Notes under the pieces: generated by a model
The model's database searches: none
What the model was told of the DNA's origin: nothing
The model's input: the letters and a program-made list of their open reading frames with translations, nothing else
Shown here: positions 1 through 64,000 of the stretch, piece after piece
Position numbering within the stretch: the first letter of the stretch is position 1
How the letters are laid out: the number at the start of each line of letters is the position of its first letter
Assembly: GCA_016871355.1 (NCBI GenBank)
Contig: VFZC01000006.1
Coordinates: 1-64,000 of the forward strand
DNA: 64,000 bases
From: Actinomycetota bacterium
GTDB lineage: Bacteria; Actinomycetota; Acidimicrobiia; Acidimicrobiales; Ilumatobacteraceae
Reading direction: 5' to 3'
Position numbers and translations under genes: made by a program

Positions 1-139
1 CGAGATGTTGTACGAGTTCGAGCACGACTTCGTGATCGACCACTCGGCCTACGCCGCGGTGTTCGGCGATCACGCCACGCCGCTCGACGAGTCGCTGGCT
101 GTCACCATCGACTGGTTCCGCCAGCACGCCAAGGGCTGA
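1..139 (+). CDS. C-terminus of NAD-dependent epimerase/dehydratase-like protein (partial)
   Basis: Frame 2 is open from the window edge and reads about 45 residues ending FRQHAKG before TGA at 137-139. The segment contains FVIDHSAYAAVFG followed by ATPLDESLAVTIDWF. That pattern of a helix with an (F/A)FG turn, then a TPLxEG-like stretch and a helix rich in W/F, is typical of the last 40 residues of extended short-chain dehydrogenases (epimerase/NmrA type). The Rossmann part lies outside the window, so the substrate cannot be guessed. The stop is one base from the stop of the convergent aldo/keto reductase gene. The gene is missing from the ORF track because its start is outside the window. 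Confidence 0.6.
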   Translation, partial: EMLYEFEHDFVIDHSAYAAVFGDHATPLDESLAVTIDWFRQHAKG

Positions 140-140
140 G

Positions 141-1130
141 TCAGCGCGCGTTGTCGCCGAATCGATACTCGTACGTGAGCGTGTCGATGCGCGTCTTCAG
201 TTCGGGCTCGATCGGATTCGACACCGCGGCGACCGCGTCGGCCAGTTGCTCGGGCTTGCTCGCTCCGATGATCGGAGATGTGATGATCGGATTGGCCAAC
301 ACCCACTGAACGGCCATCGTCGCGGGACTCACACCCGACTCGGCGGCCATGCCCTTCAGCGTCTCGACGGTCTCGAACATGCGCTCGTGCCAGTAGCGCT
401 CTTGGTAGCGCTCAGCCGAGTAGCCGAGTGTGAAGCGGGTGCCCTGTGTGGGCGCACCCGGCTTGTGCTTACCGGTGAGGAATCCGCCGGCCAACGGGTT
501 GTACGGAATCACGGCCACGTTCTCGTCGCGGCAGAGCGGGAACAGCTCGCGCTCGTTCTCGCGGAACAACGCGTTGTATCGCGGTTGCACCGACTCGAAA
601 CGGCTGACGCCGAGCACTTCGGAGCGACCGATCGATCGGGCCAATTGATACGAGAGGTGGTTCGAACATCCGACGTAACGCACCTTGCCCGACGTGACGA
701 GGTCGTGCAGTGCGAGCATGGTCTCGTCGATGGGTGTGTGATCGTCCCAGAAGTGCACCTGATACAGGTCGACGTAATCGGTCTGCAGTCGGCGTAAAGA
801 CGCTTCGACCGCGCGCATGATGTTCTTGCGCGAGTTGCCTTGATCCCACGGCTTGCGCCCGGTCGGGAAGAAGCACTTGGTGGCCACGATGTAGTCGTCG
901 CGACGGCCCTTCATCCAACGGCCGACGATCTCTTCGGTGCGACCGAACAAATCGGGCGGCCCGCCCACCGGATACACGTCGGCGGTGTCGATGAAGTCGA
1001 TACCGGCCGCGTCGGCGGCGTCCATGATGGCGAACGACGTCTCGTCGTCGCACTGGTAGCCGAAGGTCATGGTGCCCAAGCAGAGTCGCGACACCTTGAG
1101 GCCGGTGCGGCCGAACGGAACGTGATGCAT
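141..1130 (-). CDS. Aldo/keto reductase (NADPH-dependent)
   Basis: A 329-residue single-domain TIM-barrel oxidoreductase of the aldo/keto reductase superfamily, of usual length for the family. The expected tetrad is visible: Asp48 and Tyr53 in DFIDTADVYPVG, Lys85 in VATKCF and His126 in YQVHFWDDH. The cofactor-binding C-terminal part is present (SPIIGASKPEQL). Such cytoplasmic enzymes reduce aldehydes, ketones or sugar carbonyls with NADPH; the sequence does not tell which. The ATG start is supported by a TAGGGT hexamer six bases upstream, the leaderless geometry seen repeatedly in this window. The gene is 19 bases downstream of the DUF3089 gene on the same strand, so read-through from that gene is also possible. 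Confidence 0.9.
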   Translation of the reverse strand: MHHVPFGRTGLKVSRLCLGTMTFGYQCDDETSFAIMDAADAAGIDFIDTADVYPVGGPPDLFGRTEEIVGRWMKGRRDDYIVATKCFFPTGRKPWDQGNSRKNIMRAVEASLRRLQTDYVDLYQVHFWDDHTPIDETMLALHDLVTSGKVRYVGCSNHLSYQLARSIGRSEVLGVSRFESVQPRYNALFRENERELFPLCRDENVAVIPYNPLAGGFLTGKHKPGAPTQGTRFTLGYSAERYQERYWHERMFETVETLKGMAAESGVSPATMAVQWVLANPIITSPIIGASKPEQLADAVAAVSNPIEPELKTRIDTLTYEYRFGDNAR

Positions 1131-1136
1131 GGCTCG

Positions 1137-1142
1137 ACCCTA
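1137..1142 (-). promoter_or_regulatory. Leaderless-type -10 hexamer for the aldo/keto reductase
   Basis: TAGGGT on the minus strand followed by exactly six bases and the ATG. Actinobacterial leaderless promoters have TANNNT at this distance. The same TAGGGT-N6-start arrangement precedes ddl and the glutamine-synthetase-like gene. No TTGACA-like -35 is visible. Confidence 0.55.
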
Positions 1143-1149
1143 GACGGGA

Positions 1150-2388
1150 TCAGTCGGCAGCGAGCCAGACCGCGATCTGCTGTCGCATCACGTCGAGGAT
1201 CGACAACGCACCGATCTCCCAGTCGACGGCATGGAGTCCCCAACGATCGTCGAGATCACCACGAATGTCATCGGTGCGCGGATCGGACGAGTCGGGCTTC
1301 ATCGTCACTTGCAGATACGAGAAGTCGCCCTCGCTCACGCATTGCGCCGAGACGAGACCGGGGAAACTCATGAACGGTGTGGTGATCTTCTGAGTTCCCG
1401 TGCCATCGGAGAAACCCCAATCGGCGGTCGAGAACGCCGACAACAGATCACCCGTACCACCGCTCAACGCAGCCGGGTTGGTGCAGCCGGCTTCTTGTGT
1501 GGGGTCGGGTGCCTGACCCATGCCGGCGGCTTTGCCGAAGAACGCATCGGGGCTCGGCGGCTTGGTGTCGCGGAACGTTGCGTAGGTCATGATGCAGCCG
1601 ACCTGCTCGGCGCTGCGGCACAGGGGCAGATTGTCGAATCGACCACCCACGTCGTCGCCGCGCGGCACCGCGATCGAACCGCCCAGGAGCGCGGCCGACA
1701 CGATGAGCGATCGCTGCGCTTCGTCACCGTCGATCACTTCGTCGATCAAACGTGTCATCTGACCCGTGCCCTGTGAATGGCTCAACAAGATGACGCCACG
1801 ACCCTGGTTGTCGTTGGCGAGGTAGTGCTTCCACGCGTCCTGGACGTCTTCGAACGGGAGACTCCAGGCCTGGGCTCGATCACCGGGCAGTGACGGATTG
1901 AAGAGTCCGGCCAACGTGACGCTGCGGTACGTGGGTGCGAACATGCGGCACACACTCGACAAGCGCGCAACCTGTCCGTACGCGGTGATGCGTTCGTTGC
2001 CAGCCGAGTAATCCGAGTTGAGCGTCGCGTCTTCACTGGAGGTGGGGTAGAGGTAGAAGCAGTCGACCGGTGCATCCGGGTCGGGAGCGAACTCGAGCAC
2101 CTCGATGGACCCGTCGGCGTTCACCAACGTGACGCTCGTGTCGTCGTCGCAGGTGTCGGTGGTGTCGGGTCGACAGGTCCAGTTGGCCGGATCGGAGTAC
2201 ACCTCGCTCTCGTACGGCTCGACGGGTGCTTCGGTGGGTGCGGGCGCGTCGGTTGCGGCGGGAGCGTCCGTCGCCGGCGCCATCGTGTCGGGCGCCGCCG
2301 TGTCGGTCGAGTCCGACGAATCGTCGCCTCCGCACGATGCGATCACGAGCGAAGCGAGTACCACCACAGCCAGACGACGTTTGCGCAT
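1150..2388 (-). CDS. DUF3089 lipoprotein, alpha/beta-hydrolase-like
   Basis: A 412-residue exported protein. The N-terminus MRKRRLAVVV... with VIASC at residues 15-19 is a lipobox, so Cys19 should be lipidated and the protein anchored outside the membrane. A Thr/Pro/Ala/Asp-rich linker follows (about 20-60). The rest matches the DUF3089 family: YLYPTSSEDATLN, then SHSQGT at about 203-208, a nucleophile-elbow motif in which Ser205 would be the catalytic serine of an alpha/beta hydrolase. It is probably an esterase or lipase of unknown substrate; the hydrolase role is inferred from the elbow, and no substrate is known for the family. The start is supported by TACCGT six bases upstream of the ATG. 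Confidence 0.85.
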   Translation of the reverse strand: MRKRRLAVVVLASLVIASCGGDDSSDSTDTAAPDTMAPATDAPAATDAPAPTEAPVEPYESEVYSDPANWTCRPDTTDTCDDDTSVTLVNADGSIEVLEFAPDPDAPVDCFYLYPTSSEDATLNSDYSAGNERITAYGQVARLSSVCRMFAPTYRSVTLAGLFNPSLPGDRAQAWSLPFEDVQDAWKHYLANDNQGRGVILLSHSQGTGQMTRLIDEVIDGDEAQRSLIVSAALLGGSIAVPRGDDVGGRFDNLPLCRSAEQVGCIMTYATFRDTKPPSPDAFFGKAAGMGQAPDPTQEAGCTNPAALSGGTGDLLSAFSTADWGFSDGTGTQKITTPFMSFPGLVSAQCVSEGDFSYLQVTMKPDSSDPRTDDIRGDLDDRWGLHAVDWEIGALSILDVMRQQIAVWLAAD

Positions 2389-2394
2389 GTTGCA

Positions 2395-2400
2395 ACGGTA
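2395..2400 (-). promoter_or_regulatory. Leaderless-type -10 hexamer for the DUF3089 gene
   Basis: TACCGT on the minus strand, six bases before the ATG at 2388. It fits the TANNNT-N6-start pattern found before several genes in this window. Confidence 0.5.
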
Positions 2401-2443
2401 GGCAAAGAAGCGTCGCGACGCGCTGTCCTGCTATCCATGTGCC

Positions 2444-3283
2444 GTGGAGATTCTTCTCGCGGCGGCGGCCGCGGTGGTGTACGGCTTGGGTGACTACTGC
2501 GGTGGACGCGCGGCCCGTCGTTTTCCGTCGCTTGCCGTCACGTTGGCCGGACAGATCTTCAGCTTGCTCGTTCTCGCCGTGGCCTTGGTCGTGTTGGGCG
2601 ACCCGGTGCCGGGTGCACGCGACTGGGTGTGGGGTGCCGTCGGCGGGGCCGGTGGATTCATCGGATTGACGCTGCTCTACTACGGACTCGCCAACGGATC
2701 GATGACGGTGGTGGCCCCACTCACCGCGGTCGTAAGCACGATCGTGCCGGTGGCGGCCGGACTCGGTTTCGGTGAACGTCCGGGCGGCCTCGCATACGTG
2801 GGCATGGTCGTGGCGTTGGCCGGTGTGGTGCTCGTGACCGATGCTATCCGAACTCCGCGCACGGCCACGCGACCGTTCATCTTGTTGGTGGCCATCGGAT
2901 CCGGCGCCGGGTTCGGTTGGTTGTACGTGTGTCTCGATCGCACCAGTGACGACTCGGGTATGTGGCCGCTGCTCGGGGTGCGCATCGCGTCCATCTCGTT
3001 GGCAGCCGTCGTTCTCTTGGCCACGCGGCCCGCTGGTGCGAGCCCCACACGCGTTCCGCTCCTGGCTTTGGTGGCCGGTGTGTTCGACATGGGTGCCAAC
3101 TTGCTGTTCCTGGCCGCCACGCGCGAGGGATTGCTCTCGCTCGTCGCGGTGATCACCTCGCTCTATCCGGTGAGCACGATCGTTCTGGCCATGCGGATCG
3201 ACCGCGAACGAGTCACCCGCAGTCAGGTGATCGGAATGTTGTTGGCCGGACTCGCATTGGCGTTGGTGTCACTCGGGCGCTGA
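2444..3283 (+). CDS. EamA/DMT-family transporter
   Basis: A 279-residue integral membrane protein with about ten hydrophobic segments arranged as two EamA repeats (roughly 1-130 and 145-278). The first repeat ends in ERPGGLAYVGMVVALAGVVLVT and the second in the usual Pro-containing loop LYPVSTIVLA followed by a GMLLAGLALAL helix. DMT permeases export or import metabolites such as amino acids, drugs or nucleotide sugars; the substrate is not predictable here. The start is GTG; a TATCCA hexamer lies six bases upstream. It is transcribed divergently from the DUF3089 lipoprotein with a 55-base gap and ends just before the convergent metallo-hydrolase gene, overlapping its tail by 15 bases. Confidence 0.88.
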   Translation: MEILLAAAAAVVYGLGDYCGGRAARRFPSLAVTLAGQIFSLLVLAVALVVLGDPVPGARDWVWGAVGGAGGFIGLTLLYYGLANGSMTVVAPLTAVVSTIVPVAAGLGFGERPGGLAYVGMVVALAGVVLVTDAIRTPRTATRPFILLVAIGSGAGFGWLYVCLDRTSDDSGMWPLLGVRIASISLAAVVLLATRPAGASPTRVPLLALVAGVFDMGANLLFLAATREGLLSLVAVITSLYPVSTIVLAMRIDRERVTRSQVIGMLLAGLALALVSLGR

Positions 3284-4618
3284 CGGACGCGACGCTTCCA
3301 CCACGGCTTGCGACTCGCGCGCGGCGCTCAGGAAGATGCCCTTGGCCATGAGCGACGACTCGGCTTTGCGACGGCGAATGTAGAGATCGGCGCGGATCTC
3401 GTGCACGTCCGGATCGTCGGGTGCGGCCCAGCCAGCGAAGTCGACCAGATGCGAAGCCAGTCGGAAGTCGCCCTCGTTGGCCACGGTCTGGGCGTGGTGC
3501 GCCAGCGTGAGGGCGCCACCGGCCAGTTCGGCCAGCGTTCGCGCGAGATGAGCATCGGGTGACGGCTTGAGGCGCGACGGAGCGCCGTCCCACCAACCGC
3601 CGAACTGACGCCAGACGTTGTGGATCACGAACTCGGGCTCGTCGTACAACGGTCGCAAGTATGGCTTGGCGAGGGTGTCGTCGGGAACGCGCACGGTGTG
3701 CACGATCTCGTCGAGCGTGGCTCCGGCGTTCATCATGTCGATGACTTCCTTGACCAGATTCTCGAGAGCCGACGCGATCTCGGTGAGAACACGGGCGATG
3801 CGCTCGCGTCCCGCGATGGGGAGTCCGTGGGCCGGGATCAACAACTCGGGTCCGGCCGCGACCATGTCGCGCAATGCGGCCGCCCAGTCGATGGGGAAGC
3901 GCTGAACTTTCTGCGGATTGCCGGCGTTGGGGAAGTTCCAGATCACGAAGTCGCCCGAGAACAACCACTTCTTCTCGGGAACCCAACCCCACAAATGGTC
4001 GTCGGTTTCTCCCGCCGCGTGTCGCAACGAGAGACCGTTGCCGGCGATGTCGAGATCGAGCGACTCGTCCACGTGAGTGGTGGGGCGTAACACCGAAGCG
4101 GGCAGAAAGCGCCGCGCGTTCGGATTGACGGCCACCGACGCGCCACTCGTCTCGCCGTCGCCGATGGTGAGATTCAGTTCGCCACGCAGTCCGCCGAATT
4201 GACGCGCGTTGATCATGACGTTCCAGCCCGCCATCGACTCGTAACGATCGAGGCGGCGGTCGACGTTGTGATGTCCGATCACCTGCGGTGCTCGTTGACC
4301 GAGTGCTTCGGCGTTAGCGGCGAAGAATCCGCTGCCACCCACGTGATCGCCGTGACCGTGCGTGTACACGAGATGGGTGAACGGTGTGCGCAGACGCCAC
4401 TTCCGGATCGACTCGACCACGGCGGCGCCGGTGTGAGCGCCCGAGGTGTCGAAGGTGACGAGACTCTCGCCCACGTCCCAGACCGCGGCGTGGCTGAAGC
4501 TCTCCACCAGGGCCAGACCCTCGGCGATCTCGGAGAGTTCGTTGGTCACGCGGTTGACGGGCTGGTCGGCCTGACCCGAATCGATGATGCGCGCCGACAG
4601 TTCGAGCAGATCCCCCAT
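3269..4618 (-). CDS. Metallo-beta-lactamase-fold hydrolase with alkylsulfatase dimerisation domain
   Basis: From ATG at 4618 the protein is 449 residues. The ORF-track start (4819) would run through the icd promoter and was rejected. Residues 40-290 form a metallo-beta-lactamase domain with the zinc signature THGHGDHVGG (His87, His89, Asp91, His92) and a later PAHG. Residues from about 330 (IHNVWRQFGGWWDGAPSRL, then LTLAHHAQTVANEGDFRLA) match the alkylsulfatase dimerisation domain of SdsA1/BDS1 enzymes. The C-terminal SCP2-like domain of those about 650-residue sulfatases is absent. It may hydrolyse an alkyl sulfate or another ester; the activity is inferred. It is divergent from icd. TAGCGT lies seven bases before the ATG. 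Confidence 0.82.
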   Translation of the reverse strand: MGDLLELSARIIDSGQADQPVNRVTNELSEIAEGLALVESFSHAAVWDVGESLVTFDTSGAHTGAAVVESIRKWRLRTPFTHLVYTHGHGDHVGGSGFFAANAEALGQRAPQVIGHHNVDRRLDRYESMAGWNVMINARQFGGLRGELNLTIGDGETSGASVAVNPNARRFLPASVLRPTTHVDESLDLDIAGNGLSLRHAAGETDDHLWGWVPEKKWLFSGDFVIWNFPNAGNPQKVQRFPIDWAAALRDMVAAGPELLIPAHGLPIAGRERIARVLTEIASALENLVKEVIDMMNAGATLDEIVHTVRVPDDTLAKPYLRPLYDEPEFVIHNVWRQFGGWWDGAPSRLKPSPDAHLARTLAELAGGALTLAHHAQTVANEGDFRLASHLVDFAGWAAPDDPDVHEIRADLYIRRRKAESSLMAKGIFLSAARESQAVVEASRPSAPE

Positions 4619-4625
4619 GGCCGCG

Positions 4626-4631
4626 ACGCTA
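4626..4631 (-). promoter_or_regulatory. Leaderless-type -10 hexamer for the metallo-hydrolase gene
   Basis: TAGCGT on the minus strand, seven bases before the ATG at 4618, giving a predicted leader of about one base. It overlaps the first of two direct repeats in this divergent gap. Confidence 0.45.
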
Positions 4632-4651
4632 GTTGCTGGGGTAGTTGCTGG
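4630..4651. repeat. Direct repeat TAGTTGCTGG x2 in the metallo-hydrolase/icd gap
   Basis: Two identical 10-mers TAGTTGCTGG separated by GG (12-base period) lie between the divergent starts. The left copy overlaps the -10 hexamer of the metallo-hydrolase gene and the right copy sits about 20 bases upstream of the TAGGGT of icd. The position suits a regulator site or duplicated promoter upstream element; no protein is known to bind it. Confidence 0.5.
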
Positions 4652-4669
4652 TCGGGGGACGGGACGGGC

Positions 4670-4675
4670 TAGGGT
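4670..4675 (+). promoter_or_regulatory. Predicted -10 element of icd
   Basis: TAGGGT on the plus strand, 64 bases upstream of the icd ATG, so icd should have a leader of about 57 bases. This agrees with a visible Shine-Dalgarno GAGGAG at 4725-4730. A weak TTGCTG lies 19 bases upstream. Confidence 0.45.
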
Positions 4676-4678
4676 AAG

Positions 4679-4695
4679 ACAAGTCCAAGACAAGT
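4679..4695 (+). promoter_or_regulatory. ACAAGT-N5-ACAAGT direct repeat in the icd leader (candidate operator)
   Basis: ACAAGT occurs twice with an 11-base period, flanked as G-ACAAGT-CCAAG-ACAAGT-G, around the predicted transcription start of icd. The identical arrangement G-ACAAGT-N5-ACAAGT-G is found between acn and gntR at 19915-19933. One helical turn between the half-sites suits a regulator binding one face of the DNA. The binding protein is unknown; the neighbouring GntR/HutC protein is a candidate by inference. Confidence 0.6.
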
Positions 4696-4739
4696 GGGGC
4701 CGCTCCGATGGAAGGGCGGCCGACGAGGAGTAGCGCAAC

Positions 4740-5957
4740 ATGGCCAAGATCAAGGTCGACAACCCGGTCGTCGAACTCGACGGCGACGAGATGACCCGCA
4801 TCATTTGGCAGTTCATCAAGGACCGCCTGATCCTTCCGTACCTCGACGTGAACCTCGAGTACTACGACCTCGGCATGGAGTACCGCGATCAGACCGACGA
4901 TCAGGTCACGATCGATGCCGCCAACGCGATCTTGAAGCACGGCGTGGGCGTCAAGTGCGCCACCATCACACCCGACGAAGCGCGTGTCGAAGAGTTCACG
5001 TTGAAGAAGATGTGGAAGTCGCCCAACGGCACCATTCGCAACATTTTGGGTGGCGTCGTGTTCCGCGAGCCGATCATCTGCAACAACATTCCGCGTCTCG
5101 TTCCGGGCTGGACCAAGCCCATCGTGATCGGCCGTCACGCGCACGGCGATCAGTACAAGGCCACCGACTTCAAGGTTCCCGGCGCCGGCACCGTCACCAT
5201 CACCTACACGCCCGACGACGGCAGCGAGCCGATGAAGTTCGATGTCGCCAAGTTCGGCAGGGACGGCGGCGTCACCATGGGCATGTACAACTTCAACGAC
5301 AGCATCCGCGACTTCGCGCGCGCGTCGCTCCGGTACGGATTGGCCCGTCACTATCCGGTGTACATGAGCACCAAGAACACGATCCTCAAGGCCTACGACG
5401 GCCAGTTCAAGGATCTGTTCCAGGAAGTTTTCGAAGCCGAGTTCAAGGCCGACTTCGACAAGGCCGGCCTCACCTACGAACACCGTCTCATCGACGACAT
5501 GGTCGCCTGCGCCATGAAGTGGGAGGGTGGCTACGTGTGGGCCTGCAAGAACTACGACGGTGACGTGCAGTCCGACACCGTGGCCCAGGGTTACGGATCA
5601 CTCGGTCTCATGACCTCGGTGCTCATGACCCCCGACGGAAAGACCGTCGAAGCCGAAGCCGCGCATGGCACCGTCACGCGCCACTACCGCGAGCACCAGA
5701 AGGGCAACAAGACGTCCACCAACCCCATTGCGTCGGTGTACGCGTGGACGGGTGGTCTGAAGCACCGCGGAAAGCTCGACAACAATCCCCAGCTCATCGA
5801 GTTCGCCGAGAACCTCGAGCGTGTGTGCGTCGAGAGCGTCGAAGGTGGCGAGATGACCAAGGACTTGTCCATTCTCATCTCGAAGGATCAGCCCTGGCTC
5901 ACCACCGAGGACTACCTCGCGGCACTCGATCGTCGCTTGCAGCAGAAGATGAAGTGA
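4740..5957 (+). CDS. icd: NADP-dependent isocitrate dehydrogenase (eukaryote-type, homodimeric)
   Basis: A 405-residue cytoplasmic TCA-cycle enzyme converting isocitrate to 2-oxoglutarate and CO2 with NADP+. Length and motifs match the eukaryote-type subfamily (as in mitochondrial IDH2) and not the E. coli type or the 740-residue monomeric type: [20 protein letters not shown] near the N-terminus, [14 protein letters not shown], the metal-binding [21 protein letters not shown] and the NADP-site [17 protein letters not shown]. The ATG is preceded by GAGGAG nine bases upstream. It is followed after four bases by the MDR oxidoreductase, possibly one transcript. The leader carries the ACAAGT repeats shared with the acn/gntR region. 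Confidence 0.97.
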
Positions 5958-5961
5958 TCGC

Positions 5962-6942
5962 GTGCGAGCCGTCGTCCTGCGCGCACACGGTGGCCCGGAG
6001 GTCCTGACCTTCGAACAGGTTCCCGATCCGGTTCCCGGACCGGACGAGGTTCTGGTCGCCATTCGCACGACGGCGCTCAATCGAGCCGATCTTCTGCAAC
6101 GCATGGGTGGCTACCCCGACCCGCGTCGTGGTGTGGCCCTCGAGATCCCAGGCCTCGAGTTCTCTGGTGTGGTGCGGGCCGTGGGAGAGCGCGTGTCGCT
6201 CTGGAAAACAGGCGACGAGGTCATGGCCATCGACGCCGGCGGCGCGTACGCCGAACTCATCTGCACCCACGAGCGTCAACTCATGCGCGTGCCGTCGTCG
6301 GTGGGCGTGCGTGATGCGGCGGCGATCCCCGAAGTCTTCCTGACCGCGTGGGACGCCTTGGTTCTCCAGGGCGGTCTCACGTCGGGTCGCTGGGCCCTCG
6401 TTCATGCCGGTGCGTCCGGTGTGGGCACGGCGGCCATCCAGATCGCCAAGGCCATTGGTGCCCGCATCGCGGTCACGTGCAGTGCCGGCAAGGCCGACGC
6501 GGTTCGTGCTCTCGGGGCCGATGTCGTGCTCGAGCGTTCGCCGCACGATTGGTTGAGCGACGCCATGAAGGCCGTGCCGAGTGGTTTCGACGTGATCCTC
6601 GACGTGGTGGGTGGCGAAGAAGTCGATCGCAACTTGAAGGCGGTCACCACGCGTGGTGTGATCGTTCAGGTTGGTCTCATGGGTGGCGCACAAACTCCGG
6701 TGAACGTCGGCTTGCTCCTGGCCAAGCGAGCGCGCTGGATCGGCACCACTCTGCGCGCACGACCGCTCGAAGAGAAGGTCGCCGTCACGCAACGCTTCGT
6801 CGCCGAGATGTTGCCGTTGTTCGACACCGGTGCGCTGCGACCGATCATCGATCGTCGTTATCCGTTCGACCGGATCGCCGAAGGCCACGAGGCCATGGCG
6901 GCCAACCTCAACACGGGCAAGATCCTCATCGACGTGTCCTGA
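5962..6942 (+). CDS. Zinc-free MDR oxidoreductase, quinone oxidoreductase/PIG3-like
   Basis: A 326-residue medium-chain dehydrogenase/reductase with a GroES-like N-terminal domain and a Rossmann domain whose dinucleotide motif HAGASGVGTAAIQ (about 148-160) is the AxGxxG type of NADPH:quinone oxidoreductases. The zinc ligands of alcohol dehydrogenases are absent. The N-terminus (VLRAHGGPEVLTFE) and the segment ALNRADLLQRMGGYP are characteristic of the TP53I3/PIG3 subgroup. It probably reduces quinones or enones with NADPH. The start is GTG, four bases after the icd stop, and the acyltransferase ATG follows three bases after its own stop, so icd, this gene and the acyltransferase look co-transcribed although no functional link is evident. 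Confidence 0.9.
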   Translation: MRAVVLRAHGGPEVLTFEQVPDPVPGPDEVLVAIRTTALNRADLLQRMGGYPDPRRGVALEIPGLEFSGVVRAVGERVSLWKTGDEVMAIDAGGAYAELICTHERQLMRVPSSVGVRDAAAIPEVFLTAWDALVLQGGLTSGRWALVHAGASGVGTAAIQIAKAIGARIAVTCSAGKADAVRALGADVVLERSPHDWLSDAMKAVPSGFDVILDVVGGEEVDRNLKAVTTRGVIVQVGLMGGAQTPVNVGLLLAKRARWIGTTLRARPLEEKVAVTQRFVAEMLPLFDTGALRPIIDRRYPFDRIAEGHEAMAANLNTGKILIDVS

Positions 6943-6945
6943 GCC

Positions 6946-8931
6946 ATGGCCGTCGACGACCGACCACGCGCTTTGGCTCATCACCCCGGACTCGACGGAG
7001 TCCGCGCCGTGGCCGTGTTGGCGGTGCTCGTCTTCCACGCCGAACAGAGTTGGTTGCCGGGTGGATTCCTGGGCGTCTCACTGTTCTTCACGCTGTCGGG
7101 TTACCTCATCGTCAACTTGCTGGTGAGCGAACTCGAACGAAGTGGTGCGGTGTCGTTGCGCGCGTTCTGGGCGCGAAGACTGCGCCGACTGGCTCCGGCC
7201 GCGACCGTCACCATCGTGGCCGTGGTCGGCTTGGCGTCGTGGTTGTCGTCGTCGCTCGAACAGGGTCGCATTCGTGGCGACGCGGTGGCGGCGGCCACGT
7301 ACGTCGCCAACTGGCGAGCGATCGCGGCCGACAACTCGTACGCCGAGATCTTTGCCAACGCCAGCCCGCTGCAACACATGTGGTCGCTGTCGATCGAAGA
7401 GCAGTTGTACCTGTTGGTTCCGATCGCGGTGGTCGTCGCGGCTCGATTCGGGTTGAGGCGCCGAGGAATCGGCGTGATGTTCGCCGTCGGTGCCGCCGCA
7501 TCGTTCGCCATCGCGATCGCATCCGACGGTTTCGACCGCATCTACTACGGAACCGACACCCGGGCGTCCGAACTTTTCGTCGGCGCGGCGTTGGCCTGTT
7601 TGCTCGGCCCACGTCTCGAACGGTGGGCACTCACGATCAATCGACCACGAGCGATCGTCGGTCCGATCGCGCTGGTGGCGTTCGTGTCGTTGTGCCGGTT
7701 CGTCGACCTCGACAGTGCGTGGCTCGTGTCGGGCGGCCTCACCGCGGTGGCGCTGGCGAGCGCGGCGTTGTGTGCCGGCGCAATCGTGCCCGGAGTGCTC
7801 CGCACCGTGTTGTCGTGGCGTCCGCTCGTGTACGTGGGCCGCATCAGTTACGGCCTCTACTTGTTGCACTGGCCGGTGTACGTGTGGCTCGACGGCGATC
7901 GTCTCGATCTCGACCCGGTGCCGTTGTTCGCGGTGCGCTTGGCTGTCACGTTCGCGGTGGCCGCTCTGTCGTATCGCGTCGTCGAGATGCCCATTCGTCA
8001 GCGCACTCGGCTCGTGAATTCGCGCGTGGCCTTCACATCGTTCGTGGCCGGAGTGGCGGCCGCGGTGACGATCCCGTTGGTCGTCCTGGCCGCACCCGGC
8101 ACCGCCACGATCGATGTGGTTCCCAAAGTGCTGTCCACCGTGGCTCCGTCGTCGGAGACGAGTTCGGGGGAGCCGACTTCCGACCAGTCGACTCCCGCTG
8201 CACCAAGTGACCTGAAGAACCTCCTGGTGATCGGCGACTCGAGTGGTGAGAACGTGGCCTTGGCTTTGTCGAACGGCGCCGACGGCCGACTGGGCGTGGT
8301 GTCGGGCGCGGTCATCGGCTGTCCGCTCGTCAACGTGAGTGAAGTGTTCAGGCGTATCGACCAGAACCAGGACACCGAGTACTGCCCCGACAACCTTCTG
8401 ACCGTTGCTGATCACGCCGCCGACATCGACGCGCTCGTGATCGTGGTGAGCGTGGCCAACCAATGGGACTACCGACCGCTCGACTCCGACGAGCGAGTGG
8501 CGGTGGGCACTGAGCGGTATCGGGCCGATCTCGATCGATTCATCGAGAAGGTCAACGACGTTCTGGCGTTCAGAGGTGTGCCGGTGTTGGTCCTCGAGTC
8601 TCCGATCGTGGGCGACAACCCCATGATGAACGGTGACACCGCCGAACCGCGGGCGGCCTGGAACTCGGTGATGCGGGCGTGGGACGAGCGTTGGCATTCG
8701 GTGGCGGTGGTTCCGTACGCCGACTTGCTGGCCGACCCGATATCCGACGAGGGACGTGCTCAACGTCCGGATGGCACGCATCTCGACGCCACGTTCGGCG
8801 AGATGTTGGCCCGCGAGTCGTTGATCCCGCGCATTCGTGAGGTGTACGCCCGAACCATCGACGAGATGCGTACGTCGGGCTGCTTGGTCGATGGCCGCCT
8901 GGCCGTGTCGGCCTGTCGCGTCAGTTCGTGA
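6946..8931 (+). CDS. Acyltransferase-3 (OafA/YrhL-like) with C-terminal SGNH domain
   Basis: A 661-residue membrane protein. Residues about 10-375 are an acyltransferase-3 domain with about ten transmembrane helices, opening with HPGLDGVRAVAVLAVLVFH and SLFFTLSGYLI and containing the conserved MWSLSIEEQLYL. After a Ser/Thr/Pro linker, residues about 425-650 form a periplasmic SGNH-hydrolase-like domain with the Ser motif GDSSGE (430-435) and the Asp-His pair DGTH (609-612). Such fused proteins O-acetylate extracellular polysaccharide, lipid or peptidoglycan. The acceptor is unknown. A second protein of the same architecture is at 23075. The gene overlaps the tail of the convergent molybdopterin oxidoreductase by 11 bases. 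Confidence 0.9.
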   Translation: MAVDDRPRALAHHPGLDGVRAVAVLAVLVFHAEQSWLPGGFLGVSLFFTLSGYLIVNLLVSELERSGAVSLRAFWARRLRRLAPAATVTIVAVVGLASWLSSSLEQGRIRGDAVAAATYVANWRAIAADNSYAEIFANASPLQHMWSLSIEEQLYLLVPIAVVVAARFGLRRRGIGVMFAVGAAASFAIAIASDGFDRIYYGTDTRASELFVGAALACLLGPRLERWALTINRPRAIVGPIALVAFVSLCRFVDLDSAWLVSGGLTAVALASAALCAGAIVPGVLRTVLSWRPLVYVGRISYGLYLLHWPVYVWLDGDRLDLDPVPLFAVRLAVTFAVAALSYRVVEMPIRQRTRLVNSRVAFTSFVAGVAAAVTIPLVVLAAPGTATIDVVPKVLSTVAPSSETSSGEPTSDQSTPAAPSDLKNLLVIGDSSGENVALALSNGADGRLGVVSGAVIGCPLVNVSEVFRRIDQNQDTEYCPDNLLTVADHAADIDALVIVVSVANQWDYRPLDSDERVAVGTERYRADLDRFIEKVNDVLAFRGVPVLVLESPIVGDNPMMNGDTAEPRAAWNSVMRAWDERWHSVAVVPYADLLADPISDEGRAQRPDGTHLDATFGEMLARESLIPRIREVYARTIDEMRTSGCLVDGRLAVSACRVSS

Positions 8932-10491
8932 CCTCGAACGTTCGCGTGTGCCAACCAGTGGCACCGTCGGGTGCGACGTCTTGCACCACGTCGGTTTGCG
9001 TCTCGCCGTCCTTGTCGGTGGCGCGAACCTGCACCACGTGACGCCCGGGTGTGGCGTCCCATTCGATGATCCATTGCCGCCAGGTGTCGTCACTCACGTC
9101 GTTGCCGAGCTCGGCTTCTCGCCACGGGCCGTCGTCGACACGCACTTCCACTTTCTCGATCCCGGTGTGCTGCGCCCACGCCACACCAGCGATCGTGATG
9201 CGACCGGGGGCCACCTTCTCGCGATGCCGTGGCACGTCGACGCGTGACTGCGTCTTCACCGGACCGAGGCGCGACCAACCGAGCGGAACCCAATAGCCCT
9301 CGCGATCCCAGGTGGCGAGTTCGATGCGCGCCAGCCACTTGGTGGCCGACACGTAGCCATACAACCCAGGCACGACGAGGCGAGCCGGGAAACCGTGTTC
9401 GAGTGGCAATGGTTCGCCGTTCATGCCGATGGCCACCATGCAGTCGCGACCGTCGAGCGCGACCTCCACCGGGAACCCGCACGTCCAGCCGTCGAGGCTC
9501 GTGCTGAACACTTGCTCGGCACCGTCGAGGACACCCACGCGATCGAGCAAATCCTTGAGCAGAACCCCTTGCCACCTGGCGGTGCCGATGAACGGTCCGC
9601 CCACCGGATTCGACACGCAACACAACGTGACCGGTCGCTCGACTTGGGGCAACGCGAGCAAGTCGGCGTAGGTGAGCGTGAGCGGTGTCTCGACCAGACC
9701 GTCGATGGTGAACGACCACGAATCACGATCGACGGTCGGGAACGACATCGCGGTGTCGATGCGGTAGAAGTCGTCGTTGGGTGTGAAGAACGGTTCGGTG
9801 GGGTGGAAGCCGTCGGTGTTCGGCACGTCGACGGTGTCGTCGACGCCCGGTAGCGCCGATGGGCGTTGCGACTCGATACGGCGCACGCGATCGTTCTGGC
9901 GCGAACGTCCGACCAAACCGGAAGCGAGAGCCACCGCGCTCACGGCACCGGCGGCGCCCACGAACTGTCGACGATCGAATCCGAGCGGAGCCACCGACTC
10001 GGTGGGCCGACGGCGCGCGAACCAGTGGCGAGTGCCTGACTGCATGAGCACGACGAACGATGCGATACCGGCCACCGCACCGACGACGGGTCCGACGTAC
10101 GACCACGTGGTGGTGCCGGTCCGCTCGGCCGCACTGGCCAGACCGAGCATCGTGAACAGAATCGTTCCCCACGCGTAGGCCGACCACCGTCGCGTGGTAC
10201 CGAGTGCGGTGGCCACTACGGCCAACACGATCCAGATGCCCACGCGCAACGCGGTCTTGTCGTTGGTACCGAAGAGATCGATAGCCAGGTTCTTGAGCCA
10301 GCGCGGCACGCGATCGATGAACGAACTTCCCACGGTGTCGATGGGCGACGCGGTGTTGCCGAGGGCGGTGACGAGGATGCCCACGCACACCGAGCACAAG
10401 CCAGCGAGAAGGCCGGCGATAGCGCCGACGATTCGTGGTGGGGTGGGAAGTGGCGCGCGGGGCGCCCGAGGATCGACTTCGAGAGTCTCGG

Positions 10492-10495
<4 letters not shown>
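8921..10495 (-). CDS. Membrane-anchored molybdopterin oxidoreductase (sulfite-oxidase fold)
   Basis: From GTG at 10495 the protein is 524 residues. The ORF-track start lies inside citrate synthase and was rejected. Residues 20-200 contain about four or five hydrophobic helices; the last begins with a Tat-like FDRRQFVGAAGAVSA. Residues about 230-400 form the oxidoreductase molybdopterin-binding domain (FFTPNDDFYRID, WSFTIDGLV) with the Mo-ligating Cys in TLCCVSNPVGG near residue 290. The C-terminal part (GVAWAQHTGIEKVEVRVDDG) is the Ig-like Mo-co dimerisation domain. The catalytic face should be extracytoplasmic. The substrate is unknown; plant and animal relatives oxidise sulfite or reduce nitrate. 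Its GTG overlaps the gltA stop as GTGA, implying translational coupling. Confidence 0.87.
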
Positions 10496-11760
<1,265 letters not shown>

Positions 11761-11783
11761 CTTGCTCGTCCCCTTGATCGTGA

Positions 11784-11800
11784 GGTCCGTTGTTCGGACC
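11784..11800. promoter_or_regulatory. Perfect inverted repeat GGTCCG-N5-CGGACC in the gltA leader
   Basis: GGTCCG-TTGTT-CGGACC lies 24 bases upstream of the gltA start. It could be an operator or a small RNA hairpin with a five-base loop close to the ribosome-binding site. No T-tract follows in either direction, so it is not a terminator. Confidence 0.5.
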
Positions 11801-11900
11801 GTGGATATGTGGTGGGGCTTTCTCCCCGAAGGACGAGGATAACCACCGAAGTGGGTTTCGCTCCTAGCCGCACGAGCCGGGACTCACCCTGGGATTCAGC

Positions 11901-11980
11901 CCGAGATTCACGCCGAGTCACGCCGAGTCACGCCGAGTCACGCCGAGTCACCGCGGGTCACCGCGAGTCACCGCGGGTCA
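11901..11980. repeat. 10-base tandem repeat between gltA and the carboxyltransferase gene
   Basis: Four perfect copies of CGCCGAGTCA (11911-11950) are followed by three variants, CCGCGGGTCA, CCGCGAGTCA and CCGCGGGTCA, and preceded by a degenerate copy CCGAGATTCA. The last copy supplies the stop codon of the carboxyltransferase gene. On the coding strand of both flanking genes the unit reads TGACTCGGCG. The period is close to one DNA helical turn. The block sits downstream of the carboxyltransferase and about 140 bases upstream of the gltA start. Confidence 0.9.
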
Positions 11981-13321
11981 GAGCGGCGTGTTGTCGTGCT
12001 TGCGTCCAGGTAGCCGTTCGCGCTTGTCGATCAGGGCGTCGAGGGCAGCCGAGATCACGGCCCGGGTGTCGGCTGGTTCGATCACGGCATCCACGAACCC
12101 ACGCTCGGCGGCCACGTACGGATTGAGGAGGCGCTCGGTGTAGTCGGCTTCGAACGCGGCGCGTTCGTCGGGGGTGGCGCGACGCTGGAGGATGGCGGCG
12201 GCCTGACCGGCCCCCATGACGGCCAACTCGGCCCACGGCCAGGCCAAGCACAGATCGTTGCCCATCTTCTTGGAGTCCATGACGATGTAGGCGCCGCCGT
12301 AGCTCTTGCGCAAGATCACGCAGATGCGCGGCACGGTGGCTCGGCCGTAGGCGAACACCAACTGCGCGCCGTGGCGGATCATGCCGCGCCATTCGAGGTC
12401 CTTGCCGGGATAGAAGCCGGGTGTGTCCACCAGCGTGACGATCGGAATGTTGAACGCATCGCAGAATGCCACGAACCGGGCCGCCTTCTGAGAAGCCGGG
12501 ATGTCGAGGGTTCCCGCCAACACGATCGGTTGGTTGGCGACGATGCCGACTGGTCGTCCCGACAAGGTTGCGAAGCCGGTCACGACGTTGGCGGCCCAAC
12601 GCGCGCGCAATTCGAAGAATTCGCCATCGTCGAACACGGCCCGAATCACGTTGCGCACGTCGTAACTGCCGGTCGACACGACCGGAATCACCTCGCCGGC
12701 TTCGGGAACCGAACGTTGCGGATCGTCATCGGTCGCGAACGTGGGTGGCTCGTCGTCGCAGTGATCGGGGACGTACGAGAGGAGTTGTTCGGCCAGTGCG
12801 ACCGCGGCGTCGAGGTCGCTCGCCACCAGTGTGGCCGCGCCCGTATGACGTCCGTGGGTGGCCGTGCCGCCGAGTTCGTCGTTGTCGACGGTGACGCCGG
12901 TGAAATCGGCGACCATGGTGGGACCCGACACGAACGCGTACGACGATTCGGTCATGATCACGTGATCGACGATGCCGAGCAGCAGAGCCGGTCCCGACAC
13001 GGCCGGACCGTCGACGATGATGACCGTCGGTACGCGGCCCGAGCAGTCGGTGAGTGCGCGCGCGGCCAGACCCCAGGCGTGCAGCGCCGAGAACCCGTCG
13101 CGAATCTCGGCTCCCGACGATGCGATCACGGCCACGAACGGAAGCAACTGATCAGTGGCGGTGCGCGTAGCCGCTTCGATCACACTCGACGCTTCGTACG
13201 ACAGCGCACCCTTGTGCACTTCGGAGGTGACGTCGACCCACACGACACGTCGATCGCCGAGCGATCGCACCTCGGCGCAAGCGGCTCCGGGTATCCGAGA
13301 GATCAGCGCGACCGGGCCCAC
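11978..13321 (-). CDS. Acyl-CoA carboxylase, carboxyltransferase (beta) subunit
   Basis: A carboxyltransferase of the acetyl/propionyl-CoA carboxylase beta family that moves the carboxyl group from biotin to an acyl-CoA. The two crotonase-like halves are visible: SALHAWGLAARAL and VSGPALLLGIVDHVIMTE in the first, VDTPGFYPGKDLEWRGMIRHGAQLVFAYGRATVPRI and RKSYGGAYIVMDSKKMG in the second. From the chosen GTG at 13321 it has 447 residues, about 70-80 fewer than typical family members; the missing part is the N-terminus. Longer starts would lie inside lysR, whose stop is 16 bases upstream, so the short form is probably genuine. No biotin-carrier or biotin carboxylase gene is next to it. The start is not certain. 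Confidence 0.82.
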   Translation of the reverse strand: MGPVALISRIPGAACAEVRSLGDRRVVWVDVTSEVHKGALSYEASSVIEAATRTATDQLLPFVAVIASSGAEIRDGFSALHAWGLAARALTDCSGRVPTVIIVDGPAVSGPALLLGIVDHVIMTESSYAFVSGPTMVADFTGVTVDNDELGGTATHGRHTGAATLVASDLDAAVALAEQLLSYVPDHCDDEPPTFATDDDPQRSVPEAGEVIPVVSTGSYDVRNVIRAVFDDGEFFELRARWAANVVTGFATLSGRPVGIVANQPIVLAGTLDIPASQKAARFVAFCDAFNIPIVTLVDTPGFYPGKDLEWRGMIRHGAQLVFAYGRATVPRICVILRKSYGGAYIVMDSKKMGNDLCLAWPWAELAVMGAGQAAAILQRRATPDERAAFEADYTERLLNPYVAAERGFVDAVIEPADTRAVISAALDALIDKRERLPGRKHDNTPL

Positions 13322-13337
13322 GCCGTGAGCGTAGGTC

Positions 13338-14273
13338 TCAGGTGGGTTTGAGGGGGAACGCGTCGGTACCCACGTATACGCCGGGCTGACGCTTGCCGCG
13401 ACGGGCCACGAGTTCGCGCACGGTGTCGAGCGCGGCTCGAGTGGGTGGTCCGGGACGCGGTCGACGTCGCTGGACCCAACCCACCACGCGGCGGGGGAGT
13501 TCGGGCACCTCGATGCGCTGGAAATCACCCGACAACCACTTGGGTACCGCGGTGGCCGGCACCACGGCGGCACCGAAACCTTCGAAGGCGAGCGACGCCA
13601 TCAGGCGAACACCGTCGATCTCGGCCTGGGCCGAGAGCGTGACAGCGTGCGATTCGGCGGCGCGGTTGATGATGCGACGCAATTGCGACGAACGTGGCGG
13701 AAGCAGGATCGGGTGCTCGGCGAGTTCGACGATGCCCACCGCGTCGCGACCGAAGAGCGAGTGCGTTTTGGGCACCAGGAGAATCAGATCTTCGGCGAAC
13801 AACGGCTCGACGGTGAGTTCGGGATCGTCGACGGGCAAGTGGACGATCGCGGCATCGAGCTGGCCGGCCACGAGGCGAGGAACGAGGGTCGAGGTTCCGC
13901 CGTCGGAAATGGTGGGTCGAACGGCCGGGTACTGAGTACGCAGCGTGGTGAGGAAGGCCGGCATGAGCCAGCGCGCCGTGGTGCCGATCACGCCGATGCG
14001 GGTGGCGCCCGAGATCACGTCGTCGAGGGCGGCCAGGTCGGCCGAGATGTCGTCGACCTCGCGCAGGATGCGCCGGGCCCGTTCGATGACCAGGGCGCCT
14101 TCGTCGGTCACCTGACCCGAGGCCCGGTCGATGAGAGTGACCCCCAATTCACGCTCGAGCCGGGCGATATGGGCCGAGACGTTGGATTGAACGGTGTAGA
14201 GGGCTCGGGCGGCGGCCGAGAACGAACCGTGGTCGGCGATGGCCACGAGGGTGGAGATCTGGCGCAGATCCAT
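13338..14273 (-). CDS. LysR-family transcriptional regulator
   Basis: From ATG at 14273 the protein is 311 residues. The N-terminal winged helix is clear: MDLRQISTLVAIADHGSFSAAARALYTVQSNVSAHIARLERELGVTL (helix-turn-helix about 18-37). The effector-binding domain follows (about 90-295), including RIGVIGTTARWLMPAFL and DAAIVHLPVDDPEL. The start was moved nine codons in from the ORF track because MDLRQI is the usual LysR N-terminus and TATCAT lies eight bases before it. The carboxyltransferase gene follows 16 bases downstream on the same strand, so the regulator and carboxyltransferase are likely co-transcribed, unlike the usual divergent LysR arrangement. Effector unknown. Confidence 0.92.
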   Translation of the reverse strand: MDLRQISTLVAIADHGSFSAAARALYTVQSNVSAHIARLERELGVTLIDRASGQVTDEGALVIERARRILREVDDISADLAALDDVISGATRIGVIGTTARWLMPAFLTTLRTQYPAVRPTISDGGTSTLVPRLVAGQLDAAIVHLPVDDPELTVEPLFAEDLILLVPKTHSLFGRDAVGIVELAEHPILLPPRSSQLRRIINRAAESHAVTLSAQAEIDGVRLMASLAFEGFGAAVVPATAVPKWLSGDFQRIEVPELPRRVVGWVQRRRPRPGPPTRAALDTVRELVARRGKRQPGVYVGTDAFPLKPT

Positions 14274-14282
14274 CTCTAAAAA

Positions 14283-14293
14283 TGATACTATCA
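14283..14293. promoter_or_regulatory. TGATA-C-TATCA palindrome over the lysR -10 region
   Basis: A perfect 5-1-5 inverted repeat lies ten bases upstream of the LysR ATG and overlaps its TATCAT -10-like hexamer. LysR proteins typically bind short A/T-rich dyads (T-N11-A type) and repress their own gene, so this is a good autoregulatory site candidate. It lies in an unusually A+T-rich stretch (14274-14355) for this genome. Confidence 0.5.
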
Positions 14294-14423
14294 ATCTCAT
14301 CTATCGGCTTGAACGGTCACCTATTCACGTGCATACTATTTCGTACATACGACGTGGATGTCCCCCCATCTACGCGAACGATCCCCCAGTGGCCATCCCC
14401 CAGCGCCACAGGGATCTCAGGTT

Positions 14424-14456
14424 GAGAGGCCCCACGTCCCCCACGTGGGGCCTCTC
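14424..14456. promoter_or_regulatory. Perfect 14-bp inverted repeat upstream of the HAD/PlsC gene
   Basis: GAGAGGCCCCACGT-CCCCC-ACGTGGGGCCTCTC forms a perfect 14-base-pair stem with a five-base loop. It ends 24 bases before the GTG of the HAD/PlsC gene and covers the position of a -35 element for the TACCGT hexamer at 14468. There is no T-tract and no gene enters from the left on the plus strand, so a terminator role is unlikely; an operator or a transcript-end structure for an unseen RNA are alternatives. Confidence 0.7.
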
Positions 14457-14467
14457 CCGTTCAGCGG

Positions 14468-14473
14468 TACCGT
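14468..14473 (+). promoter_or_regulatory. Leaderless-type -10 hexamer for the HAD/PlsC gene
   Basis: TACCGT followed by seven bases and the GTG at 14481. This hexamer also precedes the DUF3089 gene at the same kind of distance. Confidence 0.45.
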
Positions 14474-14480
14474 TCGCCTC

Positions 14481-15905
14481 GTGACAGCGGCGGCCATCTT
14501 CGATCTCGATCGCACGCTCATCACGGGCGCGTCCGGAGCGGTGTACTCCGATGCGATGCGGGCGGCCGGTGTCACGTCGCGAGCTCTGCCCGGTGAGAAG
14601 GCGTTGTTCGAAATCTTCAACCGCGTGGGCGAAACGCTGCCGTCGATGGCACTGGCTCGTCAGGCCGCCGCGTTGTCGCGTGGACGCAAGCGCGCCGATG
14701 TGCGCGCGGCCGCCAAGGTGGCGGCGAAGCAATTGCGCGACATGGTTCCGCCGTACGCGTTGAAGGTGATCGAAGAACATCGGGCCGCTGGTCGCAAACT
14801 CGTTATCGCCACCACGACGCCGTACGACTTGGTGAAGCCGTTGGCCGACTTGTTGAAGTTCGACGATCTCGTTGCCACGCGTTACGGAGTGTCGAAGGAC
14901 GGCACCTACGACGGAACCATCGACGGACCGTTCGTGTGGAACAGCGGAAAACTCGAAGCGGTTCGCGAATGGGCCGGCCAGAACGACGTCGATCTCGGCG
15001 AATCGTACGCGTATTCCGACTCGGTGTTCGACGTTCCATTGTTGTCGGCGGTTGCTTTCCCGCACGCGGTGAACCCCGATCCGCGTCTGGCTGTCGTGGC
15101 CGCGGCCCGCCGGTGGCCGGTTCTGCATTTCGATCTGCCCAAGGGTGTGGCCAAGGTTCCCGTGGTCAACATGGAACTGCAGAAGTTGCTCCTCGAGTTG
15201 GCGCGTCCGCAGTTCATTCCGTTCGCCAAGTTCGACATCGAAGGCACCGAGAACATTCCGGCCGACGGTCCGGCCATCATCTGTGGTAACCACCGTTCGT
15301 ACTTCGACATCTTCGCCATGGCCGTCACGGTCGCGCGGGCCGGACGTCCGGTGCGCGCACTGGGCAAGAAAGAAGTGTTCGACGCACCGATCATCGGACA
15401 ACTCGCCACTGCATTGGGCGGTATTCGTGTCGAACGCGGAACCGGCAGCGACGAACCGCTCATGGCTGCGGCCGATGCTCTGCTGGCCGGTGAAGTCGTG
15501 GCGATCATGCCCGAAGGGACCATTCCGCGCGGACCGGCCTTTTTCGATCCGGCGCTGAAGGGCCGTTGGGGTGCGGCGCGGTTGGCCATCCTCACGAAGG
15601 CGCCAGTGGTTCCGGTGGGGTTGTGGGGTACCGAGAAGGTGTGGCCCCGCTCATCGCGCTTGCCCAACTTGTTGAACGTGGTGAATCCGCCGCTCGTCCG
15701 CATTCGTGTGGGCGAACCGTTCAAGATCGGCGGCAAGACGCCGGCGCCGGCCACCAAGAAGATCATGACCGCGATCAGCGGGCTGCTGCCGGCCGAAGCG
15801 CGGATGACGCGCGTTCCGTCGGAGACCGAACTCCGACTCACGTATCCGCCTGGTTACAAGGGCGATCCGGAGAAGGAAACCGCGCGTCGTCCCGGCACCG
15901 ACTGA
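14481..15905 (+). CDS. Bifunctional HAD-IB phosphatase / 1-acylglycerol-3-phosphate acyltransferase
   Basis: From GTG at 14481 the protein is 474 residues. Residues 1-230 are a HAD-IB (SerB-like) phosphatase with motif I IFDLDRTL (Asp8, Asp10), a motif II-type IATTTPYDLV and motif III/IV YSDSVFDVPLL. Residues about 245-450 are a PlsC acyltransferase with GNHRSYFDIF (His271, Asp276 of HX4D) and PEGTIPRG (EGT substrate motif). Such fusions occur in Actinobacteria and probably acylate lysophosphatidate and dephosphorylate a lipid intermediate, giving phosphatidate/diacylglycerol for membrane or storage lipids. The longer ORF-track start was rejected because it reads through the 14-bp palindrome. 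Transcribed away from lysR. Confidence 0.9.
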   Translation: MTAAAIFDLDRTLITGASGAVYSDAMRAAGVTSRALPGEKALFEIFNRVGETLPSMALARQAAALSRGRKRADVRAAAKVAAKQLRDMVPPYALKVIEEHRAAGRKLVIATTTPYDLVKPLADLLKFDDLVATRYGVSKDGTYDGTIDGPFVWNSGKLEAVREWAGQNDVDLGESYAYSDSVFDVPLLSAVAFPHAVNPDPRLAVVAAARRWPVLHFDLPKGVAKVPVVNMELQKLLLELARPQFIPFAKFDIEGTENIPADGPAIICGNHRSYFDIFAMAVTVARAGRPVRALGKKEVFDAPIIGQLATALGGIRVERGTGSDEPLMAAADALLAGEVVAIMPEGTIPRGPAFFDPALKGRWGAARLAILTKAPVVPVGLWGTEKVWPRSSRLPNLLNVVNPPLVRIRVGEPFKIGGKTPAPATKKIMTAISGLLPAEARMTRVPSETELRLTYPPGYKGDPEKETARRPGTD

Positions 15906-15926
15906 GATCTCCGCAGTGGGCGCGCC

Positions 15927-16979
15927 TCAGGCTGCGCGCAGTGCGGGCAACACGTCGCTGGCCAGAACATCGAACGAATCGCGCAACTCGCGGTCGGGCA
16001 TTCCGCCCATGTCGAGCATGACCAGTTGCGTGTCGAGGTGCAGAGTCTCGCGGGCCACCGCGAATCGCTCGAGAACTTCGGCCGGTGATCCGCAGATGGC
16101 GATCGACGACGTCATCGTGTCGTACGTCGGAATCGGGAACGGGCGCGGTTCGCGACCGGCGCGCTGCGCGCTCTCGCTCGTCCACTTCGAGAGTTCACCC
16201 CAGTACGCCTCGTAACGCGGACGGAATCGCGCGTGGGCTTCCTGTGACGTGCGCGCGACTCCGAAGTGAGAGATCGCACCGATGCGCCGTTGCGACGGAT
16301 CGTGGCCGTACTTCGTCCAGGCCGCTTCGTAGTGCTCGACCGCCGGCTTGAACATCTCCCACACGCCGAACACCGAGGGGAGCATGAGCCAGCAGCCCAG
16401 GCGGGCGGCCAGATCGACGCTGTCGATGCTGAGACCAGCGCCGACCCAGATCGGCGGACGAGGAGTTTGTGTCGGCCGCGGGTGAACGGTGGCGTGATGA
16501 AGGGGTGCACGATATTTGCCGGTCCAGGTGACGTCTTCTTCCGACCACAGCCGCACGATCAATTCGAGGCTCTCGGCGAAACGTTCGGATGCGCAGGCTT
16601 CGTCCTGGCCGAATTCGGAGTACACGTCGGGGAACAACGTGCCGCGGCCGAAACACGGTTCGATGCGTCCGTTGGAGATGGCGTCGACCGTCGCGTAATC
16701 CTCGGCCACACGCACCGGATCGAGATTGGCCGCCAGCGTCACTCCGGTGGAGAGACGCAGAGTGGTGGTGCGTTCGGCCGCCGCCGCGAGCACGACCTGC
16801 GGTGACGACATGATGTAGCGGCTGAAGTGGTGCTCGCCGAAATGAATCGTGTCGAAGCCGGCCGCCTCGGCCCACACCGCCTGATCGACGAGATTGCGGT
16901 GGCGTTGCGCAGGCGTGCGCAGCTCGCCGGTGATCGGATCACGGATCACATCACCGAGGGAGAGCAGACCCGTGCGCAC
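15927..16979 (-). CDS. LLM-class flavin-dependent oxidoreductase (luciferase-like)
   Basis: A 350-residue bacterial-luciferase-fold protein using FMN or F420. Family signatures are QAVWAEAAGFDTIHFGEHHFS near the N-terminus, the strand TTTLRLSTGVTLAANLDPVRVAEDYATVDAIS broken across residues 75-110, and RPPIWVGAGLSIDSVDLAARLG in the middle. These enzymes oxidise long-chain aldehydes, alkanes or sulfonates, or act as F420 dehydrogenases; the substrate cannot be fixed. It starts with GTG three bases after the nitroreductase stop and is the last gene of an acn-nitroreductase-LLM transcription unit. It converges with the HAD/PlsC gene across a 21-base gap. Confidence 0.9.
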   Translation of the reverse strand: MRTGLLSLGDVIRDPITGELRTPAQRHRNLVDQAVWAEAAGFDTIHFGEHHFSRYIMSSPQVVLAAAAERTTTLRLSTGVTLAANLDPVRVAEDYATVDAISNGRIEPCFGRGTLFPDVYSEFGQDEACASERFAESLELIVRLWSEEDVTWTGKYRAPLHHATVHPRPTQTPRPPIWVGAGLSIDSVDLAARLGCWLMLPSVFGVWEMFKPAVEHYEAAWTKYGHDPSQRRIGAISHFGVARTSQEAHARFRPRYEAYWGELSKWTSESAQRAGREPRPFPIPTYDTMTSSIAICGSPAEVLERFAVARETLHLDTQLVMLDMGGMPDRELRDSFDVLASDVLPALRAA

Positions 16980-16982
16980 GAA

Positions 16983-17645
16983 TCAATCGTACGAGAGCGG
17001 GGGTCCGTCGAAACGATCGACCGTGGCGACCACGGGTGAACGCTTCAACCGGGTGGGTCGCCGCTCGGGATGACCAAGGAAGATCACGGCGGCCAAGGCG
17101 TGATCGGCCGGTAATCCGAGGATCGGACCGGTGATCGGCTCGACACGCGTCGCGAAGGTGGTGATCACGCCGCCGAGGTCGTGCTCACGGGCGGCCAACA
17201 AGATGCTCCAGCAGAACGGATAGATGGAAGCGCCGCCGGCCACGGCCGGGCGGTCGAGGTCCTTGTCCATCATCGCGATGCGTGACAGGTCGGCCGCCAC
17301 GGCCAGCACCACGGGAATGGATTCGATGTTGGTGAGCAGCGGGTTGGGCGCGTGCGGCGGTCGATCGGTGGGCGGTGTGTAACCCGCTGGTGGTACGGCC
17401 GTGAATGGAGTGTGGCCGGCCGCGGTGGCCACCATGTAGTCGTTCCAGACCGGTTGCATGGCGTCGGCGAGTGAGCGACGCACCGCGTGATCTTTCACCA
17501 CTGCGATGCGCCACGGCTGGCGGTTGCCGCCGCTCGGCGCGAAACGAGCGTCATCGAGAACGGCCGCGATCGTCTCGTCGGAGACGGGGCGATCGGTGAA
17601 GGCGCGAATGGCCGCGGTCGACCGCAGTGCTTCGCGCAGATTCAT
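16983..17645 (-). CDS. Nitroreductase-family flavoprotein
   Basis: From ATG at 17645 the protein is 220 residues, usual for the family. Signatures are the N-terminal LREALRSTAAIRAFTDRPVSDETIAAVLDDARFAPSGGNRQPWR split between residues 3-47, with the FMN phosphate-binding Arg and SGGNRQPWR, and later AAREHDLGGVITTF and LPADHALAAVIFLGHP. Such FMN enzymes reduce nitro groups, quinones or enones with NAD(P)H. The ATG shares its A with the TGA stop of acn (TGATG), so translation is coupled to aconitase. The longer ORF-track start lies inside acn and is not supported. Confidence 0.9.
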   Translation of the reverse strand: MNLREALRSTAAIRAFTDRPVSDETIAAVLDDARFAPSGGNRQPWRIAVVKDHAVRRSLADAMQPVWNDYMVATAAGHTPFTAVPPAGYTPPTDRPPHAPNPLLTNIESIPVVLAVAADLSRIAMMDKDLDRPAVAGGASIYPFCWSILLAAREHDLGGVITTFATRVEPITGPILGLPADHALAAVIFLGHPERRPTRLKRSPVVATVDRFDGPPLSYD

Positions 17646-19912
17646 CAGCGGCTTCCGGCTACCTTCGCGCGAACGATGTTGAGGGCCGAACCGGCCTTGA
17701 ACCACTCGACTTGTTCGTCACTGAACGTGTGGAGCGCCTCGAAGTCGACGATCGAGCCATCGGGCTTGACGATCTGACACTTCACGTTCCGGCCCGGCAC
17801 CGGCGGAAGGTTCAACACGTTGATGCGGTCGTCCTCGCCGATGAGTTCGTACGTGTTCGGATCGGCGAAGGTGAGCGGCAGGAGCCCCTGCTTCTTCACG
17901 TTGGTCTCGTGGATTCGCGCGAACGAACGAGCGAAGATCACCACACCACCGCGGAAGCGCGGTTCCATGGCCGCGTGTTCGCGCGACGAACCCTCGCCGT
18001 AGTTGCGATCACCGATCGCGCACCACTGAATGCCGGCCTGGCTGTAACGCTTGGCGATGTCGGGGTACGAGCGAGTGCCGCCGTCGGTGATGTCCTTGCC
18101 TTCGCCGACCGCACCCGAGAACGCATTGACCGCGCCGATGAACAAGTTGCCCGAGATGTTCTCGAGGTGACCGCGGTAGGTGAGCCATTTGCCGGCGGCC
18201 GAGATGTGGTCGGTGGTGCACTTGCCCTGCGCCTTCATGAGCACCGGGAGGCCCAGATAGTCCTGACCGTTCCAGGCCGGGAACGGCTCGAGCAACTGCA
18301 AACGATCGCTGGTGGGGCTCACGGCGACCGTGACACCCGAGCCATCGGCCGGCGGAGCGGTGAACGTGTTCGAGCCCGGGTCGTAACCGCGGTTGGGCAG
18401 CACTTCGCCCACCGGCGGGTCGAGCCTCACGTGCGTGCCGTCGGGTGCCGTGATGGTGTCGACCGTCGGATCGAAGTCGAGGCGGCCGGCCAAGGCGATG
18501 GCCATCACGGTGTCGGGAGACGTGACGAAGCTCAGTGTGTTGGCCGAGCCGTCGTTGCGCTTGGGGAAGTTGCGATTGAACGAGTTGACGATGCTGTTGG
18601 GCTTGTCGGTGACCGCCTTGGCGCGCTCCCACTGGCCGATGCACGGGCCGCACGCGTTGGCGAGAACCGTGGCTCCAACCGCTTCGAGGTCGGCCATCAG
18701 GCCGTCACGCTCGATGGTCGCGCGGATCTGTTCGGAGCCTGGGCTGATGAGCAGTTCGCACTGTGCACGCAAACCCTTGGCCGCGGCCTGACGGGCGATC
18801 GACGCGGCGCGGGTGATGTCTTCGTACGACGAATTGGTGCACGAACCGATGAGCGCAGCCGACACGTCGAGCGGCCACTCGTTCTCGCGCGCGGCGTCGC
18901 CGACCGCCTTGCCGATCTTGTGTGCGCGGTCGGGGGAATGCGGACCGTTGATGAGCGGCTTGAGTTGATCGAGATCGATCTCGATGACCTGGTCGTAGTG
19001 CGCGCCGTCATCGGGACGCAGATCGACGGCCACCTCGTCGGCGGCATCGGCGATGTCTTCGCGACCGGTGGCCTTCAAGTACAGAGCCATGTTGTGGTCG
19101 TACGGGAACACCGAACAGGTGGCGCCGATCTCGGCACCCATGTTGCACACCGTGGCCTTGCCGGTGGCCGAGATGCTGTCGGCACCGGGTCCGAAGTATT
19201 CGACGATCGCGCCGGTGCCGCCTTCGACCGTGAGCACGCGCGCGACTTCGAGGATGATGTCCTTGGGTGACGACCATCCCGAGAGAGTTCCGGTGAGCTT
19301 GACACCGATGACCTTGGGCCACTTCACGTTGAAGGGGAAGCCGGTCATCACGTCGACCGCGTCGGCGCCGCCAACACCGATGGCGACCATGCCGAGTCCG
19401 CCGGCGTTGGGTGTGTGGCTGTCGGTGCCGATCATCATGCCGCCCGGGAAGGCGTAGTTCTCGAGCACGACTTGGTGGATGATTCCGCTACCCGGGCCCC
19501 AGAAACCGATGCCGTACTTGGCCGACACCGACTTCAAGAAGTCGTACACCTCGCGGTTGTCGTCGATCGCGACGCCGAGGTCGATCTTGGCGCCCACCTT
19601 GGCGAGGATGAGGTGATCGCAGTGCACGGTGCTCGGCACGAGTGTGCGCGGCAGGCCGGCCGTCATGAACTGCAACAGCGCCATCTGTGCAGTGGCGTCC
19701 TGCATCGCGACGCGATCGGGATTGAAGTCGGCGTAACTCGCACCGCGCTCCATCTCCTGCGTCTTCGGGTCGACGAGGTGGTTGATGAGAATCTTCTCGG
19801 CCAAGGTGAGCGGCCGTCCGAGGCGCTGGCGGCCGATGCCGACGCGCTCGGACAGCGAGGCGTACACGTTGTTGACGAGGTCGATGGGGGTCCCGGCAGT
19901 CACGGCGCTCAT
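17645..19912 (-). CDS. acn: Aconitate hydratase (mitochondrial-type)
   Basis: From ATG at 19912 the protein is 755 residues and catalyses citrate-isocitrate interconversion in the TCA cycle. The length and the N-terminus ([36 protein letters not shown]-type PSTVHCDHL) fit the mitochondrial-type aconitase rather than the 890-residue AcnA. The three [4Fe-4S] ligands are visible: one in [12 protein letters not shown] (about residue 355) and two in ACGPCIGQW (about 420). The C-terminal domain has [26 protein letters not shown] at 19912 was preferred to the upstream ATG at 19930, which would overlap the gntR promoter. It is the first gene of the acn-nitroreductase-LLM unit. Confidence 0.96.
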
Positions 19913-19915
19913 AGG

Positions 19916-19932
19916 ACAAGTATGATACAAGT
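19916..19932. promoter_or_regulatory. Shared bidirectional -10 and ACAAGT-N5-ACAAGT repeat between acn and gntR
   Basis: Only 20 bases separate the two divergent start codons. TATGAT (19921-19926) lies six bases before the gntR GTG; its complement TATCAT (19927-19922) lies nine bases before the acn ATG, so both -10 hexamers use almost the same base pairs. ACAAGT occurs at 19916-19921 and 19927-19932 with an 11-base period, exactly as in the icd leader. A protein bound to these repeats would cover both -10 regions. Confidence 0.65.
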
Positions 19933-20664
19933 GTGCGGGAGATCAGGTATCGGACGATCGCCGACGAACTGCGTCGGCGCGTGGTCGACGGCACCTACGC
20001 GGCCGGTCGGCTGCTGCCCTCCGAGGCCGATCTGGGCCATGAATTCGACGCCAGTCGCGTGACGGTTCGGCGCGCCCTCGAGACCCTGCGCGACGAGAAC
20101 CTGTTGGACGCTCGACAGGGTTTCGGCTGGTTCGTGGCCGCGGCACCACTGCAGCAGAGTCTGGGCCGACTGGCCACCATCGAATCGCAACTGGCCGAAG
20201 GTGGCATTCATCCCGAACGACGGGTGCTCGAATTCGCGTTCGAGCGGGCCACGCGTCGCGTGAAGCAGATCCTCGGAACCGACAACGTGTTGCGGGTTCG
20301 CCGACTCAACTTGGCCGACGGCGAACCCTTCGCGTTGGTGACCGTGTGGTGTCGGGCCGATTTGGCGCAGAACCTGTCGCGAGCCGACGTCGAACGTTCG
20401 CCGTTCTACGAACTCTTGAACGTGCCGCTCAAAGGTGCGGTGCAGACGATCGGTGCCGATGCGGCATCCACCGACGATGCCGAACTGTTGCAGATTCCGC
20501 TGGGCTCGCCGGTGTTGCGTTGCTCGCGCACCACCACCGACACATCGGGTCGATCGGTTCTGTTGTCCGAGCACGTCTTCCCGGCTCACCGCACCGAGTT
20601 CGTGGTTGATCTCCCCCAGGCCGAACCCTCGATCGCACCATCGGGTCTGCGTCTGGTCGAGTGA
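19933..20664 (+). CDS. GntR-family (HutC-type) transcriptional regulator
   Basis: A 243-residue regulator. Residues 1-70 are a GntR winged helix ([23 protein letters not shown], then [26 protein letters not shown]). Residues about 85-240 are a UTRA ligand-binding domain, with [29 protein letters not shown] and [21 protein letters not shown]. The effector is probably a small carboxylate or sugar derivative, but this is not predictable. The GTG start is preceded at six bases by TATGAT, indicating a leaderless message. It is divergent from acn across 20 bases and is the obvious candidate for controlling acn and itself, and perhaps icd through the shared repeat. It converges with the AceE-like gene after 12 bases. 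Confidence 0.93.
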
Positions 20665-20676
20665 TCGAACGCTTGA

Positions 20677-23004
20677 TCAGGCGAGCGCCGACAGCGCCGC
20701 ATTGACGATCTGCGCCGGTTGCAGATCGAACAATCCGTACACATCGGCGATGGTGCCCGACTGCCCGAAGGCGTCGACGCCCACCGGGAACACTCGGGTA
20801 CCGAAGACTCCGCCCAACCAGGCCAAGTGGTGACTGGCGGCGTCGTGCACGGTCACGATCGGCAGTGAGCGTTCGTCGCTGCGAATGAGTTCGGCCAGGT
20901 GATGTTCGGTCGTCGCGCGACGAGCCGAACGCGCCGAGTCGCGCAATCCACCGCGCCACTCGCGATAGAGGCGATCGGAACTGGTGAGATCGAGAACGAC
21001 CGCTTCCACACCTTCGTCGGCTAACGACTCGGCGGCGCGCAACACTTCGGGCACGACCGGCCCACAGGTCGCGATCACCACATCGGCCGCGTGTCGCGGT
21101 TCGCGCAGGCGGTAGCCGCCGCGCAATACCTGACGACGCAATTCGTCGGCACCCAGACGCGCGCTCGCGTCGGCGAACGGTGATTGATCGATCGGACGGG
21201 TGGACAGACGCAGATACAGGCTGTCGCCGTCGACCTGGGCCAGACGCGCGAGACCGTCGCAGAGCAACCAGTCGAGCGCGGTCGCGTAGGCGGGTTCGGC
21301 GTAGGTGAGTCCGGGCAGTTCGAGGCCGATCGAGGGTGTGATCGAACTCTGGTGCGCGCCGCCCTCGGGTGCGAGTGTCACGCCGGCCGGTGTTCCGACC
21401 ACCACGAAACGCGCACCGTTGTAGAGCGCGTAGATGAGGGCGTCGAGCCCGCGGCACACGAACGGGTCGTACACGGTGCCGATGGGCAAGAGGTGTTGGC
21501 CGTGCAGATCGTGACCGAGCCCGAGCGCGTGCAGCATCAAGAACAGGTTCATCTCGCTGATGCCCAGTTCGATGTGGTGTCCGGCCGCCGTCTGCTTCCA
21601 GCGCAGGAGACGTCCTTCGCCGAGGAAGTCCTGCGGTTCGTCGGGATTGAACACGCCGGTCTTGTTGATCCAGCCGCCCAGGTTGGTGCTCACGCTCACG
21701 TCGGGCGAGGTGGTGATCATTCGTTCGAGCAGTTCGGGTGTTTCACCCAAGCGCACGAGCAGGCGCCCGAAGGTTTCCTGGGTGCTGGCCGTTTTGGTTG
21801 CGCCACCGCCCACTTCGTGCGGAATCGGCAAACGCGGTCGCTCGGCGAGCGGGCGATTGTTGAGTTCGCCACCCGTCGACGCACACATCCGACCTTCGGG
21901 CGAGTTCGGATCGAAGCGGTCCCATTCGATGGTCGCGTCGAGTCCGAGCGAACGGCGGAACTCGTCGATCTGCTCGCGGCTCAGCAGCGCGGCGTGGTTG
22001 AGTGGATCGCCGGCGATGGGCAAACCCCAACCTTTGACGGTGTAGGCGAACACGACACTGGGTCGATCGGTCACGGCATCGCAAGCGCGGAAACTCTCGA
22101 TCAGACACGAGAGGTCGTGGCCGCCGAGGTTCTGCACGAGCGGAGCGACTTCTCCATCGGTGTAGTCGGCCAGGAATCGTTCGACGGTCTGGTCGGCACC
22201 GACGAGGAAGCGTCGCCGGAGTTCGGCTCCGGTGAACTGGAAGAGCGACTGGTACTCCTCGTTCGACATCTGATCGATGTGCGCGCGCAACGCGTCGCCG
22301 CCGGGTCGAGCGAAAGCGGTCCGTAGTCGGTGGCCGTACTTGGCTTCGACCACGTGCCAGCCCGCACCGTCGAAGAACTCCATCAACTTCTTGATCTTCT
22401 GACCCGGGATCACGCGATCGAGGCTTTGACGATTGGTGTCGACGATCCAGGTGACGTTGCCGAGGCCTTGGAGTGCCGGATCCGTGATGGCTTCCCACAC
22501 GTTGCCCTCGTCGAGTTCGGCGTCACCGGCCAAGGCGATGAACCGGGCGCCGGTCGCACTGGTGGGACCGAAGCGCGATTCGACGTAACGCCGCGCGGCG
22601 GCGGCGAAGAGCGGCGCGACGACTCCGAGGCCCACCGAACCAGTGGAGAAGTCGGCGACGTCGGGGTCCTTCGTGCGACTCGGATACGCCTGCAGTCCAC
22701 CGATCTGACGCAGCCGCGTGAGGTACGAACGATCGAGTTCTCCGGTGAGGTACTTGATCGCGTGGTACACCGGCGACGAATGCGGTTTGACGGCCACTTT
22801 GTCTTCACCTGACAAGTGGGCGAACCACAGCGCGGTCATGATCGAGACCATCGACGCCGACGACGCTTGGTGGCCGCCGACCTTGATCTCGTCGGCCGGA
22901 CGATCGTGGTTGGCGTGGTCGATCATGCGCGTGGCCAGCCACAGAATGCGCCGTTGAACCGATTCGAGCGTCGTCAGATCGACGTCGTCTACGTGACCCC
23001 TCAC
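20677..23004 (-). CDS. AceE-like (homodimeric) pyruvate dehydrogenase E1 / transketolase-like enzyme
   Basis: A 775-residue thiamine-diphosphate enzyme. The ThDP motif GDAELDEGNVWEAIT with VTWIVDTNRQSLD about 30 residues on resembles the AceE form of the motif. HSSPVYHAIKYLTG, YPSRTKDPDVADFSTGSVGLG and FAYTVKGWGLPIAGDPLNH also match the homodimeric E1 family. At 775 residues it is shorter than E. coli AceE (887) and closer to the MdeB/2-oxobutyrate-dehydrogenase-like branch. The likely substrate is pyruvate or 2-oxobutyrate. No E2 or E3 gene is adjacent; the E2 at 59468 belongs to a different (heterotetrameric) E1 set. The start codon is GTG. Confidence 0.82.
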   Translation of the reverse strand: MRGHVDDVDLTTLESVQRRILWLATRMIDHANHDRPADEIKVGGHQASSASMVSIMTALWFAHLSGEDKVAVKPHSSPVYHAIKYLTGELDRSYLTRLRQIGGLQAYPSRTKDPDVADFSTGSVGLGVVAPLFAAAARRYVESRFGPTSATGARFIALAGDAELDEGNVWEAITDPALQGLGNVTWIVDTNRQSLDRVIPGQKIKKLMEFFDGAGWHVVEAKYGHRLRTAFARPGGDALRAHIDQMSNEEYQSLFQFTGAELRRRFLVGADQTVERFLADYTDGEVAPLVQNLGGHDLSCLIESFRACDAVTDRPSVVFAYTVKGWGLPIAGDPLNHAALLSREQIDEFRRSLGLDATIEWDRFDPNSPEGRMCASTGGELNNRPLAERPRLPIPHEVGGGATKTASTQETFGRLLVRLGETPELLERMITTSPDVSVSTNLGGWINKTGVFNPDEPQDFLGEGRLLRWKQTAAGHHIELGISEMNLFLMLHALGLGHDLHGQHLLPIGTVYDPFVCRGLDALIYALYNGARFVVVGTPAGVTLAPEGGAHQSSITPSIGLELPGLTYAEPAYATALDWLLCDGLARLAQVDGDSLYLRLSTRPIDQSPFADASARLGADELRRQVLRGGYRLREPRHAADVVIATCGPVVPEVLRAAESLADEGVEAVVLDLTSSDRLYREWRGGLRDSARSARRATTEHHLAELIRSDERSLPIVTVHDAASHHLAWLGGVFGTRVFPVGVDAFGQSGTIADVYGLFDLQPAQIVNAALSALA

Positions 23005-23059
23005 GTCACGAGTCTGTCACGGAGCGGGGTGCCTCGCGGTCGCTTCCAGCCCCGAGAAC

Positions 23060-23065
23060 TAGCCT
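23060..23065 (+). promoter_or_regulatory. Leaderless-type -10 hexamer for the second acyltransferase
   Basis: TAGCCT followed by nine bases and the ATG at 23075, predicting a leader of about three bases. Confidence 0.4.
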
Positions 23066-23074
23066 CGCCTCGGC

Positions 23075-25171
23075 ATGAATCAGCAGCAGTCGACGGTGCG
23101 GGCCGAGAGTGTGGTGTCCACTCGTCTTGAACACCTGCCCGGTCTGGACGGCTTGCGCGGCATCGCCGTGTTCATCGTTCTGCTGTATCACCACAGCATC
23201 ACGTGGATCACCGGTGGCGAACTCACGGTGTCGATGTTCTTCACGCTGTCGGGTTTTCTCATCACCCGACTCATGGTGGGCGAGTGGGGTCGCACCGGCA
23301 CCGTCTCGTTGACGAGCTTCTACGAGCGACGTGTGCGGCGACTCTTCCCGGCCTCGTTCGTGGTGCTGCTGGCCATCGCGGTTCTATGGACCGCGTTCCC
23401 CGGTTCGGGTCGACGCTTCGCCCCGTGGGAATGGTTGAGCGGACTCTTCTATTTCGAGAACGTGTACTTGCAGGCGGCCGGCAAGGACTACGGCGGATTG
23501 TTCGGTCTGGGCAATCCACTCCAGCACCTGTGGAGCCTGTCGCTCGAAGAGCAGGTGTACCTCGTGTTCCCGGTGCTGGTGCTCTTCATGATGAAGGCGC
23601 GTCACGATCGACGGGCGGTGTGGCGGCTCTTCGCGGTTCTGTCGTCGCTGGCGGCCGTGGGTTTCGCGCTCGGCGCCTACTACAGCGATCACCGGCCGCT
23701 CTGGAACGCGTTGCCGGGCCTCTCGGCACAGTGCGACGGTTCGTCGTGCGCGTACTACGCCACCGAGGTGCGGGTGGCCGAGTTCTTGTTGGGCGCGGCC
23801 TTCGCGGTGCTCTGGTCGGTGTGGAAGATGGCCCCGCGCATCATCGACACCTTGCGCAAGCCGGTGTTCGCGGCGGCGTCGTGGCCGCTCCTGGCCTTCG
23901 CCTATCTGGTGTGGTGGAAGGTCGGCTGGCGCAACGACTGGGCCGATCGCTTCTTCCCGTGGGCCGTGCTGGTGAACGGCCTCATCACTCTCGTTCTCAT
24001 CGCGTACTCCATCGCCAACGTGGGGATGTGCCGCTTCCTGTCGTGGCGGCCGATCGCTCTGGCCGGTCACACCACGTACACCATCTACTTGGTGCACTGG
24101 CCGGTCTTCTTGTGGTGGGAGTCGCTGCGACTCGACTTGTCGTTTCCGCGGTGGCGAGTTCCCGGCACCGATTGGGTGCTCGTCGACCGTTTCTGGTCGT
24201 TCTGCCTGAAGACCGCCATCACACTTCTGATCGTCACCGCGATCTATCGATTCATCGAAGATCCGGTGCGCCGCCGAGTGCGGTGGGTGGGTCGGCGCCT
24301 GTACGTGTGGTTGGCCGTGATCGCCTTGGTGGGTGTGGCGGTCGTGATCGGTGGCCGAGATCGACGCGCCGAGGCCGGCGATCTCTTGTCGAGCCTTGAC
24401 GAGTCGGCCCTGGCGTTGCAGCAAACGATCATCGCCGAACTCCCGGCGGTTCCCGACGACGCGCCGTCCGATTCGGCGGTCGATCCGTCGCTGCCGGCCC
24501 GCGTGCTCCTGGTGGGCGACTCGCAGAGTTGGGTGTTGTCGGCCGGTCTCGAGTCGTGGGCCGCGACCAACGGCGTGAACATGGTGCCGAGCCCGGGTGT
24601 CGGTTGCGGTATCGGCGAGAACACGCCCATCGAGTACCTCGGTGTCGAACAGGACGCGCGCAAGGGTTGCACCGAATGGCGTGACGCGTTGCCCCAGATC
24701 GTCGCCAAGTTCAAACCCAATCTGGTGGTGATCGTCGGAGGAACCGCCGACCTCTCGAATCGCCGCCTCCCGGGATCGGACGGGTGGTCGCACATCGGCG
24801 AGCCCGACTACGACGGGTGGCTCACCGAGCAGATGACGTCGTTCGTCGACGTGGTCGCGTCGACGGGAGCACGAGTCGTGTGGTTTTCGAGTCCGACGGT
24901 GCGCCCCCCGTACGTGGCTGGTGAAACCGGGGTGCCGCCGTTCGACGAATCCGATCGGGTGCGCGTCGATGCGTACAACGCTCTAATCGAGTCGATCGCC
25001 GCCGATGACGATCGGGTGGAGTTCGCCGATTTCGCGGCGGCCGTTCGTGCTCACCCGGGAGGCGAGTTCGAGCCCAAGATGCGACCCGATGGCGCGCACA
25101 TCGATCTGAAGTACGCACCCGAATTGGTCGACTGGATCGACGCCGCGATACGGACCGTTCATGGCAACTGA
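23075..25171 (+). CDS. Acyltransferase-3 (OafA/YrhL-like) with C-terminal SGNH domain
   Basis: A 698-residue membrane protein of the same architecture as the one at 6946. The acyltransferase-3 domain (about 18-440) opens with HLPGLDGLRGIAVFIVLLYHH and has SMFFTLSGFLITRLM, FYERRVRRLFPA and HLWSLSLEEQVYLVFPVL. A linker of about 40 residues leads to an SGNH domain with VGDSQSW near residue 480 and the catalytic pair DGAH near 670. It should acylate a cell-surface glycan or glycolipid. It overlaps the next gene by 11 bases, so it is probably translated together with a GT-C-like membrane protein, consistent with envelope-glycan assembly. Confidence 0.9.
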   Translation: MNQQQSTVRAESVVSTRLEHLPGLDGLRGIAVFIVLLYHHSITWITGGELTVSMFFTLSGFLITRLMVGEWGRTGTVSLTSFYERRVRRLFPASFVVLLAIAVLWTAFPGSGRRFAPWEWLSGLFYFENVYLQAAGKDYGGLFGLGNPLQHLWSLSLEEQVYLVFPVLVLFMMKARHDRRAVWRLFAVLSSLAAVGFALGAYYSDHRPLWNALPGLSAQCDGSSCAYYATEVRVAEFLLGAAFAVLWSVWKMAPRIIDTLRKPVFAAASWPLLAFAYLVWWKVGWRNDWADRFFPWAVLVNGLITLVLIAYSIANVGMCRFLSWRPIALAGHTTYTIYLVHWPVFLWWESLRLDLSFPRWRVPGTDWVLVDRFWSFCLKTAITLLIVTAIYRFIEDPVRRRVRWVGRRLYVWLAVIALVGVAVVIGGRDRRAEAGDLLSSLDESALALQQTIIAELPAVPDDAPSDSAVDPSLPARVLLVGDSQSWVLSAGLESWAATNGVNMVPSPGVGCGIGENTPIEYLGVEQDARKGCTEWRDALPQIVAKFKPNLVVIVGGTADLSNRRLPGSDGWSHIGEPDYDGWLTEQMTSFVDVVASTGARVVWFSSPTVRPPYVAGETGVPPFDESDRVRVDAYNALIESIAADDDRVEFADFAAAVRAHPGGEFEPKMRPDGAHIDLKYAPELVDWIDAAIRTVHGN

Positions 25172-26672
25172 TCGCATCGCGACGTCGGCCCGCCGGTGGT
25201 GGAGTGCGTCGGCGGCCGTGCCGGCTGCCCTCACCTGGCTGGTGGGTTATCTCGTGGTCGCTCTCACCGGCGTGGCGTTCAGCACCGCGTATCTCGGATT
25301 CGGCTGGCAACTCACACCGTGGGACGTGTTGTCGAACGATCCGTTGCGCAGTGCCTGGAACCTGCACGTGCAGCCACCGTTGTGGAATCTCGTTCTCGGC
25401 GTGCCGGCCTGGTTGTCGCCGTGGAGTGATGCGATCACGTTGCAGATCGTGATGCTCGTGATCGGGCTGGCGATGGTCGCGCTGGCCGCGCGATTGGCCG
25501 AGATTCTTGGCGCCGGACGTCGGGCCGCGTGGATCATCGCGGTGGCGGCCACGCTGCACCCCGAAGTGTTGAAGGGTGCCTTCGAACCCAATTACGAACT
25601 CGCGGTGGCCGCGCTGCTGCTCGGAGTTCTGGTCGCGCTGGCCAGCGCACTCAAAGCGGGCACCACGTCGAATCCGGCCCGCCGCATCGGGTGGCTGGCC
25701 GCGGTGCTGACCGTTCTGGTGATGACGCGCAGTCTCTATCACCCGCTGTTCGCCGCGATCGTCCTGGGGGCGATCCTGTGGCGATTCCGTTCGGTCCTCG
25801 TGCGCAGGCAGTTGTTGCTGATCGCACTGGTTCCGGTCATCGTCGTCGGCGGCTGGATCGTGAAGAACCAGATCATGTTCGGAACGCCGAACTTGTCGAG
25901 TTGGTTCGGCATGAACCTCCAGCGCGCGGTGATCCCGGTGCTCGATCGTGACGACCTCGAATCGATGTACGAACGCGGCGAGGTGTCGGACATCGCGATG
26001 GTCGGACCATTCGGTGCCTACGACCTCTACGCCCCGTACGTCGAGCCCTGTGAGCCGGAGCACTCGTTCCGATCGCTGGCCGAACCCACGCGCCGAACCG
26101 ATGCCGCCAGCCCGAACTTCAACTACGAGTGCTACATCCCCGTGTTCGAACGAGCGGGTCGCGACGCGTGGGCCGTCATTCGTGCGCATCCGGATGCGTG
26201 GTGGGAAGGTCGGATGTGGTCGTTGCGAACGACCATCGCGGTGGCCACGTTGCCGAGTGAATCCGATTCGGTCGTGATGCGTGTGCTCGACGACGTGTAC
26301 TCGGTGGCCCGCATCGACTATCGCGGTGTGCTGTCGACCGAGGGATGGGGAACCCCCATCTACGGATCGCTCGCCGCGCCGGCCGACTTCTCGGTGACTC
26401 TCGCGTTCGCGTACATCGGCATCGGTCTCTGGGGACTCGTCTTGCTCGTGACGTGGTTGCGACGCCGTCGCCTCGGGGAGATCGACCTGGTGAATCTGAC
26501 CGGATCGTTCATCGTCGTGTTCACGGTTCTGGTGGGCGCGGTGGCCGAGTTGGGTGAGCAATCACGTTTCCGAACCGTGCTCGATCCGATCGCCACGGTG
26601 ATGATCGCGACGGCCATGACCCGGCTCGTGTCGGTTCGTCGTCAGTCGCAGGCGATCGCGCCGGGCGAGTAG
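25161..26672 (+). CDS. Polytopic membrane protein, GT-C glycosyltransferase-like
   Basis: A 503-residue protein with about ten hydrophobic helices. An extracytoplasmic-type loop follows the first helix and contains LTPWDVLSNDPLRSAWNLHVQPPLWN; acidic residues at this place and a PPLxN-type motif are typical of GT-C (ArnT/PMT-like) glycosyltransferases that use lipid-linked sugars. Further support is LHPEVLKGAFEPNYELAVAALLLG, resembling the family's helix 3-4 region. No exact subfamily was recognised, so the function is an inference. It follows the acyltransferase with an 11-base overlap and converges on another GT-C-like gene with a 31-base overlap of the coding ends. Confidence 0.6.
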   Translation: MATDRIATSARRWWSASAAVPAALTWLVGYLVVALTGVAFSTAYLGFGWQLTPWDVLSNDPLRSAWNLHVQPPLWNLVLGVPAWLSPWSDAITLQIVMLVIGLAMVALAARLAEILGAGRRAAWIIAVAATLHPEVLKGAFEPNYELAVAALLLGVLVALASALKAGTTSNPARRIGWLAAVLTVLVMTRSLYHPLFAAIVLGAILWRFRSVLVRRQLLLIALVPVIVVGGWIVKNQIMFGTPNLSSWFGMNLQRAVIPVLDRDDLESMYERGEVSDIAMVGPFGAYDLYAPYVEPCEPEHSFRSLAEPTRRTDAASPNFNYECYIPVFERAGRDAWAVIRAHPDAWWEGRMWSLRTTIAVATLPSESDSVVMRVLDDVYSVARIDYRGVLSTEGWGTPIYGSLAAPADFSVTLAFAYIGIGLWGLVLLVTWLRRRRLGEIDLVNLTGSFIVVFTVLVGAVAELGEQSRFRTVLDPIATVMIATAMTRLVSVRRQSQAIAPGE

Positions 26673-28174
26673 ATCGTCGCACCCGGCCGACTGGTCGATT
26701 CGAGGCGACCGGTTTCCACTTCGGCGTCGAGTGCATCCTGATCGGCACTCGAGAATTCGGCGGTGTCGACGATCACGACGATCGCATTGGCCCGATCGAG
26801 CGCACACGGAAGTTCGGCGTAGAGCGGCGCGGTGTCGACTCGCTCACCCGTGAGCGGTTTCGCCGGAGTCGGTGCGTACACCGCGGGGATGCCCGTAGCC
26901 CAGTGCATACCGTCGGCGTCGTTCGACACGATCGCCTCGGGGTCGAAGCCGGCGATCATGGCGTCGTACGGATCGGTGCGCGATGGTTCGGTGAACGGTT
27001 GGTCGAGCCCGCTGGGAGCCGTGGCGACGGCGAACCACCCGAGGGCGATCACGAGTGACGCCGCTGCCCATCGTGTGGTGTTCGGCACGCTCCACACGAG
27101 GGCGCAGATGGTGAGGATGCCGGCTGGCAGCATGAGTCGGTTGTCGGGGACCGCCAACGCATCGAACCCGAGGAAACCGAGTACCAGGCCGGCCGTCACG
27201 ATCGCGGCCGCCGCCAACGCGAACTCGGCTCGGACGTTCAGTCGGCTCCGTCGCCGAATGACACCGGCCAGTGAATAGACGAGGGCACCGATCCACACGA
27301 TCGCGAGTGGCCACGACCACCAGTCGGGTGATCGATCGACGAAGTAGGTGCGCGTGAGATCACCTTGCGACGAATCGAACCAACCGCCGATCGAGCGAAC
27401 GAAGAGTTCGAGGTCGAGCCGTTCGACACCTCGCCAACCGGCATCGTGTCCGCCACCCGCGGTCGAAGCCAGAACGATGTTGAGGAGCGCGGGTGCCATG
27501 AGAGCGATGGTCCAGACGATCGACTCACCTCGTCGGCGTGTGCGCTGAAAACGTTCCCAGCCGGCGAGGAGGGCGAGGGGACCGCCGATGAAACGAAGCA
27601 TCGATGCGACGATCACCAACGTGGCGACCGGCCACCAGCGGCCGTTCGTTCGGTACGAGGCGAGTGCGAGCGCCAGGCCGACGACGGCGGCCGCGAAGAG
27701 TGGTTCGGACAATGCTCCGTGCGTGACCAACCGAGTGGTGGGGAGTGTGACGATTCCGATGGCCACCACGACGAGCGTCGCGGCTCGCAGCGGTTGCCTC
27801 CCGGTGATGCCGCCGCCGCGCACGACCAGAACCACCAGGGCAACGAGCGCGATCACCGTGAGGACGGCCAGGGCGGCCGACGATCCGATCGCCAGAGCGA
27901 TGACACCGGCCACCAACGGATACCCGATCGGGAAGTCGACGAACGGCAGTCGCCCACCCCGCGCCAGGAACTCGATGGCGTCGAAGTTGGAGAACGCCGG
28001 GGCCAAGGTCGTGGAGAAGACGTGGCCGCGGGTGAGGTCGTCGGTGCCGCTCCAGTACGTGACCGTGTCGAGGATCGGGACCACGCCGTCACGCAACTGC
28101 ACGACGGCGATGACGAGCGCTCCGAGGGCGGCCAGTGAACCGGCGATCGTGTCGACGGCTGATCGGACGCGCAC
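26642..28174 (-). CDS. Polytopic membrane protein, possible GT-C-type glycosyltransferase
   Basis: A 510-residue protein with an N-terminal helix, a loop SGTDDLTRGHVFSTTLAP with an Asp pair, the segment LPFVDFPIGYPLVAG, about nine more hydrophobic helices and a C-terminal soluble domain (about 400-510). The loop after helix 1 and the FPIGYP segment recall mannosyltransferase-like membrane enzymes, but no family signature was firm. The soluble tail contains AIVVIVDTAEFSSAD and may be extracytoplasmic. The start is GTG; CAAACT, a weak -10-like hexamer, lies six bases upstream. It probably works on envelope glycans, as suggested by the neighbours. Confidence 0.5.
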   Translation of the reverse strand: MRVRSAVDTIAGSLAALGALVIAVVQLRDGVVPILDTVTYWSGTDDLTRGHVFSTTLAPAFSNFDAIEFLARGGRLPFVDFPIGYPLVAGVIALAIGSSAALAVLTVIALVALVVLVVRGGGITGRQPLRAATLVVVAIGIVTLPTTRLVTHGALSEPLFAAAVVGLALALASYRTNGRWWPVATLVIVASMLRFIGGPLALLAGWERFQRTRRRGESIVWTIALMAPALLNIVLASTAGGGHDAGWRGVERLDLELFVRSIGGWFDSSQGDLTRTYFVDRSPDWWSWPLAIVWIGALVYSLAGVIRRRSRLNVRAEFALAAAAIVTAGLVLGFLGFDALAVPDNRLMLPAGILTICALVWSVPNTTRWAAASLVIALGWFAVATAPSGLDQPFTEPSRTDPYDAMIAGFDPEAIVSNDADGMHWATGIPAVYAPTPAKPLTGERVDTAPLYAELPCALDRANAIVVIVDTAEFSSADQDALDAEVETGRLESTSRPGATIYSPGAIACD

Positions 28175-28215
28175 ACGATGAGTTTGCCAGCCCGTGAACC
28201 TGCCAACATGATCTC

Positions 28216-29037
28216 ATGGCCGTCGAAAATCGCGTTTCCATCACTCTGTCCGAGGGCATCGCCGATGTCCGTCTCAACCGCGCCGACAAGCGCAATGCGC
28301 TCGACAACGAGATGTTCCTCGCGTTGGCCCGAGCCGGCGAGCGTCTGAAGACCGAGAAGGGTCTGCGTGTCGTCGTGCTGTCGGGTGAAGGTTCGTCGTT
28401 CTGCGCCGGACTCGACTTCGGTTCGTTCCAGCAGATGGCCGGTGGTGGCAAGGACGCGGCGAATGCCGAGGGCAGCCCGGGCACCATGGCCGAAGGTCGC
28501 ATCACCCATCTCGGCCAGCAGGTGTCGTGGGTGTGGCAGGAGGTGCCGGTGCCGGTGATCGCCGCGGTGCACGGACACGCGCTTGGTGGCGGTATCCAGA
28601 TCGCGCTCGGAGCCGATATCCGCATCGTGCATCCCGAGACTCAGATGTCGGTGCGCGAAGTCCATTGGGGTCTGGTTCCCGACATGACCGGAACCCTCGC
28701 CCTGTCGAAGCTGGTGCGGCCCGACGTGGCCAAGGAGCTCGTGTTCACCGCGCGGGTGTTCTCGGGTCGCGAGGCGTTCGACTTGGGTCTGGCCACGCGC
28801 TTGTCGGACACTCCCTACGCCGACGCCATGGCCATGGCCGCCGAAATCGCCGGGCGGAGCCCCGACGCGGTGCGCGGGGCCAAGGTGCTGATCAACCGTT
28901 TGGCCAATCACGACGCGGCCGCTCAGTTCGCCGAGGAACGTCGTGTGATCGGCTCGCTGATCGGTCGACCCAATCAGGCGGAGGCCGTGATGTCGAACTT
29001 CGAGAAGCGGGCGGCCCAGTTCGTCGACGTGTCCTGA
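28216..29037 (+). CDS. Enoyl-CoA hydratase/isomerase (crotonase family)
   Basis: A 273-residue cytoplasmic crotonase-fold enzyme. Oxyanion-hole segments are visible: SSFCAGLDFGSF (about 60-71) and AAVHGHALGGGIQIALGADIRI (about 116-137). The active-site stretch REVHWGLVPDMTGTLALSKLV has Glu/Asp positions like those of dienoyl-CoA isomerases rather than classical hydratases (which carry two Glu), so isomerase or another acyl-CoA reaction is as likely as hydration. It is a single gene between a GT-C-like protein and gltB, with no beta-oxidation partner nearby. Confidence 0.9.
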   Translation: MAVENRVSITLSEGIADVRLNRADKRNALDNEMFLALARAGERLKTEKGLRVVVLSGEGSSFCAGLDFGSFQQMAGGGKDAANAEGSPGTMAEGRITHLGQQVSWVWQEVPVPVIAAVHGHALGGGIQIALGADIRIVHPETQMSVREVHWGLVPDMTGTLALSKLVRPDVAKELVFTARVFSGREAFDLGLATRLSDTPYADAMAMAAEIAGRSPDAVRGAKVLINRLANHDAAAQFAEERRVIGSLIGRPNQAEAVMSNFEKRAAQFVDVS

Positions 29038-29070
29038 CGCACGTCACCCCTGATCGGGCCGGAAAAACAG

Positions 29071-29099
29071 TTGGGTCGGCCCGACCCTCCATCTAGTCT
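29071..29099 (+). promoter_or_regulatory. Predicted gltB promoter with embedded palindromic operator
   Basis: TTGGGT (29071-29076), a 17-base spacer and TAGTCT (29094-29099) form the best -35/-10 pair seen in this window, about 68 bases upstream of the gltB ATG. The spacer and end of the -35 contain the perfect palindrome GGGTCGG-C-CCGACCC (29073-29087). A bound regulator would block RNA polymerase, so this is a candidate operator for nitrogen control. Confidence 0.6.
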
Positions 29100-29166
29100 T
29101 TGTTTTGCCGTTCGGGCCAGCGTCGTCCCGGGGGCCACATCCAGTGTGTTCGTGGACCCGAGAAAG

Positions 29167-32100
29167 ATGACGATGAACATTCCCCTGAACGAGGCCGGAC
29201 TCCCGGCCAAGTACGGTCTGTACGACCCGCGCTTCGAGCACGACGCCTGTGGTGTGTCGTTCGTGGCCGACATTCATGGTCGCGCGTCGCACGACATCGT
29301 CGCCCGTGGCCTGGGTGCGCTCTGCAATCTCGAACATCGCGGTGCCACTGGTGCCGAGGCCGACACCGGCGACGGGGCGGGCATCCTCATCCAGGTTCCC
29401 GACCGTTTCCTGCGCGGAGTGGTGTCGTTCGAGTTGCCAGCCGCCGGCGCCTACGCGGTGGGCATGGCGTTCTTGCCGGCCGACACGGTGTACGCCGAGA
29501 AAGCTCAGGCGACCATCGAGTCGATCGTGGCCGACGAAGGCCTGCGCGTGATCGGATGGCGTTCGGTTCCCGTCGATCCGACGTGTCTCGGTGCGAGTGC
29601 GCGCCAGGTGATGCCGTCGTTCAAGCAGTTGTTCATCGGTGATGCGGCTGGTTCGAGTGGGATCGCCCTCGATCGCAAGGTGTTCGTGGCGCGTAAGCGG
29701 ATCGAACACGAGTTGCCGGCCGAGCAGAAGACGTACTTCCCGTCGCTGTCGAGTCGCACCATCGTCTACAAGGGCATGTTCACCACACCGCAGTTGGGCG
29801 CGTTCTACCCCGACCTGGCCGACGAGCGCATCGAGAGTGCGGTGGCCCTGGTGCACAGCCGCTTCTCCACCAACACGTTCCCGTCGTGGCCGTTGGCCCA
29901 CCCGTACCGTTTCATCGCGCACAACGGCGAGATCAACACCGTGCAGGGCAACCGCAACTGGATGCGCACGCGCGAAGCGTTGCTGAAGAGCCAGATCATT
30001 CCGGGTCTCGAGCGAGCCTTCCCCATCTGTACACCCGGTGGAAGTGACTCGGCCAGTTTCGACGAGGTCCTCGAACTCCTTCATCTGGGCGGGCGGTCGC
30101 TGCCGCACGCCGTGCTCATGATGATCCCGGAGGCCTGGGAGAACCACGAGACCATGGACGCCGCCAAGCGCGCGTTCTATCGATTCCATTCGTCGCTCAT
30201 GGAGCCGTGGGACGGACCGGCCTCGGTCGCGTTCACCGACGGAACGTTGATCGGAGCGTTGCTCGATCGCAACGGTCTGCGCCCCAGTCGTTACTGGGTG
30301 CTCGACGACGGTTTGGTGGTCATGGCGTCCGAAGTGGGTGTCATCGACATCGATCAGTCGCGCGTGTTGAAGAAGGGTCGTCTGCAGCCGGGTCGCATGT
30401 TCCTCATCGACACGGCCCAGGGTCGCATCATCGACGACGAGGAGATCAAGCAGCAGTTGGCCGCGGCCGAGCCGTATCAGGAGTGGCTCGGCGAGGGGCT
30501 CATCTCGTTCGGCGATCTGCCCGAGCGCGAACACGTCGTGCACAGTCACTCGAGTGTGCTGCGCCGTCAGCAGGTGTTCGGATACACGCACGAGGAACTG
30601 AAGATCATCCTCGCGCCCATGGCCAAGACCGGGGCCGAGCCGATCGGATCGATGGGCACCGACACGCCGATCGCGGTGTTGTCCGATCGTCCGCGTCTGT
30701 TGTTCGACTACTTCCAGCAGTTGTTCGCCCAGGTGACCAATCCGCCGCTCGACGCCATTCGCGAAGAAGTCGTCACGAGCGTCGGATCGACCATCGGTCC
30801 CGAGGCCAACCTGCTCGAGCCCGGTCCGGGAAGTTGTCGCCAATTGGTGCTGCCGTTCCCGATCATCGACAACGACGAATTGGCTCGCATCATCCACGCC
30901 GACGACGAAGGCTCCTTCCCCGAACTGCACGCCCACGTCGTGTCGGGTCTGTATCGCGTCTCGGGTGGCGGTGCGGCGCTGAAGTCGGCGCTCGACGAGA
31001 TTCGCATCGAAGTGTCGTCGGCCATCGAGGCCGGCGCTCGCGTGATCGTGCTGTCCGATCGCAACAGTGACGAAGCGTTGGCGCCCATCCCGTCGTTGTT
31101 GTTGACGGCGACGGTTCACCATCATCTCGTGCGCGAGAAGAAGCGCACGCAGGCCGGACTCGTGGTCGAATGCGGCGACGCGCGCGAAGTCCACCACATG
31201 GCTCTGCTCATCGGATTCGGCGCGGGTGCCGTGAACCCGTACTTGGCCTTCGAGTCGATCGAAGACATGATCCGTGAAGATCTGCACGGTCTGGGCGGAG
31301 TCGATGCGCACGCCGCCGTGAAGAAGTACATCAAGGCCTCGGGCAAGGGTGTGCTGAAGATCATGTCGAAGATGGGCGTGAGCACCGTCGCGTCTTACAC
31401 CGGTGCGCAGATCTTCGAAGCCATCGGTCTGGGCTCCGAACTGGTCGACGAGTACTTCACCGGCACGGTGAGTCGCCTGGGCGGAATCGGTCTCGACGAA
31501 ATCGCGGCCGAAGTGTCGGCTCGTCATGTCACGGCTCATCCGAAGAACCCCGAGCACCGGGCCCATCGCAAACTCGATCTCGGTGGCGAGTACCAGTGGC
31601 GTCGTGAGGGCGAGTTCCACCTCTTCAACCCCGAGACGGTGTATCGCCTGCAGCACGCCACTCGTGCGAAGCGCTACGACATCTTCAAGCAGTACACCAA
31701 GGCCGTCGACGATCAGTCGCGGAATCTCGCCACGTTGCGCGGCCTCTTCGATCTGAAGACGGGTCAGCGGACGCCGGTTCCGATCGACGAGGTCGAACCG
31801 GTGTCGGAGATCGTGAAGCGCTTCTCCACCGGAGCCATGAGCTACGGCTCGATCTCGGCCGAAGCGCACGAGACGCTGGCGATCGCCATGAACTCGATCG
31901 GCGGCAAGAGCAACACCGGTGAGGGTGGCGAAGATCCCGAGCGTCTCTACGATCCGCAGCGTCGTTCGGCCATCAAGCAAGTCGCCTCGGGTCGATTCGG
32001 AGTCACGAGCGAGTACCTCGTGAACGCCGACGATCTGCAGATCAAGATGGCCCAAGGTGCCAAGCCCGGTGAGGGCGGCCAGTTGCCCGGTCACAAGGTG

Positions 32101-33735
32101 TACCCGTGGGTGGCCAAGACGCGTCACTCCACACCTGGTGTGGGCCTCATCAGCCCGCCACCACACCACGACATCTATTCGATCGAGGATCTCAAGCAGC
32201 TCATTCACGACTTGAAGAACTCGAACCCGTCGGCGCGTGTTCACGTGAAGTTGGTGGCCGAAGTGGGCGTCGGGACCGTGGCGGCCGGGGTCAGCAAGGC
32301 CAAGGCCGATGTCGTTCTGATCTCCGGACACGACGGTGGCACCGGCGCGTCGCCGCTCACGTCGCTCAAGCACGCGGGCGCACCGTGGGAACTCGGTCTG
32401 GCCGAAACCCAGCAGACACTCATGCTCAACGGTTTGCGCGACCGCATCGTCGTCCAGGCCGACGGTCAGATGAAGACCGGTCGTGACGTCGTGATCGCCG
32501 CGTTGCTCGGAGCCGAAGAGTTCGGGTTCGCGACCGCACCCTTGGTGGTGAGTGGTTGCATCATGATGCGCGTCTGCCACCTCGACACCTGCCCGGTGGG
32601 TGTGGCCACGCAGAACCCCGAATTGCGCAAGCGCTTCTCGGGCCAGCCCGAGTTCGTCGTGAACTTCTTCGAGTTCGTGGCCGAGGAAGTGCGCGAGATC
32701 ATGGCGCAGCTCGGATTCCGCTCGATCGCCGAGATGGTCGGACACAGTGACGTGATCGACTCGGTGCAGGCCGTCGCGCACTGGAAGGCCAAAGGTCTCG
32801 ACCTGACGCCTATCCTCGCGCCGGCTCAGAACCCGTACGGCCAGTCGAGCCGGCAGACGGTCGCTCAGGATCACGGTCTGTCGGAGGCGCTCGACAACGA
32901 GTTGATCGCTCGCTCGAAGAAGGCGATCGAGAACGGCGAGGCCGTTCGATTCGCGGTCTCGATCCGCAACGTGAACCGCACGGTCGGCACGATGCTCGGC
33001 CATGCGGTCACCCGTCGTTGGAAGGGAGCGGGTCTGCCCGACGACACCGTCCAGATCGACTTCCGCGGTTCGGCTGGTCAGAGTTTCGGTGCGTTCGTGC
33101 CGCGCGGAATCACCATGCGTCTCGAAGGCGACTCCAACGACTACCTCGGCAAGGGTTTGTCGGGCGGTCGACTGGTGGTGCGTCCCGACCGCGACGCCAC
33201 GTTCGAGGCCGAAGACAACGTGATCGCCGGCAACGTAATCGGCTACGGCGCGACCGGTGGCGAGATCTATCTGCGCGGTCTCGTCGGTGAGCGGTTCTGC
33301 GTTCGCAACTCCGGTGCCACGGCAGTCGTCGAGGGCGTCGGTGACCACGGGTGCGAGTACATGACCGGTGGGCGCGTGGTCGTGCTCGGTCCGACCGGCC
33401 GCAACTTCGCGGCCGGAATGTCGGGTGGTATCGCGTACGTGTACGACCCGAACGAAGTGTTCGCGGCCAAGGTCAACTACGAACTGGTCGACCTCGAACC
33501 GCTCGACACGACCGATGTCGACTTCCTGCGCACCACCATCACGGCCCACACCGAAGAGACCGGCAGTGCGGTGGGCGGTCGGATCCTGGGTGCGTGGGAC
33601 GCCGAGGTGTCGCACTTCCGCAAGGTGATGCCGCGTGACTTCAAGCGAGTGCTCGCCGTGATGGACGAGTCACGTCGTCAGGGCCTCTCCGAAGAGCAGA
33701 CGTTGCAGCGAGTGATGGAGAGCAACAATGGGTGA
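29167..33735 (+). CDS. gltB: Glutamate synthase (NADPH) large subunit
   Basis: From ATG at 29167 the protein is 1522 residues (ATG at 29173 is an alternative). It makes glutamate from glutamine and 2-oxoglutarate with GltD. The N-terminal class II glutaminase domain has the nucleophile Cys28 in [15 protein letters not shown], preceded by a short propeptide. The central domain is followed by the FMN/synthase domain (about 880-1250: [49 protein letters not shown]) with the [3Fe-4S] cysteines in [15 protein letters not shown] (about 1131-1142). The C-terminal GXGXG beta-helix ends the protein. The ORF-track start was rejected because it includes the predicted promoter. The stop overlaps gltD by eight bases. 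Confidence 0.97.
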
Positions 33736-35179
33736 GACGACCGGCTTTCTCAAGTGGAACCGCGAGGCGCCGTCGCGTCGTCCGGTTCCGGTGCGTTTGC
33801 GCGACTGGAAAGAGGTCTACGAGCCGTTCGATCGTGATGCTCTGAAGCGTCAGGCCGGTCGGTGCATGGACTGCGGTATTCCGTTCTGCAACAACGGGTG
33901 TCCGCTCGGGAATCTCATTCCCGACTGGAACGACCTCGTGTACCGCGAGCACTGGCAGGACGCGATCGACCGTCTGCACGCCACCAACAACTTCCCCGAG
34001 TTCACCGGCCGCCTGTGTCCGGCCCCGTGCGAATCGGCCTGTGTGCTCGGCATCAACGCCGATCCGGTGGCCATCAAGCAGGTGGAAGTGGAGATCATCG
34101 ACCGGGCCTGGGACGAAGGCTGGGTCGTGCCGCAGATGCCGAGTGTGAAGACAGGTAAGCGAGTCGCCGTGATCGGTTCGGGTCCGGCCGGATTGGCGGT
34201 GGCGCAGCAACTCACGCGCGCGGGCCACGAGGTCGTGGTGCTCGAGCGCGCCGATCGCATCGGTGGCCTGCTTCGTTACGGCATTCCCGAGTTCAAGATG
34301 GAGAAACGTCATCTCGATCGCCGTCTCGCGCAGATGGAAGCCGAAGGCACTGAGTTCCGGACCAACGCGATCGTCGGCCAGAACGTCGACATCGGAGTCC
34401 TCACCGCCACCTACGACGCGGTGGTGTTGGCCTGTGGCGCGACGGCCTGGCGTGATCTGCCGGTGCCCGGTCGCGAATTGCAGGGCGTTCATCAGGCGAT
34501 GGAGTACCTGCCCTTCGCCAACAAGGTGCAAGAAGGCGATCTCGGTGCGTCACCCATCGACGTGAACGGCAAGCACGTGGTGATCATCGGCGGCGGCGAC
34601 ACGGGCGCCGACTGTCTCGGTACGGCGCATCGTCAAGGTGCCGCATCGGTGACGCAGATCGAAATCATGCCTCGTCCGCCCGAAGAGCGGGCCGGCGCCA
34701 ACCCGTGGCCCCAGTACGCGATGGTGTACCGCGTGTCGTCAGCCCACGAAGAAGGTGGCGATCGCGTCTACAGCGTCAACACCGAACGCTTCGTCGACGA
34801 TGGCAACGGGCGTGTGCGGGCTCTGCTCGTGCACGAAGTCGAGATGCGCGACGGACGATTCGTGAAAGTCGAAGGCTCCGATCGCGAGATTCCGGCCGAC
34901 TTCGTGTTCCTCGCCATGGGTTTCGTCGGACCCGAGAAGGGCGGCTGGCTCGACGAGCTGGGTGTGGCGCTCGACGAGCGAGGCAACGTGACCCGCAACG
35001 ACGCTTACATGAGCAGCATGCCCGGTGTGTTCGTGGCCGGCGACATGGGACGTGGCCAGAGTCTCATCGTGTGGGCGATCGCCGAAGGGCGTGCGTGCGC
35101 GGCGGGTGTGGATGCGTATCTGATGGGTGAAACGACGCTGCCGGCGCCGGTGCTGCCCACTGATCGCCCCATGGTCTGA
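33728..35179 (+). CDS. gltD: Glutamate synthase small subunit
   Basis: A 483-residue FAD protein that passes electrons from NADPH to GltB. The N-terminal cluster-binding cysteines are visible ([21 protein letters not shown], Cys46, 49, 54 and 58, and a further set [12 protein letters not shown]). The FAD site is [15 protein letters not shown] (about 148-162) and the NADPH site [16 protein letters not shown] (about 285-300). The C-terminal [22 protein letters not shown] is the usual second FAD contact. The ATG overlaps the end of gltB by eight bases, so the two subunits are made together. The acquisition of 2-oxoglutarate from icd links it functionally to the TCA genes nearby. Confidence 0.97.
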
Positions 35180-35181
35180 AC

Positions 35182-35187
35182 TAGATT
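35182..35187 (+). promoter_or_regulatory. Leaderless-type -10 hexamer for the LysM lipoprotein
   Basis: TAGATT followed by seven bases and the GTG at 35195, directly after the gltD stop. It supports the GTG rather than the upstream TTG, which would lie within the hexamer. Confidence 0.4.
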
Positions 35188-35194
35188 GTCGGCC

Positions 35195-35770
35195 GTGCGT
35201 CGACCCCTCGTGAGCGCCATCGTGATCGCGTCTGCATCGTTCGGTGTGGTCGCTTGTGGCAGCGATCCCAACGCTTCATCCACCACGTTGCGCCCGCTCA
35301 CGTCCACCAACTACGCCACCACGCCACCGTCAGTGGTCGTCACGGTCGATCCGGCCAACACGTTGCCGCCGCCGCTCACCTACACCGTGGTCGCGGGAGA
35401 CTCGATGTACGCCATCGCGTCGCGATTCGGTGTGAAGGCCGAAGACATCGCCAGTTACAACGCCTGGGCCGACGGCATCTTGCATCCGCTGTCACCCGGA
35501 CAAGTGATCCTCATCCCGCCCGGCGCCGCCAACGTCACCACGACCCTGCCCGGTATGCCCATTCCGGTCGACACCACCGCACCCGGTCCGCAACCCGGTC
35601 AGGGCAAGTACGTGGTGGAAGCCGGCGACTCGCTGTCGCGCATCGCCGACAAGTGGGGTGTGGAGGTGTCGGCGTTGCTCGCCGCCAACGGATGGGTCGA
35701 CTCGAGTGTCGTGATCCTGCCCGGTGACGAGATCAAAATCCCGGCTCGCACCAAGAACCCTCAGCCGTAG
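35195..35770 (+). CDS. LysM-domain lipoprotein
   Basis: From GTG at 35195 the protein is 191 residues (the track uses TTG at 35186). It starts with Arg-Arg and a hydrophobic signal ending in VVAC, a lipobox with Cys21, so it should be an outer-face lipoprotein. A Thr/Pro-rich linker leads to two LysM repeats, YTVVAGDSMYAIASRFGVK (about 62-108) and YVVEAGDSLSRIADKWGVE (about 142-186), each ending in the typical PGQ/PGD-x-I-x-IP turn. LysM binds N-acetylglucosamine-containing peptidoglycan. With no catalytic domain, the protein is probably a wall-anchoring or scaffolding factor. It converges with the PlsC gene across 15 bases. Confidence 0.88.
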   Translation: MRRPLVSAIVIASASFGVVACGSDPNASSTTLRPLTSTNYATTPPSVVVTVDPANTLPPPLTYTVVAGDSMYAIASRFGVKAEDIASYNAWADGILHPLSPGQVILIPPGAANVTTTLPGMPIPVDTTAPGPQPGQGKYVVEAGDSLSRIADKWGVEVSALLAANGWVDSSVVILPGDEIKIPARTKNPQP

Positions 35771-35785
35771 CGCGGTCGCGAGTGG

Positions 35786-36805
35786 TCAGCCCAGATCGGG
35801 CCAGCGTCGCTTCTGTCGACGTCGTTGGCCGGCGGTGCCGAGGGCGCGTCGTTCCGACAGTGCCCACTGACGTCGCCAGCCGGTGTAATCGGGACCAGTG
35901 AGCGTGGGGTTCTCGTTGCGCGCCGCGCGTTGGCGCGCGCTCCAGTAGTCGGTGAGCGATTCGTCACCCAGTGCGGTGACGGCCTTTTCGATTCGGGCTG
36001 CGAACCGACGTGTGTTCTCGCCGTCGAGACCAGACATCGGATGACCGAACACCACTTTGGTGGTGCCGGGTCGTGGACGCTTCATTCCCTTGCCGAAGAT
36101 CGAGCCGGTTCCGTCGATGAACACCGGAACCACGGCGGCTCCGGTGCGACTCGACAGGTAGGCGGCTCCACCCTTGAACTCTTGACCCCACCCGTCGGGC
36201 GAGCGTCCGCCCTCTGGATAGATCACGAGACTCCAGCCGTCTTCCACGAGAGCTTTGATCAGGTCGGACGACTTGCGCCCGGTCACTTCGCGGTCGATCG
36301 GAATCGCGTTCAGCGACAGTGCGGCCATGGCGGCTTTCCAACGCTTGTCGAAGAAGTAGTCGGCGGCCGCGGCGACGACGATCTTCGAACGCCAGGGTTC
36401 GGGAACGACCGACGCCATGATCGCGGTGTCGAGATGCGAATGGTGGTTGGGGGTGAAGATCAACGGGGGAGCGTCGTCGAGTCGAGCCAGATCGGAGAGT
36501 CGATCGGTTCCGAACACACTCGGGCTGGCGACACCGCGCACCAGGAGACGAACCGGACCGTTGACGATGAGGCGGCGGGCGGCCCGCGCCGGTGCCCGTC
36601 GGGCCCACTGGGTGTCGTAGTCGGCGCCGAGGCTCGGCTCGTCGGCCGGGACCTCCACTCCTCGCGGTGTGGTGGGAGCGGTGTACGGAAAGCCGCGCTT
36701 CTTCACACGCTTCACGATCGGCGTCGCGAGTCGCTCGACCACGTCACCGGCTCGCGCCGCCTTGGCCAGATTGCTCGGCCGCCACGGAGCGTCATCGCGT
36801 GCCAT
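35786..36805 (-). CDS. 1-acyl-sn-glycerol-3-phosphate acyltransferase-like protein (PlsC)
   Basis: From ATG at 36805 the protein is 339 residues. The PlsC domain (about 100-290) has FTPNHHSHLDTAIM (HX4D, His near 120), then NAIPIDREVTGRKSSDLI and YPEGGRSPDG (EGxRS motif near 196), and VPVFIDGTGSIFGKG. About 90 extra residues precede the domain and a basic tail (RRQKRRW) follows. It would transfer an acyl chain to a glycerophosphate or other hydroxylated lipid precursor at the membrane. Its ATG shares a base with the stop of the LarA-like gene (TGATG). It is the last gene of a four-gene coupled operon, so the acyl acceptor is probably a product of the preceding enzymes. Confidence 0.88.
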   Translation of the reverse strand: MARDDAPWRPSNLAKAARAGDVVERLATPIVKRVKKRGFPYTAPTTPRGVEVPADEPSLGADYDTQWARRAPARAARRLIVNGPVRLLVRGVASPSVFGTDRLSDLARLDDAPPLIFTPNHHSHLDTAIMASVVPEPWRSKIVVAAAADYFFDKRWKAAMAALSLNAIPIDREVTGRKSSDLIKALVEDGWSLVIYPEGGRSPDGWGQEFKGGAAYLSSRTGAAVVPVFIDGTGSIFGKGMKRPRPGTTKVVFGHPMSGLDGENTRRFAARIEKAVTALGDESLTDYWSARQRAARNENPTLTGPDYTGWRRQWALSERRALGTAGQRRRQKRRWPDLG

Positions 36806-38394
36806 CAGAGGCTCACGTCCGCGACCATGAGCGGTGGCGTGTGCAAGTGGGTGATGGTCGGCGTGCGACCGACCACGTCGCTGGCGATCTCGAGCGCATC
36901 GTCCATCGTGCTGGCCGGTACGAAGCCGAGACGACGCACGGTCTTCTGATCGCCGCCCACCACGATGACCCGACTGCAGTGCTGCATGCCGTGGGTGCCC
37001 CAGTACCACATGTAGAACGGATGCACGCCGTGATACGCGTAGCCCGTGCGATAGAGGTGGCGGTACCACTCGTCCTCGGCGTACTGCTTCTCCCACTTCT
37101 TCGACATGACGTGCGGATCGGTGGTGTCGGCCAGCACCTGTTCGAAGAAGTCGATGTAACTCGGATGGTGCACCGGGTTGAACTCGGGTCGGCAGGGGTG
37201 GGTCATGATGATCACGCCGCCCTCACGCACCAGCGGCATGCCGCGGTACATGTTGAAGTAGTAACCCATCGCCATCACTTGCACCAGGATCGGGTTGAGG
37301 ATCGAGTGCACGTTGTACGGGCTGATGTACGGAATGCCCATGGTGAGAATGTCGGTCTGACCCTTCACCTCCACGAGCTGCTGCTTGTACACGTGCTCGG
37401 TGGTGATGCGATGCACGGCCTCCACTTCACCCGCCTGAACACTGGTCATCTGGTGCGGGGCCTCGATCGAGTGGAAGATGTCGCGGGCCAGACGATGCGG
37501 GGTGCGGTTGAGCGCCTTGGTAGTGGCGAGGAAGGTCATGCGGTCGCGCGCGGTCCATTCCCATTCACGCTTCGACAGGAAGTCGAAGGGCTTGGGGAAC
37601 GTGTCGGTGTTGAGCGTGGTCTCCACTTGGAACACCTTGACGCCGCTGTCGAGCAGGACCTTGCCCATGCGCCAGTTGCTCTTGTGCAACTCGCTGCGGT
37701 GTTGGTCCATGAAACTGCGCGAGTGGGTCATGGTGTCGGGGTTGTGGTGATGGCGCAGTGAGCGATACGACGCGAGGCCGGTGGCCGTGCTCTTCCAGCC
37801 GCCGTCCATGGCGACCAGGTTGATGTTCACGTACACCAGCAGGTCGCTCTCGGCGGCCCGTTTGTTGATCTCCACCTCTTCGCCTTGCGGAGTGGTGCCC
37901 AGGAACTCCAACTTCGCGGGATCTTCGGCGTCGTGTTGGTACAGGTAGCCGCGCGGCGCGAACGCGTCGTACACGCGGTCGCCCACGGCGTGACGCAACT
38001 CGGCTTCGGTCATACGACGGTGCAGCGCGAGAGCCGCGATGATGTGCACGTCGTCCACACCGGCTTCGGCGGCCAGGTCGAGCACGGCTTCGATCACGCG
38101 TTGGCGGATGTCGGGCCGCTGCATTTTGGGCAGCGGCAGACTCACGTCGTCGAAAGCGATCGTCAGACGCATGCCGGGGAAGAGCTGTGACGGCAGTGGA
38201 TCCTGGTCGATCGGGTTGAGCAACGCGTGGCGAATCGCGCCGTCGACGTCGTCGATCGCCGGCAGCGGCTCGGGCGGGTAGATCACACGGCTACGACCGG
38301 CCGGCAACTTCTCGAGTGAGAAGTTCTCACCGCGCCAGAACAGGATCGGCGGAGTGGAGCGGTCGACGTCGAGAACGAATCCGGGACGGGGCAT
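36805..38394 (-). CDS. LarA-like (DUF2088, lactate racemase N-terminal domain) protein
   Basis: A 529-residue protein whose N-terminal half fits the LarA/DUF2088 fold: LTIAFDDVSLPLPKM, then RQRVIEAVLDLAAEAGVDDVHIIAALALHRRMTEAELRHAVG, with His in the ALxxHRxMT motif as in LarA. GGWKSTATGLAS aligns with the LarA segment GGRK-x-PG that holds the lysine carrying the nickel-pincer cofactor, so that Lys appears kept. The Arg of the (D)TRPxP motif and the His before the lysine loop appear replaced (by Leu and a non-His). It is longer than LarA (about 425). It may be a cofactor-dependent epimerase or a divergent member without racemase activity. No larB, larC or larE is in the window. Coupled by TGATG to genes on both sides. 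Confidence 0.65.
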   Translation of the reverse strand: MPRPGFVLDVDRSTPPILFWRGENFSLEKLPAGRSRVIYPPEPLPAIDDVDGAIRHALLNPIDQDPLPSQLFPGMRLTIAFDDVSLPLPKMQRPDIRQRVIEAVLDLAAEAGVDDVHIIAALALHRRMTEAELRHAVGDRVYDAFAPRGYLYQHDAEDPAKLEFLGTTPQGEEVEINKRAAESDLLVYVNINLVAMDGGWKSTATGLASYRSLRHHHNPDTMTHSRSFMDQHRSELHKSNWRMGKVLLDSGVKVFQVETTLNTDTFPKPFDFLSKREWEWTARDRMTFLATTKALNRTPHRLARDIFHSIEAPHQMTSVQAGEVEAVHRITTEHVYKQQLVEVKGQTDILTMGIPYISPYNVHSILNPILVQVMAMGYYFNMYRGMPLVREGGVIIMTHPCRPEFNPVHHPSYIDFFEQVLADTTDPHVMSKKWEKQYAEDEWYRHLYRTGYAYHGVHPFYMWYWGTHGMQHCSRVIVVGGDQKTVRRLGFVPASTMDDALEIASDVVGRTPTITHLHTPPLMVADVSL

Positions 38395-39605
38395 CAGCGT
38401 GTCTCCTGGTGTGGGGGACGGAGGTCGAAGGCGATCTTCACGGCACCGCGCCGGCCAGCGGCGGCGGCGTGCGCGATGGCCTGCTCGTACTCGTCGAGGC
38501 GATAGGTCGCCGACAGCAGGCGGTCCAACTGCGCGGTCCGGGCGAGCTCGATCGCGAGGTCGAATGTGTGGCGGCGTGAACCATCAGCGAGAGTTTCGGT
38601 TCCATAGGTATAGGCGCCCACGAGTTGGGTCTCGCGGTGCCACAAACCAGTGAGGTCGACGGTGACCTCGGCCGGCATGCCGAGTAACACGACTCGTCCG
38701 CGCGGTCGCGTGAACTTGATGCTCGCGGCGATCGACGACGAATCGCCAACGGCATCGATGGTGGCGTGCGACCCACCCGACAAGTGATCGCCGACGACGT
38801 GGCAACCGACTTCGCGACGAACCGCGCGCGACAATTCGTCGCTCGGCACGGCCACGTCGGCACCGAACGCACGAGCCAAGGCCTGTTGATGCGGATAACG
38901 AGCACCGACCACGATGCGTACTCCGGGCGCGAACGCCCGCAGTCCGGCCACCGCGCACAGCCCCATCGTTCCGGCGCCGAGCACGGCGACCACGGGTGTC
39001 TCCCCACGATCGAGGGCGGCCTGCACGGCCGGCCAGGTGGCGAGAGCGGCGTGAATTCCGCCGGCCGCCGGTTCGACCAACACGGCGCACTCGTCGCTCA
39101 TGTCGTCGGGGATGGCGTGCAGTTGACTCTCGTGGGCGATCAGTTCGGTGGACCAACCTCCGCCCGTCGACGAACAGAATCCGGTTTGGATACCGGGTTC
39201 GAGGCAGCCCCCCACCAGATGTGCGTAGTTGTCGCCGTCGCCGGGAGCCGCTCCGTCGAACGGAAGGGCCAGTCCGCGCGCGGCATGACCGAGCACTGGT
39301 TCGAGCACCACGCGTCGGCCGTCGTCGCAATCGGCCACGACTTCGTGGCCGGGTACGAACGGGAACGAGACCCAATCGTCGAAGTACGTGGACGCGTGCC
39401 CTTCGACGAGCGACAAATCGGAACCGCAGATTCCGGTGAGTCGTGGTGTGATGCGATGCCACCCCTCGCCGGTCGGCAACGCCGGCGCGCTCTCGTTCAC
39501 GAGGTCGAGCGGTCCGTACTTGGCGGCACCCGATGCACTGATCGGACTCACCAGACGAGCCACCGCGAACTTCGCGGGCTTGCGCGAGATCTTGAGTGCG
39601 CGCAT
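38394..39605 (-). CDS. Zinc-type MDR alcohol/polyol dehydrogenase
   Basis: From ATG at 39605 the protein is 403 residues. The catalytic-domain motifs are TGICGSDLSLVEGH, FPFVPGHEVVAD and VEPAAGGIHAAL, and the cofactor motif is VLGAGTMGLCAVAGLRAF. GICGSDLS supplies the first zinc ligand Cys and GHE the second-site pair. The Cys cluster of the structural zinc loop is not in the usual CxxCxxC form: the loop is longer and reads GHAARGLALPFDGAAPGDGDNYAHLVGGC. It is most like sorbitol/threonine-type dehydrogenases in this region. It is translationally coupled by TGATG to the acyl-reductase fusion before it and the LarA-like gene after it. Substrate unknown; an alcohol or hydroxy-lipid is suggested by context. 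Confidence 0.82.
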   Translation of the reverse strand: MRALKISRKPAKFAVARLVSPISASGAAKYGPLDLVNESAPALPTGEGWHRITPRLTGICGSDLSLVEGHASTYFDDWVSFPFVPGHEVVADCDDGRRVVLEPVLGHAARGLALPFDGAAPGDGDNYAHLVGGCLEPGIQTGFCSSTGGGWSTELIAHESQLHAIPDDMSDECAVLVEPAAGGIHAALATWPAVQAALDRGETPVVAVLGAGTMGLCAVAGLRAFAPGVRIVVGARYPHQQALARAFGADVAVPSDELSRAVRREVGCHVVGDHLSGGSHATIDAVGDSSSIAASIKFTRPRGRVVLLGMPAEVTVDLTGLWHRETQLVGAYTYGTETLADGSRRHTFDLAIELARTAQLDRLLSATYRLDEYEQAIAHAAAAGRRGAVKIAFDLRPPHQETR

Positions 39606-41974
39606 CAGAAGAGCCTCCGCGAACGCACGGCGAAACGCTTCTGTTCGGATTCGGACACCAGTGGACCGATGGGCAGCAACCGGCGCGGCGCGCCTTCGGC
39701 CTTCTCCCAGTCCTCGACGAGCCAACCACGTTTGCGTGCGATGGCCGCGAGACGAGTCTCGGGATTGACGGCCACGGGGAAGCCCACTGCTTCGAGGAGC
39801 GGGAGATCACTGGTGGAGTCGGCGTACGCCACGCACTCTTCGAGGCGGAAACCTTCGGCCCGGCAGTAGTCGGCCAGGATCTGCGCGCGGGTCTCACCGG
39901 TCGGCGGCACCACCGCCAACTCGCCGGAGTACGTGCCGTCGGGGCGCTTGGTCATGTCGGCCGCGACGATCTCGTCGAACAGCGGTCGCAAACCTTCGAC
40001 GGCGAAACTCAGAGCGCCGGTGATGAGCACCGTGCGGTGTCCGAGAGCGCGGTGCTCGCGAACACGCCGCAACCCGGCCGGGAACGACTTGGTCATGATC
40101 AACTGCGACAGCAGTTCGGCGGCATCGGCTTCGATCTGCTCGACCGGCGCGTCTTCGTAGCGGCGGTAGAAGTAGCGCAGGAAGTCGGCGCGGTCCTTGC
40201 GATCCATCGCGAGAAGACCGGGGGCCTCACGCAAGGTGCGCGCAACGTAACGAATGCGTTCGGGGGTGTTGAGACGGCGAGTCGCGAGCCACGAGTAGGC
40301 CTCGACCACGTTGGAGGCGATCAGAGTGTTCTCGAGATCGAATGCGGCCACCTGACGCGACGGGTCGAGCACTTGTTTGCGCAGGCGATCACGACGGTCG
40401 ACCGTGGTCTTGCCGGGAGCGGTCTTCACGCGGGCGTGTTGAACCACCGAGGGCAGGTGAATCGTCGAGATGTAGAGCGGCCAGTCGACCGAATTCGGAT
40501 CGAGGTTGAACGTGGCGCGGTCGGCCGCATCGAAGCCCTCGTGGATACGCATCAAGTTGTCGACCTGGTAGATCGCTTCGCATTCGGTGTAGAGGCCGTA
40601 GAGCTCGACGTATTCGAGCGCGCGTTCGATGTTGCCGCGGCGCTCTTCCAAACGGGCCGACCACGACGCCTGCACGCCGCGCAAGGGGAGTGACTGCAAG
40701 GTGCGTTCGGCGCGGGTGACCACGGTCTTGGCCCGCGACAACTGCTTCTGCACCCGACCGCGTCCGGGGAAGTTCCAGTCGGGGACCACGATCGGTTGGC
40801 CGTGCGAGTCGTAGATCGGATGCTCGGTGAACCAGTCGCGCACGTTGTCGACCAAGGTGCGGTACTTCAACGGATTGGTGGAGCCCGATGCGACCTGAGT
40901 GATCGGCGGTGCCGATTCGGGGCCGAGAGCGGCCACCGCGATGATCGCGGCAACCACGATGTCGACCGGGATGACGTCGATGGTTCCTTCGGGAACGCCA
41001 GGGAATTCCTTCAGAAGACCGCGCGCGTACGAGATGATTACGGGCTCGGCCATACGGAAGCCGCGAATCCAGCCCGGGAACGGTTCGGCCAACGCCGACT
41101 CGATGATGGAAGGCCGCACGATGCTCACCGGCACCGACCCCTTGGTTTCGTGCAACGCTTGTTCGCCCAACGCCTTGGTGAACGCGTAGGCATCGGGCCA
41201 ACCCACACTCGCCGCGCGCGAACGTCCGGCGGCGACGAGTTGATCCTTCACCCAGCGCTCACGACACTGTTCGGTCTTCTCGGCGAGAGCCGGTGCGCCG
41301 GCGGCACCGAGTTCACGACGCGCATCGGCCCGGAATCCGGCCAATCGCTCGGGTGTGCGGCTGGCCGCTTCGGTGTCACCGCGCAGACGACGTGCCGCTG
41401 CCACTTCGGCGCGCCACGACAATCCGATGTCGAAGGGTCCGGCACTCACGAGTTCTTCGGGCGCGCTGCCGCGCCGATTGCCGGCCACGTAACAGGTGGA
41501 CACGGCCACGAGGTGGGCGAGTCGTCCCGAGGGACCCGGACCGACGTCGTTGAGCAGTTGCGCGATGCGCATGGGGCCGAGAAGGTTGATCTCGATCGCG
41601 CTGTCGAGCGGTGAATCGAACGCGACACTCGCCGCTGAGTGAATGATGATGTCGCACGACGCGAAGGCTCGACGATCGTCGGGGGAGAGCCCGAGCCCGT
41701 CGGTGCCGACGTCGCCACTCACGACGCTCACGCGCGACGCGATGCGGGCATCGAACTGGTCGCCCCATTCGGATCGCAGTCGATCGAACGCGTTGTTCCT
41801 CATGATCTCGCGGCGCACTCGCTCGGCGGCCGAGGTTCGTTTGCCGTCGCGAACGAGCAACACGAGTGAGCAATCGGGGACCGCGCGGAGCAATCGTTCG
41901 ACGAGGGCCGTACCCACGAAGCCGGTTGCACCGGTGACGCCGATGCGCCGGCCGGCCAGGGCGGAGGAGATCAC
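39605..41974 (-). CDS. Fatty acyl-CoA reductase-like SDR fused to HAD-IB domain
   Basis: A 789-residue two-domain protein. Residues 1-390 are an extended SDR of the fatty acyl-CoA reductase/thioester-reductase (NAD_binding_4) type: GATGFVGTALVERLL (14-28), DIIIHSAASVAFD, VSTCYVAGNRRG and the catalytic YAFTKALGE near 262. A middle region (about 400-530) resembles the FAR C-terminal part. Residues about 538-760 are a HAD-IB phosphatase with FDLENTLIAS (motif I with Glu in place of the second Asp), VLITGALSFAVEG and YADSTSDLPLLEAVG. It may reduce an acyl-CoA to an alcohol or aldehyde and dephosphorylate a partner. It is the first gene of the coupled operon and is preceded by TAGAAC-N6-GTG. Divergent from tetR. 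Confidence 0.8.
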   Translation of the reverse strand: MISSALAGRRIGVTGATGFVGTALVERLLRAVPDCSLVLLVRDGKRTSAAERVRREIMRNNAFDRLRSEWGDQFDARIASRVSVVSGDVGTDGLGLSPDDRRAFASCDIIIHSAASVAFDSPLDSAIEINLLGPMRIAQLLNDVGPGPSGRLAHLVAVSTCYVAGNRRGSAPEELVSAGPFDIGLSWRAEVAAARRLRGDTEAASRTPERLAGFRADARRELGAAGAPALAEKTEQCRERWVKDQLVAAGRSRAASVGWPDAYAFTKALGEQALHETKGSVPVSIVRPSIIESALAEPFPGWIRGFRMAEPVIISYARGLLKEFPGVPEGTIDVIPVDIVVAAIIAVAALGPESAPPITQVASGSTNPLKYRTLVDNVRDWFTEHPIYDSHGQPIVVPDWNFPGRGRVQKQLSRAKTVVTRAERTLQSLPLRGVQASWSARLEERRGNIERALEYVELYGLYTECEAIYQVDNLMRIHEGFDAADRATFNLDPNSVDWPLYISTIHLPSVVQHARVKTAPGKTTVDRRDRLRKQVLDPSRQVAAFDLENTLIASNVVEAYSWLATRRLNTPERIRYVARTLREAPGLLAMDRKDRADFLRYFYRRYEDAPVEQIEADAAELLSQLIMTKSFPAGLRRVREHRALGHRTVLITGALSFAVEGLRPLFDEIVAADMTKRPDGTYSGELAVVPPTGETRAQILADYCRAEGFRLEECVAYADSTSDLPLLEAVGFPVAVNPETRLAAIARKRGWLVEDWEKAEGAPRRLLPIGPLVSESEQKRFAVRSRRLF

Positions 41975-41980
41975 GATACG

Positions 41981-41986
41981 GTTCTA
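41981..41986 (-). promoter_or_regulatory. -10-like hexamer for the acyl-reductase operon
   Basis: TAGAAC on the minus strand, exactly six bases before the GTG at 41974. It lacks the final T of TANNNT but mirrors the TAGACA-N6-GTG of the divergent tetR gene. Confidence 0.4.
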
Positions 41987-41993
41987 GCACCGC

Positions 41994-42013
41994 TCTCTAC
42001 CAAATGGTAGAGA
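41994..42013. promoter_or_regulatory. 20-bp palindrome TCTCTACCA-AA-TGGTAGAGA (TetR operator candidate)
   Basis: A perfect 9-2-9 inverted repeat lies midway between the divergent acyl-reductase operon and tetR. An additional half-site TGGTAGA occurs at 42028-42034, overlapping the tetR -10. TetR regulators usually bind such 15-20-base palindromes in their own divergent promoter, so the local TetR is the likely ligand. Confidence 0.75.
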
Positions 42014-42030
42014 AGAGCCGGTTTTTCTGG

Positions 42031-42036
42031 TAGACA
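42031..42036 (+). promoter_or_regulatory. -10-like hexamer for tetR
   Basis: TAGACA followed by six bases and the GTG at 42043; it overlaps the spare operator half-site TGGTAGA. Confidence 0.4.
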
Positions 42037-42042
42037 CCCGTC

Positions 42043-42639
42043 GTGGCCCGTCGGACCGGAACCCGAGACCTGATCCTCGAGCGGGCTACCGACCTGTTCG
42101 GACGCTGGGGTTTCGAGGCCGTGAGCCTCGACCAGATCGCGGCCGAGGTGGGGGTGGCCAAGCAGACGGTTCTCTATTGGTTCCCGTCCAAGGACGACCT
42201 GGTTCAGCAGGTTCTGGCCCGCACGGCGGCCGACCTGGCCGTGGTGGTGGAAGCGGCCATTCGCACCGCACCCGACGACCCACTCGACCGTCTGGAGGCC
42301 GTCGTGAAGGCGGTGTTCCGCCCGGCCGTGCGTCGCCCAGCGTTGCTCGGACTCGTGCGTGAGATCAGCCGTCTTCCGGCCGATGCATCCGAACGTTTCA
42401 CCGACACTCTGCGCCCGCTCGTCGATCGGGCGGTGCGGTGGATGGAGGTGGAGATGCGCGCGGGTCGCTTGCGCCGTGGCGATCCGTCACTCGTGATCGC
42501 CTTGGCCTACGCCACCGTCACCGGAATCGCGACCGAACCCGAAGCGTTGCGCGTGGTGGGTTGGAACGCCGACATCGCGGGTCTGCGGCGATTGCGCGAC
42601 GAGTTGGTGGCGTTCTTACGCGCTGCTCTCGAGACGTGA
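42043..42639 (+). CDS. TetR-family transcriptional regulator
   Basis: A 198-residue regulator. The N-terminal helix-turn-helix is clear (TRDLILERATDLFGRWGFEAVSLDQIAAEVGVAKQTVLYWFPSKDDL, residues 5-52). The remainder is an all-helical ligand-binding domain (RRPALLGLVREISRLPADA, RAVRWMEVEMRAGRLRRGDP). The long C-terminal part and position opposite a lipid-type operon are compatible with sensing an acyl-CoA or lipid, but this is inference. The palindrome at 41994-42013 is its probable operator, giving joint control of itself and the four-gene operon. It converges with ddl across a 20-base gap. Confidence 0.93.
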   Translation: MARRTGTRDLILERATDLFGRWGFEAVSLDQIAAEVGVAKQTVLYWFPSKDDLVQQVLARTAADLAVVVEAAIRTAPDDPLDRLEAVVKAVFRPAVRRPALLGLVREISRLPADASERFTDTLRPLVDRAVRWMEVEMRAGRLRRGDPSLVIALAYATVTGIATEPEALRVVGWNADIAGLRRLRDELVAFLRAALET

Positions 42640-42659
42640 TGTTCGAGACGTGAGTCCGG

Positions 42660-43721
42660 TCAGCGAGCGGTATTGCGTCGACGTCGGGCGTGACGCTCGA
42701 AAGCCAACTCGATCAACTCGTCGATGAGTTCGGCGTACGACACTCCCGAGGCCTGCCACAGCTTCGGGTACATCGAGATCGGCGTGAAGCCGGGCATCGT
42801 GTTGACCTCGTTGCACAGGAATCCACGGCCACCCTCGTCGTAGAAGAAGTCGACACGGGCCAATCCGTCGCAGCGCAGGATGCGGAAGATGTCGAGCGCC
42901 AACTGCTGAATTTCGGCCGCTGCACCGGCGTCAAGCGGGGCGGGCACGAGCAACTGGGCGCCGTCGGTGACGTACTTGTCGTCGTAGTCGTAGAACTCGT
43001 TGCCGGGCACGATCTCGCCCGGAACGCTGGCCCGCGGTGAGCGGTTGCCGAGCACCGCGACTTCGATCTCGCGACCGGGCACACCTTCTTCCACGATCAA
43101 CATCTCGTCGTACGACGAGGCGAAGGCGATGGCGGCCGACAACTCGTCGCGGTTGCGAGCCTTGCTCACGCCGATCGACGAGCCCATGTTCGCGGGCTTG
43201 ACGAACATCGGATATCCGAGATCGCGCGCGATGGCGTCGAGACGTGATGGCGATACTTGGTCCACCGGCAATCCGACGTAGCGCGGTTGTGGAACTCCGT
43301 GGCGGGCGAGCACGTCCTTGGCCATCACCTTGTCCATGGCCACGGCCGAGGCCAACACACCCGAACCCACGTACGGAAGATCGAGGAGTTCGCAGAGCCC
43401 TTGCACGGTTCCGTCTTCACCGAGCGGGCCGTGCAGGAGGGGCAGAATCACCGCGCGGCCACGGGAGGCGGCGGCCTGCAGAACCGGCGCCGACGACACC
43501 GGCAGTCCGTCGGTGGCCAGTCGATCGGGCACGCGGCCCGCCTCAATTTCGCGCATCGCGGCCTCGGCCAATTGCCATTGTCCGGCACGATCGATCCCGA
43601 CCGCGGTGACCGAGTAACGGGTGCGATCGATCGCGCGCAGAACATGGGCCGCCGTCACGCAACTCACGTCGTGTTCGGCCGAACGGCCACCGAAGAGGAC
43701 GACCACATTGATCGGGGCCAC
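42660..43721 (-). CDS. ddl: D-alanine--D-alanine ligase
   Basis: A 353-residue ATP-grasp enzyme that joins two D-alanines for peptidoglycan precursors. Motifs are VLFGGRSAEHDVSCVTAAHVLRA near the N-terminus, LHGPLGEDGTVQGLCELLDLPYVGSG, the ATP-grasp stretch MFVKPANMGSSIGVSKA, the omega-loop EIVPGNEFYDYDDKYV and the magnesium/substrate segment FLCNEVNTMPGFTPISMYPKLW. The Tyr/Phe determinant for D-Ala versus D-Lac was not resolved, but the omega-loop is of the normal D-Ala-D-Ala type. The start is GTG, with TAGGGT six bases upstream. Divergent from the wHTH-dapA-rnj unit. Confidence 0.97.
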   Translation of the reverse strand: MAPINVVVLFGGRSAEHDVSCVTAAHVLRAIDRTRYSVTAVGIDRAGQWQLAEAAMREIEAGRVPDRLATDGLPVSSAPVLQAAASRGRAVILPLLHGPLGEDGTVQGLCELLDLPYVGSGVLASAVAMDKVMAKDVLARHGVPQPRYVGLPVDQVSPSRLDAIARDLGYPMFVKPANMGSSIGVSKARNRDELSAAIAFASSYDEMLIVEEGVPGREIEVAVLGNRSPRASVPGEIVPGNEFYDYDDKYVTDGAQLLVPAPLDAGAAAEIQQLALDIFRILRCDGLARVDFFYDEGGRGFLCNEVNTMPGFTPISMYPKLWQASGVSYAELIDELIELAFERHARRRRNTAR

Positions 43722-43727
43722 GGCGAG

Positions 43728-43733
43728 ACCCTA
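43728..43733 (-). promoter_or_regulatory. Leaderless-type -10 hexamer for ddl
   Basis: TAGGGT on the minus strand, six bases before the GTG of ddl at 43721. It is identical in sequence and spacing to the element before the aldo/keto reductase and glutamine-synthetase-like genes. Confidence 0.55.
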
Positions 43734-43778
43734 CCGGAGGGGGCCGAAGCGGGTCGGGAACTCACCGAGGGGGCGCAC

Positions 43779-43784
43779 TACGAT
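43779..43784 (+). promoter_or_regulatory. Leaderless-type -10 hexamer for the wHTH-dapA-rnj unit
   Basis: TACGAT followed by eight bases and the ATG at 43793, predicting a leader of about two bases. Confidence 0.4.
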
Positions 43785-43792
43785 CGGCGTTC

Positions 43793-44416
43793 ATGTCGAG
43801 TTCACGTGGTTCCGATCCTCGATTCCTCACGCATCACGCCCTGCGCATCAAAGGCTTCGCCAAAGTCGACACCCTCGCCGACATGACGGCCCTCGACGGT
43901 GCCGAGATCGAGTCGCATCTGGGTCAGATGGCGGCGGCCGAGTTGGCGATGTTCCGCGAGGCCCGAGCGTTGTGGCAACTCACGCCGCAGGGCAAGGCCG
44001 CCCACCCCGAACTGCTCGCCGCCGACCTCGGCGGCGTCGATCTGGACGGACTGCAGAGCCTCTATCACGGGTTCCTCGAACTCAACACCGCGTTCAAGAC
44101 GTTGTGTGGCGACTGGCAGTTGCGCGACGGTGCACCGAACGATCATTCCGACGCCGCGTACGACAAGAAGGTCATCGGCCTTCTGGTCGATCTCAACGCC
44201 GAGGCGCAGCCGGTGGTGTCGGCCATGTCGGCGGTGCTCGGCCGACTGTCGCCGTACGCACCGCGGCTCGATGCCACCTGTCGCCTGGTGCAAGTAGGTC
44301 AGCAGAACATGTTCACAGGTGTGATGTGCGGGTCGTTCCACGACGTGTGGATGGAACTGCACGAAGACCTCATTCTCACGCAGGGCGTCGATCGCTCGGC
44401 GGAAGGGAGTTTCTGA
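43793..44416 (+). CDS. Winged-helix (MarR-like) domain protein, function unknown
   Basis: A 207-residue protein. Residues 12-70 read like a winged helix: HHALRIKGFAKVDTLADM, then EIESHLGQMAAAELAMF and a wing REARALWQLTPQGKAAH. The rest is an alpha-helical domain with the pattern NDHSDAAYDKKVIGLLVDL and FHDVWMELHEDLI, which I recall from actinobacterial MarR-like regulators but cannot name. The ATG is preceded at eight bases by TACGAT. Its stop overlaps the dapA start as TGATG, so it is translated together with dapA and rnj. Whether it regulates them is not known. Confidence 0.55.
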   Translation: MSSSRGSDPRFLTHHALRIKGFAKVDTLADMTALDGAEIESHLGQMAAAELAMFREARALWQLTPQGKAAHPELLAADLGGVDLDGLQSLYHGFLELNTAFKTLCGDWQLRDGAPNDHSDAAYDKKVIGLLVDLNAEAQPVVSAMSAVLGRLSPYAPRLDATCRLVQVGQQNMFTGVMCGSFHDVWMELHEDLILTQGVDRSAEGSF

Positions 44417-45315
44417 TGGCTCGCTTCGGCCAGGTCATCACCGCGATGGTCACCCCGTTCGACGCGGCGGGCCGTCTCGATCTCGACGGCGCGCGCCGTC
44501 TGGCTCGTTGGTTGCAGGACAACGGCAATGACGGACTCGTGATCGCTGGAACCACGGGTGAGGCTCCCGTCCTCACCGATGACGAACGGTTGTCACTGTT
44601 CGCCGCCGTCATCGAAGCCGTGACCATTCCGGTGATCGCCGGATCGGGTACCAACGACACGTTGCACTCGATTCACATGACCAAGGAAGCCACCAAGTTG
44701 GGTGCCGCGGGCGTGCTCGTGGTCGCTCCCTATTACAACCGCCCTCCGCAATCGGGTATCGACGCGCACATTCGAGCGGTGGCCGGTGCGACCGATCTGC
44801 CCGTGGTCGTCTACGACATTCCGGTGCGCACGGGCCGCAAGATCGCCACCAGCACGCTGCTCACTCTCGCGCGTGAAGTTCCCAACGTTCTGGCCCTCAA
44901 GGACGCCGCGGGCAATCCGGGTGAAACCGCCAACGTGATCGCTCAGGCGCCGTCGTCGTTCGAGGTGTACAGCGGCGACGACGGGCTCACTCTTCCGTTG
45001 CTGTCGGTGGGTGCCGTCGGGGTGATCGGTGTGGCCACGCACTGGTCGGCGCCCGAACACCAAGAGATGTTCCGGGCCTGGGCCGCCGGCGACGTGGCCG
45101 GTGCGCGCGCCGTCAATCAAGCACTGCTCGAGAGCTTCTCGTACGAGACCGGTGACGATTCGCCGAATCCGATTCCGTCCAAGGTGATGATGAATCATCT
45201 CGGCGTGCCGGTCGGGCAGTGTCGCCTGCCCATGGGACCGCCGGCCGACTTCGTGCTCGAGCGGGCCAAGAAGGTGTGGGCCAACCTCGAGGCCCGTCGA
45301 AACAAGGTGGCCTGA
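44416..45315 (+). CDS. dapA: 4-hydroxy-tetrahydrodipicolinate synthase
   Basis: A 299-residue TIM-barrel aldolase that condenses pyruvate with aspartate semialdehyde in lysine and meso-diaminopimelate synthesis. Signatures are AMVTPFDAAGRLD, the pyruvate-binding IAGTTGEAPVLTDDE, VVAPYYNRPPQ, VVYDIPVRTGRKI (catalytic Tyr near 134), the Schiff-base Lys162 in LALKDAAGN and VYSGDDGLTLPLLSVGAVGVI. The ORF-track starts upstream run through the wHTH gene; ATG at 44416 gives the canonical N-terminus. Coupled by TGATG to the gene before it and to rnj after it. dapA next to ribonuclease J is a common actinobacterial arrangement. Confidence 0.97.
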   Translation: MARFGQVITAMVTPFDAAGRLDLDGARRLARWLQDNGNDGLVIAGTTGEAPVLTDDERLSLFAAVIEAVTIPVIAGSGTNDTLHSIHMTKEATKLGAAGVLVVAPYYNRPPQSGIDAHIRAVAGATDLPVVVYDIPVRTGRKIATSTLLTLAREVPNVLALKDAAGNPGETANVIAQAPSSFEVYSGDDGLTLPLLSVGAVGVIGVATHWSAPEHQEMFRAWAAGDVAGARAVNQALLESFSYETGDDSPNPIPSKVMMNHLGVPVGQCRLPMGPPADFVLERAKKVWANLEARRNKVA

Positions 45316-46976
45316 TGCCGGCACCGATCCGCGTCGTCTTCCTCGGAGGGTTGGGGGAGATCGGCCGGAACTGCATGGCCATCGAACAAGACGACCGCAT
45401 CTTGTTGATCGATTGCGGCTTGATGTTCCCCGATGCCGACATGCACGGCATCGACTTGGTTCTGCCCGACTTCACGTGGCTGCGCGAGAACGCCGATCGC
45501 ATCGTCGGTTGCGTCGCCACCCACGGTCACGAAGACCACGTGGGTGGATTGCAATTCCTCCTGCGCGACGTGTCGTTTCCGGTGTTCGGTTCGGCCGTCA
45601 CGCTCGGACTGGCTCGCGGTCGAATCGAAGAGGCCGGATTGCTCGGTGCCACCGAATTCGTCACGGTGGCCGACAACGAGCGACGCCACATCGGTCCGTT
45701 CGACGTCGAGTTCATCCCGGTCACGCACTCGGTTCCGCACGCGTTCGCGGTGGCGGTACACACACCGCAGGGCGTCATCTTGCATTCGGGCGACTTCAAG
45801 CTCGACCTCACTCCGGTCGACGGTCGGCGAACCGACCTGGCGCGTATCGGCGCCATCGCGGCCGGACCGGGTGTTCGTTTGCTGATGTGCGATTCGACCA
45901 ACGCCGAAGAACGCGGTCACGCACCGAGCGAGAAGACCATCGGCGCGGTGCTGCGCGCGCTGTTCCACGAACATCGCGACCGGCGTATCATCACGGCGTC
46001 GTTCGCCAGCCACATCCACCGGGTTCAGCAGATCATCGACGCTGCGGTCGAGACCAATCGCAAGGTGGCCACGCTCGGACGTTCGCTGCAGAAGAACGTT
46101 CGTATGGCGCGCGACCTCGGTGTGCTCACGGTTCCCGACGAGTCGTTGATCGACATCGAACAGATCGACGACTATCCGCCCGGGCGGGTGTGCGTGATCT
46201 CCACCGGCAGCCAGGGTGAACCCATGTCGGCGCTGTCATTGCTGGCCCGCGGCGACAACAAGTGGCTGAAGGTCGGTGACCAGGACACGGTCATCTTGTC
46301 GAGCCACGCGATTCCGGGTAACGAATTCAACGTCACACGGGTGATCGATGGCTTGTTGCGGGCCGGTGCCGACGTGGTGCACTCCGGACTGGTCGACGTG
46401 CACGCCACCGGTCACGCGCAGGCTGACGAACTGAAGACGTATTACTCGATCGTCAAGCCCGAGTGGTTCGTGCCGGTGCACGGCGAGTATCGACATCTGG
46501 TGGCCAATGCGCGTCTGGGCGAATTGATGGGCGTTCCGCGCTCGAATGTTCTGATGTGCGAAGACGGTGACGTGATCGAGTTGTCGGATGAAGGCTTGAA
46601 TCTGGCCGGACGCGTGCCGGCCGGTTATCTGTACGTCGACGGAATCGTGGGCGACGTGAGCCATGGTGTGCTGCGCGATCGACGAGTGCTCGCCGAAGAA
46701 GGTGTGGTGGTGGTCGTGGTGACCGTCGACATCGAAAGCGGCAAGGTGCTCACCGGCCCGGAGATCATCACGCGCGGATGGGTGTACGCACCGGAAGCCG
46801 AAGATCTGCTCGATGAAGCCTGCGACACCGTGGCGGCCGCCGTGGAAAGGGCGCTCGCCGAAGGTGTTCGCGACCCCGAAGGACTCGAACGAGATGTTCG
46901 ACGCGCGGCTGGTCGATTCGTGAACGAACGAACCAAGCGTCGTCCGATGATCGTGCCGGTGGTGATGGAAGCCTGA
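45315..46976 (+). CDS. rnj: Ribonuclease J
   Basis: From ATG at 45315 the protein is 553 residues. It is a metallo-beta-lactamase/beta-CASP exo- and endoribonuclease for RNA maturation and decay. GLGEIGRNCMAIE opens the protein; the zinc motif is ATHGHEDHVGG (about 69-77); further metal ligands occur in VTHSVPHAF and LHSGDFKLD. The beta-CASP part has FASHIHRVQQIIDAA and STGSQGEPMSAL, and the last beta-CASP motif is SSHAIPGNE. The C-terminal domain carries PVHGEYRHL. The start overlaps the dapA stop by one base (TGATG). The longer ORF-track start is inside dapA. Confidence 0.95.
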   Translation: MPAPIRVVFLGGLGEIGRNCMAIEQDDRILLIDCGLMFPDADMHGIDLVLPDFTWLRENADRIVGCVATHGHEDHVGGLQFLLRDVSFPVFGSAVTLGLARGRIEEAGLLGATEFVTVADNERRHIGPFDVEFIPVTHSVPHAFAVAVHTPQGVILHSGDFKLDLTPVDGRRTDLARIGAIAAGPGVRLLMCDSTNAEERGHAPSEKTIGAVLRALFHEHRDRRIITASFASHIHRVQQIIDAAVETNRKVATLGRSLQKNVRMARDLGVLTVPDESLIDIEQIDDYPPGRVCVISTGSQGEPMSALSLLARGDNKWLKVGDQDTVILSSHAIPGNEFNVTRVIDGLLRAGADVVHSGLVDVHATGHAQADELKTYYSIVKPEWFVPVHGEYRHLVANARLGELMGVPRSNVLMCEDGDVIELSDEGLNLAGRVPAGYLYVDGIVGDVSHGVLRDRRVLAEEGVVVVVVTVDIESGKVLTGPEIITRGWVYAPEAEDLLDEACDTVAAAVERALAEGVRDPEGLERDVRRAAGRFVNERTKRRPMIVPVVMEA

Positions 46977-46983
46977 CATTCCC

Positions 46984-47000
46984 GGGGCGCGACGCGCCCC
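46984..47000. promoter_or_regulatory. Perfect palindrome GGGGCGCG-A-CGCGCCCC before ftsK
   Basis: An 8-1-8 inverted repeat lies between the rnj stop and the ftsK -10 hexamer. As RNA it could form a six-pair stem with a five-base loop, but no T-tract follows. It occupies the place of the ftsK -35 region, so it may be an operator or a weak terminator for rnj. Confidence 0.5.
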
Positions 47001-47005
47001 GTTGG

Positions 47006-47011
47006 TAGCGT
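47006..47011 (+). promoter_or_regulatory. Leaderless-type -10 hexamer for ftsK
   Basis: TAGCGT followed by exactly six bases and the GTG of ftsK at 47018. The same hexamer precedes the metallo-hydrolase gene. Confidence 0.55.
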
Positions 47012-47017
47012 TCGGGT

Positions 47018-49438
47018 GTGGCTGCGAAGAAACAGAGCGCTGGTCGAGCCTCGTCTCGATCCGGGAAAGCTCCTGGTCGCACGCCATCGACCGACAACCC
47101 CACGTCAGCGTCGCCGCGACCCAAGCGCAGTTCGGGTGAAGTGCGCACGGCCATCTCGGGGCGCGAGAACGAGTTGGGGGCCATCGCCGCCTTTGCGGTC
47201 GGCTTGTTGATCGCTCTGGCCGTGTACTTCAAGTTGGCCGGCCCGGTGGGTCGTGGCGCCGATGATGCACTCGGCGCCGTCATGGGCTGGGGTCGATATC
47301 TGTTGACGTTCGTGGCGGCCGCGATCGGTGTTGCCCTGCTGCGCGGCGATTCCACTCCGAGCGGCACGAAGTTCGCTCTCGGTTGGGGCGGGGTCGGCAT
47401 CGCCGCTCTCGGCCTCCTGCACGTGTTCCGCGGCCCTGACGGTTACACCGGTCTCGACGAATTGTCACGCGCGGGCGGCTGGATCGGTGCGTTATTCGGC
47501 CAAACCCTCGATTCGTTGCTCGGCACGATCGGCGCGACGCTCGTGCTGGTGGCCGTCGGATTGGGTGGAGCACTGCTCATCACCACGTTGTCGATCGTGG
47601 GGGCCTACGGAAGTGTGCGCGACATCATGGGCCGACTCCTCGCGCGGCTGCGCGCGGGGGTGCGGGCCGCCGCCGATGATCTCGGTTCACTGCGTTCCGA
47701 TCGCGAGGACGATGCGGTTGGCTCCACCGCGTCCGGAGTGGTGATCGAACCCGGATTCGCACCGCTCATTCCGGCCCCGGCCGACGACGATCATGACGAC
47801 AACGATCACGACGACGAAGAAGACGATGTCGATACCGACGACGAACGCGACCCGACGCCGATCCCGGCGGCCACGGGTGTGCGTAAGCCGTCGTTGCCGC
47901 CCATCGATCCGTCGATTCCGGTGAAGCAAGGCGAACTCGACGTGAAGGTTGCTCAGCCGCGCGGCGACTGGGAGTTGCCGCCGTCGTCGTTCCTGGTTCG
48001 AACCGGTGCACAGTCGATCGACGAAGCCGAGATCGATCGCCGCGGACGCATTCTCGAAGACTCGTTGTCGTCGCACGGCGTCGAAGTGAGGTTGGTCGGC
48101 CGCACCGTGGGCCCCACCGTCACGCGATACGAACTCGAACTCGGACCGGGTGTGAAGGTTGCGCGCGTCACCAGCCTGCAAAAGGACATCGCCTACTCGT
48201 TGGCGGCGGTCGACGTGCGCATCCTGGCTCCGATCCCGGGTCGTTCGGCCATCGGTATCGAAGTGCCCAATTCGTCTCGCCAACTCGTCGCGCTGGGCGA
48301 CCTGATGAACTCGGCCGAAGCCAAAGCGGCCAGCCATCCGCTCGACGTGGCCATCGGCAAGGACATCTCGGGTCGTTCGGTGTTCTTGAACCTCTCCACC
48401 ACGCCGCACCTGCTCATCGCCGGTGCAACCGGGGCCGGTAAGTCGAGCGGTATCAACTGCATCATCACGTCGTTGCTCATGCGCACCACGCCCGATCAGG
48501 TGAAACTCATCTTGGTCGACCCCAAACAGGTGGAGATGGGCCAGTACGCGCGACTTCCGCATCTGCTCACGCAGCCGGTCGACAACCCGCGCAAGGCGGC
48601 CAACGCGCTGTCGTGGGCCGTGCGCGAGATGGAAAAGCGTTACGACATCCTCTACGAGATGGGCTACCGCGACATCACGGGCTACAACGCGGCCTTCGAT
48701 CGCGGCGAGATCACACCCGCCCCCGGTTCCGATCGGGTGCTCGAGCGCATGAAGTACATCGTGGTCGTGGTCGACGAGTTGAACGACCTCATGATGGTGG
48801 CGGCGCGCGACGTGGAGGAGAGCATCACGCGTATCGCCCAGAAGGCGCGGGCGGTCGGTATCCACCTCATCGTCGCGACGCAGCGCCCGTCGGTCAACGT
48901 GATCACCGGTGTGATCAAGGCCAACATTCCGGCCCGTATGGCCTTCGCGGTGTCGAGTCAGATGGACAGTCGCGTGATTCTCGACCAGATCGGCGCCGAG
49001 AAACTGGTGGGTCGCGGCGACATGTTACTGCTCCCCGGTAACACATCGGTCGCGCAACGTATTCAGGGTTGCTGGGTCACCGAAGACGAAGTGCGCAAAG
49101 TGGTGACGCACTGGCGTAAGCAGGCCCCCGAGGTCGAATACGTGAAGGGCGTCGAAGGTGATGAACCGTCGACGGGGAGTGCTGCCGGTTCGGCCATCAC
49201 CGATTCGTACGGTGGCGGCGATGACGACGACGAGGCCCTGTTGCGTCAGGCCATCGAACTGGTGGTCCGATCACAGCTCGGTTCCACCTCGATGCTCCAG
49301 CGCAAACTCAAGGTCGGCTTCGCCCGAGCCGGGCGCATCATGGATCTCCTCGAAGAACGCGGTGTGGTGGGCCCGAGTTCCGGGAGCAAGGCCCGCGAGG
49401 TCCTCATGTCCGTCGAGGAACTCGAAGCCCAGGGCTGA
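47018..49438 (+). CDS. ftsK: DNA translocase FtsK/SpoIIIE
   Basis: An 806-residue septal DNA pump. After a basic, Ser-rich N-terminus there are about four transmembrane helices (about 50-205), then an acidic linker (DDDHDDNDHDDEEDDVDTDD, about 250-275). The alpha domain (about 320-430) is followed by the RecA-like motor with Walker A GATGAGKSSG (about 468-477) and Walker B IVVVVDELNDLMM. Most FtsK proteins have DELAD here, so Asn is a small departure. The C-terminal gamma domain (about 740-806) is a winged helix (RQAIELVVRSQLGSTSMLQRKLKVGFARAGRIMD split by length) that reads KOPS-type sites. The start is GTG with TAGCGT six bases before it. Confidence 0.96.
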   Translation: MAAKKQSAGRASSRSGKAPGRTPSTDNPTSASPRPKRSSGEVRTAISGRENELGAIAAFAVGLLIALAVYFKLAGPVGRGADDALGAVMGWGRYLLTFVAAAIGVALLRGDSTPSGTKFALGWGGVGIAALGLLHVFRGPDGYTGLDELSRAGGWIGALFGQTLDSLLGTIGATLVLVAVGLGGALLITTLSIVGAYGSVRDIMGRLLARLRAGVRAAADDLGSLRSDREDDAVGSTASGVVIEPGFAPLIPAPADDDHDDNDHDDEEDDVDTDDERDPTPIPAATGVRKPSLPPIDPSIPVKQGELDVKVAQPRGDWELPPSSFLVRTGAQSIDEAEIDRRGRILEDSLSSHGVEVRLVGRTVGPTVTRYELELGPGVKVARVTSLQKDIAYSLAAVDVRILAPIPGRSAIGIEVPNSSRQLVALGDLMNSAEAKAASHPLDVAIGKDISGRSVFLNLSTTPHLLIAGATGAGKSSGINCIITSLLMRTTPDQVKLILVDPKQVEMGQYARLPHLLTQPVDNPRKAANALSWAVREMEKRYDILYEMGYRDITGYNAAFDRGEITPAPGSDRVLERMKYIVVVVDELNDLMMVAARDVEESITRIAQKARAVGIHLIVATQRPSVNVITGVIKANIPARMAFAVSSQMDSRVILDQIGAEKLVGRGDMLLLPGNTSVAQRIQGCWVTEDEVRKVVTHWRKQAPEVEYVKGVEGDEPSTGSAAGSAITDSYGGGDDDDEALLRQAIELVVRSQLGSTSMLQRKLKVGFARAGRIMDLLEERGVVGPSSGSKAREVLMSVEELEAQG

Positions 49439-49459
49439 CGTCCGGGTTCCCGGTCGTGG

Positions 49460-49465
49460 CATGAT
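49460..49465 (+). promoter_or_regulatory. Possible -10 variant for the SMP-30 gene
   Basis: CATGAT followed by six bases and the ATG at 49472. It differs from TANNNT in the first base only; the spacing is that of the other leaderless-type elements. Confidence 0.25.
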
Positions 49466-49471
49466 CTCGCC

Positions 49472-50407
49472 ATGACCACTGCACCGTCGTTCACCGAAGT
49501 CACCGCGGGCCTCAAGTTCCCCGAAGGTCCGATCGCCATGAAGGACGGCAGCGTCGTCCTGGTGGAGATGTTCGGACCGCGCATCACACGCGTGTGGCCC
49601 GATGGTCGCAAGGAGACCGTGGCCGAGATCGCCGGTGGCCCCAACGGCGCCGCCATCGGACCCGACGGCGCGTTGTATCTGTGCAACAACGGTGGCTGCT
49701 TCACCGAAGTCGACTTCGGTGGCTTGTGCTTCCCCGGCCCGTTCGATCCGAAGAAGTACATCGGCGGCCGCATTCAGCGTGTCGATCTCGCGACCGGTGC
49801 AGTGACCGATCTCTACACGTCGTGCGGCGGTCGCGCGTTGCGCGCACCCAACGACCTCGTGTTCGACGGTCTGGGTGGCTTCTATTTCACCGATCACGGT
49901 ATTCGCGACAACGAAGCGCGCACCGCCGACCTCACCGCGCTGTACTACGCCCAGGCCGACGGTTCGTCGATCAAGGAAGTCGCTTTCCCGGTGGAAGGTC
50001 CGAACGGCATCGGTTTGTCGCCTGATGGCAAGACGCTCTACTACGCCGAAACGCACACCGGCCGCGTGTTCAAGCGCGCGATCGTTGCCCCGGGCGAACT
50101 GGCACCCACCGCACCCGGTGACACGTCGTCGTTGCTATGCGGTCTGCCCGGACTGCAGTTGCTCGACTCGCTCGGCGTCGACGGTGCTGGCAACGTGTGC
50201 GTGGCAACGCTCGTGAACGGTGGCGTCACCGTCATCGCGCCGAACGGCGACGTCCTGCAGCACATCCCCACCGGCGATCTGCTCACCACCAACATCTGCT
50301 TCGCGGCCGATGGTTCGTCGACCGCGTGGATCACGCTGTCGGGCACCGGTCGATTGGTGAAGATGGACTGGTCGTATCCGGGGCTGCGTTTGGCTCATTC
50401 GGCCTAA
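49472..50407 (+). CDS. SMP-30/gluconolactonase-family protein
   Basis: A 311-residue six-bladed beta-propeller of the SMP-30/gluconolactonase/LRE family. Signatures are the N-terminal FPEGPIAMKDGSVVLVEMFG with the metal-binding Glu, CGGRALRAPNDLVFDGLGGFYFTDHG and GPNGIGLSPDGKTLYYAETHTGRVFK, then SLGVDGAGNVCVATLVNGGV. The Glu, Asn and Asp metal ligands are at the expected places. The enzyme should hydrolyse a sugar lactone or related ester with a divalent cation. There is no signal peptide, so it acts in the cytoplasm. It stands alone between ftsK and rimO. Confidence 0.9.
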   Translation: MTTAPSFTEVTAGLKFPEGPIAMKDGSVVLVEMFGPRITRVWPDGRKETVAEIAGGPNGAAIGPDGALYLCNNGGCFTEVDFGGLCFPGPFDPKKYIGGRIQRVDLATGAVTDLYTSCGGRALRAPNDLVFDGLGGFYFTDHGIRDNEARTADLTALYYAQADGSSIKEVAFPVEGPNGIGLSPDGKTLYYAETHTGRVFKRAIVAPGELAPTAPGDTSSLLCGLPGLQLLDSLGVDGAGNVCVATLVNGGVTVIAPNGDVLQHIPTGDLLTTNICFAADGSSTAWITLSGTGRLVKMDWSYPGLRLAHSA

Positions 50408-50420
50408 CCCACCCCGGGGG

Positions 50421-50426
50421 TAGCAT
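50421..50426 (+). promoter_or_regulatory. Leaderless-type -10 hexamer for rimO
   Basis: TAGCAT followed by eight bases and the GTG of rimO at 50435, giving a leader of about two bases. Confidence 0.4.
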
Positions 50427-50434
50427 CGGGGGTC

Positions 50435-51703
50435 GTGGCTCAGCAGCGCTTCTATGTCGAGACGCTCGGCTGCCCGAAGAACCAGGTCGACTCCGACAAA
50501 CTCATCGGCACGTTGTTGGCCGATGGCATGGTGCCCACCGACTCGGCCGAAGGGGCCGATCTGGTCGTGGTCAACACCTGCGCATTCATCGAAGACGCGC
50601 GGCGCGAATCGATCGACACCATCTTGGCGCTCGACGAACGGCGCAAGGCTTCGGCGCGCCTGGTGGTCACCGGCTGCATGGCCGAGCGCTACGGCGACGA
50701 ACTGGCCACGGCGCTGCCCGAAGTCGATCTGGTGGCCGGTTTCGGTGTTCCGGTCGCACCGGCGGCCAAGAAACTCATTCCGGTCTCGTCGAGTCCGGTG
50801 CCATCGCTCGATCTGCTGAATCTTCCGCGCCCGAAGTCGGTGTCGCCGTGGGCCTACGTCAAGATCGCCGAAGGCTGCGACCGCACGTGCGGCTTCTGCG
50901 CCATTCCGTCGTTCCGCGGACCGCAGCGCAGTCGCGACGTCGCGTCGATTCTGGCCGAGGTCGAACAACTCGAAGCTCGTGAGATCGTGTTGGTCGCCCA
51001 AGACCTCGCGAGTTACGGCAAGGATCGCCCCGGCGAGTTGGGGGCCGGCAGCATCGTGCCGCTCGTGAAGTCGGTGTCGGCGCTCGTCGATCGCACTCGC
51101 TTGTTGTATCTCTACCCGAGCGATCTGAGCGACGAACTCATCGATGCCATCCTCGCGTCGGGTGTTCCGTACTTCGATCTCTCGCTCCAGCACGTGAGCA
51201 AGCCGCTGTTGCGTCGCATGCGCCGTTGGGGAGACGGTCAGCGATTCCTCGACCGCATCGCCGACATCCGCGCCCGCGAGGCGGCCGCGGCGTTCCGGAG
51301 CAACTTCATCGTCGGCTACCCGGGGGAGATCGAGGCCGATCACGATCAGTTGCTCGCCTTCGTGGAAGCGGCCCAACTCGACTGGTGCGGTTTCTTCGCG
51401 TACTCGCCCGAGGAAGGCACCTACGCCTACGACCTCGACGGCGCCGTGCCCGAATCGCTGGTGCGCGAACGACTCTCCGAACTCTCCGAGTTGCAAGACG
51501 CGATCACCGCACGCAAGCGCGACGAGTTGATCGGGAGCACCATCGAGGTGTTGGTCGACACACCCGGAGTCGGTCGCAGTCATCGTGAGGCTCCCGAGAT
51601 CGACGGAATCGTCGAACTGCCCGAATCGCTCGCGGTGGGCCAGTTCCACACGGTTCACGTCACCGACGCGTTGGGACCCGACTTGATCGCCGAGGCGATC
51701 TGA
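50435..51703 (+). CDS. rimO: Ribosomal protein S12 methylthiotransferase
   Basis: A 422-residue radical-SAM enzyme that adds a methylthio group to an aspartate of ribosomal protein S12. The N-terminal cluster domain starts FYVETLGCPKNQVDSDKLIG with further cysteines in NTCAFIEDARRES and TGCMAERYGDEL. The radical-SAM motif is EGCDRTCGFCAIPSFRG (Cys148, 152, 155). The LYLYPSDLSDELIDAI and FDLSLQHVSKPLLRRMRRWGD segments and a C-terminal TRAM domain separate RimO from MiaB. The start is GTG. The stop overlaps the pgsA ATG as TGATG. rimO-pgsA-cinA is a conserved actinobacterial order. Confidence 0.96.
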   Translation: MAQQRFYVETLGCPKNQVDSDKLIGTLLADGMVPTDSAEGADLVVVNTCAFIEDARRESIDTILALDERRKASARLVVTGCMAERYGDELATALPEVDLVAGFGVPVAPAAKKLIPVSSSPVPSLDLLNLPRPKSVSPWAYVKIAEGCDRTCGFCAIPSFRGPQRSRDVASILAEVEQLEAREIVLVAQDLASYGKDRPGELGAGSIVPLVKSVSALVDRTRLLYLYPSDLSDELIDAILASGVPYFDLSLQHVSKPLLRRMRRWGDGQRFLDRIADIRAREAAAAFRSNFIVGYPGEIEADHDQLLAFVEAAQLDWCGFFAYSPEEGTYAYDLDGAVPESLVRERLSELSELQDAITARKRDELIGSTIEVLVDTPGVGRSHREAPEIDGIVELPESLAVGQFHTVHVTDALGPDLIAEAI

Positions 51704-52248
51704 TGCCGGTCGATCCGAACGCCATCGCCACCTGGGCCAACGCCGTCACGGTTGGGCGCATCTTGTCGGCTCCCCTCATGTTCCTGGTGGTCCCCGACGG
51801 AACCAGTGGTTCCTGGGTCGCCTTGGCCGTGTGGTTCGTGCTGTGTGTGAGCGATGGTTTCGACGGCTACCTGGCCCGTCGCCACGGAACCACCCGAGCC
51901 GGTGCGTTCCTCGATCCCTTGGCCGACAAGATCCTCGTTCTCATCGCCATGTTCACGTTGGTGAGCAACGACATCTACTGGATCGTCCCGGTTCTCATCA
52001 TCGCCGTGCGTGAAGTGGCCATCAGCATGTACCGCGTGGTGGTGGGTGCCCGCGGGGTGAGCATGCCAGCCAGTCGACTGGCCAAGTACAAGACGACCAT
52101 TCAGCAGTTCAGCGTGGCCTTCGCCATCGCTCCGGTCACGGCCGAGAACGCCACCTGGCTCTGGAAGTGGTTGCTCTGGATCGCGGTGGTCCTCACCGTC
52201 ACGAGTGGCTTGCAGTACTTGTGGCGAGCCCAGCGCCGGAGGACCTGA
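51703..52248 (+). CDS. pgsA: CDP-diacylglycerol--glycerol-3-phosphate 3-phosphatidyltransferase
   Basis: A 181-residue integral membrane CDP-alcohol phosphotransferase that makes phosphatidylglycerol phosphate. The family motif D-G-x2-A-R-x8-G-x3-D-x3-D is seen as DGYLARRHGTTRAGAFLDPLADK, preceded by about two membrane helices and followed by more. NAVTVGRILSAPLMFLVV is the usual N-terminal helix. It begins on the last base of rimO's stop (TGATG) and is followed by cinA after one base. By sequence alone other CDP-alcohol transferases cannot be fully excluded, but the rimO-pgsA-cinA order supports PgsA. Confidence 0.92.
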   Translation: MPVDPNAIATWANAVTVGRILSAPLMFLVVPDGTSGSWVALAVWFVLCVSDGFDGYLARRHGTTRAGAFLDPLADKILVLIAMFTLVSNDIYWIVPVLIIAVREVAISMYRVVVGARGVSMPASRLAKYKTTIQQFSVAFAIAPVTAENATWLWKWLLWIAVVLTVTSGLQYLWRAQRRRT

Positions 52249-52249
52249 C

Positions 52250-53491
52250 GTGCGTTGTTCGGTGATCGCCGTCGGAACCGAGTTGCTTCTCGGTCAGATC
52301 GTCGACACGAATTCGTCCTGGATCGGCGAACGCCTGGCCGCCAACGGCATCGACTCGCACGTGCAGTTCAAGGTGGGCGACAACCATCGGCGCATCGTGT
52401 CCTTGCTGCGTGGCGCCCTCGACGAAGCCGATGCGGTGATCATGTGCGGCGGGCTCGGACCCACCCACGACGATCTCACGCGCGAGGCGATCGCCGAGGT
52501 AATGGGTGTCGAGCTCGAGATGAATGATCGCGTGGCCGACGTGATCCGCGAGATCTTCTCGTCACGGGGTCGGCGCATGGCCGACAACAACTTGCGTCAG
52601 GCGATGGTGCCGCGCGCGGCCACGGTCATTCCGCAAACGCGCGGTACGGCCCCCGGACTCATCTGCCCGATCGGACCGAATGGTGACAAGGTCGTGTACG
52701 CGGTGCCGGGTGTGCCGCACGAGATGTACGACATGATGGAGCGCGCGGTGCTGCCCGATCTGCGACGACGCATGGGTGACGTGAGTGTGATCGCCAGCAA
52801 AGTCGTGCGCACCTGGGGCGAGAGCGAGAGCGGTCTCAACGAACGCTTGGCCCCGCTCATCGAACGACTCGACGTCGAAGGAAATCCGACCTTGGCGTTC
52901 CTCGCCAGCGGCTGGGAGGGCATCAAGGTGCGTCTCACCGCCAAGGGCGCCGACGCCGCGCGGGCCCAGGCGATCATCGATCGCTGGCTGCCCGAAGTGC
53001 ATCGTCACGTGGGTGAGTTCGTGTTCGGTTACGACACCGACACGATGGAATCGGTCGTGCTCGATCTGCTCGACGCACGCGGCTGGTCGTTGGGCCTCGC
53101 CGAGTCGGTCACCGGGGGATTGGTGGCTGGTCGTATCACCGCGGTGCCGGGAGCCAGTCGCACGTTCAAGGGATCGATCGTGTCGTACGCGAGCGACGTG
53201 AAATTCGACGTGTTGTCGGTGCCGCACGGTCCGGTGGTGAGCGCGGAAGCCGCGGTCGCGATGGCCGATGGTGCGCGCCGCGTGCTCGGAGCCGATGTCG
53301 GGCTCGCGCTCACCGGAGTGGCGGGACCATCCGAGCAGGACGACCAACCGGTCGGAACGTTGTGGGTCGGGCTGGCGTTGCCGAATCAGGCGACCACCGC
53401 CACACTGTTACGCATGCCGGGAACACGCGATCAGATGCGCCAGATGTCGGTCATCTCGGCCCTCGATCTTCTGCGAAGACGTCTCGCCTGA
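52250..53491 (+). CDS. cinA: CinA-family nicotinamide-nucleotide amidohydrolase
   Basis: From GTG at 52250 the protein is 413 residues, normal for full-length CinA. The N-terminal COG1058/MoCF domain has IAVGTELLLGQIVDTNSSWIGERLA and CGGLGPTHDDLTREAIAEVMG. The C-terminal PncC-type domain has LAESVTGGLVAGRITAVPGAS and SIVSYASDVKFDVLSVP, which deamidates nicotinamide mononucleotide. CGGAGG upstream of the GTG (inside the pgsA end) is a good ribosome-binding site. It starts one base after the pgsA stop. The longer ORF-track start overlaps pgsA out of frame. Confidence 0.95.
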   Translation: MRCSVIAVGTELLLGQIVDTNSSWIGERLAANGIDSHVQFKVGDNHRRIVSLLRGALDEADAVIMCGGLGPTHDDLTREAIAEVMGVELEMNDRVADVIREIFSSRGRRMADNNLRQAMVPRAATVIPQTRGTAPGLICPIGPNGDKVVYAVPGVPHEMYDMMERAVLPDLRRRMGDVSVIASKVVRTWGESESGLNERLAPLIERLDVEGNPTLAFLASGWEGIKVRLTAKGADAARAQAIIDRWLPEVHRHVGEFVFGYDTDTMESVVLDLLDARGWSLGLAESVTGGLVAGRITAVPGASRTFKGSIVSYASDVKFDVLSVPHGPVVSAEAAVAMADGARRVLGADVGLALTGVAGPSEQDDQPVGTLWVGLALPNQATTATLLRMPGTRDQMRQMSVISALDLLRRRLA

Positions 53492-53506
53492 GTACGCCTG
53501 AGTTCG

Positions 53507-53512
53507 TACCCT
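53507..53512 (+). promoter_or_regulatory. Possible -10 element of tRNA-Arg
   Basis: TACCCT nine bases upstream of the tRNA 5' end. A short tandem pair CGCCTGAGTA/CGCCTGAGTT that includes the cinA stop lies just before it. Confidence 0.35.
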
Positions 53513-53521
53513 GTCTCATCG

Positions 53522-53595
53522 GCCCTCGTAGCTCAGTTGGATAGAGCAACGGCCTTCTAATCCGTAGCGCGCACGTTCGAATCGTGCCGAGGGCG
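53522..53595 (+). tRNA. tRNA-Arg (anticodon TCT)
   Basis: A 74-base cloverleaf. The acceptor stem is GCCCTCG/CGAGGGC, the D arm GCTC-AGTTGGATA-GAGC, the anticodon arm ACGGC-CTTCTAA-TCCGT with anticodon TCT (reads AGA), a five-base variable loop AGCGC, the T arm GCACG-TTCGAAT-CGTGC and discriminator G. CCA is not encoded. The closing pair of the anticodon loop (31-39) would be C-T, a mismatch; the other four stem pairs are perfect. AGA is a rare codon in this GC-rich window, so a single copy is expected. Confidence 0.95.
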
Positions 53596-53616
53596 CCCAA
53601 ATCGGCCAGTCGGGTC

Positions 53617-53622
53617 TAGAAT
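53617..53622 (+). promoter_or_regulatory. Predicted -10 element of carD
   Basis: TAGAAT, a strong -10 match, 39 bases before the carD start at 53662. It gives a leader of about 30 bases containing GAGG nine bases before the GTG. The tRNA ends 21 bases upstream. Confidence 0.5.
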
Positions 53623-53661
53623 CTCACGTCGGCCTGCGTACCCCCAACGATCGAGGTTTTC

Positions 53662-54447
53662 GTGAAGTTCAAGAAGGGTGACACCATCATCTATCCCCAG
53701 CACGGGGCCTGCAAAGTGGTGGCGACCCGCAAGGAAGACCCGTTCGGTAGCGGCAAGCAGATCGAGTACTTGGTGCTCAGCACGGTCATCGGCGAGATGA
53801 TGCTCAAGGTCCCGATGGCGAAGGTCGACGACGTGGGTGTGCGTCCGCCGGTGTCGCCCGACGAGTTGGCCGACTTGGTCGCAGTGTTGGCCAAGCCCGA
53901 TCCGCGCGTGCCGAGCAACTGGAGCCGCCGCTTCAAGAATCACCAGGAGAAGTTGAAGAGCGGTGACGTGTACCAGGTCGCCGAAGTGGTGCGAAACCTG
54001 TCGGCGCGTAATCGCGACGCCAGCCTGTCGGCCGCCGAGCGCACCATGTACGAGCGCGCTCGCGTCAACTTGATCTCCGAAATCGCACCGGCGCTCAAGG
54101 TGTCGCCCGAGGAGGCCGAGCGCTATCTCGACGATGCGTTGGCCAAGGGAGTCTTGAAGGCCATCAAGGCCGCACCCAAGAAGACTGAAGCCGCGGCCCC
54201 GGCCGCTGCTGCCGAGCCGGCCAAGAAGTCAGACGCGAAGCCTGAGCCGGCCAAGAAGACAGAAGCGAAAGCCGAGCCGGCCAAGAAGTCAGAAGTAAAG
54301 AAGGCTGCTCCGGCCAAGAAGCCCGAAGCGAAGAAAGCCGCTCCGGCCAAGAAGCCAGCCGAGAAACCCGCAGCCAAGAAAGCAGAGCCGGCCAAGAAGG
54401 CTGTCGCGAAGAAAGCCGCTCCGGCCAAGAAGCCCGCCAAGAAGTAG
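53662..54447 (+). CDS. carD: CarD-family RNA-polymerase-binding regulator with Lys/Ala/Pro tail
   Basis: A 261-residue protein. Residues 1-165 are an ordinary CarD: the Tudor-like RNA-polymerase-interaction domain (KGDTIIYPQHGACKVV) and the helical DNA-binding domain with the wedge Trp87 in VPSNWSRRFKNH. CarD stabilises open complexes at rRNA and housekeeping promoters. Residues 170-261 are an added low-complexity tail of repeats such as EPAKKSDAKP and KKAAPAKKP, about one third Lys and resembling histone-H1-like tails. Mycobacterial CarD (162 residues) lacks it. The tail is encoded by imperfect 30-base repeats. It likely adds non-specific DNA binding. The start is GTG with GAGG upstream. Confidence 0.92.
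   Translation: MKFKKGDTIIYPQHGACKVVATRKEDPFGSGKQIEYLVLSTVIGEMMLKVPMAKVDDVGVRPPVSPDELADLVAVLAKPDPRVPSNWSRRFKNHQEKLKSGDVYQVAEVVRNLSARNRDASLSAAERTMYERARVNLISEIAPALKVSPEEAERYLDDALAKGVLKAIKAAPKKTEAAAPAAAAEPAKKSDAKPEPAKKTEAKAEPAKKSEVKKAAPAKKPEAKKAAPAKKPAEKPAAKKAEPAKKAVAKKAAPAKKPAKK
54214..54440 (+). repeat. Imperfect tandem repeats encoding the CarD tail
   Basis: Units of about 30 bases, each centred on GCCGGCCAAGAAG or GCTCCGGCCAAGAAG, recur at least six times and encode PAKK-centred decapeptides. Unit lengths vary late in the block. Such repeats are prone to copy-number change. Confidence 0.8.
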
Positions 54448-54454
54448 TCGCTCG

Positions 54455-54476
54455 CCGAGGCCACGAGGTGGCTCGG
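54455..54476 (+). terminator. Possible stem-loop after carD
   Basis: CCGAGGCCAC-GAG-GTGGCTCGG folds into a nine-pair stem with one bulged G and a three-base loop, eight bases after the carD stop. No T-tract follows because the TAGGGT of the next gene begins at once. It could end carD transcription weakly or be fortuitous. Confidence 0.3.
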
Positions 54477-54482
54477 TAGGGT
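54477..54482 (+). promoter_or_regulatory. Leaderless-type -10 hexamer for the glutamine-synthetase-like gene
   Basis: TAGGGT followed by exactly six bases and the ATG at 54489. Confidence 0.55.
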
Positions 54483-54488
54483 GCGCAC

Positions 54489-55874
54489 ATGGTGAAGTCC
54501 ATGTTGAACAGGGTGTCGATCACGCGCGACGACCTGATGTCGAAGATCGCTCACGGCGAGATCGACACGGTCATCATGGGCTTCCCCGATCGCTACGGGC
54601 GTCTGACCGGGAAGCGAACCGGGGCCCCGTTCTTCGTCGAGCACGTGGCCGACCACGGCACCGAGAACTGCGACTACCTGCTCACGTGCGATCTCGATTA
54701 TCAACCGCAGCCCGGATTCCGTTTTTCGAGTTTCGACAAGGGATACGGCGACATGGTGGCGCTGGCCGATTGGTCGACGGTGCGCATCTTGCCCTGGGTT
54801 CCGAAAACCGCTCTGGTGGTGTGCGACTTGCGCACACCCGACGGCCAGCCGGTCGATGTCGCTCCACGCACGATCCTGGCTCGCCAAGAAGAGGCCGCCC
54901 GCACGCTCGGTTTCGCGCCCATGGTGGGCAGCGAGATCGAGTTCTTCCTGTTTCACGAGTCGTACGAGGAAGCGCACAGCCGCGGCTATCAGCACCTGCG
55001 TCCGCACTCGGCGTTCGCCGAGGACTACAACATCCTCGCCACGACACGTGACGAAGAAGTGATCGGCCGTATTCGACGTGCGCTGGTCGAAGCCGGCTGT
55101 CCGGTCGAGTTCTCGAAGGGTGAAGCCGGTGCGGGTCAGCACGAGATCAACATCGGCTACGCCTCGCCGCTCGAGATGGCCGATCGCAATCTCGTGTACA
55201 AGACGGCGGCCAAGGAGATTGCGGCCGCGGCCGGCAAGTCGATCACGTTCATGGCCAAGCCCGGTTTCCACGACGTGGGCTCGTCGTGTCATCTGCACGT
55301 GAGCCTCTGGAGTCTCGACGGCAAGACACCGGTGTTCCCCGATGACGATGGCCACTGGGGGATGAGCGACACCTTCCGACACTTCCTCGCCGGACAAATC
55401 GCCACCGCGCGCGAGTTCTCGTTGCTCTGGGCCCCCACGGTCAACAGTTACAAACGCTTCCAGCCCGAATCGTGGGCGCCCACCGGAGTCGGTTGGGGTG
55501 TCGACAATCGGACGCTCGGTTTCCGCAAGGTCGGCCACGGAGCGTCCGCGCGCGTCGAGAGTCGTATTCCCGGGGCCGACGCCATCAGCTATCTCGCGTT
55601 CGCCGGAGCCATTGCCGGCGGCTTGTACGGCATTCGCCATCGCCTCGAACTCTCGGCGCCGTACGAAGGCAACGGATACACCGCGCCCGACGTGGGTCGT
55701 ATCCCGTGGAACCTGCCCGATGCGATCGAACTCTGGAGAACGAGCGACATCGCGCGCGAATGTTTCGGTGACGACGTGCACCACTGGATCCTGCGCTGTG
55801 CCGAATCCGAGTGGGAAGCGTTCAATCGCTCGGTCACCGACTGGGAACTCCGCCGCTACTTCGAGCGGATCTGA
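54489..55874 (+). CDS. Glutamine-synthetase-family ligase (gamma-glutamyl-amine synthetase-like)
   Basis: A 461-residue GS-fold ligase. The beta-grasp N-terminal domain has DTVIMGFPDRYGRLTGKR; the catalytic domain has MVGSEIEFFLF (metal Glu), GAGQHEINIGYASPLEMADRN, FMAKPGFHDVGSSCHLHVSLW (ATP/metal), NSYKRFQPESWAPTGVGWGVDNRT and ARVESRIPGADA (Arg for glutamate/phosphate). The C-terminus WELRRYFERI is usual for GlnA-type relatives. No NLYDLP adenylylation motif is present. Members like this (PuuA, GlnA3/GlnA4, aniline-pathway TdnQ type) couple glutamate to amines rather than ammonia. Its neighbours are an SDR, a VOC-like protein, a hydroxyacid dehydrogenase and a Rieske oxygenase, favouring amine catabolism. 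A TAGGGT lies six bases before the ATG. Confidence 0.82.
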   Translation: MVKSMLNRVSITRDDLMSKIAHGEIDTVIMGFPDRYGRLTGKRTGAPFFVEHVADHGTENCDYLLTCDLDYQPQPGFRFSSFDKGYGDMVALADWSTVRILPWVPKTALVVCDLRTPDGQPVDVAPRTILARQEEAARTLGFAPMVGSEIEFFLFHESYEEAHSRGYQHLRPHSAFAEDYNILATTRDEEVIGRIRRALVEAGCPVEFSKGEAGAGQHEINIGYASPLEMADRNLVYKTAAKEIAAAAGKSITFMAKPGFHDVGSSCHLHVSLWSLDGKTPVFPDDDGHWGMSDTFRHFLAGQIATAREFSLLWAPTVNSYKRFQPESWAPTGVGWGVDNRTLGFRKVGHGASARVESRIPGADAISYLAFAGAIAGGLYGIRHRLELSAPYEGNGYTAPDVGRIPWNLPDAIELWRTSDIARECFGDDVHHWILRCAESEWEAFNRSVTDWELRRYFERI

Positions 55875-55887
55875 CGAAAGGTTGTCC

Positions 55888-56658
55888 ATGGGTCGTCTCG
55901 ACGGCAAGGTCGCTTTCATCACTGGTGCATCGTCGGGCCTCGGCCGGGTGGCCGCCGAACTCTTCGCTCGCGAGGGTGCCGCGGTGGTGGTTGCCGATGT
56001 GGTCGATGGTGACGAGGTCGTGTCGGCGATCGACGAAGCCGGCGGCGGCGCCACCTTCGTGAGTTGCGACGTGACCGACGACGAGTCGGTGAAGAATGCG
56101 GTCGATCATGCCGTGGCGACGTTCGGCGGTCTTCACGTGCTCTACAACAACGCCGGTGTGATGTTGGGTGACGACGACAATCCTGAGACCACGTCGATCG
56201 CGACCTACGACAAGACGATGGACATCAACGTCAAGGGTGTTCTGCTCGGTTGTAAGCACGCCATCCCGGCCCTGCGCGCTTCGGGTGGCGGATCGATCGT
56301 GAACGTTGCGAGTTTCGTGGCCCACATGGGAGCGGCCACGCCCCAGGTCGCGTACACCGCGTCGAAGGGCGCGGTTCTGGCCTTGACTCGCGAGATCGCC
56401 GTGATCTATGCCCGGCAAGGAATTCGCGCCAATGCCTTGTGTCCGGGGCCGGTGATGACCCCGCTCTTGGCCAAGTTCTTGAGTGACGACGCCAAGCGCA
56501 ACCGTCGCCTGGTTCACATCCCGATGGGGCGTTTCGGCGAACCGCACGAAATCGCCCAGGGTGCGCTGTTCCTCGCGAGCGACGAAAGCAGTTGGATGAC
56601 GGGACAGTCGCTCGTCATCGACGGCGGCATCACGGCCGCCTACGTGACACCTGAGTGA
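55888..56658 (+). CDS. SDR-family oxidoreductase
   Basis: From ATG at 55888 the protein is 256 residues, a classical short-chain dehydrogenase. Motifs: FITGASSGLGRVAAELF (NAD(P) site, 10-26), DVTDDESV, NNAGVM, the catalytic Tyr156 and Lys160 in AYTASKGA, and CPGPVMTPL. The Asp in VVVADVVDG after beta-2 favours NAD+. It starts 13 bases after the GS-like stop with CGAAAGG upstream, so the two are probably co-transcribed. The longer ORF-track start lies inside the GS-like gene in another frame. Substrate unknown; an alcohol from the same pathway is plausible. Confidence 0.9.
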   Translation: MGRLDGKVAFITGASSGLGRVAAELFAREGAAVVVADVVDGDEVVSAIDEAGGGATFVSCDVTDDESVKNAVDHAVATFGGLHVLYNNAGVMLGDDDNPETTSIATYDKTMDINVKGVLLGCKHAIPALRASGGGSIVNVASFVAHMGAATPQVAYTASKGAVLALTREIAVIYARQGIRANALCPGPVMTPLLAKFLSDDAKRNRRLVHIPMGRFGEPHEIAQGALFLASDESSWMTGQSLVIDGGITAAYVTPE

Positions 56659-56659
56659 C

Positions 56660-57325
56660 TCAGTCGAGCACGACGGTTCCGCGCGCGGTCTGAATTCGCG
56701 CCGCCAGCGTCGGTCGGTCGGCGAAGTTGACGGCGATGCGGGCCGGTTCGTCTCCCAATGTGGTGTCGTCGCTCACGGCCGACAGCATCAGATCGATCGT
56801 GCGCGGTTCGGGATGGAAGATCTCGAGGTCGATCAACAGACCGGCCACCGGTAGACCGCTCGACGGATGAGGCGAGTGACCCCAGTCGATGAAGAAGGGC
56901 AGAACACTCGACGTGTCGGTCGGTCGAGGTGCGACGGTCAGTGACCACTCGAGAATCACGCCGTCCGGTCGTTGACGTGACATCGACACGATCGATCCCG
57001 GATCGAATCCGGACTCGCGAGCCAACGCCACCACATCGACGAGGGAGCGGCGCGACGACGAACACCACGCGGCGAGTCGCGGTTCGTCGAGATCGTCGAT
57101 GCCGAAAGGTCGAGGTGCTGTCGGTTCGGGTTGGGCCGGGTCGGGGCCGATGACTTCGAGATAGGTGGAGCCACCCAGTCCGACCAATGCGTTGTACGTA
57201 CCCCAACCGAGATGAGCTCCGCCCGGTACGGGTGCAACTCCGAGTAGCTCTTCGACGTGGCGAACGCTCTGCCCGAGGTCGGGTGTCGCGTACACGAGGT
57301 GGTCGATCGTCAAGTGAGTACCCAT
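56660..57325 (-). CDS. Glyoxalase/VOC-like domain protein
   Basis: From ATG at 57325 the protein is 221 residues. The N-terminus LTIDHLVYATPDLGQSVRHVEELLGVAPVPGGAHLGWGTYNALVGLGG, read in pieces, is the first beta-alpha-beta-beta-beta unit of a VOC fold, with His near residue 8 and Glu in TYLEVIGPDP as likely metal ligands. A second unit follows in PFFIDWGHSPHPSS. This arrangement is that of the glyoxalase-like_3 group, whose reactions are unknown. GAGGGAG just upstream of ATG is a good ribosome-binding site. It lies on the opposite strand inside the catabolic group and converges with the SDR gene, one base apart. Confidence 0.8.
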   Translation of the reverse strand: MGTHLTIDHLVYATPDLGQSVRHVEELLGVAPVPGGAHLGWGTYNALVGLGGSTYLEVIGPDPAQPEPTAPRPFGIDDLDEPRLAAWCSSSRRSLVDVVALARESGFDPGSIVSMSRQRPDGVILEWSLTVAPRPTDTSSVLPFFIDWGHSPHPSSGLPVAGLLIDLEIFHPEPRTIDLMLSAVSDDTTLGDEPARIAVNFADRPTLAARIQTARGTVVLD

Positions 57326-57356
57326 GGGCTCCCTCGAGCCTGCCAAACTCGACGTC

Positions 57357-58238
57357 ATGTCAGAAACTTCTCGCGTTGCCTTTCTCGGTTTGGGAGTGAT
57401 GGGCGGGCCCATGGCCGGACATCTCGCCAAAGCCGGTCACGACGTCACCGTGTACAACCGCACCGCGCCCAAGAGCGATCAGTGGGTGAAAGACAACGGT
57501 GGCCGCAGTGCGGCCACACCAGCCGCGGCTGCTTCTGGTGTCGATTTCGTGATGATGTGCGTCGGTAACGATGCCGATGTTCGTTCGGTTGCACTCGGCC
57601 CCGATGGTGCGTTGTCCGGTATGGCGCCGGGATCCGTTCTCATCGATCACACCACCGCGTCGGCCGATGTGGCGCGCGAACTCGCGGCGGCCTGTGCGGC
57701 CAAGGGGGTGGGTTTCGTGGATGCGCCGGTGTCGGGCGGACAAGCCGGCGCCGTGAACGGTGCGTTGACCATCATGTGCGGTTGCGACGACGCCGCCGTG
57801 TTCGCACGGGCCCGCGCGGCGGTGGCGCCATACGCACGAGCGTGCGCTCTGCTCGGTTCGGCCGGAGCCGGTCAGCTCACCAAGATGGTCAACCAGATCT
57901 GTATCGCCGGTGTGGTGCAAGGTTTGTCGGAGGGCGTGAACTTCGCGCAGAAGGCCGGTCTCGACGTGGAGGCCGTGGTCGAAGTGATCGGCAAAGGCGC
58001 GGCCCAGAGTTGGCAGATGGACAACCGGGCCAGCACCATGGCCAAAGGTGAATTCGAGTTCGGGTTCGCCGTCGAGTGGATGCGCAAGGATCTGGCCATC
58101 TGTCTGGCCGAGGCCAATCGCAACGGTGCGCGTCTTCCGCTCACGGCCTTGGTCGATCAGTTCTACGCCCAGGTTCTGGCTCGGGGTGGTCGACGTTGGG
58201 ACACCAGCAGCCTCGTTCATCTGCTTCAGAACGACTGA
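57357..58238 (+). CDS. NAD(P)-dependent beta-hydroxyacid dehydrogenase (3-hydroxyisobutyrate dehydrogenase family)
   Basis: From ATG at 57357 the protein is 293 residues. It starts with the Rossmann motif FLGLGVMGGPMAGHLAKAGHDV, has the substrate-binding DAPVSGGQAGAVNGAL and the catalytic Lys176 in GAGQLTKMVNQ, followed by an all-helical dimerisation domain with KDLAICLAEA. Relatives oxidise 3-hydroxyisobutyrate, tartronate semialdehyde or related hydroxyacids, and some are imine or succinic-semialdehyde reductases. The substrate is not fixed by sequence. It starts 31 bases from the divergent VOC-like gene and is followed 19 bases later by the Rieske oxygenase. Confidence 0.9.
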   Translation: MSETSRVAFLGLGVMGGPMAGHLAKAGHDVTVYNRTAPKSDQWVKDNGGRSAATPAAAASGVDFVMMCVGNDADVRSVALGPDGALSGMAPGSVLIDHTTASADVARELAAACAAKGVGFVDAPVSGGQAGAVNGALTIMCGCDDAAVFARARAAVAPYARACALLGSAGAGQLTKMVNQICIAGVVQGLSEGVNFAQKAGLDVEAVVEVIGKGAAQSWQMDNRASTMAKGEFEFGFAVEWMRKDLAICLAEANRNGARLPLTALVDQFYAQVLARGGRRWDTSSLVHLLQND

Positions 58239-58245
58239 GCGGGCG

Positions 58246-58251
58246 TAAGGT
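58246..58251 (+). promoter_or_regulatory. Leaderless-type -10 hexamer for the Rieske oxygenase
   Basis: TAAGGT followed by exactly six bases and the ATG at 58258, in the 19-base gap after the dehydrogenase gene. Confidence 0.5.
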
Positions 58252-58257
58252 ACGGGC

Positions 58258-59478
58258 ATGGGGGAGAAAGACGTTCGTCGCACACTGCTGGCCCAGGCCG
58301 AGCGAACCCTGGCTCACAACCAGGCCGGGACCACCGATCTCACCGAGTCGGTCACGCGAATTCCGGCTGCCAATTATTTCGATCCCGAACGGTGGCAGCG
58401 TGAAGTCGACTTGATCTTCAAGCGGGTTCCGCTCTTGTTGGCCACCTCGGCCGAAATCAAGGAGCCGAACTCGTACAAGGCCATCGAAGTGTGCGGTATG
58501 CCGGTGTTGGTGGTGCGCGACTCCGACGGTGTGGTGCGCGCGTTCGTCAACATGTGCAGCCATCGCGGTGCGATGCTCGTCGACGAGGGTGTCGGCTCCA
58601 CCCGCCGCTTCACGTGTCCATATCACGCCTGGAGCTACAACCAGCAGGGCGATCTGGTGGGCATCTTCAAGCAGAGCGACTTCGGCGAGATCGACTTCTC
58701 GTGCATGAGCCTCACGAGCCTCCCGGTCACCGAACGGGCCGGACTCGTCTGGGTGATCTTGTCACCCACGTCGACTCTCGATCTCGACGCGTTCTTCGCG
58801 GGTTACGACGAGCTGCTCGGATTCTGCAACTTCGCCGAGATGAACCACTTCGGTTCACGTCGACTGGTCGGCCCCAACTGGAAGGTGTCGTTCGACGGTT
58901 ACGTCGACTTCTACCACTTGCCGATTCTTCACAAGAACACTTTCGGCGCCAACTTCCCGGCCGATGCGCTGTTCCACCGCGTGGGTCCGCATCAGCGCGT
59001 CACCGGTCCGCGCGGCTCCTGGTCGAAACTCGAAGGTGTTCCGAAGGACGAATGGCCCGACAGTGTTCTGACCGGCGGCGTCTGGAGCGTGTTCCCGCAC
59101 GCGTCCATCGCCGGTTTCGACATCGGCGAACACAAGATCTACCAAGTGGCCCGCATCTTCCCGGGTGCCAACGCCGACGAGTCGATCTCGTATCTCGACT
59201 TCATCTCCACTGCTCCGCTCACCGACGAGTTCATCGCGACGGCCAATCAGCAGATCGACTTCCTCGAGCACGTGGTGCGTGACGAGGACTACGCCACCGG
59301 CCTCAAGATCCAGCGCACCGTCAAGACCGGCGCCAAGAAAGAACTTGTGTTCGGTCGCAACGAAGGCGGCGCGCAGTACGTGCACGGCTGGCTCGATGCG
59401 ATTCTCGAGACTCCCGACAGCGAACTATCGGACTTGTTCCGCCGCGGCATCTCGGCCGGGCGACTCGTCACCGACTGA
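58258..59478 (+). CDS. Rieske non-haem iron oxygenase, large (alpha) subunit
   Basis: A 406-residue aromatic-ring-hydroxylating-type oxygenase. The Rieske [2Fe-2S] ligands are Cys100-x-His102 (MCSHRGAML) and Cys120-x2-His123 (CPYHAWSY). The mononuclear iron site is seen in WKVSFDGYVDFYHLPILH with His220 and His225; a C-terminal Asp completes the triad in the family. No ferredoxin, reductase or beta subunit is in the window. It may hydroxylate or demethylate an aromatic or quaternary amine substrate, which would fit the GS-like, SDR and hydroxyacid dehydrogenase neighbours. Its end overlaps the convergent E2 gene by 11 bases. Confidence 0.9.
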   Translation: MGEKDVRRTLLAQAERTLAHNQAGTTDLTESVTRIPAANYFDPERWQREVDLIFKRVPLLLATSAEIKEPNSYKAIEVCGMPVLVVRDSDGVVRAFVNMCSHRGAMLVDEGVGSTRRFTCPYHAWSYNQQGDLVGIFKQSDFGEIDFSCMSLTSLPVTERAGLVWVILSPTSTLDLDAFFAGYDELLGFCNFAEMNHFGSRRLVGPNWKVSFDGYVDFYHLPILHKNTFGANFPADALFHRVGPHQRVTGPRGSWSKLEGVPKDEWPDSVLTGGVWSVFPHASIAGFDIGEHKIYQVARIFPGANADESISYLDFISTAPLTDEFIATANQQIDFLEHVVRDEDYATGLKIQRTVKTGAKKELVFGRNEGGAQYVHGWLDAILETPDSELSDLFRRGISAGRLVTD

Positions 59479-60910
59479 CGGCGTCCAGGGCCTTCGGGTC
59501 GTTCAGCAATTCGACGATCGTCTGCGCGAACTGCGCGGCCGGCGCTCCGTCGAACACACGATGATCCCAGGTGAGGCTCAGCGTGAGTCGCTTGGTGGTG
59601 CTCACCTTGCCCTTGGCGCCGAGCACCAGATCCTCGCGCAGGCGACCAACACCGAGAATCGCCGCGTTGGGCGGATTGATCACGGGGGTGAAGGCATCGA
59701 CACCGAACATGCCGAGAGCGCTCACTGAGAACGTTCCGCCTTCGAGGTCGTTGAGCGCCAGACTTCCACCGCGCGCGGCCGTGGCCAGTCGCTTGGTTTC
59801 GGCCGCGAGGGCCGTGAGGTCGAGTCGTTCGGCGTGACGTACCACTGGAACCACCAAACCTTCGTCGAGCGCCACGGCAATACCGACGTGCACATCGGGA
59901 AGCAGAGCGATGCCGTCGGACGTGACCTGGCTGTTCACGATGGGGTGGGCCCGCAGTGCGCGCGCGGCGGCCGCGATCACGTAGTCGGTGAAGCCGGGTT
60001 TGTTCTCGCGCGCGTCGCGATCGGCGATCACCGCGTCGAGATCGGCATCCATCGTGAGGGTGAGTTGTGCCATCTGCTGGAGTGACGCATGCATGCGCTT
60101 GGCGATCGTGCCGCGCATGCCCGACATCTTCTTCATCGACGTGGGTGTCTGGCTGGCCGGCGGTAGCGCCTCGGACGGAGCAGCGACTGCGGACGTGGCG
60201 GACGTGGCGGTCGGTGAGCCCGTGGTTGTCGCCGCCAGGCGTCGACGAACGTGGGCGGCCACTGCATCGCGCGTGACGCGGCCGTCGTGTGCGTCGTAGG
60301 GAACCGAGGCCAGATCGATGCCGAGCAGTTCGGCCAGTTGACGCGCGGCCGCCGTGGCCAACACCTCACCCGACGCCGACACGATGGGAGCGACGGCGAC
60401 AACCGGTGCTGCGGCCGGTGCCGCGGCACGGGGACGAGTGGCCGCGAGTTCAACGTCCTCGGACACGATGCGACCCTCGGGTCCGGTGCCGACGACCGTG
60501 TTCAGATCGACGCCCAGTTCGGCGGCTCGACGACGCGCGTTGGGTGACACGAACAAACGACCGTCACGACGGGCCGGTGCGGCCGGCGCCGCCGAAGCGA
60601 CAGCCGAAACAGAGGCCGCTGCTGTTGCTGTCTGGGCGGCCGCGGCCGGAGAGTTCGCCGCCGGTGGCCGTTCACCGTCGGCGAGCAGCAGCGCGATCAC
60701 CGCACCGCAGGGGTGCGTGGAGCCGACGTCGGCGATGTGGTGCAAGATGCCTTCGCCAGCGGCCTCCACGTCACTCTCGACCTTGTCGGTTTCGATGCGC
60801 AACACCGCCATGCCGGGTGTGATCTTCTGGCCCGACGGCACGAGCCATTCGAGAATGGTGCCTTCTTCCATGGTCAGGCCGAGTTTGGGCATCAAGAAAT
60901 CAGTGGCCAT
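59468..60910 (-). CDS. 2-oxoacid/acetoin dehydrogenase E2 (dihydrolipoamide acyltransferase)
   Basis: From ATG at 60910 the protein is 480 residues. Residues 3-78 are a lipoyl domain with the lipoylated Lys43 in IETDKVESDV. Two peripheral-subunit-binding domains follow, LFVSPNARRRAAELGVDL (119-153) and VLATAAARQLAELLGIDL (183-222), separated by Ala/Pro linkers; most E2 proteins have one. The catalytic domain (about 255-480) ends with the active-site LTWDHRVFDGAPAA. It transfers the acyl group to CoA. The longer ORF-track start is inside the AcoX-like gene, which it overlaps by 11 bases. Last gene of the E1alpha-E1beta-AcoX-E2 operon. Confidence 0.93.
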   Translation of the reverse strand: MATDFLMPKLGLTMEEGTILEWLVPSGQKITPGMAVLRIETDKVESDVEAAGEGILHHIADVGSTHPCGAVIALLLADGERPPAANSPAAAAQTATAAASVSAVASAAPAAPARRDGRLFVSPNARRRAAELGVDLNTVVGTGPEGRIVSEDVELAATRPRAAAPAAAPVVAVAPIVSASGEVLATAAARQLAELLGIDLASVPYDAHDGRVTRDAVAAHVRRRLAATTTGSPTATSATSAVAAPSEALPPASQTPTSMKKMSGMRGTIAKRMHASLQQMAQLTLTMDADLDAVIADRDARENKPGFTDYVIAAAARALRAHPIVNSQVTSDGIALLPDVHVGIAVALDEGLVVPVVRHAERLDLTALAAETKRLATAARGGSLALNDLEGGTFSVSALGMFGVDAFTPVINPPNAAILGVGRLREDLVLGAKGKVSTTKRLTLSLTWDHRVFDGAPAAQFAQTIVELLNDPKALDAVSR

Positions 60911-61904
60911 GGGAATCCTCCGCGGGGAGATCGAACGAGAATGTCGACGCTGCTCGAACGAGCGTGCGCTCGACGTCGATGACGAGTGGTCCGGACGACT
61001 CGACGCGCACCGTGACCACGCCATCGGGGCTCACGGCCCGATCGCGTTCGCCGTCGAAAGCGAGAATGGTGCGACCGCGCAAGGTGATCGACTCACCTTC
61101 GACGAGTGGACGAACTTCGGCCACGTCGATCGTGGTGAACGATCCCGGGGCGAGCGGAACACGCACCCGCCGTCCGCCGGCGCCCAGGCGCACGAACACG
61201 CCACCGGACTCCCAGCGATCGATCGGATGAATTCGACCAGCGATCGACGACAGGCCGGTGCTAGCCGGAGTTGCGACCGCGGCCACGACCGCAGTGATGG
61301 TGCTCGGGTCGCGAACGGCGCGGGCACCGATGAAGTCGGCGTCGATGAAAGCCAAATCGACCAGAGCGACGTCGTCGACCGATGAGTCGCGGTCGTCCAC
61401 GCGCACGACGATCTTCTTCGAACGGCGAGCCACCTCGGCCACCGACACGACGCCGGCGGCGATGAGGCCCGCCGCCGCTCCAGCCGACGTGCCGTCGACG
61501 GCAACGGGATACACATTGTTGGTGCCGGTGGAGATGGCGATGAGCGGAGCATCGGGCCAACCCAGTGCGATGTCACGCGAGGTGCCGTCACCACCCAGAG
61601 CGATCACCGCTCCCGCCTGCTCTTTCCAGAAGCGCCGGGCCGCACCGATCGTGTCGTAACGCGACCCTGTGACGGGCTCGTCGACGATCTCGACCGGAGT
61701 ATCGAGTCCGTCGGCGGCGCGTCGACCCAAATGATGCGTGTCGGGAGCGATCAGGATGCGCTCGGCACCCGCTTCAGCCGCGGCCACGATCGCTCGCCGC
61801 ACGATGCCGACCTTGGTGACATCGCTCGTGTGCGTCGCCGGCGTCACGAGACGCCGGATGTCCTTTCCCGCGTTGGGGTTGACGATGATGCCGACGGTCG
61901 ACAC
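60900..61904 (-). CDS. AcoX-like ATP-NAD-kinase-family protein
   Basis: From GTG at 61904 the protein is 334 residues. The N-terminus STVGIIVNPNAGKDIRRLV and then VGIVRRAIVAAAEAGAERILIAPD match AcoX of acetoin-dehydrogenase operons; the kinase core has IALGGDGTSRDIALGWPDAPLIAISTGTNNVYP (GGDG and STGTNN near 105-130) as in the NAD-kinase/diacylglycerol-kinase superfamily. The role of AcoX is unknown; it is not needed for complex activity in some hosts. It starts seven bases after the E1beta stop and overlaps E2 by 11 bases. Its presence argues that the complex is acetoin dehydrogenase-like rather than pyruvate dehydrogenase. Confidence 0.82.
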   Translation of the reverse strand: MSTVGIIVNPNAGKDIRRLVTPATHTSDVTKVGIVRRAIVAAAEAGAERILIAPDTHHLGRRAADGLDTPVEIVDEPVTGSRYDTIGAARRFWKEQAGAVIALGGDGTSRDIALGWPDAPLIAISTGTNNVYPVAVDGTSAGAAAGLIAAGVVSVAEVARRSKKIVVRVDDRDSSVDDVALVDLAFIDADFIGARAVRDPSTITAVVAAVATPASTGLSSIAGRIHPIDRWESGGVFVRLGAGGRRVRVPLAPGSFTTIDVAEVRPLVEGESITLRGRTILAFDGERDRAVSPDGVVTVRVESSGPLVIDVERTLVRAASTFSFDLPAEDSHGH

Positions 61905-61911
61905 GTGTCGT

Positions 61912-62913
61912 TCAGGCTCCGACCGGTGTCCGGAAGAGAACGCTGCGGATTCCGGCTTCGATGCGCGCGGCATCGGGGATGTAGTGCTGCTCGAGAGCCG
62001 GTGAGAAAGGCACGGGTGAGAACGGAGCCGCGATGCGGCCGACCGGAGCATCGAGATAGTCGAACGCGTGCTCCTGGATCTGCGCGGCCACTTCGGCGCC
62101 CAGTCCTCCGAAGCGCACCGCTTCGTGCACCACGACCACACGATTGGTCTTCTTGGCCGACGCCACGATCGTGTCGATGTCGAGCGGCTGCAGTGTGCGC
62201 GGATCGATGACCTCGCACTGGATTCCTTCACCGGCCAACTTCTCGGCCGCGGCAGTTACTTCGTGGACCATGCGTCCCCACGCCACGATCGTCACGTCGT
62301 TGCCGGAGCGCACCACATTGGCCACGCCGAGCGGCACGATGTAACGCTCTTCGGGCACCGGACCCTGGATGCCGAGCAGACGCTTGTGCTTGATCATCAC
62401 GGTCGGGTTGTCTTCGCGAATGCAGGCCGCCATGAGACCCTTCATGTCGTAGGGCGTGGCGGGATGGACGACCTTGAGGCCGGGGATGTGGCAGAGCAGA
62501 GCTTCGAGTGACTGACTGTGCTGTGCGGCGGCCGAGAGTCCACCACCACCAGCAGTGGTGATCGTGAGTGGAATACGGGCCTCGCCGCCGAACATGTACT
62601 TCAACTTCGCGGCCTGGTTGACGATCTGGTCCATGGCCACGCACATGAAGTCCATGAACATCAAGTCGACGATGGGACGCAAGCCGGTGACGGCCGCGCC
62701 GACGCCCAGACCGATGATCGCCTGTTCGCTGATGGGAGTGTCGACCACGCGCTCGACACCGAACTTGGCCTGCAGGCCGCCGAACGTGCCGAACACGCCA
62801 CCGAAGGCGCCGATGTCTTCGCCGGCGCAGAACACGTTCGGGTCGTCTTCCAATGCCTGACTGACGGCCTCGTTGAAGGCCATCACGTACGGGAGTTTGC
62901 GCTCGTCGCTCAT
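61912..62913 (-). CDS. 2-oxoacid/acetoin dehydrogenase E1 beta subunit
   Basis: From ATG at 62913 the protein is 333 residues, normal for an E1 beta. Motifs: FNEAVSQALEDDPNVFCAGEDIGAFGG (E of the ThDP-activating Glu), VVDTPISEQAIIGLGVGAAVTGLRPIVDLMF (His/Glu face), GGEARIPLTITTAGGGG with the AAQHSQSLEALL strand, and the C-terminal transketolase part VIDPRTLQPLDIDTIV and VVVHEAVRFGGLGAEVAA. It works as an alpha2beta2 heterotetramer with E1 alpha. Its ATG overlaps the E1 alpha stop (TGATG). Substrate: acetoin or a 2-oxoacid; the operon context favours acetoin. Confidence 0.94.
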   Translation of the reverse strand: MSDERKLPYVMAFNEAVSQALEDDPNVFCAGEDIGAFGGVFGTFGGLQAKFGVERVVDTPISEQAIIGLGVGAAVTGLRPIVDLMFMDFMCVAMDQIVNQAAKLKYMFGGEARIPLTITTAGGGGLSAAAQHSQSLEALLCHIPGLKVVHPATPYDMKGLMAACIREDNPTVMIKHKRLLGIQGPVPEERYIVPLGVANVVRSGNDVTIVAWGRMVHEVTAAAEKLAGEGIQCEVIDPRTLQPLDIDTIVASAKKTNRVVVVHEAVRFGGLGAEVAAQIQEHAFDYLDAPVGRIAAPFSPVPFSPALEQHYIPDAARIEAGIRSVLFRTPVGA

Positions 62914-63893
62914 CAGTTGCCTCCATTGGCCGAGTAGACGTCGACCAGCACTTGATCGGACGTGGGCAGTGGGCTGTCTTCGGCGAACTTGATCGCCACC
63001 TCGATGTCGTTGCGCAGTTCGGCCCAGATGTCGTCGAACTGTTGACGCGTTGCGACCTTGTTCTCGATCATGCGGTCTTCGAGGGTGAAGATCGGATCGC
63101 GTTCCTTCCACTGCGCGACCTCGTCGTCGGAGCGGTACTTCAGGCCGAGGTTCTGCACACCGTGGTGGTTGTAGAAGCGGTAGGTCTTGGCTTCGATCAG
63201 CGACGGTCCGCCACCGGCTCGCGCCTTGGCCACGGCTTCGAGGGCCGCTTCGTGCACCGCGATCACGTCCATGCCGTCGACGATCACGCCCGGCATGCCG
63301 TAACCGGCCGCGCGGTCGACGATGTCGGTGATCGCCATGGTCTTGTCACGCGGAGTGAACTCGCCGTACTCGTTGTTCTCGCAGGCGAACACGATGGGCA
63401 GGTGCAGTGCGCAGGCCATGTTGGCAGCTTCGTGGAACGCGCCGATGTTGGTGGCGCCGTCACCGAAGAACGCCACCGCCACTTGGCCGCGACCGCGGTA
63501 CTTGTTGGCGAAGGCCGCGCCCACTGCGATGGGGGAGCCCGCACCCACGATGCCGTTGGCGCCGAGCATGCCGAGCGAGAGGTCGGAGATGTGCATCGAA
63601 CCGCCCTTGCCCTTGCAATAGCCGGTCGACTTGCCCATCAGTTCGGCCATCATTCGGTTGAAGTCGCCACCCTTGGCCACCAAGTGACCGTGACCGCGGT
63701 GGGTCGACGTGATGTGGTCGTCGTCGTTGAGCGCACCGCAGATTCCGGAGGCCACGGCCTCTTCGCCCACGTACAAGTGGAGAAAGCCCGGCAGTTTGGC
63801 GGCTTCGGCCAGACGACCGGCTGCTTCTTCGAACAGGCGGATGCGAACCATGCGCCGGTGCAGGTCGAACTGAACGGCGGGTGTGATGCTCAT
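62913..63893 (-). CDS. 2-oxoacid/acetoin dehydrogenase E1 alpha subunit
   Basis: A 326-residue ThDP-binding subunit. Motifs: MVRIRLFEEAAGRLAEAAKLPGFLHLYVGEEAVASGI (N-terminal, two pieces), STHRGHGHLVAKG (His for the reaction), GKGGSMHI, and the ThDP/Mg motif FFGDGATNIGAFHEAANMACALHLPIVFACENNEYG (about 145-180). The YGMPGVIVDGMDV segment is close to the GIPG-x-x-VDGND of AcoA/PdhA. TAGGAGCC just before ATG is a good ribosome-binding site. It starts seven bases after the stop of a gene reaching the window edge, in the same transcription unit. Confidence 0.94.
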   Translation of the reverse strand: MSITPAVQFDLHRRMVRIRLFEEAAGRLAEAAKLPGFLHLYVGEEAVASGICGALNDDDHITSTHRGHGHLVAKGGDFNRMMAELMGKSTGYCKGKGGSMHISDLSLGMLGANGIVGAGSPIAVGAAFANKYRGRGQVAVAFFGDGATNIGAFHEAANMACALHLPIVFACENNEYGEFTPRDKTMAITDIVDRAAGYGMPGVIVDGMDVIAVHEAALEAVAKARAGGGPSLIEAKTYRFYNHHGVQNLGLKYRSDDEVAQWKERDPIFTLEDRMIENKVATRQQFDDIWAELRNDIEVAIKFAEDSPLPTSDQVLVDVYSANGGN

Positions 63894-63900
63894 GAGGCTC

Positions 63901-64000
63901 CTAGGCGTCGAGGCCGCGCGCCCAGCGGAGCGAGCGACGCAGCAATTCGTAGTAGGCGGGCTTCTCCCACGAGCACCGTTCGATGCGCGGGTAGTAGTCG
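63901..64000 (-). CDS. C-terminus of an unrecognised protein (partial)
   Basis: On the minus strand a frame is open from the window edge to TAG at 63901-63903 and reads 32 residues, including YYPRIERCSWEKPAYYELL and RRSLRWARGLDA at the end. It uses the same codon style as the neighbours and ends seven bases before the E1 alpha ATG, so it is probably a real upstream member of the acetoin-dehydrogenase-like operon. I do not recognise the family; a faint resemblance of the last 15 residues to ThuA-like proteins is too weak to use. Confidence 0.45.
   Translation of the reverse strand, partial: DYYPRIERCSWEKPAYYELLRRSLRWARGLDA

Follow-up and report, generated by a model that had tools for sequence, protein, structure and literature searches.

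The window analysed here, a 64,000-nucleotide stretch of an actinobacterial genome, carries a carD gene whose features are collected in Table 1. The host is an Ilumatobacteraceae-like, freshwater-type actinobacterium, and the protein is its housekeeping CarD. The reading frame, strand, coordinates and GTG start given in the initial annotation were recovered unchanged. The two Pfam domains, CarD_TRCF_RID and CarD_C, scored 40.3 bits (cut-off 23) and 101.2 bits (cut-off 23.1), respectively. Alignment with M. tuberculosis CarD (4ilu) stops at residue 165 and pairs Trp87 with mycobacterial Trp85; the equivalent promoter wedge in Thermus is Trp86 (PMC4593161), and the residue is invariant across 42 family sequences. 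The core is thus complete at about residue 165, Trp87 included, as had been proposed, and with both domains and the tryptophan wedge the protein is a CdnL/CarD-type member of the CarD_CdnL_TRCF family. By homology, this core would bind the β subunit of RNA polymerase (RNAP), wedge the transcription bubble and stabilise the open complex. It is the single CarD/CdnL match in the 2.2 Mb genome (86% complete). In 7 of the 8 related loci that were checked, the same tRNA-Arg (TCT) lies 5′ of carD, which fits orthologous loci.

Table 1 Features of the carD locus (positions in the window).
Feature	Position	Strand	Basis
carD coding sequence, GTG start, 261 aa and TAG stop	53662..54447	+	ORF translation, Pfam
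GAGG Shine-Dalgarno-like motif, 5 nt upstream of GTG	53653..53656	+	read from sequence
RNA-polymerase interaction domain, Tudor-like (PF02559), residues 3–61	53668..53844	+	Pfam; strands in model
CarD_C helical domain (PF21095), residues 72–157	53875..54132	+	Pfam; helices 66–163 in model
Trp87 codon, minor-groove wedge (Mtb Trp85 / Thermus Trp86)	53920..53922	+	alignment to Mtb CarD
Histone-H1-like Lys/Ala/Pro tail, residues 166–261	54157..54444	+	composition, predicted disorder
Imperfect tandem repeats building the tail, periods ~30, 33 and 45 nt	54211..54399	+	repeat analysis
tRNA-Arg (TCT) directly upstream of carD, context only	53522..53597	+	also at related loci

The core is followed by a tail, as the initial annotation had recognised; its length is 96 residues after residue 165 and not the 92 given there. 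Lysine makes up 32% of the tail and Lys, Ala and Pro together 82%; it comprises 31 Lys, 48 Ala plus Pro and 10 Asp/Glu, has a net charge of +21 and contains no Arg. The eight PAKK motifs account for 8 of the 29 matches to the degenerate PAKK codon pattern CCNGCNAARAAR in the whole 2.2 Mb genome, and the tail holds 29 Lys per 90 residues, compared with 9 in the next-best open stretch of the window. This concentration of lysine and PAKK is far beyond chance. Composition and motifs bear out the likeness to HupB and H1 that had been noted, and the tail has the form of an actinobacterial lysine repeat, with multiple PAKK motifs in a C-terminal extension predicted to be disordered. Membership in the H1/Hc2 families was rejected (Pfam HC2, 15.3 bits against a cut-off of 40; NCBIfam NF038053, 25.2 against 80), and the resemblance is compositional only.

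In the AlphaFold model, built from a 42-sequence family alignment, the core (residues 1–165) is mostly confident, with block means mostly of 80–88 and lower values of 69 and 74 around residues 81–90 and 111–120. The tail begins directly after the last core helix (residues 149–163); its pLDDT block means are ~41–62 and it has no secondary structure, and it is therefore predicted to be disordered. A Foldseek search of the PDB returned CarD structures at the top (8hvr_H and 6edt_M), with TM-scores normalised by target of 0.85–0.87 (0.87 for 6edt_M).

We compared the tailed protein with the CarD proteins and lysine-repeat proteins described to date. Mycobacterial CarD has a homologous core, ~40–44% identical in the structure search, with a conserved tryptophan wedge; it is ~162 residues long, ends in the Clp degron-like sequence LAAAS and has no tail, in agreement with the initial annotation and with the end of the 4ilu alignment. 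Tailed CarD proteins are known from myxobacteria, and these are the nearest precedents: PMC9304148 describes AT-hooks in M. xanthus and, citing Garcia-Heras et al. 2009, an H1-like tail in Anaeromyxobacter dehalogenans. The HMGA-like M. xanthus protein shares the CarD fold and a basic, disordered tail, and in some congeners of the window's organism the basic repeats are likewise preceded by an acidic segment. However, the M. xanthus tail bears RGRP AT-hooks, which are absent from the window's Arg-free tail, and on this ground an HMGA-type identity was rejected. The comparison with Myxococcus drawn in the initial annotation was thus correct as far as it went, and incomplete in that the C-terminal domain of Anaeromyxobacter CarD is already H1-like and without AT-hooks, and by description resembles the tail reported here (PMC9304148). 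The myxobacterial tailed protein is an accessory paralogue that always occurs with CarG, and M. xanthus has a separate tail-less CdnL. In contrast to Anaeromyxobacter, the tail in the window is carried by the only CarD found, in a member of the Actinomycetota whose relatives have tails of intermediate length.

PAKK-type or similar lysine repeats also occur in HupB/HupS, TopA, Ku and HrdB, on domains unrelated to CarD. PMC7398561 names HrdB, Ku, TopA and HU among the actinobacterial DNA-binding proteins that carry them; the repeats of HupB, Ku and TopA support DNA interaction or complex stability. CarD is not among the carriers named in the passages on lysine repeats in PMC5676037 and PMC7398561.

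Among the sampled Ilumatobacteraceae genomes, every CarD with a readable C-terminus reaches beyond the core. Most extensions are basic stubs of ~9–16 aa (KPAKEPAKKKA and similar), and the extension is basic in nearly all members; one species has only KPTDDA (L097). Tails of 24–30 aa, mostly acidic-ended, are found in genus g35 and some others. In L062, L207, L210 and similar proteins, tails of this length are basic and then strongly acidic (DDEDDE-like end), which is the opposite end charge to that in the window's genus. All 14 members of the latter with a detected CarD, the window included, have tails of 69–121 aa. Tails of at least 40 aa are present in genera g1, g36, g23 and g39, in most of the g19 members read, in part of g2 and of g21, and in one g37 species. 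In representatives of the other sampled families of the order, CarD stops at the core. The survey of CarD lengths proposed in the initial annotation thus returned short tails nearly throughout Ilumatobacteraceae, with recurrent long ones. On a quick core tree, at least nine changes are needed at the 40-aa threshold; many branches of this tree are weak, so we say only that tails of at least 40 aa arose repeatedly within the family.

A wider sample of 247 genomes of the phylum gave CarD matches in 173. Tails of at least 40 aa were seen in two genomes of the window's genus, in one of g36 and in three of g120, a genus of family f41 outside the class; within the class, two further lineages also have them (101 aa in f23 and 57 aa in f27). 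For the remaining matches listed, with paralogue G265:C4 left out, the open frame was too short for such a tail or the extension was at most 21 residues on inspection. A search of genus g120 detected CarD in 19 of 20 genomes (L265–L283), always with a long extension (128–265 aa in the 15 complete ones), in which a conserved ~70-residue linker (KPTGKRIAPKPPPKADPKAAAAARAAAAQQSR...RPPLSSTPPS) precedes the Lys/Ala/Pro repeats. It is apparently a more elaborate case than that in the window. The g120 core is only ~40–43% identical to that of the window and most intervening lineages have tail-less CarD, so an independent origin of the g120 tail is the simplest reading of the sequences. All 40 tails of at least 40 aa belong to genomes of at most 3.0 Mb, and among the 24 genomes above this size no tail reaches 20 aa; many of these sizes come from incomplete MAGs and the 3–4 supported independent contrasts cannot reach significance, so the link between a long CarD tail and a small genome is only suggestive.

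Codon alignments with congeners contain only whole-codon gaps in the tail. The dN/dS of the tail, approximate because the repeats align ambiguously, is 0.12–0.21 between the window and its two nearest species and between those two, 0.04–0.22 in five further close pairs (L011/L012, L011/L010, L006/L007, L008/L009 and L158/L216) and 0.17–0.43 in more distant pairs; that of the core is 0–0.09. The +1 frame of the tail is Arg-rich and usually interrupted by stops. An origin of the tail by frameshift or misreading of the frame was rejected because the gaps are in-frame and dN/dS is below 1. Among species with ~99% identical cores the tail is 69, 84 or 96 aa long. The simplest reading of these comparisons is that purifying selection acts on a fast-changing repeat.

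We propose that the tail is probably a low-specificity DNA tether that binds the backbone. The disordered, cationic tail would contact DNA largely irrespective of sequence and give CarD an affinity of its own for DNA; CarD could then be retained on the nucleoid near promoters, where RNAP–promoter complexes would be strengthened or prolonged. We infer DNA binding and the effect on initiation by analogy, for which HupB, TopA and myxobacterial CarD offer a plausible base; in HupB, nucleoid association is largely lost once the PAKK/KAAK tail is removed (PMC5676037). The proposal draws on the match in composition and PAKK motifs to the lysine repeats of HupB and TopA, on purifying selection with in-frame gaps only, on tails of the same composition having lengthened independently more than once, also in a genus beyond the class, on the position of the tail directly after the last helix of the DNA-facing CarD_C domain, and on the similar Lys/Ala/Pro tail of the genome's own HU. 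Counting against it, many relatives manage with 9–16 residues and in three congeners with an acidic patch (L010–L012) the net charge of the tail is no higher than +5 to +10, so that a strongly positive tail is not a strict rule; in the near-balanced tails (+5) the last 30 residues are still net positive. That the tail links transcription to the nucleoid state is speculation.

The strongest rivals to a DNA tether are altered Clp turnover and near-neutral repeat expansion. The tail might mainly hide or replace a C-terminal Clp degron and so set the level of CarD, with DNA binding secondary. The mycobacterial C-terminus LAAAS resembles a Clp recognition motif, Clp protease degrades CarD under starvation (PMC8820732), and in Ilumatobacteraceae the end of the core is never the end of the protein where the C-terminus is readable. 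However, ten residues would be enough for this, as in many relatives, and the high lysine content, the lengths of 40–265 aa and the recurrence are left unexplained; we regard a role chiefly in turnover as unlikely. Slippage in GC-rich GCC-AAG-AAG repeats, tolerated and serving no specific function, would account for the tandem repeats with periods of ~30–45 nt and for the range of 69–96 aa at ~99% core identity. It fits poorly with the low dN/dS of close pairs (~0.04–0.22) and the exclusively in-frame gaps, with a frame kept in all detected congeners and with the recurrence of Lys/Ala/Pro in unrelated lineages; occasional frameshifts into the Arg-rich +1 frame would also be expected, and none was seen. 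We give this explanation, too, a small chance of being right.

Two further explanations concern what the tail responds to or binds. Reversible acetylation or another modification of its lysines might tune CarD to the metabolic state, as in HupB and HupS; in Streptomyces, acetylation of HupS, a protein with a lysine-repeat domain, weakens its DNA binding (PMC11229371), and the window's genome has a Sir2-family gene. Yet Sir2 is widespread, and modification would be a layer over DNA binding and not an alternative to it, so that a tail serving chiefly as a modification target seems very unlikely. Cationic disordered tails are promiscuous, and one of this kind might have RNA, ribosomes or acidic proteins as its partners, or drive condensates, instead of binding DNA. 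The acidic-then-basic tails of some congeners suggest self- or protein–protein interactions, but the core positions the tail near promoter DNA, and we hold non-DNA targets to be the main role with very little probability indeed.

RbpA, a companion of CarD in 6edt, a mycobacterial open-complex structure, was not detected (PF13397) in the window's genome, in 61 Ilumatobacteraceae genomes, nearly all of which have CarD, or in the other Acidimicrobiia listed from the phylum sample; the same search detected it in Corynebacterium glutamicum. Ilumatobacteraceae CarD may thus act without an RbpA partner. Loss of RbpA as the cause of the tail was rejected, since its absence is family-wide, short-tailed members included, and does not track tail length. 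A broader scenario, which we put forward tentatively and consider rather doubtful as a whole, is that in small-genome Actinomycetota without detected RbpA, the general initiation factor CarD was converted repeatedly, as a short basic C-terminus grew by repeat expansion, into a nucleoid-protein-like factor that binds DNA directly, and that open-complex stability then came to depend on the DNA affinity of CarD and not on recruitment by RNAP alone.

A DNA-binding CarD tail has been stated to exist only in myxobacteria (PMC4374960, PMC9304148), and our literature search, mostly of titles and abstracts and with incomplete coverage, returned no paper that describes a tail on an actinobacterial CarD. 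In several actinobacterial lineages the housekeeping CarD bears an H1-like tail, and intermediate lengths run from ~10 to more than 200 residues; this offers a natural experiment on how a general initiation factor gains its own DNA affinity. A tail that grew step by step from a short basic stub is also an alternative to the fusion of two ready-made modules proposed for the CarD tail.

Motifs similar to those in CarD are found in HU tails of the window's genus. At the protein level the HU tail of the window's genome gave no significant match to the CarD tail that would indicate a recent copy (E 0.08). Several members of the genus (L290–L292, L294, L295 and L297) have a tail-less HU of 93 residues, and in several such members (e.g., G003, G007 and G016) there is a second HU match with a longer open frame. 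A free 69-residue Lys/Ala/Pro protein with PAKK motifs (MAAKKKAAKKAPAKKK...), resembling a stand-alone H1 tail, is encoded on another contig of the window's genome (G000 contig C17, ~36.6 kb; L128:1468–1677, + strand).
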